Assembly (NCBI RefSeq): GCF_003151255.1
Contig: NZ_CP029481.1
Coordinates: 930,001 to 994,000, forward strand
From: Microvirga sp. 17 mud 1-3
GTDB taxonomy: Bacteria > Pseudomonadota > Alphaproteobacteria > Rhizobiales > Beijerinckiaceae
Reading direction: 5' to 3'
DNA: 64,000 nt
Shown here: positions 1-64,000 of the stretch, in pieces
How the letters are laid out: every line of letters starts with the position of its first letter
Numbering within the stretch: position 1 is the first letter of the stretch
The notes under the pieces: generated by a model
Seen by the model: the letters and a program-made list of their open reading frames with translations, nothing else
Database searches by the model: none
Told to the model about the DNA's origin: nothing
Translations under genes and position numbers: made by a program

Positions 1-858
1 CCCGGCGAGACCTGCGACGCCTGCCGGCTCGACCACCCGGCCGAGATGCCGCCGGACGAGCCGCATGGCTTCGAGGATCAGTTCGTCGCTGACCAGCACC
101 ACCTCGTCGACCGTGTCCCTCATGGAGGTGACCGCAAAGGGTACCGGCACCCGGACGGCAATGCCGTCGGCGATTGTGTTGACGGAGAGTGTTTCCAGCG
201 GCTGGCTCGCCGCGAAGGAATGCGCCATGCACGGCGCTCCCATGGCCGCGACCGCGACGATCCGGGTCTGGGGCGACCGATGCCTGAGCCACGATCCCAT
301 GCCTGTTGCGAGCGCACCGTTGCCGAGAGGGACGAAGATGGCATCGAGCGGCGGCAGGGCTTCCGTGATCTCGAGCGCGATCGTGCCGGCTCCCTCGGCA
401 ATGGCTGGCTCCGCCCCGTCTTCGACGAAGCGGAAGTCCTTATCGGCCGCAAATGCCCGTGCCTCAGCCTTCGCTGCATCCAGATCGGGCCCGTGAAGGA
501 TCACCTCGGCCCCGAGCCGGCGCATAGCCTCGATCTTGAGGGGGCTTGCCGTCTCGGCGGCAAAGACGATGACCCGGTGTCCGGCCCGGACGGCCGCATA
601 GGCGAGCCCCTGACCGAAATTGCCGGCCGAGGCCGCGACCAGCGTGCTGCCTTCGCTCAGGTCACGGGCGACGAACAGGCTCGTGCCACGGCCCTTGAAG
701 GAGCGGATCGGGTTGTCGGTCTCGTCCTTCAGCCACAGGGACAATCCCAGATGCCGGTCGAGATCCGGCGACGTTCGCAGGGCGGAGCCGCGGAAGACAG
801 GCGGGATCTGGTGGCGGGCCTCGGCGATCCGAGCAGGGGACAGGGAAGTGATGTTCAT
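1..858 (-). CDS. PLP-dependent threonine dehydratase-like lyase, EutB-like (3' end cut by window)
   Basis: The reading frame starts at an ATG on the minus strand and stays open to the window edge, giving about 286 residues. Fold-type II PLP enzyme features are visible: a Schiff-base lysine in SFKGRG near residue 45, a phosphate-binding glycine loop SAGNFGQG, and a conserved PLGNGAL segment. Known relatives are threonine dehydratases, serine racemases and EutB of ectoine-utilisation clusters. The EutB assignment is inferred from the neighbours (Lrp/DoeX-like regulator, DoeB/EutE-like deacylase, Ehu-like importer). It is divergent from the Lrp gene with about 100 bp between starts, so that regulator may control it. 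A generic threonine dehydratase remains possible. Confidence 0.8.
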   Translation of the reverse strand, partial: MNITSLSPARIAEARHQIPPVFRGSALRTSPDLDRHLGLSLWLKDETDNPIRSFKGRGTSLFVARDLSEGSTLVAASAGNFGQGLAYAAVRAGHRVIVFAAETASPLKIEAMRRLGAEVILHGPDLDAAKAEARAFAADKDFRFVEDGAEPAIAEGAGTIALEITEALPPLDAIFVPLGNGALATGMGSWLRHRSPQTRIVAVAAMGAPCMAHSFAASQPLETLSVNTIADGIAVRVPVPFAVTSMRDTVDEVVLVSDELILEAMRLVRRHLGRVVEPAGVAGLAG

Positions 859-958
859 AATAAAAAGCTTAGCAGGATCGCGCGATGCGTGTTCCCAATA
901 TTTGCGCTAAGTGCGCTGCAAAGCCGCGTAAGCTGACGCTTCCTTGCAGGATTCTCGC

Positions 959-1447
959 ATGCCCGATCTTGATGAGCTTGATCTCCGAATCCTTGACCTT
1001 GTCCAGGATGATGCCGATCAGTCGAGCGAAGCGATGGCTGGCGCGGTGGGGCTGTCGGCCTCCGCCGTGCAGCGGCGGTTGGCGCGCCTGAAGCGCGACG
1101 GCATCATCGAGAGGGTCGTCGCCCTGGCGGAGCCCCGATCCGTAGGCCACACCGTGACGGTGCTGGTCGAGGTGGAGATCGACAACGAGCGCCGCAGTGC
1201 CCTGGAGGGCTTCCAGCGCTGGGTTCTCGATGCGCCGGAGGTGCAGTCCTGCTGGTATGTCACGGGCGACGCCGACTACGCGCTCCTGGTCTGCACCCGG
1301 GACCTGGACGCCTACAATGCCTTCATCGAGCGCCTGATGACCGAGCAGCCGGTGGTGCGCAAATACAAGAGCCTGATCGCGCTCAAGACGATCAAGCGCG
1401 GGCTGAAGGTCCCTGTGAGGTGCTCGGACCCGGGCACTGGCGCATAA
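959..1447 (+). CDS. Lrp/AsnC family transcriptional regulator (DoeX-like)
   Basis: A 162-residue protein with an N-terminal winged helix-turn-helix (about residues 5-60, with LDELDLRILDLVQ and SASAVQRRLARL) followed by an AsnC-type ligand-sensing domain (about 70-150, with GDADYALLV). The ATG at 959 gives the family's normal N-terminus; a TTG five codons upstream is less likely. Such proteins form octamers that sense amino acids. It is divergent from the PLP lyase and convergent with the DoeB-like gene. In ectoine-degradation clusters an AsnC-type regulator (DoeX/AsnC) sits in the same company, so local control of this catabolic locus is the simplest inference. Confidence 0.9.
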   Translation: MPDLDELDLRILDLVQDDADQSSEAMAGAVGLSASAVQRRLARLKRDGIIERVVALAEPRSVGHTVTVLVEVEIDNERRSALEGFQRWVLDAPEVQSCWYVTGDADYALLVCTRDLDAYNAFIERLMTEQPVVRKYKSLIALKTIKRGLKVPVRCSDPGTGA

Positions 1448-1534
1448 GGAAGCCATACCGTCAGGCTCCTCATAACCGCTATCGCGGTTCATGAAACAGC
1501 GCCAGGGCGGGGTGCTACGTGGTCTTCTGGCCGG

Positions 1535-2551
1535 TCAGAGGGGCCGGCCGACATCCGTCATCAGGTTGTACAGGCAGTCGCCCCGGGCAGTCATCGTCGG
1601 GAAGCGCCGGCAGCTGACCATGCCGCCCGTCGGGAAGCGGAGCACCACGGGCGGGGTCAGGGGACTCTCGTAGGAGTGGATGCAGCCCGCCTCCTGGCCG
1701 GCTTCCACGACGTCGCCGACTGCGGCGAACGGTTGGAACAGCCCGCTCTCGGTCGCGTAGACGGCGGCGTTGCGGCCGAGCGATCTCATCAGCCGGCACC
1801 CATTCGTCTCCCGCACGGCCATGTCCGGTACGATCCCGTAATGCTTGAGGACCCGGCGGACCCCGGTCTCGGCGATCGCCAAGCCGACGGGCGAGAGGGT
1901 CGCGCCTCCGCCGAGTTCGGTCGTCAGAGCCGGAATGCCCCGCTGCTCGGCCGCGGCGTAGAGCGTCGTGGCCCCGCCGCCACCCTCTCCGTCGGTGAGC
2001 ACGCCGACCGGGGCGTCGAACGCCCGCAAGAGCTCCCGCACGGCCTCCTGGTGCTCGGGCGTCAGCCCCGGCCGGGCCAGCGCGAGCGGCAGATATTCGA
2101 GCGAGCGTCCGCCGGAGTGAAGATCGATCACCAGATCGGAGATCGGGAACAGGACGTCGTCGATGTAATGGGCGAGCATCTCGGTCGGCGAGCCATGGGC
2201 CTTGCCCGGGAACAGGCGGTTGAGATTGCCTTCGTCAATTGGGGACACCCGCTGGCCCGCCGCCACTGCCGGATAGTTCAGGGACGGCAGGATGATGATC
2301 CGCCCGTTGACCTGGGACGGAGAAATCTCCCGGGCCAGCTTGATCAGAGCAATTTGGCCCTCGTACTCGTCTCCATGATTCCCGGCCGAGAGCAGGATTG
2401 TCGGGCCGCGGCCGTTCCGGATGCAGATCAGCGGGATTGGAATCCAGCCATAGGCCGACATGTTCGACGAATACGGAAGCCGGAGGTAGTCCGCTTGCTT
2501 GCCGTCCAGATCGAAATCGATGGCCGTCCAAATGCGGGTGGTGTTCGACAC
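1535..2551 (-). CDS. Succinylglutamate desuccinylase/aspartoacylase family deacylase, DoeB/EutE-like
   Basis: A 338-residue zinc carboxypeptidase-like amidohydrolase. The zinc site is visible as NHGDEYEG (His and Glu ligands, near residue 60) and DLHSGG (third ligand, near 145), with a catalytic glutamate in TTELGGG. The C-terminal part is a beta-rich lipoyl-like domain (SGLFQPFAAVGDVVEAGQ). The closest known function is N-alpha-acetyl-diaminobutyrate deacetylase (DoeB/EutE) of ectoine catabolism, which releases acetate. It is last in a minus-strand run behind an amino-acid ABC importer, so it probably deacylates an imported or hydrolysed N-acyl amino acid. The exact substrate cannot be read from sequence. 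Confidence 0.82.
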   Translation of the reverse strand: MSNTTRIWTAIDFDLDGKQADYLRLPYSSNMSAYGWIPIPLICIRNGRGPTILLSAGNHGDEYEGQIALIKLAREISPSQVNGRIIILPSLNYPAVAAGQRVSPIDEGNLNRLFPGKAHGSPTEMLAHYIDDVLFPISDLVIDLHSGGRSLEYLPLALARPGLTPEHQEAVRELLRAFDAPVGVLTDGEGGGGATTLYAAAEQRGIPALTTELGGGATLSPVGLAIAETGVRRVLKHYGIVPDMAVRETNGCRLMRSLGRNAAVYATESGLFQPFAAVGDVVEAGQEAGCIHSYESPLTPPVVLRFPTGGMVSCRRFPTMTARGDCLYNLMTDVGRPL

Positions 2552-2603
2552 GACGTGTTCTCCAGTGGCAAGCGGTACTTATTGGACGGGGGATTTTGTC
2601 GGC

Positions 2604-3380
2604 TCAGAGGATTTGACGGAGAAAGGCCCTCGTCCGCTCGTTCTGCGGGTTCGTGAAGAACTCCGACGGAGGAGCGCTCTCGACAATGCGGCCGCCATCC
2701 ATGAACACGATCGAGTCGGCCACCTTGCGGGCAAACCCCATCTCGTGCGTGACGCACATCATCGTCATGCCGTCCCGCGCGAGCTCTATCATGACATCGA
2801 GCACCTCGTTGATCATTTCCGGATCGAGCGCGGAGGTGGGCTCGTCGAACAGCATCACCTTCGGCTTCATGCACAATGCGCGCGCAATCGCGACACGCTG
2901 CTGCTGCCCGCCGGAGAGCTGGCTCGGGAACTTGTGCACCTGCTCGGGGATCCTGACCCTTTCCAGATAGTGACGAGCAATGTCCTCGGCCTCTCGGCGC
3001 GGGATGCTGCGGGCCCGTCGCATCGCCAGGGTGCAATTCTGCAGGACCGTAAGGTGAGGGAACAGGTTGAAGTGCTGAAAGACCATGCCGACGTCGCGCC
3101 GCAGCTCATGGAGGCGCTTGGCGACCGCTCCGACCTCCTGGCCGTAGATGAAGATCTGGCCGTCCTGATGGCGCTCAAGCTGGTTGACGCACCGGATCAG
3201 GGTCGACTTGCCCGATCCCGATGGACCGCAGACGACGACCTGCTGTCCCACGTGGATGCGCAGATCGATGTCCTTCAGGACATGGAACGTCCCGTACCAC
3301 TTGTTCAGTGACTGGATGTCGACTGCGACCTCGCGCGGCTCCGCGACACTGCTTCCGGTTTTAAGGGTGCTGATTTCCAT
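2604..3380 (-). CDS. Polar amino acid-type ABC transporter ATP-binding protein, EhuA-like
   Basis: A 258-residue ATPase of the HisP/GlnQ class. Walker A (GPSGSGKST), the Q-loop ([13 protein letters not shown]), the signature LSGGQQQR, Walker B ([14 protein letters not shown]) and the switch histidine (VTHE) are all intact. The ATG at 3380 was preferred to the GTG directly before it. It lies 9 bp downstream of the second permease gene and 52 bp upstream of the deacylase, consistent with one transcript. It energises uptake for the binding protein and two permeases of the same operon. Confidence 0.93.
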
Positions 3381-3392
3381 CACGATGTCCGG

Positions 3393-4052
3393 TTAGCGTT
3401 TGGCGGATTTCAGGAGCCGGGTTTCCATCAGGCGCACGAGCTGGGCGATTGAAACCGCGAGGACCAGGAAGATGACCCCGACGGTCAGCATAGGCTCGGC
3501 ATATCTGAACGTGTCGGATGCGATCTCCATCGCCTGCCCGAGCATCTCCGGGACTGCGATGATCGCCAGATACGGCGTGGCCTTCAGGATCGACACGAAA
3601 TAGTTCCCCATCGGGGCCGCGATGTTGCGCAGCATCTGGGGCGCGATGACGAAGATCACGATGTCGAGCCGCCGGAGACCGAGCGCGTGTGCGGCCTCGA
3701 ACTGGCCGCTCGGGATCCCGTCGATTCCGGCCTTGAACACCTCTGCAAGATACCCGCTGTAGTACAGGCTCAGGCCGAGGATGCCGACCACATAGGACGG
3801 GAGGGTGACTCCGTAGAACGGCAGGACGAAGTACAGGAAATAGAGCTGCACCAGGACGGGAGTGGAGCGGATGAAGTCGATCAGGAACCGCATCACGTAG
3901 GACATGACGCGGCTGGAGCGGCGCAGGATCTCGAAGGTAAAGCCCAGGAGCGCCGCGCCAAGGCAGCTCACGATCGTCACCCAGATGGTTGTCCCCAGGG
4001 CGGATAGAATGATCGGCAGGCTCGCGATGGCGAAATCGAGGTTAAAATTCAC
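3393..4052 (-). CDS. Amino acid ABC transporter permease (HisM/GlnP family), EhuD-like
   Basis: A 219-residue inner-membrane permease with about five hydrophobic helices. The EAA-type cytoplasmic loop that docks on the ATPase is visible (EAAHALGLRRLD, about residues 138-150). Its GTG start overlaps the end of the upstream permease gene by 11 bp, suggesting translational coupling. It would pair with the upstream permease to form the channel of a polar amino acid or ectoine-type importer. Confidence 0.9.
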   Translation of the reverse strand: MNFNLDFAIASLPIILSALGTTIWVTIVSCLGAALLGFTFEILRRSSRVMSYVMRFLIDFIRSTPVLVQLYFLYFVLPFYGVTLPSYVVGILGLSLYYSGYLAEVFKAGIDGIPSGQFEAAHALGLRRLDIVIFVIAPQMLRNIAAPMGNYFVSILKATPYLAIIAVPEMLGQAMEIASDTFRYAEPMLTVGVIFLVLAVSIAQLVRLMETRLLKSAKR

Positions 4053-4701
4053 CGCGGGTCCTTTCGCTGACCGCCACCCGCTTCTCCACCCACCGGCCGA
4101 GGATCGTGGCCGGGTAGCAGACGATGAAGTAGGCGACGAGAAGGGCCGAATAGGTGCCGACCGGGTCGTATTGGAGCTGCGAGATCTCCTTTGCCCGGAA
4201 TGTCATGTCGGTCAGCGTGATCAGGGACACCAGGGCGGTACCCTTGATCAGCTGGATGACCTGGTTGATGAAGGTCGGCGTCATGGCCTTGAAGGCCTGC
4301 GGCAGCTCGATCAGCGCGAGGATGTGCAGGCGGCGCAGGCCGAGGGCCCTACCGGCCTCGACCTGGCCCGGATCGAGCGCCTGCAGGGCCGCACGGACTG
4401 CCTGGCTGCCGTAGCCGCCGATGTTCAGCCCGAGCGCCATCGCCGCAACGGTGATGCCCGACAGAGTGATGCCGAAACTCGGCAGAGTGTAGTAGAAGAC
4501 GAACAGCAGAACGATGACGGGCGAGCTTCGCCAGAACTCGATGATCGCCGTAACGATCCATCGCGCCGGGCCAGTGGTGAAGTGCTGCAGTATTCCGAAC
4601 ACCAGCGCAAAGGGGACAGCGTAGGCCATCCCCCACAGCGTGACGGTGGCCGTGACGCCGAAGCCTTCGAAAATGCCGGCCAGGATCTCGACGAAGCTCA
4701 T
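4042..4701 (-). CDS. Amino acid ABC transporter permease (HisM/GlnP family), EhuC-like
   Basis: A 219-residue permease of the same family and length as its downstream partner, with an EAA loop (EAGRALGLRRLH) and about five transmembrane helices. It follows the binding-protein gene by 30 bp. Together the two permeases form the heterodimeric pore typical of family 3 amino acid importers. Substrate preference is set by the adjacent binding protein. Confidence 0.9.
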   Translation of the reverse strand: MSFVEILAGIFEGFGVTATVTLWGMAYAVPFALVFGILQHFTTGPARWIVTAIIEFWRSSPVIVLLFVFYYTLPSFGITLSGITVAAMALGLNIGGYGSQAVRAALQALDPGQVEAGRALGLRRLHILALIELPQAFKAMTPTFINQVIQLIKGTALVSLITLTDMTFRAKEISQLQYDPVGTYSALLVAYFIVCYPATILGRWVEKRVAVSERTRGEF

Positions 4702-4731
4702 TCCCGCACATCCTCAATGTCGCATGAGCGA

Positions 4732-5616
4732 TCAGTCGCCCTTGCAGACATCCGCGGTCTTGATTTCGGGAGCCATTTCGGCATCGGTGAAGCCGTAGGT
4801 CTCCATGATCTTTTTGACCGTGCCGTCGGCCTTCAGCTTCGCCAGACGCTCGTTGAACAGGTCGCGAAGCGCCGCGTCGTTGGTCCGGAACGCGATGGCC
4901 GTATACATGGCGGACGGAAGGCCGTTCTCCTTGGTGAGGCCCGTGAATGGCGCCGCCCGTTCGAGGCCCTTGACGTTCTTGTCCTGCAGCAGGGAGACGA
5001 CGCTCGGCGCCGAGAGCGTCGCTGCATCGGCGCGCCCGCCAAGCACGGCGGAGACGAGATCAGTGGTCTCGTGGAGCTGGAGAATCTGGTCCTGCGGAAC
5101 TCCGGCCGCGATGGCGTTCTTGGTGTTCTCAGTGCCCCGGCCACCGGCAAGACGGATCTTCGGATTCGACGCAATGTCCGCGTAGCTGTGAATGTTCAGC
5201 GGGTTGCCCTGCTTGACGATGAGCCCGTCGCCGACTGCGAGGTCCGGCTCGCTGAAGATCACTTCCTGGCAGCGCTTGGGCGTGATCGCGATTCCGGAAG
5301 CGATCATGTCGAACCGATTAGCATTGAGGCCCGGGATGAGTGCTCCGAACTCCGAGATGACGAAATTGATGTTCTTGATGCCGAGAGGCTCGAGCGCCGC
5401 CTTGACCAGATCGGGGTGATAGCCCTGGACTTCGCCCGTGCTGCTGCGGAAGCCCCAGGGCGCGCGGTTATGGATGCCGATCGTCAGGGTCCCGGAGGCG
5501 AGGCGCTCCTTCGCATCCGACTGGGCCAGCGCCGCAGGCCCGCTGCCCGCGAAGGCCGCGAGCGCAAGCGCCGCGAGTCCTGCCTTGATGGTCAGTCTTC
5601 TGGTCATGTTCAACAT
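4732..5616 (-). CDS. Family 3 extracellular solute-binding protein, EhuB-like
   Basis: A 294-residue periplasmic protein. A twin-arginine-like start (MTRRLTIKAGLAAL) leads into a hydrophobic signal segment ending at ALAQS. The start at 5616 was chosen because a GAGAGGGA ribosome-binding site lies about 6 bp before it; a longer frame exists upstream. The segments EFGALIPGL, RFDMIASGIAITPKRC and FSEPD match my recollection of the ectoine/hydroxyectoine binding protein EhuB rather than generic glutamine binders. The mature protein contains cysteines in the TPKRC and ADVCKGD segments. The substrate is inferred to be ectoine-like or a related amino acid, which a binding assay could settle. Confidence 0.85.
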   Translation of the reverse strand: MLNMTRRLTIKAGLAALALAAFAGSGPAALAQSDAKERLASGTLTIGIHNRAPWGFRSSTGEVQGYHPDLVKAALEPLGIKNINFVISEFGALIPGLNANRFDMIASGIAITPKRCQEVIFSEPDLAVGDGLIVKQGNPLNIHSYADIASNPKIRLAGGRGTENTKNAIAAGVPQDQILQLHETTDLVSAVLGGRADAATLSAPSVVSLLQDKNVKGLERAAPFTGLTKENGLPSAMYTAIAFRTNDAALRDLFNERLAKLKADGTVKKIMETYGFTDAEMAPEIKTADVCKGD

Positions 5617-5662
5617 CACAAGTCCCTCTCGTTGTTGGTTTGCTGTGTGAAGAATTCGGGCG

Positions 5663-6862
5663 TCACGCACCCGCCGGCGCGGGAGACGCGGTTTCGCAGA
5701 ACGTGTCGAGCGCCGCGAAGAACCGGTCGAGATCCTCCTGCAGATCCGACAGGGCCTCCACGCCGATGCTGACGCGCAGGACCAGATCCTCTCCGGGCCA
5801 TGGTTGAGCGGTGCGATTGGCCTTGACGGGCATCGGGGCCACCAGGCTCCGGGTCCCGCCCCAGGATGCCCCGATGGCGAAGATCTTCAGGGCATCGAGC
5901 GCCGCGAAGACATGCGGCGTTGCGGCCGGGGTGAAGATGATCCCGAAGACGCCGCTCGCTCCGTTGAAGTCGCGCTTCCAGAACTCATGGCCCGGATTCC
6001 CCGGCAGGGGAGGGTAGAGGATCCGATCCACACTCGGCTGATCGGCGATTGCGGGCAGCAGGCGCCTGGTCGTCTCGGCGCAGTAGTGGAGACGCACCGC
6101 CATCGTCTCCATCCCCCGGAGAACGAGCGAACAATCGTCAGGGGAGACCCCGATGCCCAGGCGGCTCAGTTTGCCCTTGACGGTGGACGCCATCGCCTGA
6201 TCGCGAACCGTAATCGATCCCATCAGCACGTCCGAGTGGCCGGAGAAATACTTCGTCAGCGCCTCGACGACGATATCGGCGCCGTGTTGGAGAGGCTTGA
6301 AGAGCAGTGGGGTGGCCCAGGTATTGTCACAGCCGAGCAGGGCGCCGTGTCGATGGGCAATCTCCGCGAGGCGACGCATGTCCTGGACCTCCATGGTCGT
6401 GGAGCCGGGCGATTCCGCCCAGATCATCCGCGTCCGGCGATCCATCATGCGCTCGAGCTCGTCCGGCGCCGTCGGGTCGTAGAACGCGACGTCGATCCCG
6501 AGCGTCCTGAGATCCTTCTCGGCGAAATCCCGGAGGGGCGGGTAGACCGTGTCGGCGATAAGGATTCGATCCCCCGCTTGGACGAAGGACAGAATCGCGA
6601 CCGTGATCGCGGCCTGGCCGGACGGGACCAGGAAGGTCCTATGGCCTTGCTGGAGAGCGGTGATCTTATGGGCGAGCGTGCGCGAGGTCGGCGTTCCGGA
6701 CAACCCGTAGCTGTAACCCTCGTCGCCGCGCTCATGGCGCTTCTGATAGCTCTGCGCATTCGGGAACGGGATCGTGGATGCCCGATAGACCGGAACTCCA
6801 AGGCTCGCGAAGCCGTCCCGGCTAGCTTCGGAGGAAATGACGCAACGTGTCCAGTCGTCCAT
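5663..6862 (-). CDS. Cys/Met metabolism PLP-dependent enzyme, cystathionine beta-lyase (MetC)-like
   Basis: A 399-residue fold-type I PLP enzyme. The Schiff-base lysine is in EALTKYFSGHSD (about residue 210), with the PLP-binding aspartate in GCDNTWATP and the phosphate-binding SGQAA near residue 80. This is the trans-sulfuration family (MetB/MetC/MetY). It is first in the minus-strand run, 46 bp before the binding-protein gene, and divergent from a LysR gene. Placement with an amino-acid importer suggests a C-S or beta-lyase acting on an imported compound rather than housekeeping methionine synthesis; this is inference. Confidence 0.85.
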   Translation of the reverse strand: MDDWTRCVISSEASRDGFASLGVPVYRASTIPFPNAQSYQKRHERGDEGYSYGLSGTPTSRTLAHKITALQQGHRTFLVPSGQAAITVAILSFVQAGDRILIADTVYPPLRDFAEKDLRTLGIDVAFYDPTAPDELERMMDRRTRMIWAESPGSTTMEVQDMRRLAEIAHRHGALLGCDNTWATPLLFKPLQHGADIVVEALTKYFSGHSDVLMGSITVRDQAMASTVKGKLSRLGIGVSPDDCSLVLRGMETMAVRLHYCAETTRRLLPAIADQPSVDRILYPPLPGNPGHEFWKRDFNGASGVFGIIFTPAATPHVFAALDALKIFAIGASWGGTRSLVAPMPVKANRTAQPWPGEDLVLRVSIGVEALSDLQEDLDRFFAALDTFCETASPAPAGA

Positions 6863-6905
6863 AGGCGCTATCCTTGCTGGGTTCCCTATAGATCATGGTG
6901 ACCCT

Positions 6906-6923
6906 ATTCCGTCCAATACGAAT
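6906..6923. promoter_or_regulatory. Candidate LysR operator in the divergent 6862/6977 promoter region
   Basis: ATTC at 6906-6909 and GAAT at 6920-6923 form an interrupted dyad with a 10-bp spacer, in AT-rich DNA between the MetC-like and LysR genes. LysR regulators usually bind interrupted dyads in such positions. The match to the T-N11-A rule is not exact, so this is only a candidate. Confidence 0.35.
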
Positions 6924-6976
6924 ATTGTGCCTGACTATTCTCTGTGGTTATATGTTTCCTATCCTGTGAGGGCGGC

Positions 6977-7897
6977 ATGAATCAGCGCCAAATCGAAGTC
7001 TTTCATGCCGTAATGACGGCCGGGACGGCCTCCCGCGCGGCGGAGGTCCTGCGTATCTCGCAGCCCGCCGTCAGCAAGGCGATCCAGGAGCTAGAGCGAT
7101 CTGTCGGGTTCGCGCTCTTCGAGAGGATCAAGGGCCGTATGGTCCCGACGCCAGAGGGCCAGCTCTTCCAGCGGGAGGTGGAAGCCTCCTTCCTCGGCAT
7201 GGCGCACCTGCGCAGCATCGCGGCACGGATCCGGGACTTCGGCTCGGGTGAAATTCGTCTGGCCAGCCTCTCGGCGCTGAGCACGAATATCGTTCCGCTC
7301 GCCCTTCGCCGTTTCAGGGACAGGCACCCGCAGGTGGCCATCACTTTGCAGGCCCAATTGTCGTCGACCATCCGCGATCTGGTCGCGTCTGGGCAGTTCG
7401 ATCTCGGCATCGCGGCGGACGAGGTCGACGTCACGGGTGTCGTTGCCCGGCCCTTCATGACCTGTCGCGCCTCGATTGCCGTCTATCCGGGGCACCGGCT
7501 CGAGAGCGCCCGCTCCATAACGGCGGCGGATCTGCATGGCGAGGAATTCATTGCTCTGGCGCCGCAGGACACGACGCGGATGGAGGCGGATTCCATCTTC
7601 GCCGCTGCGCAGGTGCAGCCCCGCATCGTCCTCGAGACGCCGTTCTCGTCAACCGTCTGCGCGATGGTGCGGGCAAAGCTCGGTTGCGGCCTCGTGAATC
7701 CGCTGACCGCCGAGATCTATCTGAACAACGGATTGATCCTGAAGCCGTTCGAGCCGGCCGTGCATTTCCGGACCCTGCTGCTGTTCCCGCTCAATCCAAG
7801 GCCGTCACGGATTCTCCAGGACTGCGTCGAGGAACTGGACCGCGCCGTGGCCGAACTGTCCTCGCAGCTCGGAACCTCCGACGCCGACCTCTTGTGA
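6977..7897 (+). CDS. LysR family transcriptional regulator
   Basis: A 306-residue LTTR. The N-terminal winged helix (residues 1-60) contains MTAGTASRAAEVLRISQPAV and FALFER; a periplasmic-binding-like effector domain follows (about 90-295). The ATG at 6977 gives the canonical MNQRQIEVFHAV start, with a GAGGG site a few bases upstream. It is divergent from the MetC-like gene that heads the importer operon, so it probably controls that operon in response to a substrate or product. Confidence 0.92.
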   Translation: MNQRQIEVFHAVMTAGTASRAAEVLRISQPAVSKAIQELERSVGFALFERIKGRMVPTPEGQLFQREVEASFLGMAHLRSIAARIRDFGSGEIRLASLSALSTNIVPLALRRFRDRHPQVAITLQAQLSSTIRDLVASGQFDLGIAADEVDVTGVVARPFMTCRASIAVYPGHRLESARSITAADLHGEEFIALAPQDTTRMEADSIFAAAQVQPRIVLETPFSSTVCAMVRAKLGCGLVNPLTAEIYLNNGLILKPFEPAVHFRTLLLFPLNPRPSRILQDCVEELDRAVAELSSQLGTSDADLL

Positions 7898-8012
7898 ACC
7901 ATTCCGGTGCCGCCCGGTACCGCGGCGTGCCCGATCCTTGGGGGCATCGCCCCGGCATTGAAAAGCAGCGGCACGGCGACATAACCTCGGCCGAGAGGGC
8001 GGGAGGTCCGAC

Positions 8013-8456
8013 ATGACCACAATGACGGTCCGGTTGCGGAGCGTTCCCGAGACGCAGGCCTGTCTCGGCTGGGCGGGCGCCCATTCGGTTGTCGTCGACC
8101 GGCCGGCCGGCAAAGCCGGTGGGCAGGGGCTCGGCTTCAATGGCGGGCAGCTGCTTGCCCTCGCCATCGGCGGCTGCTTCTGCAACGATCTCCATTATGT
8201 CGCTCACGCCATGGGAATCGAGCTCGTCTCGGTGGCCGTCGACGTTACCGTGAAGTTCGAAGGCGAGCCTCTCCTGGCGACGGGTGCGGATGTTCGGGTC
8301 TCTGTCGAGGCCGCCGACGCGAAGGCCGATCTGGACGCGTTGATCGCGCGGGCGCAGGCGACGTCCACCGTCAGCAATTCCATCGCGCGCGGCGTCCCCG
8401 TTCGCGTCTCGCCGGTTTCCGGTCCGGCGCCGGAGATCCTGGCGCTCTCCCGCTAG
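8013..8456 (+). CDS. OsmC family protein
   Basis: A 147-residue OsmC/Ohr-fold protein. The conserved first cysteine region is present as GGCFCNDLHYVA (about residues 54-65). The second active-site cysteine, normally just before the VSN motif, appears replaced: the segment reads TSTVSNSIARG. Classical OsmC and Ohr reduce organic hydroperoxides with two cysteines, so this copy may not be a standard peroxidase. It overlaps the end of the convergent secreted-protein gene by 4 bp. Confidence 0.85.
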   Translation: MTTMTVRLRSVPETQACLGWAGAHSVVVDRPAGKAGGQGLGFNGGQLLALAIGGCFCNDLHYVAHAMGIELVSVAVDVTVKFEGEPLLATGADVRVSVEAADAKADLDALIARAQATSTVSNSIARGVPVRVSPVSGPAPEILALSR

Positions 8457-9202
8457 AACGACAAAGGCTTGCCCGAGACCGGCTCCAGGGCGTCGCCCTT
8501 GCGCTCGTAGATGACCGTGGCAGGCGGCAAAGGCTTGCCGTTGCGCTTGCCGCGATAGGCGAGGGTCAGACGGCCTGCGGGATCCACCTTCCAGGATCCG
8601 TTGATGTCCGTGCAGGACTTGCCTTTCTCGACCGCATCGCAATCGCTCCGCGAGAGCACGATGCCGTCCTCCGGGCTGATCCGCACCGCATGCCCGTCGC
8701 GGAAGATGAAGACCTGAAGGATGCTCGTGGTCTCGCCCTGGAACGTGCCGCCGCCCTGAATGACGATCCCGTCATCGGCGCCCATGCGCATGGGCGTGAT
8801 GGCCGTCACGTCTCCCCAGGAGCCCGCCTCCGTGAATTCCGGGTGCCGCGCCACCGTCACGAGCTGCTTCCCGTCCCGCCGCAGGAAGGTGGCGGTGATT
8901 TTCGCGCCGCAGCCATGGCAGGCTTCGCCCGGCACCTGGCCGAAGGTGAAGAGCACCACCGCGTCGCCGAAAGCGTTCGCCTGGTACGGGTAGATGCAGG
9001 GCTCGGGCTCCCCCTCGTCCGGATCGGCCTTGCGTTCGGGCACATTCGGATAGGCGGCCTGCATGGCGCTGCGCAACAGGGCGTGCCCACGCAGGGCGGC
9101 TGCGGAACCGGGGCAGAGCGGGCCCGCCCCGCCCTGGGCCTGCACCTCCGGGGCGGTCATCAGAAGGCTCGCGGCTGCGAGCAGAACAAGACGCCCGATC
9201 AT
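8453..9202 (-). CDS. Secreted protein of unknown function
   Basis: A 249-residue protein with a clear signal peptide (MIGRLVLLAAASLLMT, cleavage likely after VQAQ). The mature part has paired cysteines, including CHGCG near residue 105, and beta-rich segments. I do not recognise a family. The start at 9202 was chosen because it begins the signal peptide; a longer frame extends about 32 codons upstream. It is convergent with osmC and overlaps it by 4 bp. A periplasmic location is predicted. Confidence 0.65.
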   Translation of the reverse strand: MIGRLVLLAAASLLMTAPEVQAQGGAGPLCPGSAAALRGHALLRSAMQAAYPNVPERKADPDEGEPEPCIYPYQANAFGDAVVLFTFGQVPGEACHGCGAKITATFLRRDGKQLVTVARHPEFTEAGSWGDVTAITPMRMGADDGIVIQGGGTFQGETTSILQVFIFRDGHAVRISPEDGIVLSRSDCDAVEKGKSCTDINGSWKVDPAGRLTLAYRGKRNGKPLPPATVIYERKGDALEPVSGKPLSF

Positions 9203-9340
9203 GGGAACGACACCGACCCTCAAGGCCGATGACGGCCCGCGGTTCCATAGCCGATTTCCATTGCGCCGCAACGGAAACTTCGCAGTGCTCCGCCACACTT
9301 TCCGGCCCTGTGGCGCCCTTGCGACGGACCGGAGATGTTT

Positions 9341-10384
9341 TTAGCGGGAAGGGCCGGGACGCTCCGAGGAGGCCGCCCAGATGTTCACGCCGCCCTCGAC
9401 CGCGTGCCGGTCGATCTCGGCCAGTTCCTCCGGCGAGAACGCGAGGGTCTTCAGCGCCGCCACGCAATCAGCGATCTGCTCGGGGCGGCTCGCGCCGATG
9501 AGCGCGGTCGTCACCCGCGGGTCACGCAGCACCCAGGCCAGGGCCATCTGGGCCAGGGTCTGGCCGCGCTTCTCGGCGATGGCGTTGAGACCCCGGATCC
9601 GGCGCAGGTTGTCCTCGCTCAGGAAGCTCTGGCGCAGGGACTTTCCGGCCGCCGCGCGGCTGCCTTCCGGAACTCCGCCGAGATATTTGCCCGTGAGCAT
9701 GCCCTGGGCGAGGGGCGAGAACACGATGGTGCCCATGCCGGATTCTTCCAGCACGTCGAGGAGCCCGTCCTCCTCGATCCACCGGTTAATCATGGAATAG
9801 CTCGGCTGGTGGATGATGCAGGGCGTCTTCAGTTCGCGCAGGATCGCCACCGCCTCGCGGGTGCGGCGGGCATTGTAGGACGAGAGGCCCACATAGAGCG
9901 CCTTGCCCTGCCGCACGGCGGAATCGAGGGCCATCATGGTCTCTTCCAGCGGCGTCTCCGGGTCGAAGCGGTGGGAATAGAAGATGTCCACGTAATCGAG
10001 ACCCATGCGCTTCAGGCTCTGGTCGAGGCTGGAGAGCAGGTATTTGCGGCTGCCCCATTCGCCATAGGGGCCCGGCCACATGCGGTAGCCCGCCTTGGTG
10101 GAGATCACGAGCTCGTCGCGAAAAGCTCGGAAATCCGTGCGCAGCACCTCGCCGAAGAGGCTCTCGGCGGCGCCGGGCGGCGGGCCGTAATTGTTGGCGA
10201 GGTCGAAATGGGTGATGCCGAGGTCGAAGGCCGTGCGGCACATCTCACGGGCATTGGCGGCGGTCCGGTCCTCGCCGAAATTGTGCCAGAGCCCCAGGGA
10301 GATCGCCGGCAGCTTGAGGCCGCTGCGGCCGCACCGGTTGTAGATCATCGAATCGTAGCGGGTCTCGGCGGGCAGGTAGGACAT
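9341..10384 (-). CDS. Aldo/keto reductase, YghZ (L-glyceraldehyde 3-phosphate reductase)-like
   Basis: A 347-residue NADPH-dependent AKR. The catalytic tetrad is visible: Asp in HFDLANNYG, Tyr in the same segment, Lys in STKAGY and His in YSHRFDPETP. The length, the FDLANNYGPPPGAAE segment and a C-terminal SRPEQI nucleotide-binding segment fit the YghZ/Gpr subgroup, related to potassium-channel beta subunits, which reduces small aldehydes. It is 72 bp downstream of the alcohol dehydrogenase gene and may be cotranscribed. Confidence 0.9.
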   Translation of the reverse strand: MSYLPAETRYDSMIYNRCGRSGLKLPAISLGLWHNFGEDRTAANAREMCRTAFDLGITHFDLANNYGPPPGAAESLFGEVLRTDFRAFRDELVISTKAGYRMWPGPYGEWGSRKYLLSSLDQSLKRMGLDYVDIFYSHRFDPETPLEETMMALDSAVRQGKALYVGLSSYNARRTREAVAILRELKTPCIIHQPSYSMINRWIEEDGLLDVLEESGMGTIVFSPLAQGMLTGKYLGGVPEGSRAAAGKSLRQSFLSEDNLRRIRGLNAIAEKRGQTLAQMALAWVLRDPRVTTALIGASRPEQIADCVAALKTLAFSPEELAEIDRHAVEGGVNIWAASSERPGPSR

Positions 10385-10456
10385 GGTCGTCTCCGGAAAT
10401 TCGCGCGTCGGACTGAACGCTCGCACATCGCGCCCCGCCGGTTCAAGACGGCTTCG

Positions 10457-11497
10457 TCAGAAGCGGGTGATCACCGTGATGCCCGTCCCCTCGAAGCGGT
10501 CCATGGCCATGAGCGCTTCGGGTGCCTCGTCGAGAGCGATATGCCGGCCGATGAGCCGCTGCGGCGCGAGCTTGCCGGTCGCGATCATGGCCATCATCGC
10601 GTCGTAGCGGAAAGCCTGCATGCCGTGACTGCCGTAGATCTCGAGCTCATGCGCGATGACCTTGTCCATGGGGATGACCGGGCGGGCATGGTCCCCGAGC
10701 ATCAGCCCCACCTGCACGTGGCGCCCGCGGCGGCGCAGATTGGAGATGGAGTTGAAGCAGGTGGCAGGATGCCCGAGCGCATCGATGGAGACATGCGCGC
10801 CGCCATCCGTGACGTCCCTGACGGCCGCCACCACGTCCGTGCCGGGGGAGGCTTGGATTGTCGCGACGGCGCCGAGCGTGCGCGCGAGATCGAGCTTGTC
10901 GGGCGTAAGGTCCACCGCCACCACGTTGGCGCCCATGGCGGACGCGATCATGATGGCCGAGAGGCCGACGCCGCCGCAGCCATGTACCGCCACCCACTCG
11001 CCCGGCTTCACGCGGCCCTGGTCCACCACGGCCCGGAAGGAGGTCACGAACCGACAGCCGAGGCTGGCGGCGGTCGCGTAATCGAGGCTCTCCGGCAACG
11101 CAACGAGGTTGAGGTCAGCATGGTCGAGCGCCACGTATTCGGCAAACGAGCCCCAGGCCGTGAAGCCGGGCTGGAACTGGTGTTCGCAGACCTGCTGGTT
11201 GCCCGAATGGCATTCCCGGCAATGGCCGCATCCGGCCACGAACGGCACCGTCACCCGGTCGCCGACCTTGAAGCGCGTCACCTGCCGGCCGGTGGCGAGC
11301 ACCGTGCCGGCGAGCTCATGCCCGGGCACGTGCGGCAGCACGATGTCGGGGTCGTGCCCCATCCAGCCGTGCCAGTCGCTCCGGCACAGACCCGTCGCCT
11401 CCACCTTCACCACCACGCCCTCGTCGGAGGGCTCCGGATCCGGCACATTCATGATGCGCGGCGGCGCGGAGAACTGCTCGTAGACGACGGCTTTCAT
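10457..11497 (-). CDS. Zinc-dependent alcohol dehydrogenase (MDR family)
   Basis: A 346-residue medium-chain dehydrogenase. The catalytic zinc site is visible ([10 protein letters not shown] with GHE downstream), as is the structural zinc cluster [15 protein letters not shown] (about residues 94-108) and a Rossmann motif [10 protein letters not shown]. The ATG at 11497 gives the usual MKAVVYE start. Relatives oxidise primary or secondary alcohols with NAD(P). The substrate is not determinable; the aldo/keto reductase downstream suggests aldehyde/alcohol interconversion or detoxification. Confidence 0.92.
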
Positions 11498-11599
11498 GGG
11501 CGGCCTTTCCTCATCTCGCAACGGGGAGGTTTAGCCCGAGGGTGACGATGGGGCAAATACATCGCGGGCCCTTCCAGGAGAGGTGAAAGGAGGAGGGGA

Positions 11600-12157
11600 T
11601 CAGGCCCGGTAGCGCCCGAACACCACCTTGGTCTCCCCGTAATCCCGCCGCTCGATCTCGTCGAAACCGTCCGGCAGCGAGACGGTGACGCCTTGCGCTT
11701 CCTCGACCACCACGAGCGCATCGGGCACGAGCCAGCCGCCGGCCGCGCAGGAGGTGAGCGCCTTCGGGGCCAGGTCCTTGCCGTAGGGCGGGTCGCAGAA
11801 GACGAGCGAGAAGGGGGCGTTCGGTGCCGCCGCACCCATGCGGGTGGCGTCGCGGCGGAAGAGGCGCGTGGCGCCGCCGGCGCCGACGGCTTCCACGTTT
11901 TCGCGGATCAGGCCGCGCGCCTGGGCGCCGTCGTCCACGAACAGCGCGAAGGCGGCCCCGCGGGAGAGTGCTTCCAACCCCATGGCGCCGGTGCCGGCGA
12001 AGAGGTCGAGCACGCGCGCGCCCTCGACCGGGTCGTCATAGGAATGCTGGAGGATGTTGAAGAGCGTCTCGCGCAGGCGGTCCGAGGTCGGGCGGATCGC
12101 ATCCGAGCTCGGCCCCTTGAGCGAGCGGCCGCGCCAGCGCCCGCCCACGATTCTCAT
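11600..12157 (-). CDS. rsmD: 16S rRNA (guanine(966)-N(2))-methyltransferase RsmD
   Basis: A 185-residue class I methyltransferase. It begins MRIVGGRWRGR, then RPTSDRLRETLFN, the SAM loop DLFAGTGAMGLEALSRG and the catalytic DPPYG (about residue 120). These are diagnostic of RsmD, which methylates G966 in helix 31 of 16S rRNA. It follows the pseudouridine synthase gene by 10 bp on the same strand, giving a two-gene rRNA-modification operon. Confidence 0.96.
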   Translation of the reverse strand: MRIVGGRWRGRSLKGPSSDAIRPTSDRLRETLFNILQHSYDDPVEGARVLDLFAGTGAMGLEALSRGAAFALFVDDGAQARGLIRENVEAVGAGGATRLFRRDATRMGAAAPNAPFSLVFCDPPYGKDLAPKALTSCAAGGWLVPDALVVVEEAQGVTVSLPDGFDEIERRDYGETKVVFGRYRA

Positions 12158-12167
12158 GGATCAGCCC

Positions 12168-14138
12168 TCACGGACGGCGGCCTCGCGGCCCCCCTTTGGA
12201 GCCGCCGCGCGGACCTCCCTTGAAGCCGCCACCTTTCGGGCCGCCCTTGCTGAAGCTGCCGGGACGTCCCTTCCCGGCGCCGTGCGGCGCGGAGCCACGG
12301 GGCGAGCCGTCGCCCCGGGGCGGGCCACGGCGGGGCCGGTCGTCGTCCCCACGGGCGCGGAAGGGCCTGTCGCCCTCGTCGCGCCGCGGCTTGAACGGCC
12401 GTCCGCCGGCCTCATCACGGGATCGGAAGGGTCGATCCCCCTCCGGGCGTGGGCGGCGCGGGCGCTCGCCCTCATCGCTGCGGGCCCTGAACGGCCTGTC
12501 GCCGGCTGCGCGGCGCGGGCGGTCCTCGTCGTCCCGTCGCGGACGGGAGAACCCGCCCTCGCGTTCGCCCCTCGGGGTTCCTTTCGACACTCCCCGCGGG
12601 CCCGGCCTGCGGGTCCGCTCCTCGTCGCGGGCCGGAGCTTCGTCCCGCGTCTCGCCGACCAGGCGCTCGACCACCACCTTCCGGCCTTCGCCGGACTCGA
12701 TGGCGCCGACTCGCTGGCGCGGTCGCTCCGCATTGGCCGCGCGGGCCGCCTTCGGGTCGGCACCGCGGCGCGGCGCCTTGTGCGGCGCGGATTCGTCCTC
12801 GTCGGTCGCGCGCCAGACGCTCCGCTTCGCTTCCAGGCGGGAGGGGCGCTTCTTCGGCTCCTCATCCTCAAAGCCCCGGCGCTCGTCGCCGCCGCGGCTG
12901 CGGAAGGGCCGCTCGTCCTCGTCCCGATGGCGGCGCGGGCGCTCGTCGTCCCGTCCCCGGCCGAAGCGGGAGGGGCGCTCCTCGCGGTGCTCGCCGCGTT
13001 CCGCACGTTCCTTCTTCGGCGACCCGAAGGGCGCGATGGGCTCACGTACGGGGCTTTCGAAATCGACGCCCGCCTCAGTCGCGAGCGCAGTGCCGAGCTG
13101 GTCCTTGAGGACCTTGGTGCGGACTTCCTCGACCAGGCCCTGCTCGATGTCCCCGAGCTGGAACGGCCCGAAGGACAGGCGGATCAGCCGGTTCACCTGA
13201 AGGCCGAGATGCTCGAGGATGCGCTTGACCTCACGGTTCTTGCCCTCGCGCAGGCCGAGTGTCAGCCACACGTTGTCGCCCTGCATCCGGTCGAGCCGTG
13301 CCTCGACGGGGCCGTATTCCATATCGTCGACCGTGACGCCGTCCTTCAGCCGGTCAAGGTCCGCCTGGGTCACCTCTCCGTGGGCGCGCACCTTGTAGCG
13401 GCGCAGCCAGCCCGTTTCCGGATGGGCGATCACCTTGGCGAGGCCGCCGTCATTGGTGAGGAGCAGGAGCCCTTCCGTGTTGATGTCGAGGCGGCCGATG
13501 GCCACCACCCGGGGCAGGTCCTCCGGCAGGCTCTCGAATACGGTGGGGCGTCCCTCCGGGTCGCGGGCCGTGGTCACGAGGCCGCGCGGCTTGTGGTAGA
13601 GCCAAAGGCGCGTGCGCTCCTTGGCCGGCAGGGGCTCGCCGTCCACGGTGATCTTGTCGGCCGCCGTCACGTTGATGGCCGGGGAGGTAAGCACCTCGCC
13701 GTTGAGGGTCACGCGGCCCTCGGCGATCAGCACCTCTGCGTCCCGGCGCGATGCGATGCCGGCCCGGGCGATGACCTTGGCGATCCGCTCTTCGGCCGGC
13801 TCGATGGCCCGGGTCTCGGGCTGGGCTTCGCGGGCCGCGCGCGGGCGCTCCTCGCGCACAGGCGCGGGACGGCGCGGGCGCTCGTCGCCGCCACGGCCGC
13901 GGAAGGGACGGTCTCCCTCCTCGCGGCGGGGGCGGAAAGGCTTGTCGCCATCGGCCCGCGGACGGCGCGGACGGTCGTCGGCGTCACGGCTGCGGAACGG
14001 CTTGTCGTCGCCACGCGCGCGGAACGGCCGGTCGCCGGCCTCGCGGGGCTTGCGGAAGGGCCGGTCACCGGAAGTGCGGCCACGATCGGGGCGTCCGGGA
14101 GGACGGCCCTTACGATGATCATCGTTGCTGTCGGTCAT
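12168..14138 (-). CDS. rluB: 23S rRNA pseudouridine synthase RluB-type with long disordered tails
   Basis: The core has an S4 RNA-binding domain (about residues 115-165) and an RsuA/RluB catalytic domain (about 180-350) with the catalytic aspartate in GRLDINTEGLLLLTNDG and REGKNREVKRI. Family members are usually 250-300 residues; this one is 656. The excess is a roughly 110-residue N-terminal tail and a roughly 280-residue C-terminal tail built from repeated Arg/Asp/Gly/Glu units such as DRPFRARGDD and RPRR, predicted to be disordered and nucleic-acid binding. The ATG at 14138 was chosen because it starts the charged tail and avoids overlap with tadA. It is divergent from tadA by about 40 bp. 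Confidence 0.9.
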   Translation of the reverse strand: MTDSNDDHRKGRPPGRPDRGRTSGDRPFRKPREAGDRPFRARGDDKPFRSRDADDRPRRPRADGDKPFRPRREEGDRPFRGRGGDERPRRPAPVREERPRAAREAQPETRAIEPAEERIAKVIARAGIASRRDAEVLIAEGRVTLNGEVLTSPAINVTAADKITVDGEPLPAKERTRLWLYHKPRGLVTTARDPEGRPTVFESLPEDLPRVVAIGRLDINTEGLLLLTNDGGLAKVIAHPETGWLRRYKVRAHGEVTQADLDRLKDGVTVDDMEYGPVEARLDRMQGDNVWLTLGLREGKNREVKRILEHLGLQVNRLIRLSFGPFQLGDIEQGLVEEVRTKVLKDQLGTALATEAGVDFESPVREPIAPFGSPKKERAERGEHREERPSRFGRGRDDERPRRHRDEDERPFRSRGGDERRGFEDEEPKKRPSRLEAKRSVWRATDEDESAPHKAPRRGADPKAARAANAERPRQRVGAIESGEGRKVVVERLVGETRDEAPARDEERTRRPGPRGVSKGTPRGEREGGFSRPRRDDEDRPRRAAGDRPFRARSDEGERPRRPRPEGDRPFRSRDEAGGRPFKPRRDEGDRPFRARGDDDRPRRGPPRGDGSPRGSAPHGAGKGRPGSFSKGGPKGGGFKGGPRGGSKGGPRGRRP

Positions 14139-14178
14139 AGGAGCCTGATAGCAGAGGAGAAGAAGAGAAGCGAGGACA

Positions 14179-14682
14179 ATGGATAAACCCGTTTCCGGCA
14201 AAACCGATCCCGGACTCGATCCGATGGGTGCGGCCTTCGCGGAGGCCCATGCGGCGGCCGCGCGCGGCGAGGTGCCGGTGGGCGCGGCCGTGGTCAAGGA
14301 CGGCCGGGTAATCGCCTCCGCCGGCAATGCCCCGCGCGCCCTGCGTGACCCCTCGGCCCATGCAGAGATCCTGGCCATCCGCCGGGCCTGCGAGGCCCTG
14401 GACGACGAGCGCCTGGCGGGCTGCGATCTCTATGTGACGCTCGAGCCTTGCACCATGTGTGCGGCCGCGATTTCCTTCGCGCGCATCCGCCGGATCTATT
14501 TTGCGGCCTCGGACCCGAAGGGCGGCGCCGTCGAGAACGGCGTCCGCTTCTTCCACCAGCCCACCTGCCACCACGCCCCGGAGGTCTATGGCGGCATCCG
14601 CGAGGGGGAGGCGGCGGCTTTGCTCAGGGAGTTCTTTGCGGAAAGGCGCGAGGGATCCATGCCCCCGGGCGAGGGGAGCTGA
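14179..14682 (+). CDS. tadA: tRNA-specific adenosine deaminase TadA
   Basis: A 167-residue deaminase. The zinc site HAEILA (His ligand, catalytic Glu) and PCTMCAAA (two Cys ligands) are intact, and EVPVGAAVV near the N-terminus fits TadA. It converts A34 to inosine in tRNA-Arg(ACG); that tRNA gene is present in this window at 34230. The last dozen residues after FFAERRE vary between species. Confidence 0.96.
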   Translation: MDKPVSGKTDPGLDPMGAAFAEAHAAAARGEVPVGAAVVKDGRVIASAGNAPRALRDPSAHAEILAIRRACEALDDERLAGCDLYVTLEPCTMCAAAISFARIRRIYFAASDPKGGAVENGVRFFHQPTCHHAPEVYGGIREGEAAALLREFFAERREGSMPPGEGS

Positions 14683-14717
14683 CGCACCCTGGAATGGTGC
14701 GGGCAGCGCTGCCTTTT

Positions 14718-14900
14718 ACCTCTCCCGTGTGGGAGAGGTCGCGCCGCAGGCGCGGGTGAGGGTTGCGGTTTCTCCTGGGAGCGATCTCCTCTCACCCCTG
14801 TCCCTCTCCCCACGGGAGAGCGAGAAGTGCGGTGGAGAGATTGCGCACAACCGGGACGTAGCACAGCAGAATCCCCTCCCCACAGGGGGAAGGAGAGCCG
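14718..14900. repeat. REP-like cluster of inverted repeats downstream of tadA and RTX gene 1
   Basis: Three short GC-rich dyads lie close together: 14718-14739 (ACCTCTCCC with GGGAGAGGT), 14804-14820 (CTCTCCC with GGGAGAG) and one starting near 14874 (CCTCCCC with GGGGAAGG). The first is followed by GCGCCGCAGGCGC. This is typical of extragenic palindromic elements common in Hyphomicrobiales. It lies in the gap where tadA and the RTX gene converge and could end both transcripts. No coding potential is evident. Confidence 0.75.
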
Positions 14901-14914
14901 GTTGAGGGTCTCCC

Positions 14915-16672
<1,758 letters not shown>

Positions 16673-16723
16673 TCGAAGTGTGCCTTCGCACATGGGGCCG
16701 TACGGTACGCCGGCCGGGAGCGC

Positions 16724-17632
16724 CTATGTCCCTAGGAACTCCCGCAGGGCCGCCAGCGTCGCGCCTGGCATCTCCTCCGCCACGAAATGGCCGGACGAGA
16801 CGCCGACGCCCGTGATATCCGGCGCGAAGGTGGAGCGCCAGATGTCGAGCGGGTGCTGGTTCTCGCCGCTCGTGCCGCTCACCAGGTAGAAATCGCTCCA
16901 GATGAGCTGCACGGGGCACTGGATCGTACGGCGCGCTGACCGGTCCGCCTCGTCGGCCTCGATGTCCCGGGTCGCGCCGGCGCGGTAATCCTCGCAGAAG
17001 GCGTGGATGCGGGTGGGCTCGTTGAAGCCGTCCCGGTAAGCGCGCATGGCGCGCGGGTCGAAGGCGGACAGGTCGCCTGGGGCGGACCAGAGCTTCATGA
17101 GGCCCTCGAAATAGGGAATCGGATTACGGCCGATTTCTTGCTCGGGCTCGGGGGCCGGCCGGGAGAGGAAGCCCCAATGGGCCTCCGGAACGTGGCCTGC
17201 CTTCATCTGCGCCCAGACATAGGAGGTCGGCAGGATGTCGAGGAGCGAAAGCCTCTCGACGCGGCCCGGATGGTCGAGGGCGAGGCGATAGGCGACCCGC
17301 GCGCCCCGGTCGTGCCCCGCGAGCGCGAAGCGCACATGGCCCAGGGCCTCCATGACGGCGATCACGTCCCGCCCCATGGCGCGCTTGGAATAAGTCTCGT
17401 GCGCGGCATCGCTGCGCGGGACCGAGGACCAGCCGTAGCCGCGCAGGTCCATGCAGACCACCCGGTGCGTCTCGGCCAAAGCGGGCGCGAGGCGGTGCCA
17501 CATCACATGGGTCTGAGGAAAGCCGTGCAGCAGCATGAGGGGAGGGCCGTCGCCCTTCGAACGTGCGAAGATGCGCCCCGCCTCCGTGTCGATCCAGTGG
17601 GATTCGAAGCCGGGAAAAAGATCGTCGCTCAT
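16724..17632 (-). CDS. Alpha/beta hydrolase, fluoroacetate/haloacetate dehalogenase-like
   Basis: A 302-residue alpha/beta hydrolase. The nucleophile is an aspartate in GHDRGARVAYRLALDHP (about residue 107), followed by the Arg(+1) and Arg(+4) that bind the carboxylate in known fluoroacetate dehalogenases. An oxyanion HGFPQ motif and a catalytic histidine in SSGHFVAEE are also present. The ATG at 17632 fits the family start. Defluorination of fluoroacetate is inferred from these residues; chloroacetate hydrolysis or an epoxide-hydrolase-like role cannot be excluded. It stands alone between purD and the RTX hairpin. Confidence 0.82.
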   Translation of the reverse strand: MSDDLFPGFESHWIDTEAGRIFARSKGDGPPLMLLHGFPQTHVMWHRLAPALAETHRVVCMDLRGYGWSSVPRSDAAHETYSKRAMGRDVIAVMEALGHVRFALAGHDRGARVAYRLALDHPGRVERLSLLDILPTSYVWAQMKAGHVPEAHWGFLSRPAPEPEQEIGRNPIPYFEGLMKLWSAPGDLSAFDPRAMRAYRDGFNEPTRIHAFCEDYRAGATRDIEADEADRSARRTIQCPVQLIWSDFYLVSGTSGENQHPLDIWRSTFAPDITGVGVSSGHFVAEEMPGATLAALREFLGT

Positions 17633-17690
17633 GGGGTTCGCTCGTGAAAGGTGGCGGTGTTCCCCATACCTAGGCCAGCGTGGCGTTTCG

Positions 17691-18968
17691 TCAGCCCCGC
17701 TCGCGCTCCACCGCGCGCCAGCCGATGTCGTGTCGGCAGAACCCCTCCGGCCAGTCGATGCGGGCCACCGCCTCGTAGGCGCGCTTCTGCGCCGCCGTGA
17801 TCGTGGTGCCCAGGGCAGTGACATTGAGGACCCGCCCGCCCTGGCTCACGATCCTGTCGCCCTCCTGCTTCGTGCCTGCGTGGAAGACGATCACGTCCTC
17901 CATGCCCTCGGCCTGGGCGATGCCGCGGATCTCGGAGCCCTTCTCGACCGGGCCGGGATAGCCCTTCGCGGCCATGACGACCGTGAGCGCCGCCTCCGGC
18001 CGCCATTGTAGCGAGATGCTGTCGAGAACGCCGTCGCAGGCGGCGAGGAAAGCAGTCACGAGGTCCGACTTCAGGCGCGGCAGCAGGACCTGTGTTTCGG
18101 GGTCTCCGAGGCGCGCATTGTATTCGATGAGCTGGGGACCATCCTTCGTGAGCATCAGGCCCGCATAGAGGATGCCCGTATAGGGCGTGCCCCGAGCACG
18201 CATTCCGGCCAGCGTTGGCTCGATGATCTCGCGCATCACGCGCGACTGGAGTTCCGGTGTCAGCACCGCGGCGGGCGAATAGGCGCCCATGCCGCCGGTA
18301 TTCGGCCCTTCGTCGCCATCATGGACGCGCTTGTGGTCCTGCGCGGTGCCGAACGGGATCGCAGTCTTTCCATCGCACAGGGCGAAGAAGCTCGCCTCCT
18401 CGCCTTCCAGATAGGCCTCGATCACCACTTCGGCCCCAGCCTCTCCGAAACTTCCGCCGAGCATGGCGTCCACGGCGGCCTCCGCCTCCTCGAACGAGGT
18501 CGCGACGACCACGCCCTTGCCGGCCGCGAGGCCGTCCGCCTTGACGACGATCGGCACCCCATAATTTCGGAGATAGGTCTTGGCCGCCTCCGCATCCGTG
18601 AAGCGGCGGTAGGCGGCTGTCGGAATGCCGAATTCGGCGCAGAAATCCTTGGTGAAGGCTTTCGAGCCTTCGAGCTGCGCGGCCGCCCGGGTGGGCCCGA
18701 AAGCCTTGATCCCGGCAGCCGCCAGATCGTCCACGAGCCCCGCCACGAGCGGCGCCTCCGGCCCGACCACCACGAAATCGATGCTCTCCCGGCGACAGAA
18801 CGCGATGACGGCCGCATGATCCGTCACGTCGAGGGCGACGTTCTCGCCCTGCTGCGCCGTGCCCGGATTGCCGGGCGCGACGAAAAGCCGGTCGCAGAGA
18901 GGGCTCGCCGCCATGCTCCAGGCCAAGGCGTGCTCGCGCCCGCCGGATCCGATGAGAAGGATGTTCAT
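17691..18968 (-). CDS. purD: Phosphoribosylamine-glycine ligase PurD
   Basis: A 425-residue ATP-grasp enzyme of full family length. The N-terminal [17 protein letters not shown], the [15 protein letters not shown]-binding loop and [10 protein letters not shown] are diagnostic. It makes glycinamide ribonucleotide in the second step of purine synthesis. No other purine genes are adjacent, which is usual in this group. Confidence 0.97.
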
Positions 18969-19141
18969 GCCCGCCGTCCTGTGATGACAGGCCGCTCTTA
19001 ACCGGAGGAGCGCCCCCCATCAACCGGGCAGCGTTGTCTCAGTTACTTCCTACAGAAGGATAGGTCAGTGCGAAGCACCGAGCGAGGGGTTGCGTCAGAT
19101 CCGAAGGAGCCGCGCCCGATAGCGATGAGGCGCAACGCGAT

Positions 19142-19254
19142 TCCCTCCCCCTTGTGGGGAGGGTTAGGGTGGGGGTGTGGGCGCTAAGCTGGATTCAGTT
19201 CAGAGCCAACACCCCCACCTCCACCTCCTCCCCACAAGGGGGAGGAGAGCAGCG
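19142..19254. repeat. REP-like inverted pair downstream of RTX gene 2
   Basis: A roughly 37-bp unit (CCCTCCCCCTTGTGGGGAGG onward, 19142-19180) recurs in inverted, imperfect form at 19208-19254, separated by about 28 bp. Each unit is itself a short dyad, so the whole is a hairpin of the kind formed by paired extragenic palindromes. It lies between purD and the RTX gene end; no gene is seen in this 290-bp gap. Confidence 0.75.
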
Positions 19255-19262
19255 CTTCTCCC

Positions 19263-21683
19263 TTAGACGAAGAAGAAGTCCTTTTCGGTCAGCTTGAGGC
19301 CCTTCTTGAGCGTGGCGATCTCGACCGCAGCCTTCGACCCGGACCCGTCCGCATCATAGGACAGCACACCCTTCTTCTTGTCGTAGATGAAGAAGTCATC
19401 GGCGTCCTTGGCCTTGTCTCCCACCGTGAAGAACTTGCTCGCCATCTTCGCTGGCTTGGCCTCGCTGCCCTTCTTGATCGCGGCGTAAAGCGTCTTGTTC
19501 GCCTTGAACAGGCTGTTCTCCAGCCAGAGCGTGTCGTCCTTGACGGTAAAGTCGGCGATCTTGTCGAGGTTGGTCTTTTTGTTGAACTTGGCATCGAACA
19601 CAAAGATGTCCTGGCCGGCGCCACCATAAAGCACGTCCTTGCCGGCCCCGCCGTAGAGCTTGTCGTTGCCGGCTTGGCCCTTGAGCACATCGTTGCCAGC
19701 GAGGCCCTTGATCACATCGTTGCCGTCCGCGCCGGTGAGACGGTCAACCCGCGCCGTGCCGATCAGAGTCAGCGAGACCGGACCGGGCGGAGGAGGTGGA
19801 GGAGGAGGCGAAACGGACTGCGATAGATCGAGGAGCTGGTCGCCAAACTGGGCGAACTGGATGTCCTTGAGAACGTCGGTGCCGTCCCCCGTGGCCCGCA
19901 TGTCCGTGATTGTGACACTGCCATCGGCATTCCGGATGATCGAATACTGGTCCTTCGCGCCGGAGAACATGGCTGTGTCCGTGCCCGTACCGCCGTCGAG
20001 GGTGTCATTGCCTCCGCCGCCCGTGAGGGTGTCGTTACCAGCGTCTCCATAGAGCATGTCGGCATCGTTGCCCGACTCATGGATGCTGTCATCTCCTTCG
20101 CCGCCATGGACCGTATCGGCACCTGTCGCTCCATAGAGTTGGTCGCGGCCGGCACCGCCGTCGAGGACATTGTTGCCGTCATTTCCGAAGATCGTGTTGT
20201 CGAGATCGTTGCCGGTTCCGTTGATGTTGCCGCCGGCATTCTCCAGAGCGAGATATTCGACGTTCGCGCTCAGCACATAGCTGATCTTGGCGATTACCCG
20301 GTCGAATGTGCCGCCGGACGCATCCTCGGTCACCGTGTCGCCGGTGGAATCGACGAAGTAGAGGTCGTTTCCGGCCCCGCCGGTCATCACGTCATCGCCC
20401 GCTCCACCGACGAGCATGTCCTCACCTGCGCCGCCATCAAGGCGGTCGGCGCCGGCACCGCCGTCGAGGGTGTCATTGCCGCCGCCTCCGCTGAAAACAT
20501 TGACGCCGCTGTTGCCGGTCAGAAGATTGTTCAGCGTGTTCCCGGTCGCCGTGAAGTCGCGTGTACCAGTGACTGTTAGATTTTCGATATTGTCCACCAA
20601 TGTATAGGAATTCGGCGTAAAGGCATCGGTGATCTTGATGGTGTCCGTACCTTCGTCCTTCACCTCGACGACGGTGTCGCCAGCATCGATGATGTAGACA
20701 TCGTCCCCTTTGAGGCCTCCTAGGAGATCATTTCCTCCCTTGCCGTCCAAAATGTTGTTGTGGTCGTTGCCGAGGATCTCATTGCTCAGATCATTGCCGG
20801 TCCCGTCGATATCGCCGGAGCCAGTCAGGGTAAGGAATTCCACGAAATCCGTCAGGGTATAGCTGACGGAGGCCCGGACAGAGTCGATGCCTTCATCATT
20901 GGCTTCGACCACGACATCTCCGGCATCGTTGACAACGAAGGTGTCGTCGCCCAGTCCACCGATCATCTGGTCCGCCCCGAGTCCGCCGTCGAGGATATCG
21001 TTTCCTTTGCCACCATCCAGCAGATTGGCTTCGGCGTTGCCCGTCAGGCGATTATCGTAATCATTGCCGGTCGCCTTCTGGCCGACCATCAGCTCGATAT
21101 TCTCGAGCTCAGTCCCGACGAGGGAATAATCGAAGAGAGCGTAGACTGTATCGTCCCCGCCATCGGCAAGCTCGACGATGACGTCGTTGACATCATCCAC
21201 AAAATAGACATCGTGGCCGAGCCCGCCGATCAGATGATCGCTACCCTTGCCGCCGTCCAGAGTGTCATTGCCTGCGCCGCCATTGAGAATATTGGCGAGA
21301 TCGTTCCCGTAGATCTGGTTGTTCGCGTCGTTTCCGGTTGCCTCCTGAGCTTGTCCCTCAAGCAGGACGTGCTCCACGTTGGCGTAGTCCTTCAGATCGA
21401 TGTTGAAGTGCGAGATGATCGCATCCTCGCCCTCGTCGGCGAGCTCTGTGACCACGACGCCTGCTCCTGCATCGTAAAGCACATAGAGGTCGTCCCCCTT
21501 GCCCCCGATCAGGGTATCCTTGCCTTCCTTCCCATCGAGCGCATTGCTCCAATCGTTCCCCGTCAGGATGTTGTCCAGGGCGTTGCCGATGATGCTGGCG
21601 TCGGCATCGCTCGCTTGCAGCGTGTAGTTCTGCTCCTGGTCCGTGAGCGTGTAGGTCTTGGTGACGGGATCATAGGTCGGCAC
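19263..21683 (-). CDS. Large RTX calcium-binding repeat protein (RTX 2)
   Basis: An 806-residue protein made almost wholly of RTX blocks. At least nine units follow the pattern GTGND-x-N-x-I-x-GND-x-x-N-x-LDGG-x-G-x-D-x-L-x-GG-x-GDD-x-Y-x-VD, alternating with NIEYL-type beta strands. A Pro-rich linker (SPPPPPPPG) near residue 640 joins this to a terminal cassette of about 160 residues that matches RTX 1 at all but two internal positions. There is no signal peptide, so type I secretion is inferred; no exporter genes lie in the window. It is probably a surface or biofilm protein. Confidence 0.85.
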   Translation of the reverse strand: MPTYDPVTKTYTLTDQEQNYTLQASDADASIIGNALDNILTGNDWSNALDGKEGKDTLIGGKGDDLYVLYDAGAGVVVTELADEGEDAIISHFNIDLKDYANVEHVLLEGQAQEATGNDANNQIYGNDLANILNGGAGNDTLDGGKGSDHLIGGLGHDVYFVDDVNDVIVELADGGDDTVYALFDYSLVGTELENIELMVGQKATGNDYDNRLTGNAEANLLDGGKGNDILDGGLGADQMIGGLGDDTFVVNDAGDVVVEANDEGIDSVRASVSYTLTDFVEFLTLTGSGDIDGTGNDLSNEILGNDHNNILDGKGGNDLLGGLKGDDVYIIDAGDTVVEVKDEGTDTIKITDAFTPNSYTLVDNIENLTVTGTRDFTATGNTLNNLLTGNSGVNVFSGGGGNDTLDGGAGADRLDGGAGEDMLVGGAGDDVMTGGAGNDLYFVDSTGDTVTEDASGGTFDRVIAKISYVLSANVEYLALENAGGNINGTGNDLDNTIFGNDGNNVLDGGAGRDQLYGATGADTVHGGEGDDSIHESGNDADMLYGDAGNDTLTGGGGNDTLDGGTGTDTAMFSGAKDQYSIIRNADGSVTITDMRATGDGTDVLKDIQFAQFGDQLLDLSQSVSPPPPPPPPGPVSLTLIGTARVDRLTGADGNDVIKGLAGNDVLKGQAGNDKLYGGAGKDVLYGGAGQDIFVFDAKFNKKTNLDKIADFTVKDDTLWLENSLFKANKTLYAAIKKGSEAKPAKMASKFFTVGDKAKDADDFFIYDKKKGVLSYDADGSGSKAAVEIATLKKGLKLTEKDFFFV

Positions 21684-21780
21684 GGAAATTCTCCTCGCGG
21701 GTTTTTCGCAAGGTATTTTATTCTATATAACGTATCAGTATATTTATCGGAGCGGTCTCACTTACCGCTGCGGATGCAGG

Positions 21781-22512
21781 TCAGGGCCGGTGCGGAAGAA
21801 CTTCGCCCCGAAGGAAACCGGCCAGATCGTCCGTGATGTGGTCGATGTGGAGGGCTCTCACGGCCTCCTGCTCGAACTCCTCGCGGAAGGGATCGGCCGT
21901 CCGCGGCACCACGAGGGTGGTGGTCATGCCCAGATCATGGGGAACGACCAGGTTCTTGGCGATGTCCTCGAACATAGCGGCTCGCTTCGGCTCGACCGCG
22001 TGCTTGTCCAGGAAGCTCTCATAGGCGCGTCGGTCGGGCTTGGGCACGAAATTGGCCGCCGCGATGTCAAACACGTCGTCGAAATGGTCGAGGATGCCGA
22101 TCTTCCGGGCCACGTTCTCCGCATGCTTGCGGGAGCCGTTGGTCAGGATCAGCTTCCGCCCGGGAAGCTTCTCGATCGCGAACCCTAAGCGCTCGTCCAG
22201 GGCGATGTCCGTGTGGTCGATGTCGTGGGCGAAATCGAGGAAGTCGTAAGGATCGATGTCGTATTCGTCGATCAGGGCCCGCAGGGTCGTGCCGTATTTA
22301 TGGTAGAAATACTTCTGCAGGGCACGGGCCGAAAGGCCGTCGATCCCAAAGAGCTCGGCAATATACAGGGTGATCCGCTCGTCCACCTGTGGCCAGATCC
22401 GGGAGGTATGGGGATAGAGCGTGTTGTCGAGATCGAAGATCCATGTGTCCACATGGGAGAAATCCCGTGCTTCCCCTAAGGACAGTTTGTCGTCGATCGG
22501 CAGAGCTTTCAT
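21781..22512 (-). CDS. HAD-superfamily pyrimidine 5'-nucleotidase-like hydrolase
   Basis: A 243-residue HAD hydrolase. Motif I is FDLDNTLYP (nucleophile Asp near residue 26), motif II LTNGSRKH, motif III with KPDRRAY, and motif IV MFEDIAKN. DNTLYP with a helical cap is typical of the Sdt1/pyrimidine 5'-nucleotidase subgroup, which is common next to argB in Hyphomicrobiales. It follows argB by 80 bp on the same strand, with a strong hairpin between them. Confidence 0.88.
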   Translation of the reverse strand: MKALPIDDKLSLGEARDFSHVDTWIFDLDNTLYPHTSRIWPQVDERITLYIAELFGIDGLSARALQKYFYHKYGTTLRALIDEYDIDPYDFLDFAHDIDHTDIALDERLGFAIEKLPGRKLILTNGSRKHAENVARKIGILDHFDDVFDIAAANFVPKPDRRAYESFLDKHAVEPKRAAMFEDIAKNLVVPHDLGMTTTLVVPRTADPFREEFEQEAVRALHIDHITDDLAGFLRGEVLPHRP

Positions 22513-22528
22513 GGCACCCTAAAGATGA

Positions 22529-22553
22529 ATATGGGGCCGCAGCGGCCCCATAT
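22529..22553. terminator. Perfect 12-bp hairpin between argB and the nucleotidase gene
   Basis: Arms 22529-22540 and 22542-22553 (ATATGGGGCCGC and its reverse complement) flank a single base. It is very stable and GC-rich at its core. On the minus strand it lies after the argB stop and before the nucleotidase start. There is no long U tract, so it may attenuate or process the transcript rather than stop it. Confidence 0.55.
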
Positions 22554-22591
22554 CGGTAATATAGGCACGGAATGCGTGCATTTGAAGGGGC

Positions 22592-23506
22592 CTACCCCCG
22601 CCGGATGAGGGTGCCGGCGCCGTGGTCCGTGAAGAGCTCGAGCAGAACCGCGTGGGGCACCTTGCCGTCGAGGATGACGACCGCCTCGACGCCCCGCTCC
22701 AGGGCATAGATGCAGGTCTCGATCTTCGGGATCATGCCGTCCGTGATAGTGCCGTCGGCGATCAGGCGGCGGCAATCCTCGATGGTCAGCTCGGGGATCA
22801 GGTTCTTGTTCTTGTCGAGGACGCCGGGCACGTCGGTGAGCAGAAGGAGGCGCTTCGCCATCATGGCGCCCGCAATGGCGCCCGCGAAGGTGTCGGCGTT
22901 GACGTTGTAGGTCTCGCCGTCATGGCCCACCGCCACCGGCGCCAGGACCGGGATCAGCTCGGCGCTGAGAACCTGGTCCAGAACCGCGCGGTTGACGGAA
23001 TCGGGTTCGCCCACGAAGCCGAGATCCACCACCTTCTCGATGTTCGAATCCGGGTCCACAGCCGTGCGGGTCACCTTGCGGGCCGTGACCATGTTGCCGT
23101 CCTTGCCGCACAGGCCGACCGCCTTGCCGCCCTCGGCGCCGATCCAGCCGACGATCTGCTTGTTGATGGAGCCGGCCAGGACCATCTCCACAACCTCGAC
23201 GGTCGCCGCGTCGGTGACGCGCAGGCCCGCCTTGAACTCGGACTTGATGCCGAGCTTGTCGAGCATCTTGCCGATCTGCGGACCGCCGCCATGCACCACG
23301 ATGGGCTTGATCCCCGACTGCTCGAGCAGCACCACGTCCTCGGCGAAATCCTCCGCGGCGGCGCGGTCCCCCATGGCGTGTCCGCCGTACTTGATCACCA
23401 CGACCTGCTGGTCGTAGCGCTGCATGTGCGGAAGGGCCTGGACCAGCACTTCGGCTTGCACATGGACGTCGGGCAGCTGCTGGGCTGCGGGATTGGAACT
23501 GGACAT
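22592..23506 (-). CDS. argB: Acetylglutamate kinase ArgB
   Basis: A 304-residue amino acid kinase-fold enzyme. [12 protein letters not shown] (phosphate loop), VHGGGPQIG, and the C-terminal DGRIPH-type segment ([15 protein letters not shown]) are diagnostic. It phosphorylates N-acetylglutamate in arginine synthesis. Proximity to engB, yidC, rnpA and rpmH is a conserved Hyphomicrobiales arrangement, though here extra genes intervene. Confidence 0.97.
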
Positions 23507-23580
23507 GAACGGCCCCGGCGCGTGAGAGAACGGAACGGCGAGGGTTCTAGCCGAAGGGGAGCGCTCTGCAAACAGAGACT

Positions 23581-23952
23581 TCAGCCCCGCGGGCGAAGAA
23601 TCCCGGCCACGCCCGCAAGCAGCCAGCCGCCCATGAGCAGGAAACCGCCGGTCGGGGCCGCCATGGGCGCGAGGGCCACGCCCGAAAAGGCGCGGCGGGA
23701 AAGGTCGCCGCAGAACAGGGCGAGCCCGAGAACAAGCGCGAGGCCGGCGAGGCGCCCCAGGACAGAGTGGAGAGCGCCCAGGGCCATGAGGGCAGCCAGC
23801 GCCAGGAGGGCCGGGGCGTGGAACAGGAGGAATTGCGCAGCGGTCTGCAGCTGGCCGCCGCCGGTCAGGTGCGAGGCTGCGGCCGAGAGGGCGACGCCCA
23901 GGCAGCCGGCGAGGCCCGCCATCAGGACCAGGAGGCGCTCCGGCAGGGTCAC
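23581..23952 (-). CDS. DUF423 family small membrane protein
   Basis: A 123-residue protein with four predicted transmembrane helices. The [16 protein letters not shown] segment near the N-terminus and a glycine-rich last helix ([11 protein letters not shown]) fit DUF423 (YgdD-like). No biochemical role is established. Its ATG overlaps the engB stop by 4 bp, so the two are probably translated together. Confidence 0.85.
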
Positions 23953-24605
23953 GCCTCGCCCCGCTCGCTCAGGAGGCGGGCGATCTGTGCGCGAAGTTCC
24001 GGGATGCCCGCGCCCGTACGGCTCGAGGTGGGCATGATCACCGGAAAGGCCGCGGCGCGCTTGGCGATCTTCTGGGCCGTGTCGGCGATCCGCTTCTCGA
24101 TCTCGCCATTCTTCAGCTCGTCCGCCTTGGTCAGCACGATCTGATAGGACACGGCAGCCTTGTCGAGGGTCTCCAGCACCGCCTCATCCACCGGCTTGAT
24201 GCCGTGGCGGGCATCGATCAGGACATAGACGCGGGCCAGGCTTGCCCGTCCGCGAAGGTAGTCGTGGATCAGTTTTGTCCAGGCCTGCACCTTCTCCTTC
24301 TCGACGGCCGCATAGCCGTAGCCCGGCATGTCGACGAGGTGGAAGCGCCCGCCGATGTCGAAGAAGTTGAGCTGCTGCGTCCGCCCGGGTGTATGGGAGG
24401 TGCGCGCCAGGGTGTTGCGGCCCGTCAGGGCGTTGACGAGGCTCGACTTGCCCACGTTGGAGCGCCCCGCGAAGGCGATCTCCACCTTGCTCATGGGAGG
24501 CAGGTTCGTCAGGGCGTTCGCCGCCCATTTGAAATCCGCCTCGCCGGCAAAAAGCTTGCGGCCGGGCTCGAGGAAGGGTTCGATATCGGATGCCGTGTCT
24601 GTCAT
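23949..24605 (-). CDS. engB: Ribosome biogenesis GTP-binding protein EngB (YihA/YsxC)
   Basis: A 218-residue GTPase with G1 GRSNVGKSS, switch region [12 protein letters not shown]3 DMPGYGYA and G4 TKADEL. This is the EngB signature; the protein helps assemble the large ribosomal subunit. The ATG at 24605 was chosen because AAGGAG lies just before it; an in-frame GTG seven codons upstream is less likely. Confidence 0.95.
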
Positions 24606-24636
24606 GGGCTCCTTATCGACGCTCACACGGCGTTGT

Positions 24637-26166
24637 TCAAGGCGCTTTACCGGTTCCGGCTGCCTTGCGGCTCCAGAACGGCTTTGCCTTCTCCAGCCGC
24701 CCCGCCAAGGTTCCCGCCCGGGACAGGTGGCGCTTTCTGCGTCGGGCTGCCATGCGTTCGTCCCACGAGGCGGGAGAGAGCTGCCTCGCCATGACGAGAT
24801 CGTTCAATTCTCCGAGCTCGTCCTGAAGGTCCTGGAGGATCGGCCGCATGATCCTGTGCCGCTTTTCTGCCTTTTCCCCCGGAAATGTTGCGGAAAAGAA
24901 CTCGATTCCGTAGCGCAGCCCCTTGATCCGGATCCGGAGGCGGTGCCGCTTTCCGTCGCTGACCTTCGTCAGGCTACGGGTCGCCTTGCGGATCTGTTTC
25001 CACCGGCATCCCAGCTCCCGGCGCGCCCTGTCCATGGCCGGGACCGAGCGGGCACTGCGTGCCTTTTTGCGGCTCGCCCACCGGCCTGCCTCGATCCAGG
25101 CGGCGAGCCGGAGGATCGCGGACCGGAAGCGGGGCTTTTCGAGCGTCTTGAGCAGCGCCGCATACGCCCGGACCTGCTCCTTCTCGGCCTTCGCCAAAGC
25201 CTCCGGATCGAGCTCGGCGCCCGCGTTCCGCAGGGTGTCGATATGGACGTCGACATCGCGCACGCGGCCCAGTTTCTTGCCGATCCAGCGCAGATCCTTC
25301 ATCGCCGCGAGGCTCTCCCGGTCGTCGAGCATGTCTTCGAAGAGCGAGATCGCTGCCTTGAGGCGCCGCGTTCCTACCCTCATCTGGTGCAGGGCTTCGG
25401 GCGCCCGCGTGCGCCGGAGGACCTCCTCGTTCCTGACAACCTGGAGGAGGCAGGAGCGGGCAATGGTCCGGAACGCATCGGCACTGCTCCAGGTCGGCGG
25501 CACGAGGATGGGAGCGGCGTGAGCCGCTTCCACCTCCGGAGCGTGCAGAAGCCGGTAGCCTCGCTCGGACTTGGTCAGGAGCGAGAGGCGTACCGTGTCG
25601 GCAAGGTCCCGGGCCAACGAAAACAGGGACGAGACGTCTCCCCGCTGCAGCTCGAACTCGATCTCGGTGAAATCCGCCGTCTTCGGTCCTGCCGTGACCC
25701 GGCCCTGATCGAGACTGATCTCGATGAGCGAATCCCGATGCGCGCATTCGAAGACGCGCCGTTCCGTTTCGAGGGTGAAGGCGGGAGCGAGGCGCTCGGT
25801 GAGGCCGGGCCGAGCGAGAAGGGAGGCGAGCGGCGTCGCGGCCGCGACGTCGAGGGCAAGGCGGTTCTCCGCAAGGGGCCATTCCCATTCGGGCCTGCCC
25901 AGGGCAAGCCCCTGATCCGCATCCTCCGCCTTGAGAGTCTGGACGAAGCGTCCGTCCCACTCCCGGATGCGCAGGGACAATCCTGCCTGCCGCAGCGCGA
26001 GGTCCGGCGTATCGTAATAGGTGGTGCGCAGGGTCCCGCTCCGTTCAGGGAGCGGCTCCGCCCTCTGGAACAGGGGGAGGGCCAGCAGGTCCGTTATGGG
26101 GCCTGCCGCCCATTCGAGTTTCAGCTCGATCTCGTGTGGGGTCGGCACGGGGTTTGCTCGATGCAT
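24637..26166 (-). CDS. CYTH and CHAD domain protein (inorganic triphosphatase-like)
   Basis: A 509-residue protein. The N-terminal CYTH domain (about residues 8-190) begins with the signature HEIELKLE and has [20 protein letters not shown], the acidic/basic tunnel that binds triphosphate and metal. The C-terminal CHAD domain (about 215-480) is histidine- and arginine-rich helices ([30 protein letters not shown]). E. coli YgiF with this architecture is an inorganic triphosphatase; CHAD domains bind polyphosphate. The start at 26166 puts HEIELKLE at the normal place; a GTG 13 codons upstream is possible. Confidence 0.9.
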
Positions 26167-26385
26167 CGTGCGCCATCCGGATTCTGCAACGGGGCTTCGC
26201 TTCACGGCGGGGCGGTAGCCTGTCCGAATAAGGATGTAGAGGAGGGACGGCGACGAGCAATGTCAGCCGGAGGTTCCTCAAGTTTGATGGCCTGGGCCAC
26301 GAACCTGGCGGGGTGTTCTTTTGAGCCGCTTGTGCTTTCTTCCGGATGCGGAGGCTCGGCTCGCCCCGTGCAGGAGAGAAGCGCC

Positions 26386-26970
26386 ATGAAGACCGACCCG
26401 GTCCGCATCTATTCCGTCGAAATCCTGTCGGACGATTGGGCGGTGCTGAAGAAGGTGACCTTCGACTATACGCGCCGGGACGGGCGGGTCGAGCGGCAGG
26501 TCCGCCAGACCTATGACCGGGGCAACGGCGCCGTGATCCTGCCCTACGATCCTGACCGGAAGACCGTTCTGCTCGTTCGGCAGTTCCGGCTTCCGGCCTA
26601 TGTGAGCGGCCATCCCGCGCCCCTCATCGAGGCCTGCGCCGGGCTTCTCGACGACCGCGATCCCGAAACCTGCATCCGCCGGGAGGCCGAGGAGGAGTTG
26701 GGTTACCGCCTGCGCGAGCCCCGGCGCGTCCTGAGCGCCTTCATGAGCCCGGGCAGCGTCACCGAGCGGCTCGCCTTCTTCGTGGCGCGCTATTCCCCCG
26801 CCGACCGAATCGGCGCTGGCGGCGGCGCCGAGGGGGAGGGCGAGGACATCGAGGTGCTGGAGCCGACCCTCGACGAGGCTCTTTGCATGATCGACCGGGG
26901 CGAGATCATCGACGGCAAGACCATCATGCTCCTGCAGCACGTGAAGCTGAAGGGACTGATGGAGGCCTGA
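26386..26970 (+). CDS. Nudix hydrolase, NudK/ADP-ribose pyrophosphatase-like
   Basis: A 194-residue Nudix protein. The Nudix box is readable near residue 87: G-L-L-DD with the downstream RREAEEELGY, giving the REAxEEL metal-binding helix. The preceding LVRQFRLPAYVSGHP segment is typical of the NudK/NudF branch that cleaves GDP-mannose or ADP-ribose. The ATG at 26386 has a GGAGAGAAG site. It is convergent with the acyltransferase gene and divergent from the CYTH-CHAD gene. Confidence 0.88.
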   Translation: MKTDPVRIYSVEILSDDWAVLKKVTFDYTRRDGRVERQVRQTYDRGNGAVILPYDPDRKTVLLVRQFRLPAYVSGHPAPLIEACAGLLDDRDPETCIRREAEEELGYRLREPRRVLSAFMSPGSVTERLAFFVARYSPADRIGAGGGAEGEGEDIEVLEPTLDEALCMIDRGEIIDGKTIMLLQHVKLKGLMEA

Positions 26971-26980
26971 GCCGCGCCTC

Positions 26981-27622
26981 TCAGGCGGCCCCGCGCAGGG
27001 CCGCGAGGTCCGATCCGCGGATGGCCTCGAGGTTGCGGGAGATCTTCCCGGCATCCCAGTCCCACCAGCGGATCGTCAGGAGTTCTGCGATCACGTCGTC
27101 TGGGAAGCGCCTGCGGATGAGCCGCGCCGGATTGCCGCCGACGATCGCATAGGGCGGCACGTCGGCGGTCACGACGGATTTCGCCGCCACGATGGCGCCG
27201 TCGCCGATGGTGATTCCCGGCATGATCGTCGCCTCCTGGCCGATCCACACGTCGTTTCCGACGATTGTGTCGCCCTTCAGCCCCGCCTGGATCGTCGCCC
27301 AGTCGAATCCTTCCTCCCAGCCGTTCCCGAAAATGTTGAACGGATAGGTGGAGAAGCCCGTCATGGCGTGGTTGGCACCGTTCATGATGAAGGTGACGCC
27401 GCTCGCGATGGCGCAGAACCGCCCGATCACCAGCCTGTCGCCGATGAAGTCGTAATGGTGCTGGACGCAGCTTTCCACGAAATGCTCGGGGCCGCGCGGA
27501 TCGTCGTAATAGGTGTAGTCGCCGACCTGGATGTTGGGCTGTTTCACGAAGGCCTTGAGAAAGCCCACCCGCGGGTGGCCGGGCATCGGATGCGGCGTCC
27601 TGGGATCGGGTCCTGCGGTCAT
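26981..27622 (-). CDS. Vat/CatB-type xenobiotic acyltransferase (hexapeptide repeat)
   Basis: A 213-residue left-handed beta-helix acetyltransferase. Hexapeptide repeats run from about residue 55 to 165 (IGRFCAIASGVTF, IVGNDVWIGQEATIMPGITIGDGAIVAAKSVV). The catalytic histidine loop NGANHAMTG (about residue 85) and GNPARLIRRRF at the end are typical of Vat streptogramin and type B chloramphenicol acetyltransferases. Chromosomal relatives are often not resistance genes, so resistance is only a possibility. Confidence 0.85.
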   Translation of the reverse strand: MTAGPDPRTPHPMPGHPRVGFLKAFVKQPNIQVGDYTYYDDPRGPEHFVESCVQHHYDFIGDRLVIGRFCAIASGVTFIMNGANHAMTGFSTYPFNIFGNGWEEGFDWATIQAGLKGDTIVGNDVWIGQEATIMPGITIGDGAIVAAKSVVTADVPPYAIVGGNPARLIRRRFPDDVIAELLTIRWWDWDAGKISRNLEAIRGSDLAALRGAA

Positions 27623-27640
27623 GTGGGCTCCTTTGAAACG

Positions 27641-27668
27641 AAAATCCCCGGAGCAGGGCTCCGGGGAT
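27641..27668 (-). terminator. Rho-independent terminator after yidC
   Basis: Arms 27644-27654 and 27658-27668 (ATCCCCGGAGC and reverse complement) with a 3-nt loop are followed on the minus strand by TTTT. It lies 28 bp after the yidC stop and just before the acyltransferase start. Confidence 0.8.
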
Positions 27669-27695
27669 CCATGATGTCGCTCGGTTCCGGTCCGG

Positions 27696-29549
27696 TCAGC
27701 CCTTGGCGGGCGTCTTCCGGCCGAACGTTCCGCGCAGGTTGTGCCAGAGCTCGATCCGCACCCCGTTGCGCTTCATGATGAAGGCCTGCTGGGTCACGGA
27801 GAGGAGGTTGTTCCAGGCCCAGTAGATCACAAGACCTGCCGGGAACGAGCCGAGCATGAAGGTGAAGATCACCGGCATCCAGGCAAAGACCTGCTTCTGG
27901 ACCGGGTCCGGCGGCTCCGGGTTCATCTTCATCTGGAGCCACATGGTCACGCCCATGATGAGCGGCCAGGCGCCGAGCATCAGGAAGTGGCCGATCACCG
28001 GAACGGCGCCCGGATCGTAGGGCAGGAGGCCGAACAGGTTGAAGACGGAGGTCGGGTCCGGCGCCGCGAGGTCGCGGATCCAGCCGAAGAACGGCGCATG
28101 GCGCATTTCGATGGTGACGAAGAGCACCTTGTAGAGCGCGAAGAAGACCGGGATCTGGATGAGCACGGGCCAGCAGCCTGCCACCGGATTGATCTTCTCC
28201 TTGCGGTACAGCTCCATCAGCGCCTGCTGCTGCTTCATCTTGTCGTCAGCATAGCGCTCGCGGATGGCCGCCATCTCCGGCTGCACGGCCTTCATCTTCG
28301 CCATGGAGGCGTAGGACTTGCTGGCGAGCGGGAAGAACAGCGCCTTCAGGACCACCGTGACGAGAAGGATCGCGATGCCGAAATTGCCGAAGAGCTTGTA
28401 GAAGAAGTCGAGGACCTTAAAGAGCGGCTTGGTGATGAAGTAGAACCAGCCCCAATCGATCAGCAGGTCGAAGTTCTTGATGTTCAGGTTCGAGGCGTAC
28501 TGATCGACCGTCGCAACTTCCTTTGCGCCTGCGAACACGCGCTGAGTCGTCTCCACGGTGGCGCCCGGCTGCACCGTCTGGGGCGCGCCCAGGACGTTGG
28601 CCTGATAGGTCGGGCCGGTCGGGTTCTGGCGGACCGTGAAGGAGCCCTGATAGCCCTGAGCCTGGTCCGGAATGACCGCGGCTGCCCAGTACTTATCCGT
28701 GATGCCGAGGAAGCCGCCGGTCACATTGTCCCACGTCTTGCCGACGAGGCCCTGCCCGGGGACGGGGTTCTCCTTGTCGAGCTTGGCATAGGTGAATTCC
28801 TGCAGGCCCTGGTCGCCGAGGACGCCGATCAGGCCCTCGTGCAGGACGTAGTAGCCGAGGGTGGTGGGCTTCCCGTGGCGGGAGACGAGGCCATAGGGGT
28901 GGAGCGTCACGGGCTCCGTGCCGCGGTTCTCGACGCTGTCCTTCACGGTGAACATGAACTTGTCGTCCACCGAGATGGTGCGGTGGAAGACCTGGCCCTT
29001 GCCGTTGTCCCAGGTCAGGGTCACGGGGCTTGCGGGGGTCAGCCTGTCCTTGTCGGCGGTCCAGACCGTGTTAGGGCCCGGGACGGAATCGGCCTGGGGA
29101 CCGACCCAGCCGAAATCGGCGTAGTAGGGGTTCTGGCTCCCGGAGGGCGACAGGAGCACGATGTTCGGGCTCTTGGGGTCGACCGTCTCGTGATAGTGCC
29201 GCAGCGCCACGTCATCGAGGCGGCCGCCGCGGAGGTTGATGGAGCCGAGGATGGCGGGCGTCTCGACGGGCAGGCGCGGCGAGCGGGCGAGGGCGGCCTC
29301 GCGGGTCTCGACCGTCGGGGCGGCAGGGGTTGCCGGAACGGTGCCCGGGACCGGTGCCGAGGGGCCTCCGGCCTGACTCGGGGTCGGCGTCGGCGTCGCC
29401 GGATTGGCCTGCTGAGCCGTCTGCTGGGCGTGCTGGGCGGCCTGGCGCTGCCGTTCGGCTTCGGGGGCCGCGAAGAAGTATTGCCAACCGATCAAAACCG
29501 CCATCGACAGCACGATGGCGACGATGAGGTTCTTGTTCTCATTGCGCAT
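27696..29549 (-). CDS. yidC: Membrane protein insertase YidC
   Basis: A 617-residue Gram-negative YidC. It begins with a transmembrane anchor ([19 protein letters not shown]), then a Pro/Ala/Gln-rich linker and a periplasmic beta-sandwich P1 domain (about 100-370). Five C-terminal helices follow, with the conserved cytoplasmic segment [21 protein letters not shown]. It inserts and folds inner-membrane proteins with or without SecYEG. The ATG at 29549 places the first helix correctly and leaves an 11-bp overlap with rnpA. Confidence 0.97.
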
Positions 29550-29988
29550 GGGAATGTCCGCGACGCTCGCCGTTGGGAGGTGAGGAGGGGGTAGGGCGGC
29601 CCTCGGGCCGCGCCGTCTTCGGCTTGGTGACGACACGCAACGCCCGCCGAAGGTCGTCGATGAGCACGTCGTAATCCGCAGCCAGGATGTCGCGCCGTCC
29701 GATCACCACGATATCGGCACGAATGTCGGCATAATCCAGACCGACCATCCCGCATGCGCTCCTGAGTCGCCGCTTGATCCGGTTGCGCTCAGTGGCGTGA
29801 CCGACCCGCTTGGTTACGGTCAGGCCGATCCGGAGACCGTCTTCGGGAAGGCGGCTGGTGTTCCGGTCGTCGCGCAGGAGGCCCTGGACCGTCATCCGCT
29901 CCGTATGAAAGCGGCGGCCCGAGGCCGCCGCAACGAAATCAGATCGTTTCGTCAGGCGCCCGACCGTGGTTGCGCGAGGCTCGCGCAC
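29539..29988 (-). CDS. rnpA: Ribonuclease P protein component RnpA
   Basis: A 149-residue basic protein. [22 protein letters not shown] contains the RNR signature that binds the P RNA, and RLTKRSDF is the usual N-terminal motif. It matures tRNA 5' ends. It is 21 bp after rpmH and overlaps yidC by 11 bp; no yidD lies between them. A C-terminal extension of about 25 residues (KPKTARPEG onward) includes the overlap. Confidence 0.95.
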
Positions 29989-30009
29989 CGGTCAGTCCTG
30001 AACGCCGGG

Positions 30010-30144
30010 TTACGCCGACAGGCGCTTGCGGCCATGGGCGCGGCGAGCCGCGATGACCTTGCGGCCACCCTTGGTCGCCATGCGCGCACGGAAGCCATGG
30101 CGGCGCTTGCGAACGAGCTTGCTCGGTTGATACGTCCTTTTCAC
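30010..30144 (-). CDS. rpmH: 50S ribosomal protein L34
   Basis: A 44-residue very basic protein. [38 protein letters not shown] are the standard L34 segments. It starts with GTG at 30144, with GGAGAAG upstream. It is short enough to be missed by length filters. It heads the rpmH-rnpA-yidC operon. Confidence 0.97.
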
Positions 30145-30425
30145 GGCTCTTCTCCGGTCGAAAGGGGCAGCGGTGCTCGAGGCTCGCGCCCGTCTGGATT
30201 GTGGGGGAAACCCCGAAACTGTCTCGAAAAAACGATCAGCGCCCGAAACGAGCGCCGTCAGCTTGCGGGCTTATGACGGAAGGGCGGCCCAAAGTCAACG
30301 CCGCAACCGCCCTCGATCATGCCGCAAAACGCCCTCACGAGGAAGTGACCGGCGCAGGGGGTCGCTGCGCCGCTTGGGTCCGCGGCGCATCCGTTCTAGA
30401 TGAGGGGCACGAACGGGGGAACAGC
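30145..30425. other. Intergenic region between rpmH and the TVP38-type gene
   Basis: This 281-bp gap should contain the rpmH promoter (minus) and the promoter of the membrane-protein gene (plus). I see a small GGGGAAACCCC dyad near 30204 but no confident promoter boxes and no supported small gene. A frame continuous with the plus-strand gene runs through part of it, so an earlier start for that gene cannot be excluded. Confidence 0.4.
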
Positions 30426-31220
30426 GTGGCGGGCAGCAGGCAGCGGGAGGAGGCGGAGAAGCCGGGCGGCCTGTGGCGATTCCTTCCCCTGGTTCTCGTC
30501 GCCCTTGCGGCCGGCGCATTCTTTGCCAGCGGGCTTCATCGCAGCCTGACCCTGGACAGCCTCATGCGCCACCATGACGCCGCGCAGGCCTTCGCGACGG
30601 ACCATCGAGCCGCCGCCCTCGGCTTCTATGCCCTGGCCTATATCGTCATGGTAACCCTCTCGATTCCGGCCTCTGCGCTCCTGGCCACCCTGGGAGGCTA
30701 TCTCTTCGGCTGGGTCCTGGGGGGCAGTATCGCGGCCCTTGCGGCCACCATCGGAGCCGTGAACATCTTCCTGATCGCGCGCACCTCCCTCGGGGAGCTG
30801 CTCCGGCGCCGGGCTGGGCGGCGGCTTCAGGCCCTCGCCGAGGGCTTTCGACGCGAGGCCTTCTCCTATGTGCTCTTTCTGCGCCTCCTGCCGGTCATGC
30901 CCTTCTGGGTGACGAATCTCGCGGCGGCCCTGTTCAGGGTGCGCCTGAAGACCTTCGTGCTGGCGACGCAGATCGGCGTCCTGCCCACCACATTCGCGTT
31001 TGCGGTGGCGGGTTCAGGCCTAGACGAGGTCGTCGATCGACAGGAGGAGGTTTATCGGCAGTGCCTGGCGGCTGGCGGGAGCGCATGCAGCCTCTCCTTG
31101 AGCCCGCAGAACCTCCTGACCTCCGAACTGGTGATCGCTCTGGCCATACTGGGTACCCTTGCCCTGGCGCCCATCCTGTTTCGGCAATGGCGGGGACGGA
31201 GCCGAGAGGAGAGACCGTGA
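30426..31220 (+). CDS. TVP38/TMEM64 (DedA-like) family membrane protein
   Basis: About 264 residues with five or six transmembrane helices. The SNARE-associated/VTT core is visible (PASALLATLGGYLFGWVLGG, FLRLLPVMPFWVTNLAAALFRV). The GTG at 30426, preceded by GGGGGAAC, was chosen; the frame extends further upstream. VTT-domain proteins are implicated in lipid scrambling or membrane homeostasis. It overlaps the flavoprotein gene by 4 bp (GTGA), a pairing seen elsewhere in bacteria between TVP38 proteins and MerA-like reductases. Confidence 0.85.
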   Translation: MAGSRQREEAEKPGGLWRFLPLVLVALAAGAFFASGLHRSLTLDSLMRHHDAAQAFATDHRAAALGFYALAYIVMVTLSIPASALLATLGGYLFGWVLGGSIAALAATIGAVNIFLIARTSLGELLRRRAGRRLQALAEGFRREAFSYVLFLRLLPVMPFWVTNLAAALFRVRLKTFVLATQIGVLPTTFAFAVAGSGLDEVVDRQEEVYRQCLAAGGSACSLSLSPQNLLTSELVIALAILGTLALAPILFRQWRGRSREERP

Positions 31221-32674
31221 CGAACGAATCTGCCCCCACCTTGACCCTCAGGCCCGACCTCTGCGTCATCGGCGCGACCCCGGCCGGCCTTTCGGCCGCC
31301 TCCCTGGCAGCTGCCCTCGGCGCGTCCGTCGTCCTCGTGGGGAAGAGGCCCTGGGGCGTGGAGCGCCCTGAGCCGGGTGACCTATCCTCCAGCGCGCTCA
31401 TCGCCGCTGCCGGTCATGCGGAAGCCCTGCGCCGGGCGGGCGCTTTCGGGATCGGGCAGGGCCTCGAGCCGGGCGTGGATGCCGCGAAGCTCCGGGCTCA
31501 CGTGCAGGAGGTGGTGCGTTCCGCCGCTCCCATGGATTCGCCGGAACGCTACAGGGCGATGGGCGTCCGGGTCATCGAGGCCGGGGCGTGCTTCATCGAT
31601 CGGCGGACCGTGACGGCCGGCGAGCACGTGATCAGGGCGCGCCGATTCGTCATCGCCATGGGGGCGCGGCCGGCAATGCCCGAGCTCCCGGGTCTCCAAG
31701 ATATTCCTTGCCTGACGGATGAGAGTCTTCTCGACCTCGCGGTCAGGCCCGACCATCTGGTGATCCTGGGCGGGGGCGTGACCGGCATCGAGATGGCCCA
31801 GGCCTATCGCCGCCTTGGCGCCCAGGTGACGGTGATCGAGGCCGGGGAGCGCATTCTCACCCGGGAGGATCCCGAAATGGCCGCCGTGATCGGGCGGGCG
31901 CTCCGGGCCGAGGGTGTCACGATCCGGACGGACGCGACGGTCCTGCGCGTCGAGCGCCGGGCGCAGGAGTGCCTTGCCATCGTCCTGAAGAGCGGTGAGC
32001 GGGAAAAGATGGTCGAGGGAAGCCATCTCTTCGCCGCGGCCGGCCGAACGCCCGACATCGAAGGCCTCGATCTCGATAAGGCCGGGATCGAGGCTGGGCC
32101 TGCGGGAATCAAAGTCGGCAGCGGCCTGCGGACGACGAACGCGAAGGTCTATGCGATCGGCGGCTGCGTCTCGGGTCAGGCCGAGGATCCCCCTCAGGTG
32201 GCGAATCATCAGGCGGGTCTCGTGGTCCGTAATGCCCTCTTACGGGTGCCCGTCGGGTACGGCGCCGTGCCGATCTCGCGCGTGGTCCGGACAGATCCCG
32301 AGCTCGCAAGCGTCGGACTGACCGAGGAGGAGGCACGCGCCCAGCAGCACGACATTCGGATCCTGCGTTGGCCCTTTGCCGACAATGAACGGGCCCTGGC
32401 CGAGCGGGAGGTGGCCGGACACGTCAAGGCTATCGCGACCCGAAACGGCCGCATCCACGGCTGCGCTATCGCAGGTCCTCGGGCCGGCGAGCTGATCGCA
32501 CCCTGGTGCCTCGCCATGGCCAAGGGCCTGAGGGTGGGCGACCTGGCGGGGCTGGTCTATCCCTATCCGACCCTGTCCGAGGCGACGCGGAGCGCCGCAG
32601 TGGAATTTTTGAAGCCGTCGGCGCAGAATCCGTGGATCAGGCGCCTGATCGGCTTCGTCGGTCGCCTGGGGTAA
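31217..32674 (+). CDS. FAD-dependent pyridine nucleotide-disulfide oxidoreductase-like protein lacking the redox CxxxxC
   Basis: A 485-residue flavoprotein of the lipoamide dehydrogenase/mercuric reductase family. It has FAD-binding GATPAGLSAASLAAALGA near the N-terminus, an NAD(P) Rossmann motif LGGGVTGIEMAQAYRRLGA (about 180), FAD-binding AIGGC and the dimerisation domain with YPYPTLSE. Where the family carries the redox disulfide (GxxCxxxxCxPSK), this protein reads GDLSSSALIAAAGHA, with no cysteine. It probably cannot do disulfide or Hg(II) chemistry and may be an NADH:quinone-type oxidoreductase. It is coupled to the TVP38 gene by a 4-bp overlap. Confidence 0.85.
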   Translation: MTNESAPTLTLRPDLCVIGATPAGLSAASLAAALGASVVLVGKRPWGVERPEPGDLSSSALIAAAGHAEALRRAGAFGIGQGLEPGVDAAKLRAHVQEVVRSAAPMDSPERYRAMGVRVIEAGACFIDRRTVTAGEHVIRARRFVIAMGARPAMPELPGLQDIPCLTDESLLDLAVRPDHLVILGGGVTGIEMAQAYRRLGAQVTVIEAGERILTREDPEMAAVIGRALRAEGVTIRTDATVLRVERRAQECLAIVLKSGEREKMVEGSHLFAAAGRTPDIEGLDLDKAGIEAGPAGIKVGSGLRTTNAKVYAIGGCVSGQAEDPPQVANHQAGLVVRNALLRVPVGYGAVPISRVVRTDPELASVGLTEEEARAQQHDIRILRWPFADNERALAEREVAGHVKAIATRNGRIHGCAIAGPRAGELIAPWCLAMAKGLRVGDLAGLVYPYPTLSEATRSAAVEFLKPSAQNPWIRRLIGFVGRLG

Positions 32675-32682
32675 GGGTCCGG

Positions 32683-34110
32683 ATGAGAGCTGAGCGGCCG
32701 CATTTCCTGAAAGGGGGTTTTTCGAGGTACCTGGGACTCTCCGGGCGCCTGCTCCTGCTCACCGCGCTCTTCGTCATGGTGGCGGATGTGCTCATCTATG
32801 TGCCGTCTGTCGCCAATTTCCGGCTGACCTGGTTGAATGATCGCCTCGCGGCGGCGCAGATCGCCGCCCTCGTGCTCGATGCCGCGCCCGACCAGAATCC
32901 GTCCGGCGAGCTCGAGATGCGCATCCTGTCCGGCGTTGGAGCCAAGGCCATTGCGATTCGGGGTGGCGGGCGGCGAAGCCTCCTCGCCGCCGGCGACATG
33001 CCGACCGAGGTGGGCAAGACCGTCGACCTGCGCAGCGTGACCTGGGCCCAGAGCATCCGTGACGCCTTCGCGCTCATGCTCCATCCGCCGAGCCACCCCA
33101 TCCGCGTCATCGGGTCCGGCATGGGCGTCGAGTTCGTCGAGATGCTGCTCGACACCAAGCCCCTGCGCCACGCGATGCTCATCTTCTCGCGCAATATCCT
33201 GCTGGTCTCCCTGTTCGTGTCGGGGCTGACCGCGTGCCTGCTCTATCTCGCGCTGCAATGGGGGATCGTGCGCCCTGTGCGGCGGCTCACCGGCAACATC
33301 GCCGAGTTTTCCAGCAACCCGGAGGACGCCTCGCGGGTCATTCGGCCGAGCGGCCGGGCGGACGAGATCGGGCTCGCCGAACAGGCTCTGGCGCGCATGG
33401 AGACGGCCTTGGCGGACGAGTTGCGCCAGAAGCGGCGCCTGGCCGAACTCGGCCTCGCGGTCAGCAAGATCAATCACGAGCTGCGCAACATGCTCACGAC
33501 CGCCCAGCTCCTCACGGACCGGCTCGACCGGGTGAACGACGAGCGGGTGCAGCGAATCGCTCCACGTCTCGTGGCGACGCTCGGCCGCGCCATCGCGTTC
33601 TGCGAGGCAACCCTCGCATATGGCCGTGCCACGGAACGCCTGCCGCAGCGCCGGATGCTGCCGCTCGCACCCCTGGTGGCCGATCTGGCGCACCTGACCG
33701 ACCTCGCGCCGGAGCGGGGCATCGTGTTCGAGCAGGACGTCGCTGAGGAGCTGATGATCGATGCTGATCCCGACCAATTGTCGCGGATCCTGGTGAACCT
33801 CGTCCGCAATGCCGTGCAGGCGCTGAGCCAGGCGGGCGCGTTCGAGGGCGAACCCCGGGTCACGGTGTCGGCCTGGAGGGAGGGTGATACGGTCCTCATC
33901 GACGTGAAGGATAATGGACCAGGCATCCCCGGCCGCCTGCGGGCCGGGCTCTTCACGCCGTTCCAGGGCTCCGCTCAAAAGGGTGGGTCGGGGCTCGGCC
34001 TCGCGATCACGGCGGAACTGGTCCAGCTACACGGAGGCACGATCTCGCTCGCAGAGAGCAACACCGGAACATGTTTCCGGGTGCGGATTCCCGACCGTCA
34101 GGGCTCCTGA
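32683..34110 (+). CDS. Membrane sensor histidine kinase
   Basis: A 475-residue kinase: transmembrane helix at about residues 18-40, periplasmic sensor about 40-160, second helix about 165-188, HAMP region about 190-245, HisKA with phospho-acceptor in KINHELRNM (about residue 265), and HATPase_c with NLVRNAVQAL, DNGPGIP and GSGLGLAI. No response regulator is adjacent, so its partner is elsewhere. The ATG at 32683, 9 bp after the flavoprotein gene, suggests shared transcription and perhaps a redox or envelope signal. Confidence 0.92.
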   Translation: MRAERPHFLKGGFSRYLGLSGRLLLLTALFVMVADVLIYVPSVANFRLTWLNDRLAAAQIAALVLDAAPDQNPSGELEMRILSGVGAKAIAIRGGGRRSLLAAGDMPTEVGKTVDLRSVTWAQSIRDAFALMLHPPSHPIRVIGSGMGVEFVEMLLDTKPLRHAMLIFSRNILLVSLFVSGLTACLLYLALQWGIVRPVRRLTGNIAEFSSNPEDASRVIRPSGRADEIGLAEQALARMETALADELRQKRRLAELGLAVSKINHELRNMLTTAQLLTDRLDRVNDERVQRIAPRLVATLGRAIAFCEATLAYGRATERLPQRRMLPLAPLVADLAHLTDLAPERGIVFEQDVAEELMIDADPDQLSRILVNLVRNAVQALSQAGAFEGEPRVTVSAWREGDTVLIDVKDNGPGIPGRLRAGLFTPFQGSAQKGGSGLGLAITAELVQLHGGTISLAESNTGTCFRVRIPDRQGS

Positions 34111-34229
34111 AAATTTTTTTTGGTCCGCCTGCGCAGCTTCGTCAGAAAGAGGCTTGCCAACCCGATCCGAACCCATTAACTCAGCGGTCCTCCGGACAAC
34201 GCTGCTTCTCGCAAGCAGCTGCCGAGTAA

Positions 34230-34306
34230 GCGCCCGTAGCTCAGCTGGATAGAGCACCAGACTACGAATCTGGGGGTCAGAGGTTCGAATCCTTTCGGGC
34301 GCGCCA
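34230..34306 (+). tRNA. tRNA-Arg (ACG)
   Basis: A complete cloverleaf. Acceptor GCGCCCG pairs with CGGGCGC, the anticodon loop holds ACG, the T-arm contains GGTTCGAATCC and CCA is encoded. A34 needs deamination by TadA, encoded at 14179. It is first of four tRNA genes in tandem. Confidence 0.96.
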
Positions 34307-34403
34307 TTATCTTCGATCAGCGATGAGCTGCTTTGAGGAGGGACTACCCTCAGAATCCGGCCGCCAGGCTCGGGAGCTGAGGCATGACATCGCAGTACGG
34401 TTT

Positions 34404-34479
<76 letters not shown>

Positions 34480-34499
34480 AACCGGACCGCATGGAGCGT

Positions 34500-34574
34500 G
34501 CGGGTGTAGCTCAGGGGTAGAGCACAACCTTGCCAAGGTTGGGGTCGAGGGTTCGAATCCCTTCGCCCGCTCCA
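34500..34574 (+). tRNA. tRNA-Gly (GCC)
   Basis: Acceptor GCGGGTG pairs with CGCCCGC, anticodon stem CAACC/GGTTG with loop TTGCCAA giving GCC, T-arm GGTTCGAATCC, encoded CCA. Confidence 0.95.
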
Positions 34575-34588
34575 AATACGATCGATGC

Positions 34589-34665
34589 GCGGGCGTAGCT
34601 CAGTCGGTTAGAGTGCCGGCCTGTCACGCCGGAGGTCGCGGGTTCGAGCCCCGTCGCCCGCGCCA
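34589..34665 (+). tRNA. tRNA-Asp (GTC)
   Basis: Acceptor GCGGGCG pairs with CGCCCGC, anticodon stem CCGGC/GCCGG with loop CTGTCAC giving GTC, T-arm GGTTCGAGCCC, encoded CCA. It is last of the four. Confidence 0.95.
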
Positions 34666-34788
34666 GTCGATCCGCTCCCCAAGCACGGCGGGGCCTCCGC
34701 CGGCCGATTTCACGGCATTCGAAACGGGGCCGCAACCTTAGCCACTTCTGTGCGTTTCCTGTGTGCTACCGGACACGGGGAACATCTC

Positions 34789-35058
34789 ATGGGTATTATC
34801 TGGACAATCATCATCGGTTTCGTCGCTGGCGTCATCGCCAAGCTCATCATGCCGGGTCGGAATGAGCCCTCGGGCTTCATTCTCACGACCATCCTGGGCA
34901 TCGTGGGCGCGTTCGTGGCCACCTATCTCGGCCAGGCGCTCGGGTGGTACCGGGCTGATGAGGGCGCCGGCTTCATCGGCGCCATCGTCGGCGCGATCAT
35001 CGTCCTGTTCATCTGGGGCCTGATCGCAGGACGCAGCCGCTCCACCTCGTCCTACTAA
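34789..35058 (+). CDS. GlsB/YeaQ/YmgE family stress-response membrane protein
   Basis: An 89-residue protein with three hydrophobic helices and the family motif GFVAGVIAKLIMPGRNEPSG near the N-terminus. GlsB/YeaQ proteins (transglycosylase-associated family) are small inner-membrane proteins induced by envelope or general stress; their biochemistry is unknown. The ATG at 34789 has GGGGAA upstream. It opens a run of stress-type genes and is followed by a strong terminator. Confidence 0.9.
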   Translation: MGIIWTIIIGFVAGVIAKLIMPGRNEPSGFILTTILGIVGAFVATYLGQALGWYRADEGAGFIGAIVGAIIVLFIWGLIAGRSRSTSSY

Positions 35059-35086
35059 GGGCGATTCGGATCCGTCGATACGAAAA

Positions 35087-35119
35087 CGGGCTGCAAGATG
35101 ATCTTGCAGCCCGCTTTTT
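35087..35119 (+). terminator. Rho-independent terminator after the GlsB-like gene
   Basis: Arms 35087-35098 and 35102-35113 (CGGGCTGCAAGA and reverse complement) with a 3-nt loop are followed by CTTTTTC. It lies about 30 bp after the stop codon. Confidence 0.9.
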
Positions 35120-35165
35120 CATGGCCGCGCCGCGAAAGGGGGCACGGTCGTTTTCTTAAATTCGC

Positions 35166-35402
35166 TCAGCGCAGGCGCGGGGTCGAATCGTCCGGGCCGA
35201 AGAGGGCGGCCTTCACGGGGCAGTTGCCCACATAGCCCCGCCACGCCAGATAAGACCCGCCAAGCAGCGCGGCGACGTTCAGGAGCGGATTGGGGCGCGG
35301 CTTGGCGCCCGCCGCAGCCAGTCCGAGCCCTGCCACAATATAGGCGGCACGCTCCATGGTCGTCAGGTTCTGTTCGTCGGAAGCCGCATTCACCACGTTC
35401 AT
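35166..35402 (-). CDS. DUF2892 (YgaP-like transmembrane) family protein
   Basis: A small protein of about 78 residues with two transmembrane helices around a glycine-rich turn and the family-type end GNCPVKAALFG. The start is uncertain: AAAGGAG directly abuts the ATG at 35402, so a GTG two codons downstream (35396) is better spaced and may be used. A plausible EcfG-type promoter lies just upstream, so stress induction is inferred. It is divergent from the DUF892 gene. Confidence 0.75.
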   Translation of the reverse strand: MNVVNAASDEQNLTTMERAAYIVAGLGLAAAGAKPRPNPLLNVAALLGGSYLAWRGYVGNCPVKAALFGPDDSTPRLR

Positions 35403-35425
35403 CTCCTTTGAAAATTCGTAACCGA

Positions 35426-35450
35426 AACGCGACGCTTGCGCCGTTGTTCC
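35426..35450 (-). promoter_or_regulatory. EcfG-type (general stress sigma factor) promoter for the DUF2892 gene
   Basis: On the minus strand GGAAC (35450-35446) is followed after 17 bp by GTT (35428-35426), preceded by C. This matches the EcfG consensus GGAAC-N16/17-CGTT of the PhyR-NepR-EcfG system. It ends 24 bp before the 35402 start. Confidence 0.7.
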
Positions 35451-35500
35451 AGGCCGGAGCGGCCAGGCCCGGCATCGCAAATCGGGGCGGAGAAAACTCG

Positions 35501-35525
35501 GGAACCAGCCAGCTTGGCTGTCGTT
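35501..35525 (+). promoter_or_regulatory. EcfG-type promoter for the DUF892 gene
   Basis: GGAAC at 35501-35505, 17 bp, then GTT at 35523-35525 preceded by C. It is 33 bp upstream of the ATG at 35558 and arranged back to back with the minus-strand EcfG-type site. Confidence 0.75.
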
Positions 35526-35557
35526 GAGTCCACGCTCAACGATAGGGAGTTGCCGCT

Positions 35558-36052
35558 ATGCCGAGTAAGGAAAAGACTTTGCACGACCTGTTCCTTCATA
35601 CCCTGAAGGACGTCTATTACGCCGAGAAGCAGATCCTGAAGGCTCTGCCGAAAATGGCGAAGAATGCCGAATCCGAGGAACTCAAGCAGGCCTTCGAGAA
35701 GCACCGTGACGAGACCGAAGGGCAGATCGAGCGCCTGGAGCAGGTGTTCAAGCTGCTCGACAAGCCGGCTCGCGGCGTCCAGTGCGAGGCCATCAACGGA
35801 ATCATCGAGGAAGGCAAGGAAGTGATGGAGGACTTTGCCGAAAGCGAAGCCCTCGACGCCGGCATCCTCGCGGCCGCACAGGCGGTCGAGCATTACGAGA
35901 TCACCCGCTACGGCACCCTGCGGACCTGGGCGATGGAGCTCGGCCTGAAGGATGCGGCCCGGCTTCTGGAGCAGAATCTCGAGGAGGAGAAGAAGACCGA
36001 TCAGCTTTTGACCAAGCTGGCCGAAGCGCGGGTCAATACCAAGGCCGCCTGA
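35558..36052 (+). CDS. YciE/YciF (DUF892) ferritin-like stress protein
   Basis: A 164-residue four-helix bundle. LHDLFLHTLKDVYYAEKQIL opens the family; Glu and His residues in KHRDETEGQ, AAQAVEHYEITRYG and EEEKKTDQ form the expected di-iron-type site. Members are ferritin-like proteins induced by osmotic and general stress in many bacteria. An EcfG-type promoter stands directly upstream. Confidence 0.92.
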   Translation: MPSKEKTLHDLFLHTLKDVYYAEKQILKALPKMAKNAESEELKQAFEKHRDETEGQIERLEQVFKLLDKPARGVQCEAINGIIEEGKEVMEDFAESEALDAGILAAAQAVEHYEITRYGTLRTWAMELGLKDAARLLEQNLEEEKKTDQLLTKLAEARVNTKAA

Positions 36053-36077
36053 GCACTCTCATAGGTCCGGAATTCCC

Positions 36078-36111
36078 GACGCGCCGCGAGCCATCGCGGC
36101 GCGTCTCGTTT
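36078..36111. terminator. Hairpin terminator between the converging DUF892 and small luxI-linked genes
   Basis: Arms 36078-36088 and 36095-36105 (GACGCGCCGCG and reverse complement), 6-nt loop, then TCGTTT on the plus strand. It sits in the 69-bp convergent gap and may serve both strands. Confidence 0.7.
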
Positions 36112-36121
36112 GGGCAGACGT

Positions 36122-36382
36122 TCAGTGCTTCTGAGCCTGGGCAGCGCCCGGCTCTGCGCTCAGGGTAAGACGCAGGTCCCCCGAGGCGCCGACCTCGAGG
36201 CGGGTCCGCAAGGAATCCGGCTTCTCGAGAAGGTGCAGGAAGGCCAGGATCCTCAGGCGCGAGACCGGCCCCAGCCCGGCAATGACGCGCAGGATGCTGT
36301 CGCTCAGCGCGAGCATCAGCTCCTCCTGGATCCGCTCCTCCTGTGGGAGAACCCCGCAGGGCAGGTCGTCAGGCCGCCGCAT
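36122..36382 (-). CDS. Small protein overlapping the end of the luxI-like gene (possible CinS analogue)
   Basis: An 86-residue protein, mostly helical (EERIQEELMLALSDSILRVIAG, RLRILAFLHLLEKPDSL). Its ATG overlaps the last 14 bp of the luxI gene, so it is probably made by translational coupling. I do not recognise the sequence. In Rhizobium leguminosarum a small gene, cinS, is coupled to cinI in the same way and encodes an antagonist of the repressor PraR. A PraR-like gene is in this same locus, so an analogous role is inferred from context only. Confidence 0.6.
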   Translation of the reverse strand: MRRPDDLPCGVLPQEERIQEELMLALSDSILRVIAGLGPVSRLRILAFLHLLEKPDSLRTRLEVGASGDLRLTLSAEPGAAQAQKH

Positions 36383-37010
36383 GGGGCACCTGCCGCAAAA
36401 CTGGGACGGACAGATTGTGTCTGACAAGACACGGGCCCCGAAGCCCCGCCAGCTGGCGGAGGTGATCGAGGCTCTGGGGTGAGACCGCGATCGCGACCGC
36501 GAGGCAGGGCTGTCCCTCGATCGGCGTCGGAAGGCCCAGGGGGCGAACCTTGAAGCCGGCCTGTTGCCATCGCGGGAGCCACCACATCTCGACCACCGCC
36601 GTGACCTCCGTGATGCCCTCTTCCAGGCAGAATTGTTGGAATGCCGCGAGAAGGCGGCAATCCGTCCGGCCCGTGCGCCGCTCCCGCACGACGAAATAGC
36701 GTGTGCATTCGAAGATGGTCGGGCCGCACAGGGGGCGACCATGCACGAGGTGGGGAAAGGCCTCGCTGATCATGTGCGGCAGGAGTGTCGGGTAGAGCCG
36801 CAGGCCGCCGACGGGGCGGTCGTCCTCCAAGGCCAGGAGATAGATGGCTTCGTCGTTGTCGTAGGCGTCCACGTCGCGGCCATCGCCACGGTCGAGGGCA
36901 CGCCAGCCCCTTTCCTTCACGAAGACCTCGTGGCGGGCGCTGTGATAGGCGTCGAGAACGTGGCGATAGGACGATCTGTTTTCCGCAGTGATGACGTGGA
37001 CCGATGTCAT
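36369..37010 (-). CDS. LuxI-family acyl-homoserine-lactone synthase
   Basis: A 213-residue autoinducer synthase. The invariant residues are readable: Arg26, Phe30 and Trp36 in SARHEVFVKERGW, acidic residues in DVDAYDNDEAIYLL, Arg in GGLRLYPT, and Glu/Arg in FECTRYFVV. It uses SAM and an acyl-ACP or acyl-CoA; acyl chain length cannot be read. The ATG at 37010 has GGAGG 8 bp upstream. It follows the luxR gene by 83 bp. Confidence 0.93.
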   Translation of the reverse strand: MTSVHVITAENRSSYRHVLDAYHSARHEVFVKERGWRALDRGDGRDVDAYDNDEAIYLLALEDDRPVGGLRLYPTLLPHMISEAFPHLVHGRPLCGPTIFECTRYFVVRERRTGRTDCRLLAAFQQFCLEEGITEVTAVVEMWWLPRWQQAGFKVRPLGLPTPIEGQPCLAVAIAVSPQSLDHLRQLAGLRGPCLVRHNLSVPVLRQVPHAAA

Positions 37011-37031
37011 GCCGGTGACCTCCGATGACTC

Positions 37032-37045
37032 GGACAGCACTGTCC
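37032..37045. promoter_or_regulatory. Palindrome between luxR- and luxI-like genes (candidate regulator site)
   Basis: GGACAG at 37032-37037, CA, CTGTCC at 37040-37045 form a perfect 14-bp interrupted dyad 22-35 bp upstream of the luxI start. A minus-strand TACAAT about 25-30 bp further upstream could be a -10 box. The dyad lies where a LuxR dimer or a repressor would bind; it is shorter than the classical 20-bp lux box. Confidence 0.5.
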
Positions 37046-37093
37046 ACGGCGGGCGCCGGATGCCTATTGTAGGAAATTACAGATGCCGCAGCG

Positions 37094-37825
37094 TCAGGGT
37101 CGGATGAGGCGGTGCTGGAGCGCGCGGGCCACCGCATGGGTCTTATTCAGGGCCCCCAGCTTGTGGCATGCATTGGCGATATGAGCCGTGATGGTCCGCT
37201 CCGTCACGCCCATGATGATGCTCGTATCGAGGGCGGACTTACCGGCGGCGGCCCAGCAAAGGGCCTCCCGCTCGCGGGCCGTAAGGGGATTGGTGTGGTG
37301 TGGAGGCGCCAGGATCTGCCGGATCCGCTCGAAGGCATACATGGCCATCAGGTGGATCGCCGGTTTCGTCTGAGGCGTGAGGTCGAGCTGCGGGCCGCTC
37401 ATGGACAGGCAGGCCTCGTAGCCGTTCAGCCCATGGATGGGCAGGCAAAAGCCCTCCCGCATGCCGAAGGCGCCGGCCCCGTTCATAACCTCGGCGGCCC
37501 GAGGCTCGGTTGCCGGGTCATAGGAGGCTTCCGACCATTCGAAGGGCTGAACGGTCTGGCGGCAGAGGCGGATTACAGGGTCGAAGCGGTCGTAGGACCG
37601 GCCCGTATAGAGCAGGTACCATTCCATGGGCCATTTCTTGAGCAGCACCAGCGTCTCGATCCGCTGGTCGGGATGGGGCAGACCGGTGACGATGAAATTC
37701 TCGAAGCCGAACCGGGAGAAAGAGCGCTCCATGGCGTCGATCACGGCCTGAGCGGCTGTCAGCAGATCGAGTTCCTCGATGAAGGCGAAAGCATCTTTTG
37801 CGTAATCGACGCTGCGGCCGGTCAC
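37094..37825 (-). CDS. LuxR-family autoinducer-binding transcriptional regulator
   Basis: A 243-residue LuxR protein. The N-terminal autoinducer-binding domain (about residues 10-170) has the Trp/Tyr/Asp pocket (WPMEWYLLYTGRSYDRFDPV) and the C-terminal LuxR HTH (about 180-240) has LTAREREALCWAAAGKSALD. The GTG at 37825 was chosen because GGGGAGG lies 5 bp before it. It should respond to the signal made by the adjacent synthase. Confidence 0.92.
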   Translation of the reverse strand: MTGRSVDYAKDAFAFIEELDLLTAAQAVIDAMERSFSRFGFENFIVTGLPHPDQRIETLVLLKKWPMEWYLLYTGRSYDRFDPVIRLCRQTVQPFEWSEASYDPATEPRAAEVMNGAGAFGMREGFCLPIHGLNGYEACLSMSGPQLDLTPQTKPAIHLMAMYAFERIRQILAPPHHTNPLTAREREALCWAAAGKSALDTSIIMGVTERTITAHIANACHKLGALNKTHAVARALQHRLIRP

Positions 37826-37857
37826 GGCATCCTCCCCAAATTTATACAATTATGAGG

Positions 37858-37876
37858 TGAATTCACAATAAATTCA
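37858..37876. promoter_or_regulatory. Inverted repeat in the divergent luxR / PraR-like promoter region
   Basis: TGAATT at 37858-37863 and AATTCA at 37871-37876 are perfect 6-bp arms with a 7-bp spacer, in AT-rich DNA between the two divergent regulator genes. Its position suits binding by the PraR-like repressor or LuxR. Which one binds is not known. Confidence 0.5.
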
Positions 37877-37935
37877 ACTTTGGGTTTGAGATCGGGAGGG
37901 CTCCCGTTATGGTGGCGCCAACGCAGGAGGTGTTC

Positions 37936-38322
37936 GTGCAGAAGAAGTCCCCCGGCCCGATCGACAGGCATATCGGCAACCGTGTCCGCCTGCGGCGGAT
38001 GTCGATCGGCATGAGTCAGGAAAGGCTGGGAGAGGCGCTTGGCCTGACGTTCCAGCAGGTCCAGAAATACGAGAAGGGCACCAACCGCATAGGCGCAGGC
38101 CGGCTCTTGGCCGTTGCCAAGATCCTGGGCGTCGGCATTGAGTTCTTCTTCGAAGGCCTGCCGGAGCTGGAGCCGTCGGGTGATCCGGGCGAACGGATCA
38201 TGAACGCGTTCATGCTGGTCCCCGAGAGCGAGCGCCTCGTCCGGAGTTTCATGCGCCTTCCGGATGGGGAGGCGCGCCGCAAGGTCGTCGATCTGGTGGA
38301 TTGGCTTGCCTCGAGCCGCTGA
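37936..38322 (+). CDS. XRE-family transcriptional regulator, PraR-like
   Basis: A protein of about 128 residues. It has a basic lead (PIDRHIGNRVRLRRMSIGMSQ), an HTH about residues 12-65 with GLTFQQVQKYEKGTNRIGAGRL and FFFEGLP, and a helical C-terminus. This pattern is that of PraR and its relatives in rhizobia, which repress luxI/luxR genes and affect attachment. The GTG at 37936 has a perfect AGGAGG at 5 bp; an ATG at 37909 nine codons upstream is an alternative. It is divergent from the luxR gene. Confidence 0.85.
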   Translation: MQKKSPGPIDRHIGNRVRLRRMSIGMSQERLGEALGLTFQQVQKYEKGTNRIGAGRLLAVAKILGVGIEFFFEGLPELEPSGDPGERIMNAFMLVPESERLVRSFMRLPDGEARRKVVDLVDWLASSR

Positions 38323-38337
38323 GACAGCCCGGAGAGG

Positions 38338-39330
38338 TCAGGCCCTCGCCTCGCCGACATCGTCCGCCATGGTCGCTCCGCGCGCCCCCAAGGGCTTGGT
38401 CGGGCCGACCGTGGTGTCCTGCGCGGTCTGGTGCTCGATCTCCGCATTGAGCTCGGCGCCCACGAGCACGACCCAGAGAGACAGATAGATCCACATCATG
38501 ACGCCGATGATGGTGCCGAGAGAGCCGTATGTGGCGGAATAATCGGTCCAGTTGGACAGGTACCATGAAAACAGGATCGAGAAGACGAGCCAAATCGCGG
38601 CGGCCGCGGCGGAGCCGGGCGTGATCCAGTGCCACCGCGCCTCCCGACGGCTCGGGCCGTAGCGGTAGAGCAGGGCGAGCCCGAAAAGAGCGACGCCGAA
38701 CATCAGGATAGCGGGCAGGAACGTGACCAGCATCTCGCCCACGAAGCCCAGATGGAGGAACCGCACGAGCAGCGGAACGCCGATCACGAGATTGATGAGC
38801 ACCACGAAGAACACGATGGCGCCGAGCGTGAAGCCGAGGGACACGAGGAGCAGCCGGAAGAAGCTGCGCTTCTCGGTCTCGTCATAGGCGACGTTGAGCG
38901 CGGCGAACAGGGCGCGCATCCCGCTATTGGCGCTCCACAGGGCCAGCAGAACGCCCCCGGCGAAGCTCAGCCCCAGGGTGCTGGTGCGGTTGCTCGTCAG
39001 CCGCTGGAGTTCCGCGCCGATGAGGTCGAGAACGGCTGCAGGAACATAGCCTCGCATATCGGCAAGATGCTCGCCGATCGCGATAGGATCGGCGATCAGT
39101 CCATAGAGCGAGACGAGAGCTGCGAGGGCCGGGAAAAGCGAGAGAAGGATGAAGAAGGCGGTAGCGCCTGCCACCGTGCCGACCTTGTCCTCCAGGATCT
39201 CGTCCCACAAGCGGAGGAAGATGTCCTTCCATCCCAGCCAGGGAATATGGAAGGGCTTCCAGGCCTCTCGGCCGCGGCCGTGCTCCCGGGCTCTGAGATG
39301 GTTCACCCGGTTGGAAACCGCGTCGTTCAT
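38338..39330 (-). CDS. YihY/BrkB family inner-membrane protein
   Basis: A 330-residue protein with about six transmembrane helices. The N-terminal amphipathic segment, AGATAFFILLSLFPALAALVSLYG and the C-terminal PGSAAAAAIWLVFSILFSWYL / YGSLGTIIGVMMWIYLS regions are family hallmarks. BrkB/YihY function is not established (a once-proposed RNase BN role was withdrawn). It often lies near stress and envelope genes, as here. Confidence 0.92.
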   Translation of the reverse strand: MNDAVSNRVNHLRAREHGRGREAWKPFHIPWLGWKDIFLRLWDEILEDKVGTVAGATAFFILLSLFPALAALVSLYGLIADPIAIGEHLADMRGYVPAAVLDLIGAELQRLTSNRTSTLGLSFAGGVLLALWSANSGMRALFAALNVAYDETEKRSFFRLLLVSLGFTLGAIVFFVVLINLVIGVPLLVRFLHLGFVGEMLVTFLPAILMFGVALFGLALLYRYGPSRREARWHWITPGSAAAAAIWLVFSILFSWYLSNWTDYSATYGSLGTIIGVMMWIYLSLWVVLVGAELNAEIEHQTAQDTTVGPTKPLGARGATMADDVGEARA

Positions 39331-39450
39331 GCCGTCCTCTGCTGCAAACTTGTCCGTATGGATGAACGCCGGCGCCGGGCAAAGTGTTGCGGGTCTCCCG
39401 TGCGCCGTTCCCGGACGCGCGGCCCCTGTGCGTGTCCGGCGCAGGCGCGC

Positions 39451-39475
39451 GGAACCTGCTGCGCTTCAAGGGGTT
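39451..39475 (+). promoter_or_regulatory. EcfG-type promoter for the 39504-41632 stress cluster
   Basis: GGAAC at 39451-39455, 17 bp, then GTT at 39473-39475 (preceded by G rather than C). It lies 28 bp upstream of the ATG at 39504 and could drive the four tightly spaced genes that follow. Confidence 0.65.
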
Positions 39476-39503
39476 ACCTTCTCGCGACCGGATAGAGGAT
39501 ACC

Positions 39504-40061
39504 ATGAGCGTGGGACAGCAAGGCAGCGACACCAATCGCCAGAAGCAGGGTGAGAATGAAAACTGGGATGCGCTGAAGAGCGATGTCGGCGAGATGGCCG
39601 ATGCGGCCGTCGAGCACGGCTGGCACTTCATCGATGCGGCCCGCGAGCAGGCGACCGATTATGCCGACCGTCGCAAGAGCGATGTGGCGCAGTCGGTGGC
39701 GGATTTCGCCAGTTCCCTGCGCGGCTCGACCCAATCCTTCCAGGATCGTCCCAACATCCAGGCGGTCGTAGACAGTGCGGCAGAAGGGCTCGACCATCTG
39801 GCCGAGACCATCCGCGAGCGTAGCTTCGCCGACATCTTCAACGACGTTGAGAATGTCGCCCGCAGGCGGCCCGCGACCGTGGCAGCCGTGTCGATGGCCA
39901 TTGGCTTCCTGGCGGCGCGGTTCATCAAGAGCACGGCCGAGGACTTGCGCGAGGATGCCTATATCGCACCGCGGTCGCAGGGACGGCGCGGCGCCAACCG
40001 TCGCGGACAATCGGCGCAGACCCGCAACGGCCAGGCCCGCAGCGGCAATGCGTCCAGCTGA
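39504..40061 (+). CDS. Membrane-anchored YqjD/ElaB-like stress protein
   Basis: A 185-residue protein with a long amphipathic helical stretch (about residues 25-105), a short hydrophobic anchor near 115-132 (PATVAAVSMAIGFLAARFI) and a basic, low-complexity tail. The layout recalls YqjD/ElaB ribosome-binding tail-anchored proteins, but similarity is structural rather than motif-based. AGAGGA precedes the ATG. It is first gene of a four-gene run with YqjE-like and DUF3618 proteins. Confidence 0.65.
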   Translation: MSVGQQGSDTNRQKQGENENWDALKSDVGEMADAAVEHGWHFIDAAREQATDYADRRKSDVAQSVADFASSLRGSTQSFQDRPNIQAVVDSAAEGLDHLAETIRERSFADIFNDVENVARRRPATVAAVSMAIGFLAARFIKSTAEDLREDAYIAPRSQGRRGANRRGQSAQTRNGQARSGNASS

Positions 40062-40073
40062 CGGAGCCTGATC

Positions 40074-40469
40074 ATGCCGGACCGTGAGTACCAGACCATA
40101 CAAGGCCTCGTCGTCGAGGCGATACGCGACAGCAGCGATCTGGCCCAGAAGGAATTTGCGCTGTTCCGCACGGAGATCTCGACCAACCTTCGCACTCTGT
40201 TCATGGGGCTTGCGATGGTGGTCGTTGCGGCGGTCTTTGCCATTGCGGCCTTGATACTGTTCACCGATGCGCTCGTGAAATGGCTCGCCACGGTGGTGAA
40301 TTCCGAGGCGCTCGCGGCGCTCATAGTGGGTGGCGTTCTGGCGATCATTGCCATCGGCCTTCTCCTCTATGCGCGTCACGCCATGTCCCTCTCGGCGCTC
40401 GCGCCGCAGCGGACCGTGCGCTCGATCAAGCGCGACGCCGAAGTTCTGTCCGAAAGGGTCGCCGGATGA
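40074..40469 (+). CDS. YqjE-like (phage holin superfamily, DUF1469) membrane protein
   Basis: A 131-residue protein: an amphipathic N-terminal helix ending in LAQKEFALFRTEI and two transmembrane helices (about 40-65 and 80-102). This is the Phage_holin_3_6/YqjE pattern. Despite the family name it is a chromosomal stress-envelope protein, not phage lysis machinery. It overlaps the next gene by 4 bp. Confidence 0.85.
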   Translation: MPDREYQTIQGLVVEAIRDSSDLAQKEFALFRTEISTNLRTLFMGLAMVVVAAVFAIAALILFTDALVKWLATVVNSEALAALIVGGVLAIIAIGLLLYARHAMSLSALAPQRTVRSIKRDAEVLSERVAG

Positions 40470-40864
40470 CGCAGGAAATCGATGAACTTGAACGCGACAT
40501 CGAGCGCAGCAGAGCCAAGCTCGATCTGACGATCGATCAGCTTCAGAGCAAGCTATCCGTTTCGGGCGTCGTGGACGACATGCTCGGAACGGCGCGGAAT
40601 GGGCGCTACGGCCCGGCCTTCGATCACATGCTGACGACGATTCGGCGCAATCCCGTGCCCGTCATGCTTATCGCGGCCGGCATGGGCCTTCTCTTCTATA
40701 GGCTCGGACGCAAGCCGCGCGTCCGTACCCATGTGCGCATCACGGCCGACGAGGACCTCGCGCTCTATCCGGAAGAGCCGCGCCTCTACGAAACCGGCGC
40801 ATCCCCGCTGCAATCCCCACAGGACGTCATGGAACGCCGCCGCGGCGTCAACATGCGCATCTGA
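40466..40864 (+). CDS. DUF3618 family protein
   Basis: A 132-residue protein. The opening IDELERDIERSRAKLDLTIDQLQSKL is the DUF3618 signature; one transmembrane helix follows (about 72-88, VPVMLIAAGMGLLFYRL). Function unknown. Its ATG overlaps the YqjE-like stop (ATGA), indicating translational coupling. Confidence 0.85.
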   Translation: MTQEIDELERDIERSRAKLDLTIDQLQSKLSVSGVVDDMLGTARNGRYGPAFDHMLTTIRRNPVPVMLIAAGMGLLFYRLGRKPRVRTHVRITADEDLALYPEEPRLYETGASPLQSPQDVMERRRGVNMRI

Positions 40865-40882
40865 ATTCAACAGGAGATCTTT

Positions 40883-41632
40883 ATGGCTGACCCGAAGAAC
40901 GAACCAGGCAAGTCGCAGAACCAGCAGAAGGGCGGCTCGGACAGCGGCTCCGGCGGGAAGATCTCCGCCGGTACGTCTGTCGGCCATGTGGGCGAGTCAC
41001 CCATGCCTCATGCTCAGGGCGGCGGTAAACCCGCCCAAAGCTCGACTCTTGCGTCCCACACCTCTCAACCCCTGGGCGGGCAGAGCTCCGGCGGTGGCCG
41101 TTCTCAGGACCAGTCCTCGGGCGGTCTCGCCGATAAGGCGCAGCAGACGGCCCAGCAGGCTGGTGAGAAGGTCCGGGATGCGGCCGAACAGGCGCGCAGC
41201 AAGGCCAATGAGGCTTACGAGGCAGCCTCGGACTGGGCGCAGGATACCTATGAGCGGGCTTCCGACTGGGCATCCGACCGCTACCAGCACCAACAGGAGC
41301 GGCTCGGTGACGTGCGCGAGCGCTCGATGAGGCAGTTCGGCCGGGCCCGTAACGGCGTGCAGAACTATGTCGCCGAAAATCCAATGGTGGTCGGCCTTGT
41401 CGGCTTGGCGGCCGGCCTGCTCCTGGGAGCCCTGCTGCCGCGCACGCGTCGCGAGGACGCCATGTTCGGCGAATGGGCGGACGATGTCCGCAACCAGGGC
41501 ATGCGCTACGCGCGGACGGCTGCGGAGCGCGGGCGGGAATACGTGGAGGAGACGTTCGCGGGCGACGAGGAACGCTTCAGCCGCCACGAGAGCGAATTCC
41601 GACCCGATCGGCCAGGTGCAAACACCCACTGA
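40883..41632 (+). CDS. Low-complexity, tail-anchored stress protein (nutrient-deprivation-induced type)
   Basis: A 249-residue protein. The first 85 residues are rich in Gly, Ser and Gln (disordered); residues 85-150 form an Ala/Gln-rich amphipathic helix resembling DUF883/YqjD proteins ([19 protein letters not shown]). A hydrophobic anchor follows near 165-185 (PMVVGLVGLAAGLLLGALL), then a charged tail. It ends the EcfG-linked cluster, directly before a strong terminator. Confidence 0.7.
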   Translation: MADPKNEPGKSQNQQKGGSDSGSGGKISAGTSVGHVGESPMPHAQGGGKPAQSSTLASHTSQPLGGQSSGGGRSQDQSSGGLADKAQQTAQQAGEKVRDAAEQARSKANEAYEAASDWAQDTYERASDWASDRYQHQQERLGDVRERSMRQFGRARNGVQNYVAENPMVVGLVGLAAGLLLGALLPRTRREDAMFGEWADDVRNQGMRYARTAAERGREYVEETFAGDEERFSRHESEFRPDRPGANTH

Positions 41633-41648
41633 TCAATCCGACAGAACG

Positions 41649-41679
41649 AAAAAGCGCCGGCATCGACCGGCGCTTTTTT
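41649..41679. terminator. Rho-independent terminator ending the stress cluster
   Basis: Arms 41649-41660 and 41667-41678 (AAAAAGCGCCGG and reverse complement) with a 6-nt loop and a T6 tract. It is symmetrical enough to work on both strands. Confidence 0.9.
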
Positions 41680-42048
41680 CATGGGCGATTGCCGAAAACG
41701 TCCGACAGGCGGCCGAAAAAGCAACGGCCACGGCGAAATCATGCGCGTACATCCGGCGTCATGACCTCGGCATCGTGACCGTCTCCGGCATCTTCCGCCG
41801 GTTGGTCATAAGATAAGGATCGGGCGTGACGGTTTAAAGACGCCTTCCGGCGAACTCTGGGGGTGCTGCGCCCAACTGGCACTTACGCGTGTTTACCATA
41901 ATCCTTCTAAGCCTTTTTCCGTCTATTCCGCTGCGGAACCCGACGGCTGTCCGGCCGTTCTCTCTGTGTTCACCTGATAAAGTTGCGCTGATGCGTTCAT
42001 GGAGTCGATTGCGCAGGTCCGAGATCATTCATCTGAGGGAGTCGGTGT
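41680..42048. other. Intergenic leader before the receiver genes
   Basis: A 369-bp stretch with no supported gene on either strand. It contains an EcfG-type promoter at 41935-41959. The rest shows no clear dyads or RNA motifs I can recognise. Confidence 0.5.
41935..41959 (+). promoter_or_regulatory. EcfG-type promoter for the first receiver gene
   Basis: GGAAC at 41935-41939, 17 bp, GTT at 41957-41959 preceded by C, a full match to the consensus. It is 89 bp upstream of the start at 42049, leaving a leader of about 80 nt. Confidence 0.7.
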
Positions 42049-42420
42049 GTGCGTATTCTCATTGTGGAGGACGATCCATGCATTGCGATGGATATCCAGA
42101 CGATCCTTGAGGAAGAGTCCCACGAGATCGTCGGAGTTTACGAATCCGTCCGTGAAGCCATGCGGCACTTAGGCGACGGATTTGACTATGCTTTGCTGGA
42201 CATTGATCTGGTTGACGGCAAAAGCTTCGGCATAGCCTCGGAACTGATGCAGAGGGGGATCCCATTTGCATTCGTGTCCGCGTCGTCGCCCCAGGAGCTT
42301 CCAGCCGATCTGAAGAGAGCCTCCTTCATCCCCAAGCCCTTTGAAGAGAGAACGCTTCTGCGCTCCATCGGGCAGGGTGCCCCGGCGGCCGCCTTGCAGC
42401 AAAGACGGGCGGAGGCCTGA
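42049..42420 (+). CDS. Single-domain response regulator (receiver only), 1
   Basis: A 123-residue receiver starting GTG at 42049. Acidic pocket in LIVEDDP, phospho-acceptor Asp in ALLDIDL (about residue 53), switch Ser in VSASSP and Lys in FIPKPF are all present. There is no output domain, so it acts by protein contact or as a phosphate sink. An EcfG-type promoter upstream links it to the general stress response; no partner kinase is adjacent. Confidence 0.9.
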   Translation: MRILIVEDDPCIAMDIQTILEEESHEIVGVYESVREAMRHLGDGFDYALLDIDLVDGKSFGIASELMQRGIPFAFVSASSPQELPADLKRASFIPKPFEERTLLRSIGQGAPAAALQQRRAEA

Positions 42421-42481
42421 GTATCCGTTGACCTGTCCGGCTTCGAGCGATAAGGCGCAGGCCTCTCGTTTCGGAAGGGCC

Positions 42482-42506
42482 GGAACAACTTTGGGTGCTG
42501 CGCGTT
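42482..42506 (+). promoter_or_regulatory. EcfG-type promoter for the second receiver gene
   Basis: GGAAC at 42482-42486, 17 bp, GTT at 42504-42506 preceded by C. It ends 27 bp before the ATG at 42534 and rules against the longer reading frame that begins inside it. Confidence 0.75.
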
Positions 42507-42533
42507 AAAGATCGTCGAGTCACGAGTTTCAGT

Positions 42534-42989
42534 ATGATGGTCGAGGAACAGTCCACAGTTCTTTTGGTCGAGGACGAGCCCCTCATCCGCCTATTCATCT
42601 CGGATCTGTTGGAAGACGCAGGGTTCAAAGTCGTCGAGGCGGCAAATTCTGCCGAGGCTCTGACGATTCTTGAGGCCGGGATGCAGGTCGACGTCCTTTT
42701 GACGGATGTGGACATGCCCTATGGCTGTAACGGCTTTGAGCTGGCCCATAAGGTTCATGCCAAGTGGCACCGGACCGAAATCCTCATCATGTCGGGGCGG
42801 CAATGGCCATCGAACGGGGATCTGCCCCCCGGCGCCGCATTCTTGGCGAAGCCCTGCCCGAACGAAGCCATCGTCTCGCACGTGCATTCCGCGGCCGAAC
42901 GGACGCGACGGATCTGGGCGGATACAAGAAAGCCGAGCGTTTCCAGGGATTTGGTCGCCAATGTCGTTCCGTTCCCGAAAACCGCTTAA
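42534..42989 (+). CDS. Single-domain response regulator (receiver only), 2
   Basis: A 151-residue receiver: LLVEDEP acidic pocket, LLTDVDMP phospho-acceptor (about residue 58), MSGRQWP switch region and LAKPC lysine, plus a tail of about 25 residues. The start at 42534 was preferred because the upstream extension lies in an EcfG-type promoter. It is 113 bp after the first receiver gene but has its own promoter. The sequence differs clearly from receiver 1, so this is not a recent duplicate. Confidence 0.88.
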   Translation: MMVEEQSTVLLVEDEPLIRLFISDLLEDAGFKVVEAANSAEALTILEAGMQVDVLLTDVDMPYGCNGFELAHKVHAKWHRTEILIMSGRQWPSNGDLPPGAAFLAKPCPNEAIVSHVHSAAERTRRIWADTRKPSVSRDLVANVVPFPKTA

Positions 42990-43147
42990 TCCTCCCCAAA
43001 ACGGTCTTGCTGACCGCGCGGAGCACACATAAGCTCTGCCACCATTGGCCATCTGACCGGCGAACCGCTTCAGGCCAGGCCGATGGACCTTCACAGACCC
43101 TTCGACGGCTGCGAGGGGTCTCTTCTCATCCATCCTCGGAGGAATCC

Positions 43148-43459
43148 ATGCCGACCAAGACGACAGACGGAAAAGCCGGTGCGAAGAAGCCTGCGGCCAC
43201 GAAAGCAGCCGGATCCAAGCCCAACGCTCTTCAGCAGCCCTTGCAGCCGTCCAAGGAATTGGCGGCGGTCGTCGGCTCGAACCCGCTGCCCCGCGGCGAG
43301 GTCGTGAGCAAGATGTGGGACTACATCAAGAAGAACAACCTTCAGAATCCCGAAAACCGGCGCGAAATTCTCGCGGACGACAAGCTGAAGCCCATCTTCG
43401 GCAAGCCCAAAGTGACCATGTTCGAGATGAACAAGCACATCGCCCAGCATCTTAAGTAA
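43148..43459 (+). CDS. SWIB/MDM2 domain protein
   Basis: A 103-residue protein: a Lys/Ala-rich N-terminal tail of about 30 residues resembling histone H1 tails, then a SWIB domain (about 35-103) with LPRGEVVSKMWDYIKKNNLQ and LKPIFGKPKVTMFEMNKHI. SWIB proteins in bacteria (best known in Chlamydia) are thought to bind DNA or topoisomerase; the role here is unknown. GGAGG lies upstream of the ATG. Confidence 0.92.
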   Translation: MPTKTTDGKAGAKKPAATKAAGSKPNALQQPLQPSKELAAVVGSNPLPRGEVVSKMWDYIKKNNLQNPENRREILADDKLKPIFGKPKVTMFEMNKHIAQHLK

Positions 43460-43474
43460 GGGGCGGGCTCTTCT

Positions 43475-44089
43475 TCAGGAATCCTGCCGCCATCGTGAGA
43501 GCGGCAGGATCTCCGGCTTTTCCCCGGGCGCCCTGGCCCAGGGATCGACCGCCCATTCGAGGCGGTTTCCTTTTTCGGTGATGACGGCTGTCGTGTGCGG
43601 ATAGCGCCCGTCGATGAAAAGGCCCCGCGATGCGGGGCGTTCCACCTCATGATAGGCCAGAAGTCCGTGGTCCTGGAGCACCAGGAGCAGGCTCGTCGTA
43701 TTCGCCGTCTCATCCACACAGTCCATTTGCCCGCCGACGCCCGACATGGACGGAGGCGAGCGCGGCATGTCCGGAGGGCTCCCGAGCTGACGTGCAAGGT
43801 AGGACGTGTAGAGCCTCACGACTTCCTCCAGAGCCTTGCGCTCCTGGGCGGGTGATCCCCGACCGGCCCGCAGAAGGGCACTTGCCCGGCCAATCAACGG
43901 CGTATCCAGGGCCAGGGCCGCCCGCCGCACGCAGCCATAGCCGTGACAGGCGACGATCCGGTCTCCCGCGGGAGGGGCGTAACCCTGCTCCAGGAACCAT
44001 GCGCGGGGTTCCTCGGCCTTGCCGCTCGTCGGGGCCATGGCCAGGAGGAAGGGCAGGAATACCGAAATCAGGTGTGGCATCCGCTTCAT
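43475..44089 (-). CDS. Secreted protein of unknown function
   Basis: A 204-residue protein with a signal peptide (MKRMPHLISVFLPFLLAMAPTSG). The mature part has a Cys pair in VACHGYGCVRRAAL, then DCVDETANTTSLLLVL and DGRYPHTTAVI. These segments recur in uncharacterised periplasmic proteins of Hyphomicrobiales. It is convergent with the SWIB gene; a 10-bp hairpin at 43481-43510 overlaps its 3' end. No enzymatic motif is clear. Confidence 0.7.
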   Translation of the reverse strand: MKRMPHLISVFLPFLLAMAPTSGKAEEPRAWFLEQGYAPPAGDRIVACHGYGCVRRAALALDTPLIGRASALLRAGRGSPAQERKALEEVVRLYTSYLARQLGSPPDMPRSPPSMSGVGGQMDCVDETANTTSLLLVLQDHGLLAYHEVERPASRGLFIDGRYPHTTAVITEKGNRLEWAVDPWARAPGEKPEILPLSRWRQDS

Positions 44090-44213
44090 AATCTGAGTAC
44101 CTATCTCTCGGTCGCTCGGGGCTGTCGGTTGTCCAACGGGAATTAGGTGTTCCGGCCGGCTCTGCCAGGGGCGACCTGTCCCGCACTGTCGAGGTTCTCC
44201 CGAGGTTTTTCCG

Positions 44214-45077
44214 ATGTCCCGCACCGTCTTCCTGAATGGCTCGTTTCTTCCGCCCGAAGAGGCCAAGGTCCCGATCATGGACCGGGGTTTCCTCTTCTCG
44301 GACGGCGTCTACGAAGGTGTGGGCGTCCTCGACGGTCGACTGGTCGACAACGAGGCGCATCTGGAGCGCCTTGAGCGCTCCCTGAAGGAAATCAGGATCG
44401 ACAATCCCTATTCGCGGGCCGAATGGACCCGGCTCGAGGAAGAGCTGGTGCGCCGGAACGGTATGAAGGAGGGCTTCCTCTACCTCCAGGTCACCCGCGG
44501 CGTGGCGGAGCGGGACTTCTTTTTCCCGCAGGACGTCGCCCCGACCGTCATGATGTTCACTCAGACCAAGTCCATCGCCGATGCTCCGGCGGCCCGGAAC
44601 GGGATCGCGGTCGTCACAGTCCCTGACCGGCGCTGGGAGCGGCGGGACATCAAGTCGATCTCCCTCCTGGCCCAGGTGCTCGCCAAGCAGGCCGCCAAAG
44701 AGGCGGGCGCTCAGGAGGCCTGGATGGTCGAGGACGGTTATGTGACGGAGGGCGGCTCATCGAGCGGCTTCATCGTCACGAAGGCCGGCAGCATCGTCGT
44801 GCGGCCCCTGTCCAATGCCATCCTGCCGGGCATTACCCGGAAGTCGCTCCTGCGCCTGTCGAAAGAGGACGGTATTCCGCTGGAGGAGCGCCGCTTCACG
44901 GTCGAGGAGGCCTATGACGCCGCCGAGGCCTTCCTGACCAGCGCATCGAACTTCGTGGTGCCCATCGTGTCCATCGACGGCCGCCAGATCGGTGACGGAA
45001 AGCCCGGCCCGATCACCCAGAGGCTGCGCGATCTCTACCTTCAGATGGCCCGGGAGCCTGCCTTGGCGGCCGAGTAA
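44214..45077 (+). CDS. D-amino acid aminotransferase-like (fold-type IV PLP) enzyme
   Basis: A 287-residue class IV aminotransferase. The N-terminal DRGFLFSDGVYEG, the Schiff-base lysine in RRDIKSISLLAQVLAKQ (about residue 146) and TEGGSSSGFIV are typical of D-alanine aminotransferases. Such enzymes make D-glutamate or D-alanine for peptidoglycan. Branched-chain aminotransferase or aminodeoxychorismate lyase are less likely, given YVTEGGSSSGF. Confidence 0.88.
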   Translation: MSRTVFLNGSFLPPEEAKVPIMDRGFLFSDGVYEGVGVLDGRLVDNEAHLERLERSLKEIRIDNPYSRAEWTRLEEELVRRNGMKEGFLYLQVTRGVAERDFFFPQDVAPTVMMFTQTKSIADAPAARNGIAVVTVPDRRWERRDIKSISLLAQVLAKQAAKEAGAQEAWMVEDGYVTEGGSSSGFIVTKAGSIVVRPLSNAILPGITRKSLLRLSKEDGIPLEERRFTVEEAYDAAEAFLTSASNFVVPIVSIDGRQIGDGKPGPITQRLRDLYLQMAREPALAAE

Positions 45078-45084
45078 CTGGGCA

Positions 45085-45109
45085 GGAACCTCTCCTCCGG
45101 CGGTCCGTT
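45085..45109 (+). promoter_or_regulatory. EcfG-type promoter for the small secreted protein
   Basis: GGAAC at 45085-45089, 17 bp, GTT at 45107-45109 preceded by C. It ends 21 bp before the ATG at 45131, whose ribosome-binding site AAAGGAG follows the -10 directly. Confidence 0.75.
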
Positions 45110-45130
45110 TCCTCTCAAAGGAGCGGATCC

Positions 45131-45457
45131 ATGAAGAGATGGTTCATTCTCGCGGTCATGACCGTGGCCGGACCGGCAGGGGCATTCGCCCAGGCGCCGG
45201 TCCTGCCGCAGCAGGCGCCGAACATGCCTGCCCCGAACCAAGTGCCCGCCGAGAAGATCAAGCCCCATGACCCGTCCGAAACGGGCTCGACCGGAACCTT
45301 GAGCGACAAGCTCGAGAAGAGCGACGGCGTCATCAAGCCGCCTGCGACCGCGACCCCGGACATGACGGTTCCGGCCCCGGTCCCCAATCCGGGCACGACC
45401 CCCGTCATCCCGCCCCCGGGAAGCCCGGGCGGCAATCAGACGGTGGTTCCGAAATAG
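45131..45457 (+). CDS. Small proline-rich secreted protein, stress-linked
   Basis: A 108-residue protein with a signal peptide (MKRWFILAVMTVAGPAGAFA) and a Pro/Asn-rich mature part (MPAPNQVPAEKIKPHDPS, PPPGSPGGN). It has no recognised domain and is probably disordered in the periplasm. SD AAAGGAG. Its own EcfG-type promoter suggests induction in general stress. Confidence 0.75.
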   Translation: MKRWFILAVMTVAGPAGAFAQAPVLPQQAPNMPAPNQVPAEKIKPHDPSETGSTGTLSDKLEKSDGVIKPPATATPDMTVPAPVPNPGTTPVIPPPGSPGGNQTVVPK

Positions 45458-45462
45458 GAAAC

Positions 45463-46515
45463 TCAGCCGGCGCGCTTGCGCCGGCCGGTTTTGGAAGCCG
45501 GGCCCTTGCGGCCCGGCTTTTTGTCGTTCGGCTTTGCGTCGCCGCCGACGATCAGGTCGGCGAGGTCCGTGATCTGCCGACGAAGCTCTTCGTCGGAGCT
45601 GCCCGTTGCGGGAAGAGCCGCCTGTCCGAGCTCGGCCTCTGCCGCTTCGGCTCCTACCTTTGCGTCCAAGGGGGCGACCGCGACCTTCTCGCTCAGGTCG
45701 GTCTCGAGCTCCCGAATGCGCTGTTCGAGAATGAGGCCTCGTTCCTGTTCGGCCGTCAGGCTCTTGGCGAGCTCCGTGAGGCGCTTGCGCTCGTCAGTGA
45801 GCTCGCTGTGCCGTTCGTTGAGCGCTCGCTCGAAATCGTCGCCGCGTGCGGTCTGCGTCATGAGCCGTGTTTCAAGGTTGGAAATCGTGATCCGCTTGAC
45901 ATCGAGCTCGCTCAGGGCGGCCCTTAACCGCTCCTCGGCATCCTTGTGAGCGCCATCGCGCTCGGTTGCCCGCTCTTCGGTTCTCTCAAGGGCGGCTTTC
46001 GTGCGGATCAGGTCCGACTGGGCATTATCCAGTTCCCTCCGCGTGTTCGAGAGCTCGTCCAGGGTGGCGCGGTGCGCATTTTCCAGGGCCGCAAGGGTTT
46101 CGCGGGCGCCCGACAGGGATGTGCGGGTCTGCGCCAGCTCCTCCTCGGTCGACGCCAGCTTGTCCTGGGTCGCCTTGAGCTCCGCATCCCGTGCCGCGAT
46201 CACGGCGTCGCGTTCCGTAAGCGTATCCTCCAGCGCCTGGATGCGCAGAGCGCGGCGGCCCAGCTCCTCCATGCTCTCGTGCTTGACCGCCTGGGCCTCC
46301 TCGGCCTTACGCTCGATGCGCCGCTGCAGAACGGCGAATTCCGCGCGCAGATGGTCCTTCTCGGCGGTCAGCTCCGCGATGGACATGGGGAACAGGGCCT
46401 CGACCCGGCGGCGCGCCAGGCGCTCCGCACGTGTGTTGATGGCCGGAATGATAAGGAGCGCAATCAGGGTTGCCGCCAGGAACCCCAGCGCGAAGATCAT
46501 GATGGTTTCGACCAC
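45463..46515 (-). CDS. Membrane-anchored coiled-coil protein of unknown function
   Basis: A 350-residue protein: one N-terminal transmembrane helix (MIFALGFLAATLIALLIIP), then about 230 residues of continuous coiled coil (heptads rich in Ala, Glu, Arg, Leu from about 45 to 285). The C-terminal tail is Lys/Arg-rich (KPGRKGPASKTGRRKR). The topology recalls RmuC-like or envelope tether proteins without their domains. It is conserved in shape in related genera, to my knowledge without assigned function. Confidence 0.75.
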   Translation of the reverse strand: MVETIMIFALGFLAATLIALLIIPAINTRAERLARRRVEALFPMSIAELTAEKDHLRAEFAVLQRRIERKAEEAQAVKHESMEELGRRALRIQALEDTLTERDAVIAARDAELKATQDKLASTEEELAQTRTSLSGARETLAALENAHRATLDELSNTRRELDNAQSDLIRTKAALERTEERATERDGAHKDAEERLRAALSELDVKRITISNLETRLMTQTARGDDFERALNERHSELTDERKRLTELAKSLTAEQERGLILEQRIRELETDLSEKVAVAPLDAKVGAEAAEAELGQAALPATGSSDEELRRQITDLADLIVGGDAKPNDKKPGRKGPASKTGRRKRAG

Positions 46516-46624
46516 GCGGACTCAAACTCCCAGGTGCACGATCGGAAACGCTCAAGCACCAATCTTGTGCCCGCGCCGCTCACCAGGGCCCGACTGAGCC
46601 CTGGACAGCCCTTTTTAGCGCAGA

Positions 46625-47224
46625 TCAGAAGGGATTCCAGGTCGGCTCGGGGGTGAACTTCAGATATCCCATATTGACGCCGAGGCGCGCACCCACGCCG
46701 GTGCGGATCGGCACGACGACCATTTCGTCGGCGGCCGCAGCCGAGATCCCGAAGCCGCCGACCAGATAGGCGGACCCATCGACGCCGACGAAACGGCGGT
46801 AGAGGGCATTGATGGCCGGGAGGTTGTAGACCAGCATCATCGTGCGCGCGCCTTCGCCGCCCACGTCGAAGCCGAGGGACGGCCCCTGCCAGAAGACGCG
46901 CTGCTGGCCCGCATTGCGGGTGAACAGCTTGCCCTCGCCGTAGCGCAGGCCGCCGAAGAAGGCGCCGGAGGCTTCCTGGCCAAGAATGTAGCCGTTCGGC
47001 TCACCCCAGCGGCGGACCGCCTCCTCGACGGCTAGGGCCAAGCCCCGGGACGCGGAGCCGAAGAACTGGTGCCCGGACTGGACGAGGTCGTTCGAATTGT
47101 AGGAATTCGGCGCCGCGGGGGCGGCGTAGTTGGAGCGGGATACCTGCGCCGAGGCCCCTGTGGCGGAGGCCCCGAAGAGAGCAGCCGTGACGGCTGCCGC
47201 CAGAAGGATCGTTCGCGAGCTCAT
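46625..47224 (-). CDS. eipA: EipA/DUF1134 family periplasmic envelope protein
   Basis: A 199-residue protein with a signal peptide (MSSRTILLAAAVTAALFG, cleavage near ASAQV). The mature domain (about 45-199) has GYILGQEASGAFFGGLRYGEG and GPSLGFDVGGEGARTMMLVYNL, typical of DUF1134, a YSC84-like beta-barrel. In Brucella this protein (EipA) supports envelope integrity and virulence. GAGGAG precedes the ATG at 47224. Confidence 0.9.
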   Translation of the reverse strand: MSSRTILLAAAVTAALFGASATGASAQVSRSNYAAPAAPNSYNSNDLVQSGHQFFGSASRGLALAVEEAVRRWGEPNGYILGQEASGAFFGGLRYGEGKLFTRNAGQQRVFWQGPSLGFDVGGEGARTMMLVYNLPAINALYRRFVGVDGSAYLVGGFGISAAAADEMVVVPIRTGVGARLGVNMGYLKFTPEPTWNPF

Positions 47225-47377
47225 GAGCCATCTCCTCGCTTGAGACGCCGGCGCCGAGACGCCGGCAGGAAGTGCCAGATCGGGCCTTCCGCCCGGACGA
47301 AGCCGGCCTGGAGCACCGTCGACGGAGTGTTTTAATGCCGTCAACCCTAACAAACTCTGTACGAAGCGGCCGGAATG

Positions 47378-48202
47378 CTAGCAGGAGACAGGAAGAGCAA
47401 GGCGAGGCGCGAGGGCGATGTCGCCGAGAGCCGCGAAGGGCCCGTTGCGGTAGTCGCGATCCTTATGACCATAGGTCAATGGCGCGCCGCCAGGACCGAT
47501 GACCCGACCGCCCGCGCGGGAGAGGATATGGTCCCCCGCCGCCGTGTCCCACTCCATGGTCGGCCCGCACCGCACGTAGATGTCGGCTTCCCCTGAGGCG
47601 ATAAGGCAGAATTTCAGGGCCGAGGAGGCCATGCGCCGGGTGCCGATCGAGAGGGTGGACAGGCAGGCCTCGGTGGCGTGGTCCCCATGGCGGCGGCTCA
47701 CGAGAGCCACCAGGCCATTGTCCGGCGCGGCCCTTGTCCCGATGGGCTGCCATGCGATGGCCTCGCCCGGGTCGCCCGGGATGGTGCCCATTTCAGCCCG
47801 GGTCCCGGCGATCCAGACGCTTCCAAGGGCCGGCGCCGCTACCACGGCCGAGATGGGCCGGTCGCCCTTCACCAGGGCGATGTTGACGCTGTATTCGCCC
47901 GTCCCGCGGATGAAGTCGCCGGTTCCGTCGAGGGGATCGACCAGGAAGAAATACGAATCCGTATCGGCGCGGCTTGCCGTCTCCTCGGCGACGACAGGGA
48001 TGTCGGGCCAGGCGAGGTTGAGGCGTCGGATGATAATTTCTTCGGCCGCAAGATCTGCGGCCGTGCAGGGCGTCCCATCGTCCTTGAGGCGCTTGTCGAT
48101 GGCGGCGTGCTCCATCCGCCGCAGAATTTGTCCGGCCTCGATGGCGATCTTTGCCAGTTGCCGCGCCAGGGCATCGGTGTCGCTGTCGTCGAGACTCGTC
48201 AT
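47378..48202 (-). CDS. cysQ: 3'(2'),5'-bisphosphate nucleotidase CysQ / inositol monophosphatase family
   Basis: A 274-residue Li-sensitive phosphatase. Metal sites: Glu in VVAEETASR, DPLDGTGDFI and the distal WDTAAGDHILSRAGG. The sequence order and length favour CysQ, which removes PAP made in sulfate assimilation, over SuhB. The ATG at 48202 fits the family N-terminus. Confidence 0.88.
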   Translation of the reverse strand: MTSLDDSDTDALARQLAKIAIEAGQILRRMEHAAIDKRLKDDGTPCTAADLAAEEIIIRRLNLAWPDIPVVAEETASRADTDSYFFLVDPLDGTGDFIRGTGEYSVNIALVKGDRPISAVVAAPALGSVWIAGTRAEMGTIPGDPGEAIAWQPIGTRAAPDNGLVALVSRRHGDHATEACLSTLSIGTRRMASSALKFCLIASGEADIYVRCGPTMEWDTAAGDHILSRAGGRVIGPGGAPLTYGHKDRDYRNGPFAALGDIALAPRLALPVSC

Positions 48203-48368
48203 GGTCGTGCCGCTCGGCCGGGCATAAGGGTTCCTTTGCCTGCTTTTCAAAGAACTCGGAGGCGGGTATCCCGGTTCACGTTCTCTTTCCTGTTCTCGCC
48301 TAAGCTTCGCAGATCGCAACCCGATTGTGCAAGCATTGGACCGAGCCGACGGTCATTCCGGAGCCCTT

Positions 48369-49010
48369 ATGGCCACGATTTCTCTCGATTCTCTCGATCT
48401 CGCCGCTCTCCTGTGTTCCCGCGTGTGCCATGACGTGATCTCCCCGGTCGGGGCCATCGTGAACGGCCTCGAAGTGCTGGAGGACGACAACGACGCCTCC
48501 ATGCGGGAATTCGCCCTTGAGCTGATTGAGAAAAGCGCCAAGCAGGCCTCGGCCCGCCTTCAGTTCGCGCGCCTCGCCTTCGGGGCCGCGGGATCGGCCG
48601 GGGCGGCTATCGACCTGGGGGATGCGGAGCAGGTCGCGCGTGGGCTGTTCCAGGACGACAAGATCTCCTTCGCCTGGTCGGCGCCGCGGCTGCTCTTCCC
48701 GAAGAACCGGGTCAAGCTGCTGCTCAACCTGATCATGATCGCGATCAACGCCATTCCGCGCGGCGGCTCCATCTCGGCGAGCGTATCGGGAGACGCGGAG
48801 ACCTGCGAGTTCATCATCCGCTCGAAGGGAATGAATGCGCGCATCCCGGTCCATGCGGAGGCGCTGCTTGCGGGCGAATCCGAGAGCGGCACCGTCGATG
48901 CCCATGGGATCCAGATCTACTATGCCGGTATGGTGGCTCGCGCAGCCGGCATGACGACTGCCTTCAGCATCGAGGGCGACGAGGTCACGTTGCGGGCGAC
49001 ATCCGCATAG
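48369..49010 (+). CDS. chpT: Histidine phosphotransferase ChpT
   Basis: A 213-residue protein. The phospho-accepting histidine is in CSRVCHDVISPVGAIVNGLEVL (about residue 22), in a helical hairpin, followed by a degenerate kinase-like ATPase domain. ChpT relays phosphate from CckA to CtrA and CpdR, the central alphaproteobacterial cell-cycle relay. ctrA lies 2.4 kb away. Its 3' end overlaps the convergent LysR gene by 26 bp. Confidence 0.92.
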   Translation: MATISLDSLDLAALLCSRVCHDVISPVGAIVNGLEVLEDDNDASMREFALELIEKSAKQASARLQFARLAFGAAGSAGAAIDLGDAEQVARGLFQDDKISFAWSAPRLLFPKNRVKLLLNLIMIAINAIPRGGSISASVSGDAETCEFIIRSKGMNARIPVHAEALLAGESESGTVDAHGIQIYYAGMVARAAGMTTAFSIEGDEVTLRATSA

Positions 49011-49905
49011 GCATCGGCAAGGGCAGGGGCGTCTTCCCGGCCTCCTGCGCCAGCCAGGTGCAGAAGGCCTGCGCCTTGCGGCTCCGCCGCGGTCGGCGCA
49101 CGGCCACATAATCCATCCCGCTCCCGACGAAGCCGAACGGGGCCACGAGGCGGCCCGCCCTGATATCGTCGATCACCAGCTGCCAGGGTGCGATCCCGAC
49201 CCCGAGGCCGCCCACCGCCGCTTCGAGCATGTAGTAGAAATGCTCGTATTCCGTTCCGGCGAGCGCGAAGGCACTGCTTGCGGCCCTGTCGATCCAGTCG
49301 GACCAGGCATAGGGGCGGGTAACCGTATGGAGGAGGGGCGCCTGCGCCAGATCGCGGGGTTCCGCCAGATGCAGGCGCGCCGCAAGGGCCGGGGAGAGGA
49401 CCGGCCCCACCGATTCCGCGAAGAGGGTCGTTGACGGCGCCTCGGGCGGCAGAAGATGCTCGGTGAGCCGGATCGCCACCTCGTAGCGGTGGCGCGTGAA
49501 GTCCACCGGCGCATGGGAGGCCGAGAGCCTTACCTCAATCCCCGGATAAAGCTCCTGGAACCGATACAGACGCGGGATCAGCCAGCGCATGCTGAACGTG
49601 CCCGTGCAGGACACGTCGAGGGCTCCTTCCTCCTCGTCCGCCACGGCGCGGATCCCGGTCTCGATGTGATCGAACCCGGTGGTCAGGTGGGACAGAAGGG
49701 TGCGCCCGGCCTCTGTAAGCCTCAGCGCGTTCTTCGGCCCCTCGAAGAGCCGGATGCCCAGCACGGTCTCCAGGTGGCGCACTTGGCGGCTGATGGCGCC
49801 ATGCGTCACGGAAAGCTCCTCCGCCGCCAGGGTCATGCGGCCGAGACGGGCCGCCGCCTCGAAGGCCACGAGAGCATTTAGGGAAGGAAGGCGACGCTGG
49901 GCCAT
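48985..49905 (-). CDS. LysR family regulator, GcvA-type
   Basis: A 306-residue LTTR. RLPSLNALVAFEAAARLGRM and LSVTHGAISRQVRHLE are the GcvA-type DNA-binding domain (residues 1-65); the effector domain runs about 90-295. It is divergent from the EamA transporter gene (about 145 bp between starts), so control of that exporter is likely. Confidence 0.92.
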   Translation of the reverse strand: MAQRRLPSLNALVAFEAAARLGRMTLAAEELSVTHGAISRQVRHLETVLGIRLFEGPKNALRLTEAGRTLLSHLTTGFDHIETGIRAVADEEEGALDVSCTGTFSMRWLIPRLYRFQELYPGIEVRLSASHAPVDFTRHRYEVAIRLTEHLLPPEAPSTTLFAESVGPVLSPALAARLHLAEPRDLAQAPLLHTVTRPYAWSDWIDRAASSAFALAGTEYEHFYYMLEAAVGGLGVGIAPWQLVIDDIRAGRLVAPFGFVGSGMDYVAVRRPRRSRKAQAFCTWLAQEAGKTPLPLPMPMRMSPAT

Positions 49906-50050
49906 GGAATGAAAGCCATGTGAGAAAAGCGCACATCGTTCGTCAGATCATATCGATTATCGAGCCCTCTGGCGCGTGAGACAAGGGCACATTCTCGGGA
50001 GGCCGCAGCCCCGCGGTCCTAGCCGGGAAGTCACCTTGAAGGGAAACGAC

Positions 50051-50890
50051 GTGGAGCCGATGGTCTTCGGAGCCGTGCTGCTGGCGGCCTCCATGCATGC
50101 GGGATGGAACGTGGTCGTGAAGGTCGGGCTCGACCGCTTCTCGTCCATCGTGCTGCTGGCCTTGTTCTCGGCCCTGATCTGCCTTGTCCTGCTTCCGTTT
50201 TTCCCTCTTCCGGCCGCCGCATCCTGGCCCTGGCTCCTGGCCTCCGCCATGGTCCATGTGGTCTACAAGCTTACCCTGGTCCGCGCCTACGAGCATGGCG
50301 ACCTGTCCCAGGTCTATCCCCTGGCCCGCGGCACGGCGCCCCTCGTCGTCGCCCTCGTGAGCGCCGGCTTCCTCGGGGAGGCGATGACCGGCGCGAAGCT
50401 GTTGTCGATCCTGCTGATCGGAGGCGGCGTCTGCCTCATGTCCCTGCGTGGAGGAGCCGTCGGGCGAATGCCCCCGAAGGCCTTCGTCTTCGCTCTCGCG
50501 ACGGCAGGATGCACGGCGAGCTACACGCTGCTCGACGGAGTCGGCGCACGATTGTCCGGCTCCGCATCCGGCTTCATCATCCTGCTCAGCATTTTCGACG
50601 GTCTCTTCACCTGTGCCTACGCAGTTTCGCGGCGCGGCCTGCGGATGCTGGTGCAACTGGCACCGGCCTGGCGCATGGGCTTTGCGGCCGGAGCCATGTC
50701 CCTTGCGTCCTATTGGATCGCAATCTGGGCCTTCACGAAGGCACCCATCGCGCTCGTGGCGGCACTCCGGGAAACGAGCGTTCTCTTCGCGGTGCTGTTC
50801 GCAGTTTTCTTCCTGAAGGAACGGGTCGGAGCAGGACGGATCGCGGCTGCCGTCGCGATTGCGGCCGGTGTCATCCTGATGCGTCTTTAA
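50051..50890 (+). CDS. EamA/DMT family transporter (two-domain)
   Basis: About 279 residues with ten predicted transmembrane helices in two EamA repeats (AASMHAGWNVVVKVGL at the start; ALVAALRETSVLFAVLFAVFFLKE in the second). Family members export amino acids or other metabolites. The GTG at 50051 has AAGGGA upstream; an ATG three codons later is also possible. It is next to a LysR gene and convergent with a half-size EamA gene. Confidence 0.88.
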   Translation: MEPMVFGAVLLAASMHAGWNVVVKVGLDRFSSIVLLALFSALICLVLLPFFPLPAAASWPWLLASAMVHVVYKLTLVRAYEHGDLSQVYPLARGTAPLVVALVSAGFLGEAMTGAKLLSILLIGGGVCLMSLRGGAVGRMPPKAFVFALATAGCTASYTLLDGVGARLSGSASGFIILLSIFDGLFTCAYAVSRRGLRMLVQLAPAWRMGFAAGAMSLASYWIAIWAFTKAPIALVAALRETSVLFAVLFAVFFLKERVGAGRIAAAVAIAAGVILMRL

Positions 50891-50897
50891 GAGCGCA

Positions 50898-51335
50898 TCA
50901 TCCCCTGTAGGCGACGAGCACGGCTCCAGCAGCGATCAGCGCGACGCCGGCCCAGTTCCACTCGGACAGGCGCTCTCCAAGGAAGAGCACGCCGAACAGT
51001 GCGACGAGGACCACGCTCAGCTTGTCGATGGGTGCAACCCGCGCCGCATCGCCGATTTTGAGCGCGCGGAAATAGCAAAGCCAGGACGCGCCTGTGGCAA
51101 GGCCCGACAGGATGAGGAACGTGAACGTTCGCGTCGAGATTGCGCCCCAACCCTGCCATTGCTCACGTGCGGTCAGAATTGCGCCGATCACGAGCAGGAT
51201 CGTGACCGTGCGGATGAAGGTGGCGAGATCCGAGTCGACATTCTCGACTCCGACCTTTGCGAAGATCGCCGTCAGTGCCGCGAAGACGGCGGAAAGCAGA
51301 GCCCAGAATTGCCACGATACAAGAAGCGATCGCAT
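50898..51335 (-). CDS. Half-size EamA/DMT transporter
   Basis: A 145-residue protein with four or five helices, equal to one EamA repeat (WQFWALLSAVFAALTAIFAKVGVENVDS, GDAARVAPIDKLSVVLVALFGVLFLGERL). Such half-size members work as homo- or heterodimers. It is convergent with the full-size EamA gene, 8 bp apart, but not similar enough to look like a recent fragment. Confidence 0.85.
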   Translation of the reverse strand: MRSLLVSWQFWALLSAVFAALTAIFAKVGVENVDSDLATFIRTVTILLVIGAILTAREQWQGWGAISTRTFTFLILSGLATGASWLCYFRALKIGDAARVAPIDKLSVVLVALFGVLFLGERLSEWNWAGVALIAAGAVLVAYRG

Positions 51336-51375
51336 CGGAGGTGCTCCGTTCGGGGTGCAACCTTTGTATCCTAAC

Positions 51376-51405
51376 AAAAAGCCCGGCTTGTGGCCGGGCT
51401 TTTTT
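51376..51405. terminator. Terminator downstream of ctrA
   Basis: Arms GCCCGGC (51381-51387) and GCCGGGC (51393-51399), 5-nt loop, flanked by A5 on the left and T6 on the right. It is therefore active in both directions and lies 25 bp after the ctrA stop. Confidence 0.88.
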
Positions 51406-51429
51406 GAGGGATGGAGAGAGGAGAGAAGA

Positions 51430-52131
51430 TCAGACGGCGATCCGCTCTTCCGACTCGCTCGGCTCGCGTAGCACATAGCCGCGGCCCCATACGGTCTCGA
51501 TGTAGTTCTTGCCCTGGGAGGCATTGGCGAGCTTCTTGCGCAGCTTGCAGATGAAGACGTCGATGATCTTCAGCTCCGGCTCGTCCATGCCGCCATAGAG
51601 ATGGTTGAGGAACATCTCCTTCGTCAGGGTCGTGCCCTTCCGTAGGGAGAGGAGTTCCAGCATCTGGTATTCCTTGCCCGTGAGATGCACGCGGGCGCCG
51701 CCCACCTCGACGGTCTTGGTGTCGAGGTTGACCACCAGATCGCCCGTCGTGATGACCGACTGCGCGTGGCCCTTGGAGCGACGCACGATCGCATGGATGC
51801 GGGCGACAAGCTCGTCCTTGTGGAAGGGCTTCGTCAGATAGTCGTCGGCGCCGAAGCCGAGGCCCTTCACCTTGTCGTCGGTGCCGGCCATGCCGGAGAG
51901 AATCAGGATCGGCGTCTTGACCTTCGCGACGCGCAGGGTGCGCAGGACCTCGTAACCCGACATGTCGGGAAGGTTCAGATCGAGAAGGATGATGTCGTAG
52001 TCGTAGAGCTTGCCGAGGTCGACGCCTTCCTCGCCGAGATCCGTCGCATAGACGTTGAAATTCTCGGACTTCAGCATCAGCTCGATGCTCTGCGCAGTTG
52101 CGCTGTCGTCTTCGATGAGAAGTACGCGCAT
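51430..52131 (-). CDS. ctrA: Cell-cycle master response regulator CtrA
   Basis: A 233-residue OmpR-class regulator: receiver (1-120) with [20 protein letters not shown], phospho-acceptor in [12 protein letters not shown] (Asp51) and [13 protein letters not shown]-binding winged helix about 125-225 ([29 protein letters not shown] segment). This is CtrA, the essential regulator of replication, division and flagella. The upstream region has two GANTC sites, as expected for control by CcrM methylation. Confidence 0.98.
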
Positions 52132-52646
52132 GTTTATTCCCCAGCCCTTGCCCTTGGGCCACCGAACAGCGGATGGCTGTCCATCTGCCACAGGGCCTGT
52201 GGCGGATGCCCTCTTGAACTGATTCGAAACGCTAGTTCAGAATGGTTAACAAACCCTGATTCAGACATGCAAGCGCTTAACGACTTCGGCGTGCCCGCCC
52301 GTCGTCCCAGACCTCCGTCCTGTGGATTATGCCCTGCCATTCTGACCCGCGTTGCAAATTGAAACTCTTTGCTTTCCGGGATTTTTCATCCCGGCCCAAC
52401 GACATCCGCAAGGAATGCCGCCGTGACGGATCCAGTGTTAACGCGTTCGGTAAACGAAAGGTTGATGGTCCCCGCCTGTGGATAGGTCTCTGCAAAGGTG
52501 ACGTATGGCACCGCAACCTTTCGCGGGGATTTCCTCGGCGGCGGTAAGGAAAGCTCAACTTCCGTGCTCGATGGTAAACGTGTCCGGCGGATAACTGAGC
52601 GATCCACCCGGGCACGTGAAACAGCGACGTGTGGAGTTGAATCAAG
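52132..52646. promoter_or_regulatory. ctrA-fliJ divergent regulatory region with two GANTC methylation sites
   Basis: A 515-bp gap between divergent ctrA and fliJ. GATTC occurs at 52221-52225 and 52258-52262, 90 and 127 bp upstream of ctrA; CcrM methylates GANTC in this group. GTTAAC near 52245 and 52439 are half-sites resembling the CtrA motif (TTAA), but I find no full TTAA-N7-TTAA. No supported small gene. Confidence 0.6.
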
Positions 52647-53045
52647 ATGAAGTCGCGGGATACGCTCATCCGCCTCAAGCGCTTTCAGGTCGACGAGAAA
52701 CGTCGGAAGGTTGCGCAGATCGAGATGATGATCGCAGAGTTCGACCGCATGGCGGCCGATCTCGATCGTGAGATCGCGGTGGAGGAGCAGAAGGCCGGGA
52801 TCTCCGATCCGAACCACTTCGCCTATCCGACCTATGCCCGCGCAGCGGCGCAGCGGCGCGATAATCTCCGCCAGTCGGTTGAAAACCTGCATGCCCAGCT
52901 CGACGACGCCAAGGCGGAGCTCGGGGAGGCTTTCGAGAGCCTGAAGCGCGCCGAGAGCCTCGAGGATCGCGAGCGCGGCGATCCGTCCCGCGAGGCCGTC
53001 GTGGTCCAGGCCACGCAGTCGCGGGCCATGCGTGCCTCTGCGTAA
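52647..53045 (+). CDS. fliJ: Flagellar export protein FliJ-like
   Basis: A 132-residue coiled-coil protein (MKSRDTLIRLKRFQVDEKRRKV, then continuous heptads to about 115). FliJ escorts flagellar export cargo to the FliI ATPase. A fliJ gene next to ctrA is usual in Hyphomicrobiales, which supports the call; sequence alone would only say short coiled coil. Confidence 0.8.
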   Translation: MKSRDTLIRLKRFQVDEKRRKVAQIEMMIAEFDRMAADLDREIAVEEQKAGISDPNHFAYPTYARAAAQRRDNLRQSVENLHAQLDDAKAELGEAFESLKRAESLEDRERGDPSREAVVVQATQSRAMRASA

Positions 53046-53070
53046 GCCGGGGCCGCGTTAAACGTTTCGC

Positions 53071-53096
53071 AAAGGCGCGCTGAGAGGCGCGCCTTT
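53071..53096. terminator. Hairpin between converging fliJ and GNAT genes
   Basis: Arms AAAGGCGCGC (53071-53080) and GCGCGCCTTT (53087-53096) with a 6-nt loop; short A and T tracts on either side make it bidirectional. Confidence 0.8.
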
Positions 53097-53106
53097 CGCA
53101 TTTCAA

Positions 53107-53727
53107 TCAGCGTGAGCCCAGAAGCGGTACGTGCGGGCCCGCCTCGAGCGGAAGATGGCCTGCGAGCCGCGGGTCATCCACCACCTCGATCGCTCTCTTG
53201 TAGGGCTCGAACCCAGCCCGCCGGTAGAAGCCCAGGGCATCCGGGTGGTCGAGCGAGCAGGTATGGACGAAGAACCATCCGATGGGCTTCTCGAAGGCCC
53301 GGCGGATCGCCTCCTGGATGAGGAAGCGCCCCGCGCCCCGGCCGATGGTCCCGGGCACCAGGCCCAGAAAGGCAAGCTCGGCTTCTCCTTCCGGGCGGAA
53401 ATCCAGTTCGAGCAGGCCGATATCGGTCGAGCCGTCCCGCAGGACATAAATCTCAACCCGCGGGTCGGTGAGGATCGCCTCCAGCTCCGTATCGGGCATG
53501 GCGGCGCGGCTGAACCAGAGCCAGGGCTCTCCGATGCGCCGGAAGAGGTCGCGGTAGCGCGCGGTTTCGCCCCTCGATCTCTCAAGGGACAGGCCGTCCG
53601 GGATCGCGGGGGCGAGGGCAGGAGAGGGCCGGCCCATGTGCAGATAAGTCACGATGGCCGCGATCTTCCCTTCAGGAAGATCGGTATATCCGTTGAGATT
53701 CAGCGCGGCCGAAGGGGTGCTGGCCAT
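53107..53727 (-). CDS. GNAT family N-acetyltransferase
   Basis: A 206-residue acetyltransferase. The acetyl-CoA loop is LVPGTIGRGAGRFLIQEAI (about residue 125) and the late strand HPDALGFYRRAGF is typical of GNAT. The first 45 residues are an extension. The ATG at 53727 was chosen over a longer frame that crosses the divergent gene region. Substrate unknown. Confidence 0.85.
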   Translation of the reverse strand: MASTPSAALNLNGYTDLPEGKIAAIVTYLHMGRPSPALAPAIPDGLSLERSRGETARYRDLFRRIGEPWLWFSRAAMPDTELEAILTDPRVEIYVLRDGSTDIGLLELDFRPEGEAELAFLGLVPGTIGRGAGRFLIQEAIRRAFEKPIGWFFVHTCSLDHPDALGFYRRAGFEPYKRAIEVVDDPRLAGHLPLEAGPHVPLLGSR

Positions 53728-53982
53728 CGAGGACGGTCTCCTGGCACGGGGGCTATGGACGCCTGATGTCTCACGGGAATGGCCGGAGAGCAACGGGCGG
53801 GAGGGCGCCCGCAGGACGACGGGTTACCGGCTCATTACGTAGGGGAAGGCGGGTGCGGAAAACCTATCCCGATCGGCTTGCGAAAATTGCTCCGATCCCG
53901 CTTGCCCGCGACCGACTTCCCCCTTGCGGTGCAAGGGCTTGTAGGGCACACAGGGGCAAGTGCTGAGGAGCCGCCCGCGTCG

Positions 53983-54987
53983 ATGAAAAATGTGCGTGAG
54001 TTCATCTGGCCCGTGATCGGGCTGCTGGCGGTCTGCGTTTCCGGATGGCTTCTCTATCGTGAACTCCGCGGCCTTTCCCTCGACGACGTGTGGGAAAGCC
54101 TCAAGGCGGTGCCGTCCCATCGCTACCTGCTGGCCGGCCTGTCCACTCTCGTGGCCTATGGCGCGCTGGCTTGGTACGACCGGATCGCGCTTCTGCATCT
54201 CGGTGTCCGGCACATTTCCTGGCTGTTCGTGTCCGTCACGTCGTTCACAACCTATGCCCTGTCCCACAATATCGGCGCCTCCGTCTTCTCCGGGGCGGTC
54301 GTTCGCTACCGGGCCTATTCGTCGAAGGGGCTGAGCGCCTCCCAGATCGCCGTTCTGGTGGCGTTGTGCTCCTTCACGTTCGGGCTGGGCACCATTCTGC
54401 TCGGCGGGGTGGTGCTGACCCTCGATCCCACCCTCCTGCATCGCCTTGAGAACGTGCTTCCTAGCGTCCTGACCAATCCGGCCACGGCGCGGATCGTCGG
54501 CTTTATCCTGCTTGGCCTGGTCGTCCTCTATGTCGCCGGGTCCATTCTTCACCTCCCGCCTATGGTCATCCGTAAGGCCAAGTTCGAATATCCTCGCCCG
54601 GCGATCCTGTGGCGTCAGCTGATGGCAGCGCCATTGGAGCTGCTCGGCGCGGCCGGCATCATCTATTTCGTGCTTCCGTCCCATCTCGAGCCCAGCTTCG
54701 TCATCGTCCTGGCGGTTTTCCTTGCGTCCTTCTCGGCGGCCCTCATCAGCCATGCTCCAGGGGGCCTCGGGGTCTTCGAGATCGTCTTCGTGACGGCCAT
54801 GCCGGACATTCCCAAGCCCGACGTTCTGGCGGCGCTGATCGTGTTTCGGGTCTTTTACCTCCTGATCCCGTTTGCGCTCTCGCTGATCGTCGTCCTCATG
54901 TTCGAGCGCGCCCGCCTGGCCCAGGCTTGGCGTGGGCGCGGCAGGTCCGACGACCGGCCCCCGCTACCCCCTTCGCCCTTGGTCTGA
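53983..54987 (+). CDS. Lysylphosphatidylglycerol synthase TM-region (UPF0104) family membrane protein
   Basis: A 334-residue protein with about eight transmembrane helices. SHNIGASVFSGAVVRYRAYSSKGLS and SHAPGGLGVFEIVFV are the AglD/MprF-flippase-type motifs. It lacks the soluble MprF aminoacyl-transferase domain, so it is a flippase-like or glycolipid-related protein of unknown substrate. TGATG overlap with the next gene implies coupling. Confidence 0.85.
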   Translation: MKNVREFIWPVIGLLAVCVSGWLLYRELRGLSLDDVWESLKAVPSHRYLLAGLSTLVAYGALAWYDRIALLHLGVRHISWLFVSVTSFTTYALSHNIGASVFSGAVVRYRAYSSKGLSASQIAVLVALCSFTFGLGTILLGGVVLTLDPTLLHRLENVLPSVLTNPATARIVGFILLGLVVLYVAGSILHLPPMVIRKAKFEYPRPAILWRQLMAAPLELLGAAGIIYFVLPSHLEPSFVIVLAVFLASFSAALISHAPGGLGVFEIVFVTAMPDIPKPDVLAALIVFRVFYLLIPFALSLIVVLMFERARLAQAWRGRGRSDDRPPLPPSPLV

Positions 54988-55820
54988 TGCCCAGGCCGGT
55001 CTCCTGGCGCCGCCTCGGCTTTGGCCTCTCGACCCTGCTCGGGGGCAGGGCGCGTGGTTTCTTCATTCCCTACCGCTATGCCGAGAGCGTCGAGGCCGCC
55101 GGGTATCCGGCCCTCCTTCCGCTCTTCGATGAGGCGAGGCCCCGGTTCTCGACGCTTCTCGATGCGATGGAGGCCTGCTCGGCGAATCTGCGCCTGATTG
55201 CCCGTGGCCAGGGCCCGGCCCGTTTCGATCAGGACTGGTTCCCTCGTCTCGATGCCGCGGCCGCTTATGCGATGGTGCGGACCCACGCTCCGAAACGGAT
55301 CGTCGAGATCGGATCCGGGCACTCCACCCGGTTCATGGCGCAGGCCGTTCGGGACGGCGGCCTGCCGACGCGGATCACATGCATCGATCCCGCCCCGCGG
55401 GCTTCCCTGGCCCAGCTCGACGTTGCCCACAATGCGGTGCTGCTGCGCGATGCGGATCCACGCCTGTTCGAGTCCCTGGCGGCCGGCGATGTCCTGTTCG
55501 TCGATTCCAGCCATATCGCGATGCCCGGAACCGACGTGGACCGGCTTTTCCTGGACGTGCTGCCGCGCCTCGCCGGCGGAACCTTGATCCATGTCCACGA
55601 CATCGTCCTGCCGGATGCCTACCCGCAGGTCTGGGAATGGCGAGGATATAACGAGCAGATGCTCGTGGGGGCCCTCGTGCAGGGAGGCGCTTATGAGCTT
55701 CTCTTCGCGAGCCACTTCGTCGCGCAGGCCATGCTGGGCGAGCGCCCCAAGGGTATTCTCGCGGAGCTCCCGCTGCCGCCGGGCGCCCACGAGACCAGCC
55801 TCTGGCTGCGCAAGCGCTGA
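54987..55820 (+). CDS. Class I SAM-dependent methyltransferase-like protein
   Basis: A 277-residue protein with a Rossmann-type core: RIVEIGSGHSTRFMAQAV (motif I, about 106), TCIDPAP (motif II) and GDVLFVDSSHIAMPGTD, and HVHDIVLPDAYP. The DSSH/HVHD pattern is that of the methyltransferase_24 class, often found with cell-surface glycan genes. Its ATG shares bases with the upstream stop. The upstream flippase-like protein suggests a membrane glycolipid pathway; that is inference. Confidence 0.8.
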   Translation: MPRPVSWRRLGFGLSTLLGGRARGFFIPYRYAESVEAAGYPALLPLFDEARPRFSTLLDAMEACSANLRLIARGQGPARFDQDWFPRLDAAAAYAMVRTHAPKRIVEIGSGHSTRFMAQAVRDGGLPTRITCIDPAPRASLAQLDVAHNAVLLRDADPRLFESLAAGDVLFVDSSHIAMPGTDVDRLFLDVLPRLAGGTLIHVHDIVLPDAYPQVWEWRGYNEQMLVGALVQGGAYELLFASHFVAQAMLGERPKGILAELPLPPGAHETSLWLRKR

Positions 55821-55832
55821 CGCGGCCGAACC

Positions 55833-56153
55833 TCAGCAGGCCATGCCGCCCCGTGCCTGACCCGGCTCGGGCACCGAGAAACCGGCCTCGGCATATTCGT
55901 TCAGCTTGTTGCGCAGGGTCCGGATGGAGATTCCCAGGATCTTCGCCGCATGGGTACGGTTGCCCCGGCAATAATCAAGCGTGTCGAGGATGAGGTGCCG
56001 CTCCACGTCCGCGACGGTCTGGCCGATCCGAATGACCCGCGTGGCCCCAGGATCCCCGTTGCGCAGGGCCGGATCCGTATAGGCGGCCGAGGAAGGGGCG
56101 GGCGGGTGCGGGAAGTCGTAGGCTTGCGACACGTAGCGGACCTGTCCATGCAA
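55833..56153 (-). CDS. Fis-type helix-turn-helix protein
   Basis: A 106-residue protein. The HTH_8 (Fis/NtrC C-terminal) motif is clear: VERHLILDTLDYCRGNRTHAAKILGISIRTLRNKL (split over residues 50-84). The N-terminal half is unremarkable and proline-rich. Such lone Fis-type proteins in alphaproteobacteria often accompany flagellar regulators. A CtrA-box-like site lies just upstream. Confidence 0.85.
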   Translation of the reverse strand: MHGQVRYVSQAYDFPHPPAPSSAAYTDPALRNGDPGATRVIRIGQTVADVERHLILDTLDYCRGNRTHAAKILGISIRTLRNKLNEYAEAGFSVPEPGQARGGMAC

Positions 56154-56183
56154 GGGGGCTGCAGGACAATTGTCCGAGGATGG

Positions 56184-56198
56184 TTAGCAATGTCTTAA
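56184..56198. promoter_or_regulatory. CtrA-box-like site upstream of the Fis-type gene
   Basis: TTAG at 56184-56187, 7 bp, TTAA at 56195-56198: one mismatch to the CtrA consensus TTAA-N7-TTAA. It is 31-45 bp upstream of the minus-strand start at 56153. Confidence 0.45.
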
Positions 56199-56282
56199 CG
56201 GCAAAGCTTCATGCTCCCAGCAGGCGCGGGAAGGGCGCGGTCCTGCGGGAGCCGCGCCCTTGAAAGGGAGATCTGCCGGGAC

Positions 56283-56558
56283 TTACTGGCGGTAATGCTG
56301 GATACGCGTCGTGCGCAGGCCCGCGAGACCGTGCTGGTCGATGGAGAGTTGCCAGCTGAGGAACTCCTCGGTCGTCAGGGTATACCGCTGGCAGGCCTCC
56401 TCGAGGCTGAGGAGGCCGCCGCGAACGGCGGCGACGACTTCCGCCTTGCGGCGGATGACCCAGCGGCGGGTGCTGGAGGGCGGAAGGTCGGCAATCGTCA
56501 GGGGACTGCCGTCGGGCCCGATGACATACTTGACCCTCGGGCGGTGGGGTTCGGTCAT
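56283..56558 (-). CDS. sciP: CtrA inhibitor SciP (DUF1153)
   Basis: A 91-residue protein. PRVKYVIGPDGSPLTIADLPP and TRRWVIRRKAEVVAAVRGGLLSLEEACQRY are the hallmark of DUF1153/SciP, followed by WQLSIDQHGLAGLRTTRIQ. SciP binds CtrA-controlled promoters and blocks CtrA activity after replication starts. Start at 56558 matches the known short N-terminus. Confidence 0.95.
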   Translation of the reverse strand: MTEPHRPRVKYVIGPDGSPLTIADLPPSSTRRWVIRRKAEVVAAVRGGLLSLEEACQRYTLTTEEFLSWQLSIDQHGLAGLRTTRIQHYRQ

Positions 56559-56617
56559 GATACGCTCACACAAAAATATTCAACGACCTTGATGAGCGTG
56601 ACGTTATGCGACGCCGA

Positions 56618-56632
56618 TTAATGTTTTCCTAA
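56618..56632. promoter_or_regulatory. CtrA-box-like site upstream of sciP
   Basis: TTAA at 56618-56621, 7 bp, CTAA at 56629-56632: one mismatch to TTAA-N7-TTAA. It is 60-74 bp upstream of the sciP start. In Caulobacter sciP is activated by CtrA. Confidence 0.5.
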
Positions 56633-56791
56633 GCGCGCACAGGGGCATGAGGGCGCCGGGATGCCCTCCTTCGAAGGTAGGGGCGTGACGTTTGGAGCCC
56701 GCAGGCGCTCTGGAAGATCGGCCCTGCAATCGCTATAGAGGAGCTTTGGCCCCTCCGTGCGCCGCCTTGAACGGCGCCTCGGGATGGAACG

Positions 56792-57946
56792 ATGCTCAAT
56801 TCTCTCGATCTTCCCCGCGAGCCGTCGAAGACGCGCGTCGTGGTCGCCATGTCCGGAGGCGTGGATTCCTCCGTCGTCGCTGCCCTCCTCAAGCGGGAGG
56901 GCTACGATGTGCTGGGCATCACGCTCCAGCTCTACGACCATGGGGCGGCCGCCCACCGTAAGGGAGCGTGCTGCGCGGGCCAGGACATCTATGATGCCCG
57001 CCGTGTGGCCGAGGCCATCGGCATTCCCCACTACGTGCTGGATTACGAGGCCCGCTTCCGCGAGGCGGTGATCGACCGTTTCACCCAGAGCTATCTGGCG
57101 GGCGAAACCCCGATCCCCTGTGTGGAATGCAACCGCTCGATCAAGTTCCGCGACCTCCTGGAGACCGCCCGGGAACTCGGGGCGGACATCCTGGCGACCG
57201 GGCATTACGTGGCGAGCCGGGCCCTTCCGGACGGGCGCCGCGCCCTTCACCGTGCGGCCGACCCGGAGCGTGACCAGAGTTATTTCCTCTATGCCACGAC
57301 GCCAGAACAGCTGAGCATGCTGCGCTTTCCCTTAGGCGAACTGCCCAAGGATCAGACCCGGGCGCTGGCCCGAGAGTTCGGTCTTGCAGTCGCCGCGAAG
57401 GCGGACAGCCAGGACATCTGCTTCGTGACCCAGGGGCGCTACAGCGACGTGATCGAGCGGCTGAAGCCCGGCGCCGTGCAGGGCGGTGAGATCGTCCATG
57501 TGGACGGGCGCGTCCTCGGCCGGCACGACGGGATCATCCATTACACCGTGGGGCAGCGCAAAGGCCTCGGCATCTCGACCGGCGAGCCCCTCTATGTGGT
57601 GCGCCTCGAGGCCAAGGAAGCCCGGGTGGTGGTGGGCCCGCGGGAGGCCCTGGCGACCCGCCTGATCCGCATCGCGGATGTGAACTGGCTCGGGGACGGG
57701 CCCCTGGACGGCCTGGGCGAGAAGGGCATGGACGTGGCCGTGCGCGTGCGTTCCACCCGCGAGCCGCGCCCCGCCATCCTGCGGACCGACGGAACCGGGG
57801 CTATTGTCGAGCTGTTATCGGCGGAAGATGGGGTGTCTCCCGGTCAAGCTTGTGTCATCTATGAGAGCGATGCTCCCCGGGCACGTGTGCTGGGCGGGGG
57901 CACCATCGCTCGCACGACAGCCGAGGTCGCGTCCGCCGCGGCCTGA
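56792..57946 (+). CDS. mnmA: tRNA-specific 2-thiouridylase MnmA
   Basis: A 384-residue enzyme. PP-loop [15 protein letters not shown], the first catalytic Cys in [12 protein letters not shown] (about residue 110), the second in DSQDICFV (about 210), and [13 protein letters not shown] in the middle domain. It thiolates U34 of tRNA-Glu, -Gln and -Lys. The ATG at 56792 gives the normal lead to the PP-loop. Confidence 0.97.
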
Positions 57947-57969
57947 AGGCTTCCACTGAAGGACGCTCC

Positions 57970-58611
57970 ATGACGGATGGACCCACCACGGCCCTGATGC
58001 GCAAGGCTTATGCGCGTTGGGCCCCGATCTACGACATTGTCTACGACAAGCTGACCGAGCCGGCCGCAAGGGCGGCCGTGAATGCGGCGGTGGCCTGCGG
58101 ACCGCGAGTGCTCGAGGCCGGGGTCGGGACGGGGTTGTCCCTGGGCTATTATCCGGCCCGCGCGGAGGTCTATGGAGTCGATCTGTCCGAGGACATGCTG
58201 CGCCGGGCCCAGGACAAGGTGGAGAAGCGCGGGCTGACCCACGTGAAGAGCCTCCAGGTCATGGACGTGACGCGGCTCGGCTTTCCGGACGGGATGTTCG
58301 ATGCCGTGACGGCGCAGTTCATCATCACCCTCGTGCCGGAGCCCGAGGTCGCGCTGTCCGAATTCGCCCGCGTGCTGAGGCCCGGCGGGGAGATCATCCT
58401 GGCCAATCACTTCGGCCAGCCCTCCGGACCCATCGCGGCTCTGGAGGAACTGGCCTCGCCCGTGGCCAAGGCCATCGGCTGGAGCTCGGCCTTCAAGGCC
58501 TCCCGCGTGGAGACCTGGGCCCGCAGGACCGGCTGCATGGAGGTGGTGGAGCTCAAGCCTCTTTTCCCGGCGGGCTTTTTCAAGCTGATGCGGATCCGCA
58601 AACAGGCCTGA
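57970..58611 (+). CDS. pmtA: PmtA-like phospholipid N-methyltransferase
   Basis: A 213-residue class I methyltransferase. YARWAPIYDIVYDKL at the N-terminus, motif I VLEAGVGTGLSLGYY, GVDLSEDMLRRAQ and LRPGGEIIL. The RWAPxYDxxY lead is shared by Sinorhizobium-type PmtA (phosphatidylethanolamine N-methyltransferase, for phosphatidylcholine) and UbiE relatives; length and lead favour PmtA. It lies 23 bp after mnmA. Confidence 0.8.
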   Translation: MTDGPTTALMRKAYARWAPIYDIVYDKLTEPAARAAVNAAVACGPRVLEAGVGTGLSLGYYPARAEVYGVDLSEDMLRRAQDKVEKRGLTHVKSLQVMDVTRLGFPDGMFDAVTAQFIITLVPEPEVALSEFARVLRPGGEIILANHFGQPSGPIAALEELASPVAKAIGWSSAFKASRVETWARRTGCMEVVELKPLFPAGFFKLMRIRKQA

Positions 58612-58679
58612 AGAACAGGCCCGGACACCGCTCAAATCCAAGCAAAGGCAGCCACCTTGAGTATTTCCAGGGGCTCCAC

Positions 58680-58708
58680 TTGCTATTTGGGCGGTTAATC
58701 TCTATATC
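58680..58708 (+). promoter_or_regulatory. Candidate sigma-70 promoter of cspA with long leader
   Basis: TTGCTA (58680-58685), 17 bp, TATATC (58703-58708). Transcription would begin near 58715 and leave a leader of about 140 nt before the ATG, as in cspA genes whose structured 5' UTR responds to cold. Confidence 0.55.
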
Positions 58709-58854
58709 TTTTCTATCGTTGTTTGGCCGGATCCCTGGGCCCCGTCGCGTTTCTCTTGAAATGCGCGTTCAGTCTTCATCCAAAAATCGAAAAAACCGGA
58801 CGGGTTGCGCTCTCTGGCGCAGCCTACGTGTCCCTATGTCAGGAGAAAACTGAA

Positions 58855-59064
58855 ATGCTCACAGGAACAGTCAAATTCTATAACGACCACAAAGGCTACG
58901 GCTTCATTCAGCCGGACAGCGGCGGAAAGGACGTCTTCGTCCACGCCACGGCGCTCGAGCGCGCCGGCATGCGCGGCCTCGTCGAGGGCCAGAAGGTCAG
59001 CTTCGAGATCGAGACCGACCGCCGCTCCGGCAAGCAATCCGCCGGAAACCTCCAGGCCGCGTAA
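58855..59064 (+). CDS. cspA: Cold-shock protein (CspA family)
   Basis: A 69-residue single cold-shock domain. RNP1 KGYGFIQPD and RNP2 VFVHATAL are intact; [16 protein letters not shown] is the usual start. It binds single-stranded RNA/DNA. AGGAG precedes the ATG. Two small genes of unknown function follow. Confidence 0.96.
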
Positions 59065-59147
59065 CATCCGCGGCGGGAGGAAAACTTCAACTATGCGCAG
59101 GAGAACTTCAAGGTCTCCCGCGCCTCAACGAATACAAGAAGAACACT

Positions 59148-59366
59148 ATGCAATTTCACTTCATTCCCACACCCGTCGGCCGGGACCATTGGACGGCCGG
59201 CTTCACCCTGTCCCGGATCTGGGCCAAGGACGCAGGAGACAAGCGGGAGGTCAGCCACCTGCTCGACCGTCGCTATGCCTATCAGTCGTCGCGCGAGCTG
59301 CAGTGGCACCTTGCCTACCGTTTCGGGCTCCCTGCGCAGGCGATTGAGCTGACTTCCGAAGTCTGA
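59148..59366 (+). CDS. Small protein of unknown function downstream of cspA, 1
   Basis: A 72-residue protein rich in aromatic and basic residues (GRDHWTAGFTLSRIWAKDAG, SSRELQWHLAYRFGLP). No signal peptide or membrane segment. An AAGAAG site lies before the ATG. I do not recognise the family. Codon use agrees with its neighbours, and it is one of two 72-residue genes in tandem behind cspA. Confidence 0.6.
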   Translation: MQFHFIPTPVGRDHWTAGFTLSRIWAKDAGDKREVSHLLDRRYAYQSSRELQWHLAYRFGLPAQAIELTSEV

Positions 59367-59417
59367 GCCCTAGTTTACAGGGCACATCGACCGTTTCAGA
59401 AGAGAAAGCCTGATCCC

Positions 59418-59636
59418 ATGCGTATCTTCATGTTCGCTTCCCAGAGCCGGGACGACCTTCACGCCTTCGCGGGCGACGAGAGCGGCAGCAAGCTGCCGGC
59501 CAAGTTCGGCCCCTGGGGGCTGACCGGTACCCTGCAGGCCCGCCAGTCTCCGCCGCACAATTTCTCGCGCCGTGCGATTGAGCAGGCGATCTCGGCAGAA
59601 GGCTTCCAGCTCTGGCGCGTCAAGTCGCGCGCGTAA
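59418..59636 (+). CDS. Small protein of unknown function downstream of cspA, 2
   Basis: A 72-residue soluble protein (MRIFMFASQSRDDLHAFAGD, SAEGFQLWRVKSRA). It has no known domain. It shares length but not sequence with the gene before it. The spacing (51 bp) allows cotranscription with that gene and perhaps cspA. Confidence 0.6.
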   Translation: MRIFMFASQSRDDLHAFAGDESGSKLPAKFGPWGLTGTLQARQSPPHNFSRRAIEQAISAEGFQLWRVKSRA

Positions 59637-59812
59637 GGGCATGCCGCCGGGGCTCCGGTCCCGGCAACCCCTTTGCCCAAGGCTTGGCCGGGGCATGCGC
59701 AGGCTGAAGAAAACGTAAGCCGGAAAGGCCTCGGCCTGCATTCTCTTTCTTGACAGGCGCGCCAAACCCTCCCTATATCGCGCCTGTCCGAGACGGGTTC
59801 TCCCGTCCCTGG

Positions 59813-59889
59813 GGCGGAGTAGCTCAGTTGGTCAGAGCAGAGGAATCATAATCCTTGTGTCGGGGGTTCAAATCCCTCCTCCGCTACCA
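59813..59889 (+). tRNA. tRNA-Met (CAT), elongator type
   Basis: Acceptor GGCGGAG pairs with CTCCGCT (a G-U at the end), anticodon stem GAGGA/TCCTT with loop ATCATAA giving CAT, T-arm GGTTCAAATCC, encoded CCA. It lacks initiator features, so it is elongator Met; tRNA-Ile2 is less likely. The island begins at its 3' end. Confidence 0.93.
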
Positions 59890-60279
59890 ATCAAATCAAA
59901 GGCTTAATCCTCTTGCGAGATTCTGGCCGAAGCGTTGAGTACCCACTGAGTACCCAGCGCAGTTGTTGCGCAGGCCTCGCCTCGTGATTGGGCGGCTCCC
60001 CCGTTTAGGGACGAACGTGTTCTCACTTGTTGAGCAATGTGAACCACTTGTTACTTTTCATGCAGCAGTTATCGTGACGATATAACGAAACAATGTATTT
60101 GGCTTCATTGTTCTTAAGGCACCAGAGGCGAGCTGACATGGGCAGGTCGTTCCAGCACGAGATCACAGGTTCGAGCCTTGCTCAGGATATCCGATTACAT
60201 CGGGTTTAGCGCTCTTCTAGCTTTGTGGCGACCTGATATAGGTAGCGAAAAAGCAGCGCTATAAGGAGAGCGAGCAGAT
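59890..60279. other. tRNA-proximal island junction without a gene
   Basis: A 390-bp AT-richer stretch from the tRNA-Met 3' end to the kinase gene. A tandem GAGTACCCA-C / GAGTACCCA-G lies at about 59937-59956, 48 bp after the tRNA. A fragment with a T-arm-like GGTTCGAGCC occurs near 60170. No integrase gene or intact ORF is seen. This fits a left attachment region of an integrated element, not proven. Confidence 0.55.
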
Positions 60280-61599
60280 ATGGCTCTGACAAAAATCAGA
60301 ACGCTCGGAAGTGGCGGCTTTGGCGTCGTTGACTTAGTTGAGGACGATGCCGGAGCGCACTTTGCTCGTAAAACGTTTCACGTCCTTCAGAACCTTCCGC
60401 CTCAGATCATCGAAAATGTACGCCGTCGTTTTGCGCGTGAAGCCCGTACCCAGATGGGTATCCGGCATCGCAACATTGTTCCCGTGGTGGATGGAGATTT
60501 AGATCATGATCCACCTTATTATCTTATGCCGGTAGCCGTCAGCAGCCTTCAGGACGATCTTGCACGTGATGGCACCTTAGGCGGGGCGTGGATCGCGGCT
60601 ATAGCTGATATTGTGGCAGCATTGGATGAGCTTCATTCAATGCACATCTATCACAGAGATCTTAAGACGCAGAACGTGCTGCGCTTTGAAGAGGGTTCAG
60701 AGCAATTCTACGCAGTGAGTGACTTCGGACTCATCGCGATGAATGAAACCCGCATTTCTGCTCTCACAATGACAGGCATGGCGAAGGGCAGCGACTATTA
60801 CACCGCGCCAGAAATTACGTCTGATCTCAGACGTGCCTCACCTCAGTCCGACATCTATTCGCTAGGATGTATCATCCATGATATCGTCGGAACTCAGCCA
60901 AGGATTCCTTGCCATGAGATAAGAGAGGATGGGCCTTATGGTGCGATCCTGCGGAATTGCACACGAACTGATGCCTCGCGGCGCTTCAAATCGGCGAAGG
61001 CTGTCCTTGATGCTCTTATCAGTGTTAGCGTAACTCTCCCGCCTCTTACCAACGAGCGAACCTCTGGGTTTGTCGAACAACTCAATCAGCACGAACCCTT
61101 AAGCGAAGCCGCTTGGCGTGGCTTGGTGGAGCTTGTGGAGGATGAGTTCGGGTCTAACGACGCTAGAGCTATCCTTGTGAGTGTTGGGTTGGATCAAGCC
61201 TCTGACCTATGCACCAGACATCCTGAACTCGGAGATCGATTGGGGCAAATTTACGCTCGTTGGGTTCACGGCTCGTCGTTTGCTTTTGAGAGATGTGACG
61301 CTCTCGCTAACGTTCTGGAAGTCTTTGTTGACGCTGGATCGTTCGAGACGAAGGTAGATTGCCTAATGGCCATGCTTGAACTCGGCACTTCCCACAACAG
61401 GTGGTACGTAGAGAGGAAATTTTTCCAGCTATGTGGTCCTAGTATGGACGATAACCTTGCGCGCCGCCTTGGCGTTGAGTTTCGGGCTGCGGGCTCAGAT
61501 TTGTGCCGCACCATTGGGCGTGCAGAGTTGTCGATTCAAGTCAGCCGTGGACAGCTTCATCCTGTTCTGGCTCAGATTCTGGAAGAAGTCTGCACATGA
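60280..61599 (+). CDS. Ser/Thr protein kinase with uncharacterised C-terminal region
   Basis: A 439-residue Hanks-type kinase. Gly-loop GSGGFGVVD (residues 10-18), ATP lysine K31, catalytic HRDLKTQN (H125, R126, D127), DFG (148-150), APE (176-178). All catalytic residues are present, so it should be active. The kinase domain ends near 250; residues 255-439 are soluble, helical and unrecognised. There is no transmembrane segment. AAGGAG lies upstream. It overlaps the PP2C gene by 4 bp, so kinase and opposing phosphatase are made together. AT-rich codon use differs from the core genome. Confidence 0.92.
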   Translation: MALTKIRTLGSGGFGVVDLVEDDAGAHFARKTFHVLQNLPPQIIENVRRRFAREARTQMGIRHRNIVPVVDGDLDHDPPYYLMPVAVSSLQDDLARDGTLGGAWIAAIADIVAALDELHSMHIYHRDLKTQNVLRFEEGSEQFYAVSDFGLIAMNETRISALTMTGMAKGSDYYTAPEITSDLRRASPQSDIYSLGCIIHDIVGTQPRIPCHEIREDGPYGAILRNCTRTDASRRFKSAKAVLDALISVSVTLPPLTNERTSGFVEQLNQHEPLSEAAWRGLVELVEDEFGSNDARAILVSVGLDQASDLCTRHPELGDRLGQIYARWVHGSSFAFERCDALANVLEVFVDAGSFETKVDCLMAMLELGTSHNRWYVERKFFQLCGPSMDDNLARRLGVEFRAAGSDLCRTIGRAELSIQVSRGQLHPVLAQILEEVCT

Positions 61600-62306
61600 G
61601 ATTCTCATATGCATCCTTCTCCGAACGAGGGCCAAGGGCAGAGAACGAGGACGCTATAGGCGTTTGGCATCTAAGCGACGATTGGATGGCTGTAGCGATT
61701 GCGGACGGCCTGGGTGGGCACATGGGTGGGCGTAGAGCATCGGCTCTAGCAATCGAACACTTTGGATCGCTCCTGCAAGAACCTACGATCCCTGATCTTC
61801 TCCTCATTGCCCAGCAGATCCACGCGGTCCTCAGAGCTGAACAGAATCAATCGCCTGAAGTTCGAGGAATGGCGACAACATTCTCCGCAGCTCTGATGGT
61901 TGAGGATCGTATGCGGTTCGTCCACGTAGGGGATACAAGAATATCGATTCAACGTGCCGCCGGAATAAAGCGTATCACCCAAGACCATACCGAAGCATAC
62001 CAACTGCTGGTGGCTGGAAAGCTCACGCGTGAGGAGTATGAGAACTATTCAAGAAAAAATATCCTCGTGAGTGCGCTCGGAATTCATAGCCTTCCAAAGA
62101 TCGATGTTGGCGAAATAGTTCTCCAAGAGGGAGACAAAGTATTTTTTACGTCTGATGGCGTGCATAATAATATTCCAATCCAAGAAATGAAATCTATATC
62201 AGATCGATCTGAGGGTCCCGAAGAGATGTGCTTTGAAGTTCGGAGAATTGTGGAACAAAGAAAGCCGGAAGATAACTATTCATTCGTTGCGATTTATATA
62301 GATTAG
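61596..62306 (+). CDS. PP2C-family Ser/Thr phosphatase (partner of the 60280 kinase)
   Basis: A 236-residue PPM phosphatase. Metal-binding motifs are complete: RGPRAENEDAIG, IADGLGGHMGG, FVHVGDTR, FTSDGV and PEDNYSFVAI. The ATGA overlap with the kinase stop indicates translational coupling. It should reverse the kinase's phosphorylation. It is of the stand-alone PrpC/Stp type and quite unlike the second PP2C at 63453. Confidence 0.93.
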   Translation: MRFSYASFSERGPRAENEDAIGVWHLSDDWMAVAIADGLGGHMGGRRASALAIEHFGSLLQEPTIPDLLLIAQQIHAVLRAEQNQSPEVRGMATTFSAALMVEDRMRFVHVGDTRISIQRAAGIKRITQDHTEAYQLLVAGKLTREEYENYSRKNILVSALGIHSLPKIDVGEIVLQEGDKVFFTSDGVHNNIPIQEMKSISDRSEGPEEMCFEVRRIVEQRKPEDNYSFVAIYID

Positions 62307-62769
62307 TGCATAAAACGGTTGTCGCTATTAGACTTCTAGGTTGAGAAGGGGCGATCTTAGTCCGAGATAATAGGTTGATGCCTCAACCCCCCCCTCATAT
62401 CCCCCCGCTTTCCCAAAGGCACTGGTTGGGCAGCGCTCACTCCGCAGATAGTTAGATCGAGCATCAACACATCGGGGATCAACGAATGTTTGGTCAATCG
62501 ATGCTGTCGGAAGCCTATGCTGCCTAAATGCGAAGATTTCTGGGACCAAGACTTAGACCAAACGTCAAGGATGACACAAACGGAGCACGGTCGTTCGCGA
62601 AGAAGCTCAAATCAAGCTGGTGATAGGTGTCTATGCTGTGTCAAATACGAAACGCTCTCCAAATTTCGCATACCACAGCATAGGTAGGGAAATTGACCCA
62701 ATTGCTATCTAGTCACGCCAGGTCTTAGCATTAACATCTGCTTAGGATCCGCGCGCATTTGGAAATACG
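62307..62769. other. 463-bp gap between the kinase-phosphatase pair and the vWA gene
   Basis: No convincing gene on either strand: the longest frames (about 65-73 codons) have no supported start site or family. It contains two C-runs (eight C at 62387-62394, six at 62401-62406). Its AT-rich 3' part probably holds the promoter of the vWA gene. It may also be a scar of a lost gene. Confidence 0.5.
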
Positions 62770-63456
62770 ATGACAAATACAGAGAGCTTCGAGCAACGGC
62801 CCTTTGGTGATGCTGTCTTTGCCGAAAATCCAGAAAATAGATGCCCCGTTCTGTTGTTGCTGGACAATTCTGGCTCAATGGGTGGCGCTCCTATCAATGA
62901 GCTAAACAAAGGTCTTCAGGTATTTCGTGATGAACTGTTCGCCGACTCGCTTGCTGCAAAGCGAGTCGAAGTTGGAATAGTCACGTTTGGACCTGTGAAG
63001 GTCGAAATGGATTTCACTGGTATCCAGCACTTCTATCCGCCAACACTCTCGCCTGACGCTGACACTCCAATGGGCGCTGCGATCGAGAAGGGACTGGAGC
63101 TTCTTCGCCAGCGTAAGGATACGTACAAGGCGAATGGGATTTCGTATTATCGTCCATGGGTATTCCTCATTACCGATGGTGGCCCAACCGACAGTGTCAG
63201 TCGCGCTGCGGAGCTGATTCGTGAGGGCGAAAACTCAAAGAATTTCATGTTTTTCGCAGTTGGAGTGGAAGGCGCAAATTTCGAGGCTCTTAAAAAACTA
63301 AGTGTCCGTGAACCGCTCAAGCTGCAAGGTCTGCAATTCCGTAGCCTATTCCAGTGGCTGTCTGCCTCCCTGTCTACTGTATCTAAATCTCAGATTGACG
63401 AACTTCCTCCGCTTTCCAATCCGACTGCCCCAAACGGGTGGGCAGTTGCTGGATGA
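62770..63456 (+). CDS. TerY/YegL-type von Willebrand factor A domain protein
   Basis: A 228-residue single vWA domain. The metal site (MIDAS) is complete: [27 protein letters not shown] and [10 protein letters not shown]. The sequence order [34 protein letters not shown] and [14 protein letters not shown] matches YegL/TerY. In TerY-P triads such a protein works with a PP2C phosphatase and a kinase; its binding partner is unknown. It overlaps the next PP2C gene by 4 bp. Confidence 0.9.
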
Positions 63457-64000
63457 AAGACCGGAAGTGGAGTTGGGTTGGGGCGTGTTCAACGGGCACG
63501 TCCCACCTAAGGGCAGGCCTTGGCTGTGACGATGCAGGGGGCTGTATCGAGTTTCAGGCGACAGAGGGACCAACGCTGGTCGCAATCGCATCTGACGGAG
63601 CAGGCAGTGCGGAGTTTTCGCGCATTGGTGCTGGTATCGTAACCAGAACCTTTTCCCGTTGCGCTTTTGATTTCCTTTCGAGCGGCGGTCGAGTCTCCGA
63701 GGTAAACTCGGAACGTGCTAGCGAGTGGCTTGATGCTATTCGCGACCGCATAAACCAAGCGGCGTCTAGAGAAAACGCGCAACCTCGGGCATTCGCAGCG
63801 ACATTGGTTGGCTGTATCGTCCAAAGAGAACATTCAGTTGTCATCCATGTTGGAGACGGAGCCTGTGTTTACCGTCTTCACGGAAGTGGAACTTGGGAAG
63901 TTCCTAGTTGGCCAACCCAAGGTGAGTACGCTTCAACAACATACTTCGTAACGGATGACCCGCAGCCTCGTGCAACCATCAAACATATAGATGGAGGCGT
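63453..64000 (+). CDS. PP2C phosphatase of the YegK/PphC type (3' end cut by window)
   Basis: About 182 residues are visible from the ATG at 63453, open to the window end. [38 protein letters not shown] and [13 protein letters not shown] are PP2C_2 motifs as in E. coli YegK/PphC. The start shares ATGA with the vWA stop. Family length (about 250) means 70-80 residues lie beyond the window, where a YegI-like kinase would be expected next. Confidence 0.9.

What the first reader, a model, noticed from the sequence alone, without database searches (positions are those of the whole stretch)
59890..64000. tRNA-Met-linked island with two kinase/phosphatase modules and a TerY/YegL vWA protein
Directly visible: directly after a tRNA-Met 3' end the DNA becomes AT-richer and carries an intact Ser/Thr kinase, a PP2C, a TerY/YegL-type vWA protein and a second, different PP2C that runs off the window. 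Established: TerY-P triads (vWA, PP2C and kinase; E. coli yegL-yegK-yegI) occur in tellurium-resistance and phage-conflict type islands, but their target is unknown. Inference: this is a TerY-P-like system extended by an extra coupled kinase-PP2C pair, possibly a stress or phage-defence phospho-switch. The four-gene combination in this order is not one I recognise as described.
Basis: partly seen in the sequence, partly recalled or inferred. Interest (0 to 1): 0.82.

Follow-up and report, generated by a model that had tools for sequence, protein, structure and literature searches.

The report
tRNA island with two phosphorylation modules
A 12.4-kb mobile DNA element sits in a bacterial tRNA gene and carries two separate sets of protein-phosphorylating and -dephosphorylating enzymes; relatives of both sets travel on phages or plasmids, which suggests defence or stress switches that are still untested.

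Summary
After tRNA-Met come a Ser/Thr kinase (Kin1), a PP2C (PP2C1), a TerY/YegL vWA protein and a second PP2C (PP2C2), in DNA of 52% GC against 65% for the rest of the window. Beyond the window follow a 1060-aa YegI-like kinase (Kin2), an Mrr-type nuclease, a RepB primase, an excisionase-like regulator, a tyrosine integrase and a 48-bp exact copy of the tRNA 3' end: a real integrative element. The TerY-P triad is complete (homologous to E. coli yegL-pphC-yegI); Kin2 adds a tail with peptidoglycan-binding domains. The "extended TerY-P" reading fails: the parts are separate modules. The Kin1-PP2C1 pair occurs without the triad in eight other loci (a ninth has the kinase alone), among them two P2-like prophages between the gpA-type and portal genes, three small plasmids, and a 2.3-kb Bosea segment bounded by tRNA-Thr-end repeats. 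None of 19 other triads has it. Kin1 has an alpha-helical C-terminal domain (SHNRWYV motif) and differs from the KKP defence module (one kinase, no CSD or FHA). Most likely it is a KKP-like kinase/phosphatase toxin-antitoxin defence. Function is inferred, not shown.

The parts
59842..59889 (+). attL: 3' part of tRNA-Met (gene 59813-59889), 48 nt repeated exactly at the far end (attR, beyond the window, L002:14243-14290)
   Evidence: shuffles
60280..61599 (+). Kin1: 439-aa Ser/Thr kinase; kinase domain about 4-250 with K31, HRD, DFG and activation-loop T163/T165; all-helical C-terminal domain about 258-439 with the SHNRWYV motif
61596..62306 (+). PP2C1: 236-aa PP2C phosphatase, start codon overlapping the Kin1 stop by 4 nt
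62307..62769 (.). 463-bp spacer between the two modules; only short ORFs (not scanned), no promoter-like or terminator-like site listed
62770..63456 (+). TerY/YegL-type vWA protein with MIDAS residues (D32, S34, S36, T99, D136)
   Evidence: the MIDAS assignment is recalled knowledge applied
63453..64000 (+). PP2C2: PphC/YegK-like PP2C, continues past the window to 64232; an ATG at 63453 gives an ATGA overlap with the TerY stop (the listed ORF starts at GTG 63438). The rest of the element lies beyond the window and is placed in the full report in L002 coordinates
   Evidence: start choice is inference

Best explanation
A 12.4-kb integrative element inserted at the 3' end of tRNA-Met carries two independent phosphorylation modules and an Mrr-type nuclease. 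Module 1 (Kin1-PP2C1) is a mobile kinase/phosphatase cassette. Inferred mechanism: PP2C1 is the antitoxin that keeps the activation loop of Kin1 (T163/T165) dephosphorylated; when a phage product blocks the phosphatase, Kin1 autoactivates, phosphorylates host proteins chosen through its helical C-terminal domain, and stops growth and phage production, as KKP does with two kinases. Module 2 is a TerY-P triad. Inferred mechanism: the membrane kinase Kin2 reads the state of the cell wall through its peptidoglycan-binding tail and signals inward; PP2C2 resets it; TerY is a MIDAS-type scaffold or switch. Shown: gene content, order, overlaps, att sites, separate occurrence of the two modules, mobile location of relatives, Kin1 active-site residues. 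Inferred: toxicity, antitoxin role, trigger, targets, tail topology and wall sensing.
For: Element: 48-nt att repeat, integrase next to attR, lowest GC in the region. Kin1 in 2 of 48 genus genomes while the tRNA-Met stretch matched in 47 of 48. Module 1: of 10 distinct loci of the Kin1 family, PP2C follows directly in 9 and the triad is beside it in 1, the window. Two are P2-like prophages with the pair between the gpA-type replication gene and the portal gene, in KV7 with a DUF3850 gene and a small ORF also in between; three are Acinetobacter plasmids of 8.6-16 kb; in the Bosea MAG the pair is bounded by a 16-nt repeat of the tRNA-Thr end. In the 4 loci measured the pair is 11-15 points lower in GC than its flanks. 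SHNRWYV is invariant in the 8 sequences, which were found without using that motif, and in the 11. Working model: KKP, where PfpC counteracts toxic kinases and a phage protein inhibits it (PMC11341870, abstract and sections 8, 9, 10, 12, 29 read). Module 2: 19 of 19 other triad loci keep TerY, PP2C and kinase in this order (chosen because they hold a family member), 3 of them IMG/VR contigs and 3 plasmids; PHROGs holds viral families that cover nearly all of TerY and the YegI-like part of Kin2. Tail: hydrophobic segment 653-671 followed by PG_binding_1.
Against: No toxicity, phosphorylation or phage assay exists for any Kin1-PP2C1 pair here. KKP toxicity needs two kinases and its CSD and FHA domains, which Kin1 lacks. 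L083 is a Kin1-like kinase with no PP2C found. E. coli yegI-pphC-yegL sits at a chromosomal site with no integrase in the 10.5 kb viewed, so triads are not always mobile. The catalytic loop of Kin2 lacks the usual Asn (GDVNHSG), and D140 is not among the invariant columns of the 11-row alignment, so its activity cannot be assumed. The tail faces outward only if the stretch 392-421 crosses the membrane twice; the hydropathy windows there overlap, and one crossing would put the tail inside. The two modules could interact in this one host.
Confidence: 0.55

Rival explanations
1. One reading: one five-gene system, a TerY-P triad extended by a functionally coupled kinase-PP2C pair.
For: All five genes lie head to tail on one strand inside one element, with similar GC.
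Against: Seen once. 0 of 19 other triads have the pair in the DNA held; 9 of 10 Kin1-family loci lack the triad in the DNA held, though only about 0.65 kb (Bosea) and 1.1 kb (M. vignae) follow the PP2C. A 463-bp spacer separates the modules while genes inside each overlap or lie 3 bases apart. Kin1 and Kin2 show no significant BLASTP match (best E 0.61).
Confidence: 0.08
2. Kin1-PP2C1 serves the mobile element itself (control of excision, replication or of co-resident prophages) and any phage defence is a by-product, as for KKP control of Pf prophages.
For: Relatives sit in prophages, plasmids and an integrative element; KKP has this dual role (PMC11341870, sections read).
Against: Vehicles differ widely (P2-like prophage, small plasmid, tRNA element), as expected of a portable accessory gene; no integrase-like ORF was found in the 13 kb held around the Bosea pair.
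Confidence: 0.2
3. Ordinary signalling cargo: stress-responsive kinases and phosphatases without a role in phage conflict.
For: TerY-P genes are known from tellurium/stress contexts (recalled); E. coli carries a chromosomal triad; TerY-like genes occur in 2,311 of 72,556 plasmid records.
Against: Rarity and mobile location of Kin1: 2 of 397 order genomes; neighbouring Mrr nuclease; prophage copies.
Confidence: 0.2

Closest known systems
TerY-P triad, E. coli yegL-pphC(yegK)-yegI
   Same: vWA, PP2C and YegI-type kinase in this order; 62%, 35% and 33% identity over the aligned parts
   Different: Kin2 has an extra hydrophobic segment and a tail of about 390 aa with peptidoglycan-binding domains; carried on an integrative element; in E. 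coli yegJ lies between pphC and yegI on the other strand
KKP (kinase-kinase-phosphatase, PfkA-PfkB-PfpC)
   Same: Hanks-type kinase with PP2C, mostly in prophages, P2 among them (PMC11341870 section 8)
   Different: Kin1 is a single kinase, lies before the PP2C, and has a helical SHNRWYV domain instead of CSD/FHA
PD-T4-6, Stk2 and MADS MAD6 kinases
   Same: Kinase domain matches (PADLOC best E 7.8e-33)
   Different: The best matches cover the kinase domain (about 3-250 of Kin1); PD-T4-6 and Stk2 are single-kinase systems (Stk2 from PMC11341870 section 12; PD-T4-6 recalled)
PADLOC candidate family PDC-M21C
   Same: Matches PP2C1 over residues 1-188 (E 6.2e-9) and 3 of 4 relatives' PP2C scanned
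   Different: No PDC-M21 kinase component is among the 25 best of 33 matches shown for Kin1; the make-up of PDC-M21 is not given by the tool
Short kinase-PP2C pairs in Escherichia phage Flotzy, Cronobacter phage phiES15 and Vibrio plasmid p251
   Same: Kinase followed by PP2C (viewed for Flotzy and p251; for phiES15 from match positions 156 bases apart, region not viewed)
   Different: The annotated Flotzy and p251 kinases are 255 aa, and matches in all three end at residue 200-236 of Kin1, so the SHNRWYV domain is not matched

Membership tests
TerY-P triad | vWA protein of the YegL type with MIDAS residues | tested here: met
TerY-P triad | Adjacent PphC/YegK-type PP2C | tested here: met
   35% to PphC
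TerY-P triad | Adjacent YegI-type kinase with helix-hairpin-helix region | tested here: met
   33% over nearly all of YegI, including the region where the L009 homologue matches HHH_5; P0005 itself has no Pfam HhH hit
TerY-P triad | Kinase activity of the YegI-type protein | not testable with these tools
   K39, D140 and D158 invariant in the 4 kinases, D140 not so in the 11 rows; Asn at D+5 replaced by Gly in the 4
KKP | Two kinases with one PP2C as an adjacent triplet, order PP2C-kinase-kinase | tested here: not met
   Kin1-PP2C1 has one kinase, before the PP2C, in the window and 8 relatives
KKP | Cold-shock domain (PF00313) on one kinase and FHA (PF00498) on the other | tested here: not met
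   Pfam finds only kinase models in Kin1 at E 0.01
KKP | Joint kinase toxicity neutralised by the phosphatase | not testable with these tools
   needs expression assays
PD-T4-6 kinase | Full-length match to the family, not only the kinase domain | tested here: inconclusive
   best match spans residues 7-207 of Kin1
PADLOC PDC-M21 | All components of the candidate system present | tested here: inconclusive
   component C matches PP2C1 (E 6.2e-9); other components not seen, and only 25 of 33 Kin1 matches are shown
tRNA-borne integrative element | att repeat of the tRNA 3' end at both ends, integrase inside, atypical composition | tested here: met
tRNA-borne integrative element | Same flanks joined without the element in a relative (empty site) | tested here: inconclusive
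   tRNA 3' flanks of 29 relatives read; variable by eye, flank after attR not searched for in them
tRNA-borne integrative element | Excision as a circle | not testable with these tools
   needs PCR on cells
Mrr-type restriction nuclease | Mrr_N plus Mrr_cat domains | tested here: met
   (E 4.9e-9 and 4.4e-26)

The most novel reading that the evidence does not exclude
Kin1-PP2C1 is an undescribed minimal kinase-phosphatase defence system: one kinase whose helical SHNRWYV domain replaces the second kinase and the CSD/FHA domains of KKP, spread as a two-gene cassette among P2-like prophages, small plasmids and tRNA islands; and, in the same element, a TerY-P triad acts as a wall-damage sensor through a peptidoglycan-binding kinase tail, so that the element watches both the envelope and the phage replication stage.
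Probability: 0.25. Interest if true: 0.7.

Novelty: new variant of a known kind. Interest (0 to 1): 0.5.

Why it matters
Kinase-phosphatase toxin-antitoxin defence is known from KKP, which needs two kinases. A one-kinase cassette with a conserved C-terminal domain, found in P2-like prophages, gives a simpler, directly testable case, with an E. coli copy suited to laboratory strains. The peptidoglycan-binding tail on a TerY-P kinase offers a concrete hypothesis for what TerY-P triads sense.

Tried and rejected
Rejected: one fused five-gene system. Rejected: membership of Kin1-PP2C1 in KKP (with PMC11341870 sections 8 and 29). Rejected: ordinary core operon (48-nt att, integrase, Kin1 in 2 of 48 genus genomes).

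Literature: open-licence PMC library only, no preprints, most subscription journals missing. Ten searches answered (four of them with no paper: 36, 53, 76, 111). None of the listed titles and abstract starts describes a one-kinase/PP2C phage cassette or a TerY-P triad tested against phages. Only PMC11341870 was opened (abstract and sections 8, 9, 10, 12, 29). Statements on TerY-P from earlier work, on the P2 gpA-gpQ interval as a known accessory/defence position, and on activation-loop Thr sites of such kinases are recalled.

Rows not examined: plasmid hits H7 and H8 (27-29% identity) and the kinase-domain-only hit G665; TerY hits G320 and G202 (cut or near contig ends); the triad of G074 (L011) was left out of the 19 because no DNA upstream of TerY was held; of 2,311 plasmid records with TerY 3 were viewed. 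L082 and L083 were found by a scan whose two patterns include SHNRWYV, so their agreement with that motif is not independent. L081 is the KV7 prophage again and is counted once.
Full report
Observation. The window is G000:C1:930001-994000 of a 4.40-Mb single-contig genome. The genus is Microvirga by inference: a locus of G019, of the same genus, is identical over 4,314 bases to a Microvirga vignae contig.

What lies beyond the edge (L002 coordinates; window coordinate = L002 + 58000). PP2C2 ends at L002:6232 and a 1060-aa kinase, Kin2, lies at 6236-9418 (+). On the opposite strand follow an Mrr_N/Mrr_cat nuclease (9452-10396), a RepB_primase protein (10443-11540) with a winged-HTH protein (11386-11970), an excisionase-like HTH protein (12118-12372), a 171-aa protein without a family match (12454-12969) and a tyrosine integrase (12947-14107). 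A 48-nt exact copy of the tRNA-Met 3' end stands after the integrase at 14243-14290; 50 shuffles gave at most 11 nt. GC is 52.0% inside and 65.0% in the rest of the window. Kin1 is in 2 of 48 genus genomes, its own included, and the primase in 1 of 48, its own, while the tRNA-Met stretch matched in 47 of 48. In the 29 relatives whose site I read, the DNA after the tRNA is highly variable by eye, apart from two look-alike pairs (L063/L078, L077/L079); I did not show an empty site with the same two flanks. This is an integrative element.

The TerY-P triad is complete. Against E. coli K-12, TerY is 62% identical to YegL over 187 residues, PP2C2 35% to PphC, and Kin2 33% to YegI over nearly its whole length. 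In 19 other triad loci (G007 and G070, 3 IMG/VR contigs, 3 plasmids, E. coli K-12, and 10 of the 15 order genomes with TerY) the order TerY-PP2C-kinase is kept in 19 of 19, with yegJ on the other strand between PphC and YegI in E. coli. Loci were chosen because they hold a family member, so this shows order, not frequency. On L037 the triad lies between a terminase and a portal gene.

The Kin2 tail. Kin2 has hydrophobic segments at about 392-421 and 653-671, then a tail with two PG_binding_1 stretches. Of 19 triad kinases compared, 4 have a segment near 652-671 and 3 (this one, G007, G146) share the tail. The same tail type occurs on secreted-looking proteins of the genus. The tail faces outward only if the stretch 392-421 is a hairpin with two crossings; one crossing would put it inside. 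Outward topology and wall sensing are inference. The catalytic loop reads GDVNHSG; the usual Asn at D+5 is Gly in all four kinases, and E. coli YegI also departs there.

Module 1 occurs on its own. Ten distinct Kin1-family loci were found: the window; M. vignae, 375 bp after tRNA-Lys (87% identity); a Bosea MAG (57%); IMG/VR L040 (50%); E. coli KV7 (46%; IMG/VR L081 is the same prophage at 99.98%); IMG/VR L082 (46%); three Acinetobacter plasmids (37-39%); and L083 (32-33%). PP2C follows directly in 9 of 10; L083 has none that I could find. Spacing in the 8 measured is -10 to +57 bases. The triad is beside it only in the window, with the caveat that about 650 bases (Bosea) and 1.1 kb (M. vignae) of DNA after PP2C were available and that L040 is a 4.2-kb contig. 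In L040 and KV7 the pair lies between the gpA-type replication gene and the portal gene of P2-like prophages; L040 holds only the end of the replication gene, and in KV7 a DUF3850 gene and a small ORF stand in between. With the L040 pair as DNA query, KV7 is the one match in 5,426 E. coli genomes. In Bosea a 16-nt repeat of the tRNA-Thr end brackets a 2.33-kb segment holding the pair; 500 shuffles gave at most 13. No such repeat was found at the M. vignae pair. In the four loci measured the pair is 11-15 GC points below its flanks.

Comparison with known systems. KKP (PMC11341870; abstract and sections 8, 9, 10, 12 and 29 read) joins a PP2C and two kinases with CSD and FHA domains, is toxic when both kinases act without the phosphatase, protects against phages, and appears to be triggered when a T4 protein binds the phosphatase. 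Kin1-PP2C1 fails the two architectural features, so it is not filed as KKP, but it may work the same way. The best PADLOC kinase hits cover the kinase domain. PADLOC's candidate family PDC-M21C matches PP2C1 (E 6.2e-9) and 3 of 4 relatives' phosphatases scanned, so part of the pair may already stand in a list of predicted systems. PHROGs has viral families for TerY, PP2C2 and Kin2, all of unknown function.

Most likely mechanism. Two portable switches in one element, plus an Mrr nuclease. In the first, PP2C1 restrains Kin1 until infection blocks it, and Kin1 then arrests the cell. In the second, a membrane kinase with a wall-binding tail is reset by PP2C2 and organised by TerY. Gene content, overlaps, att sites and separate occurrence are shown. 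Trigger, targets, toxicity, defence and tail topology are inferred from KKP, from genomic location and from domain content.

Noticed in passing
L036:9850-12199: Kin1-PP2C1 in a Bosea MAG lies on 2.33 kb bounded by a 16-nt repeat of the tRNA-Thr 3' end, with no integrase-like ORF found in the DNA held.
   Followed up: partly
L042, L043, L044: All three Acinetobacter plasmids with Kin1-PP2C1 that I viewed carry a BrnT/BrnA toxin-antitoxin pair downstream of it.
   Followed up: no
L012-L016: In five genus genomes a YegI-like kinase ORF lies next to an ORF resembling the part of Kin2 after its kinase domain; no TerY or PP2C match in the 4.9 kb of each locus, nor in 20 kb around one of them (L026).
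   Followed up: no
L039:9968-13406: A TerY-PP2C-kinase set whose kinase is fused to an FGE-sulfatase domain, on a contig with a terminase gene.
   Followed up: no
L045, L046: Phage Flotzy and Vibrio plasmid p251 carry short kinase plus PP2C pairs; in Flotzy the PP2C is annotated as hypothetical.
   Followed up: partly
G017, G027, G021, G018, G015: Further copies of the tRNA-Met 3' end, which may mark other islands at this site in the genus.
   Followed up: no
L002:14781 to L003:3713 (right of attR): Very large ORFs (2011 and 1010 aa) just right of attR; the start of the second looks RTX-like by eye.
   Followed up: no
L027:6199-7701, L028:8167-9819: The tail of Kin2 is shared with secreted-looking proteins of 500-550 aa in the genus.
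   Followed up: partly
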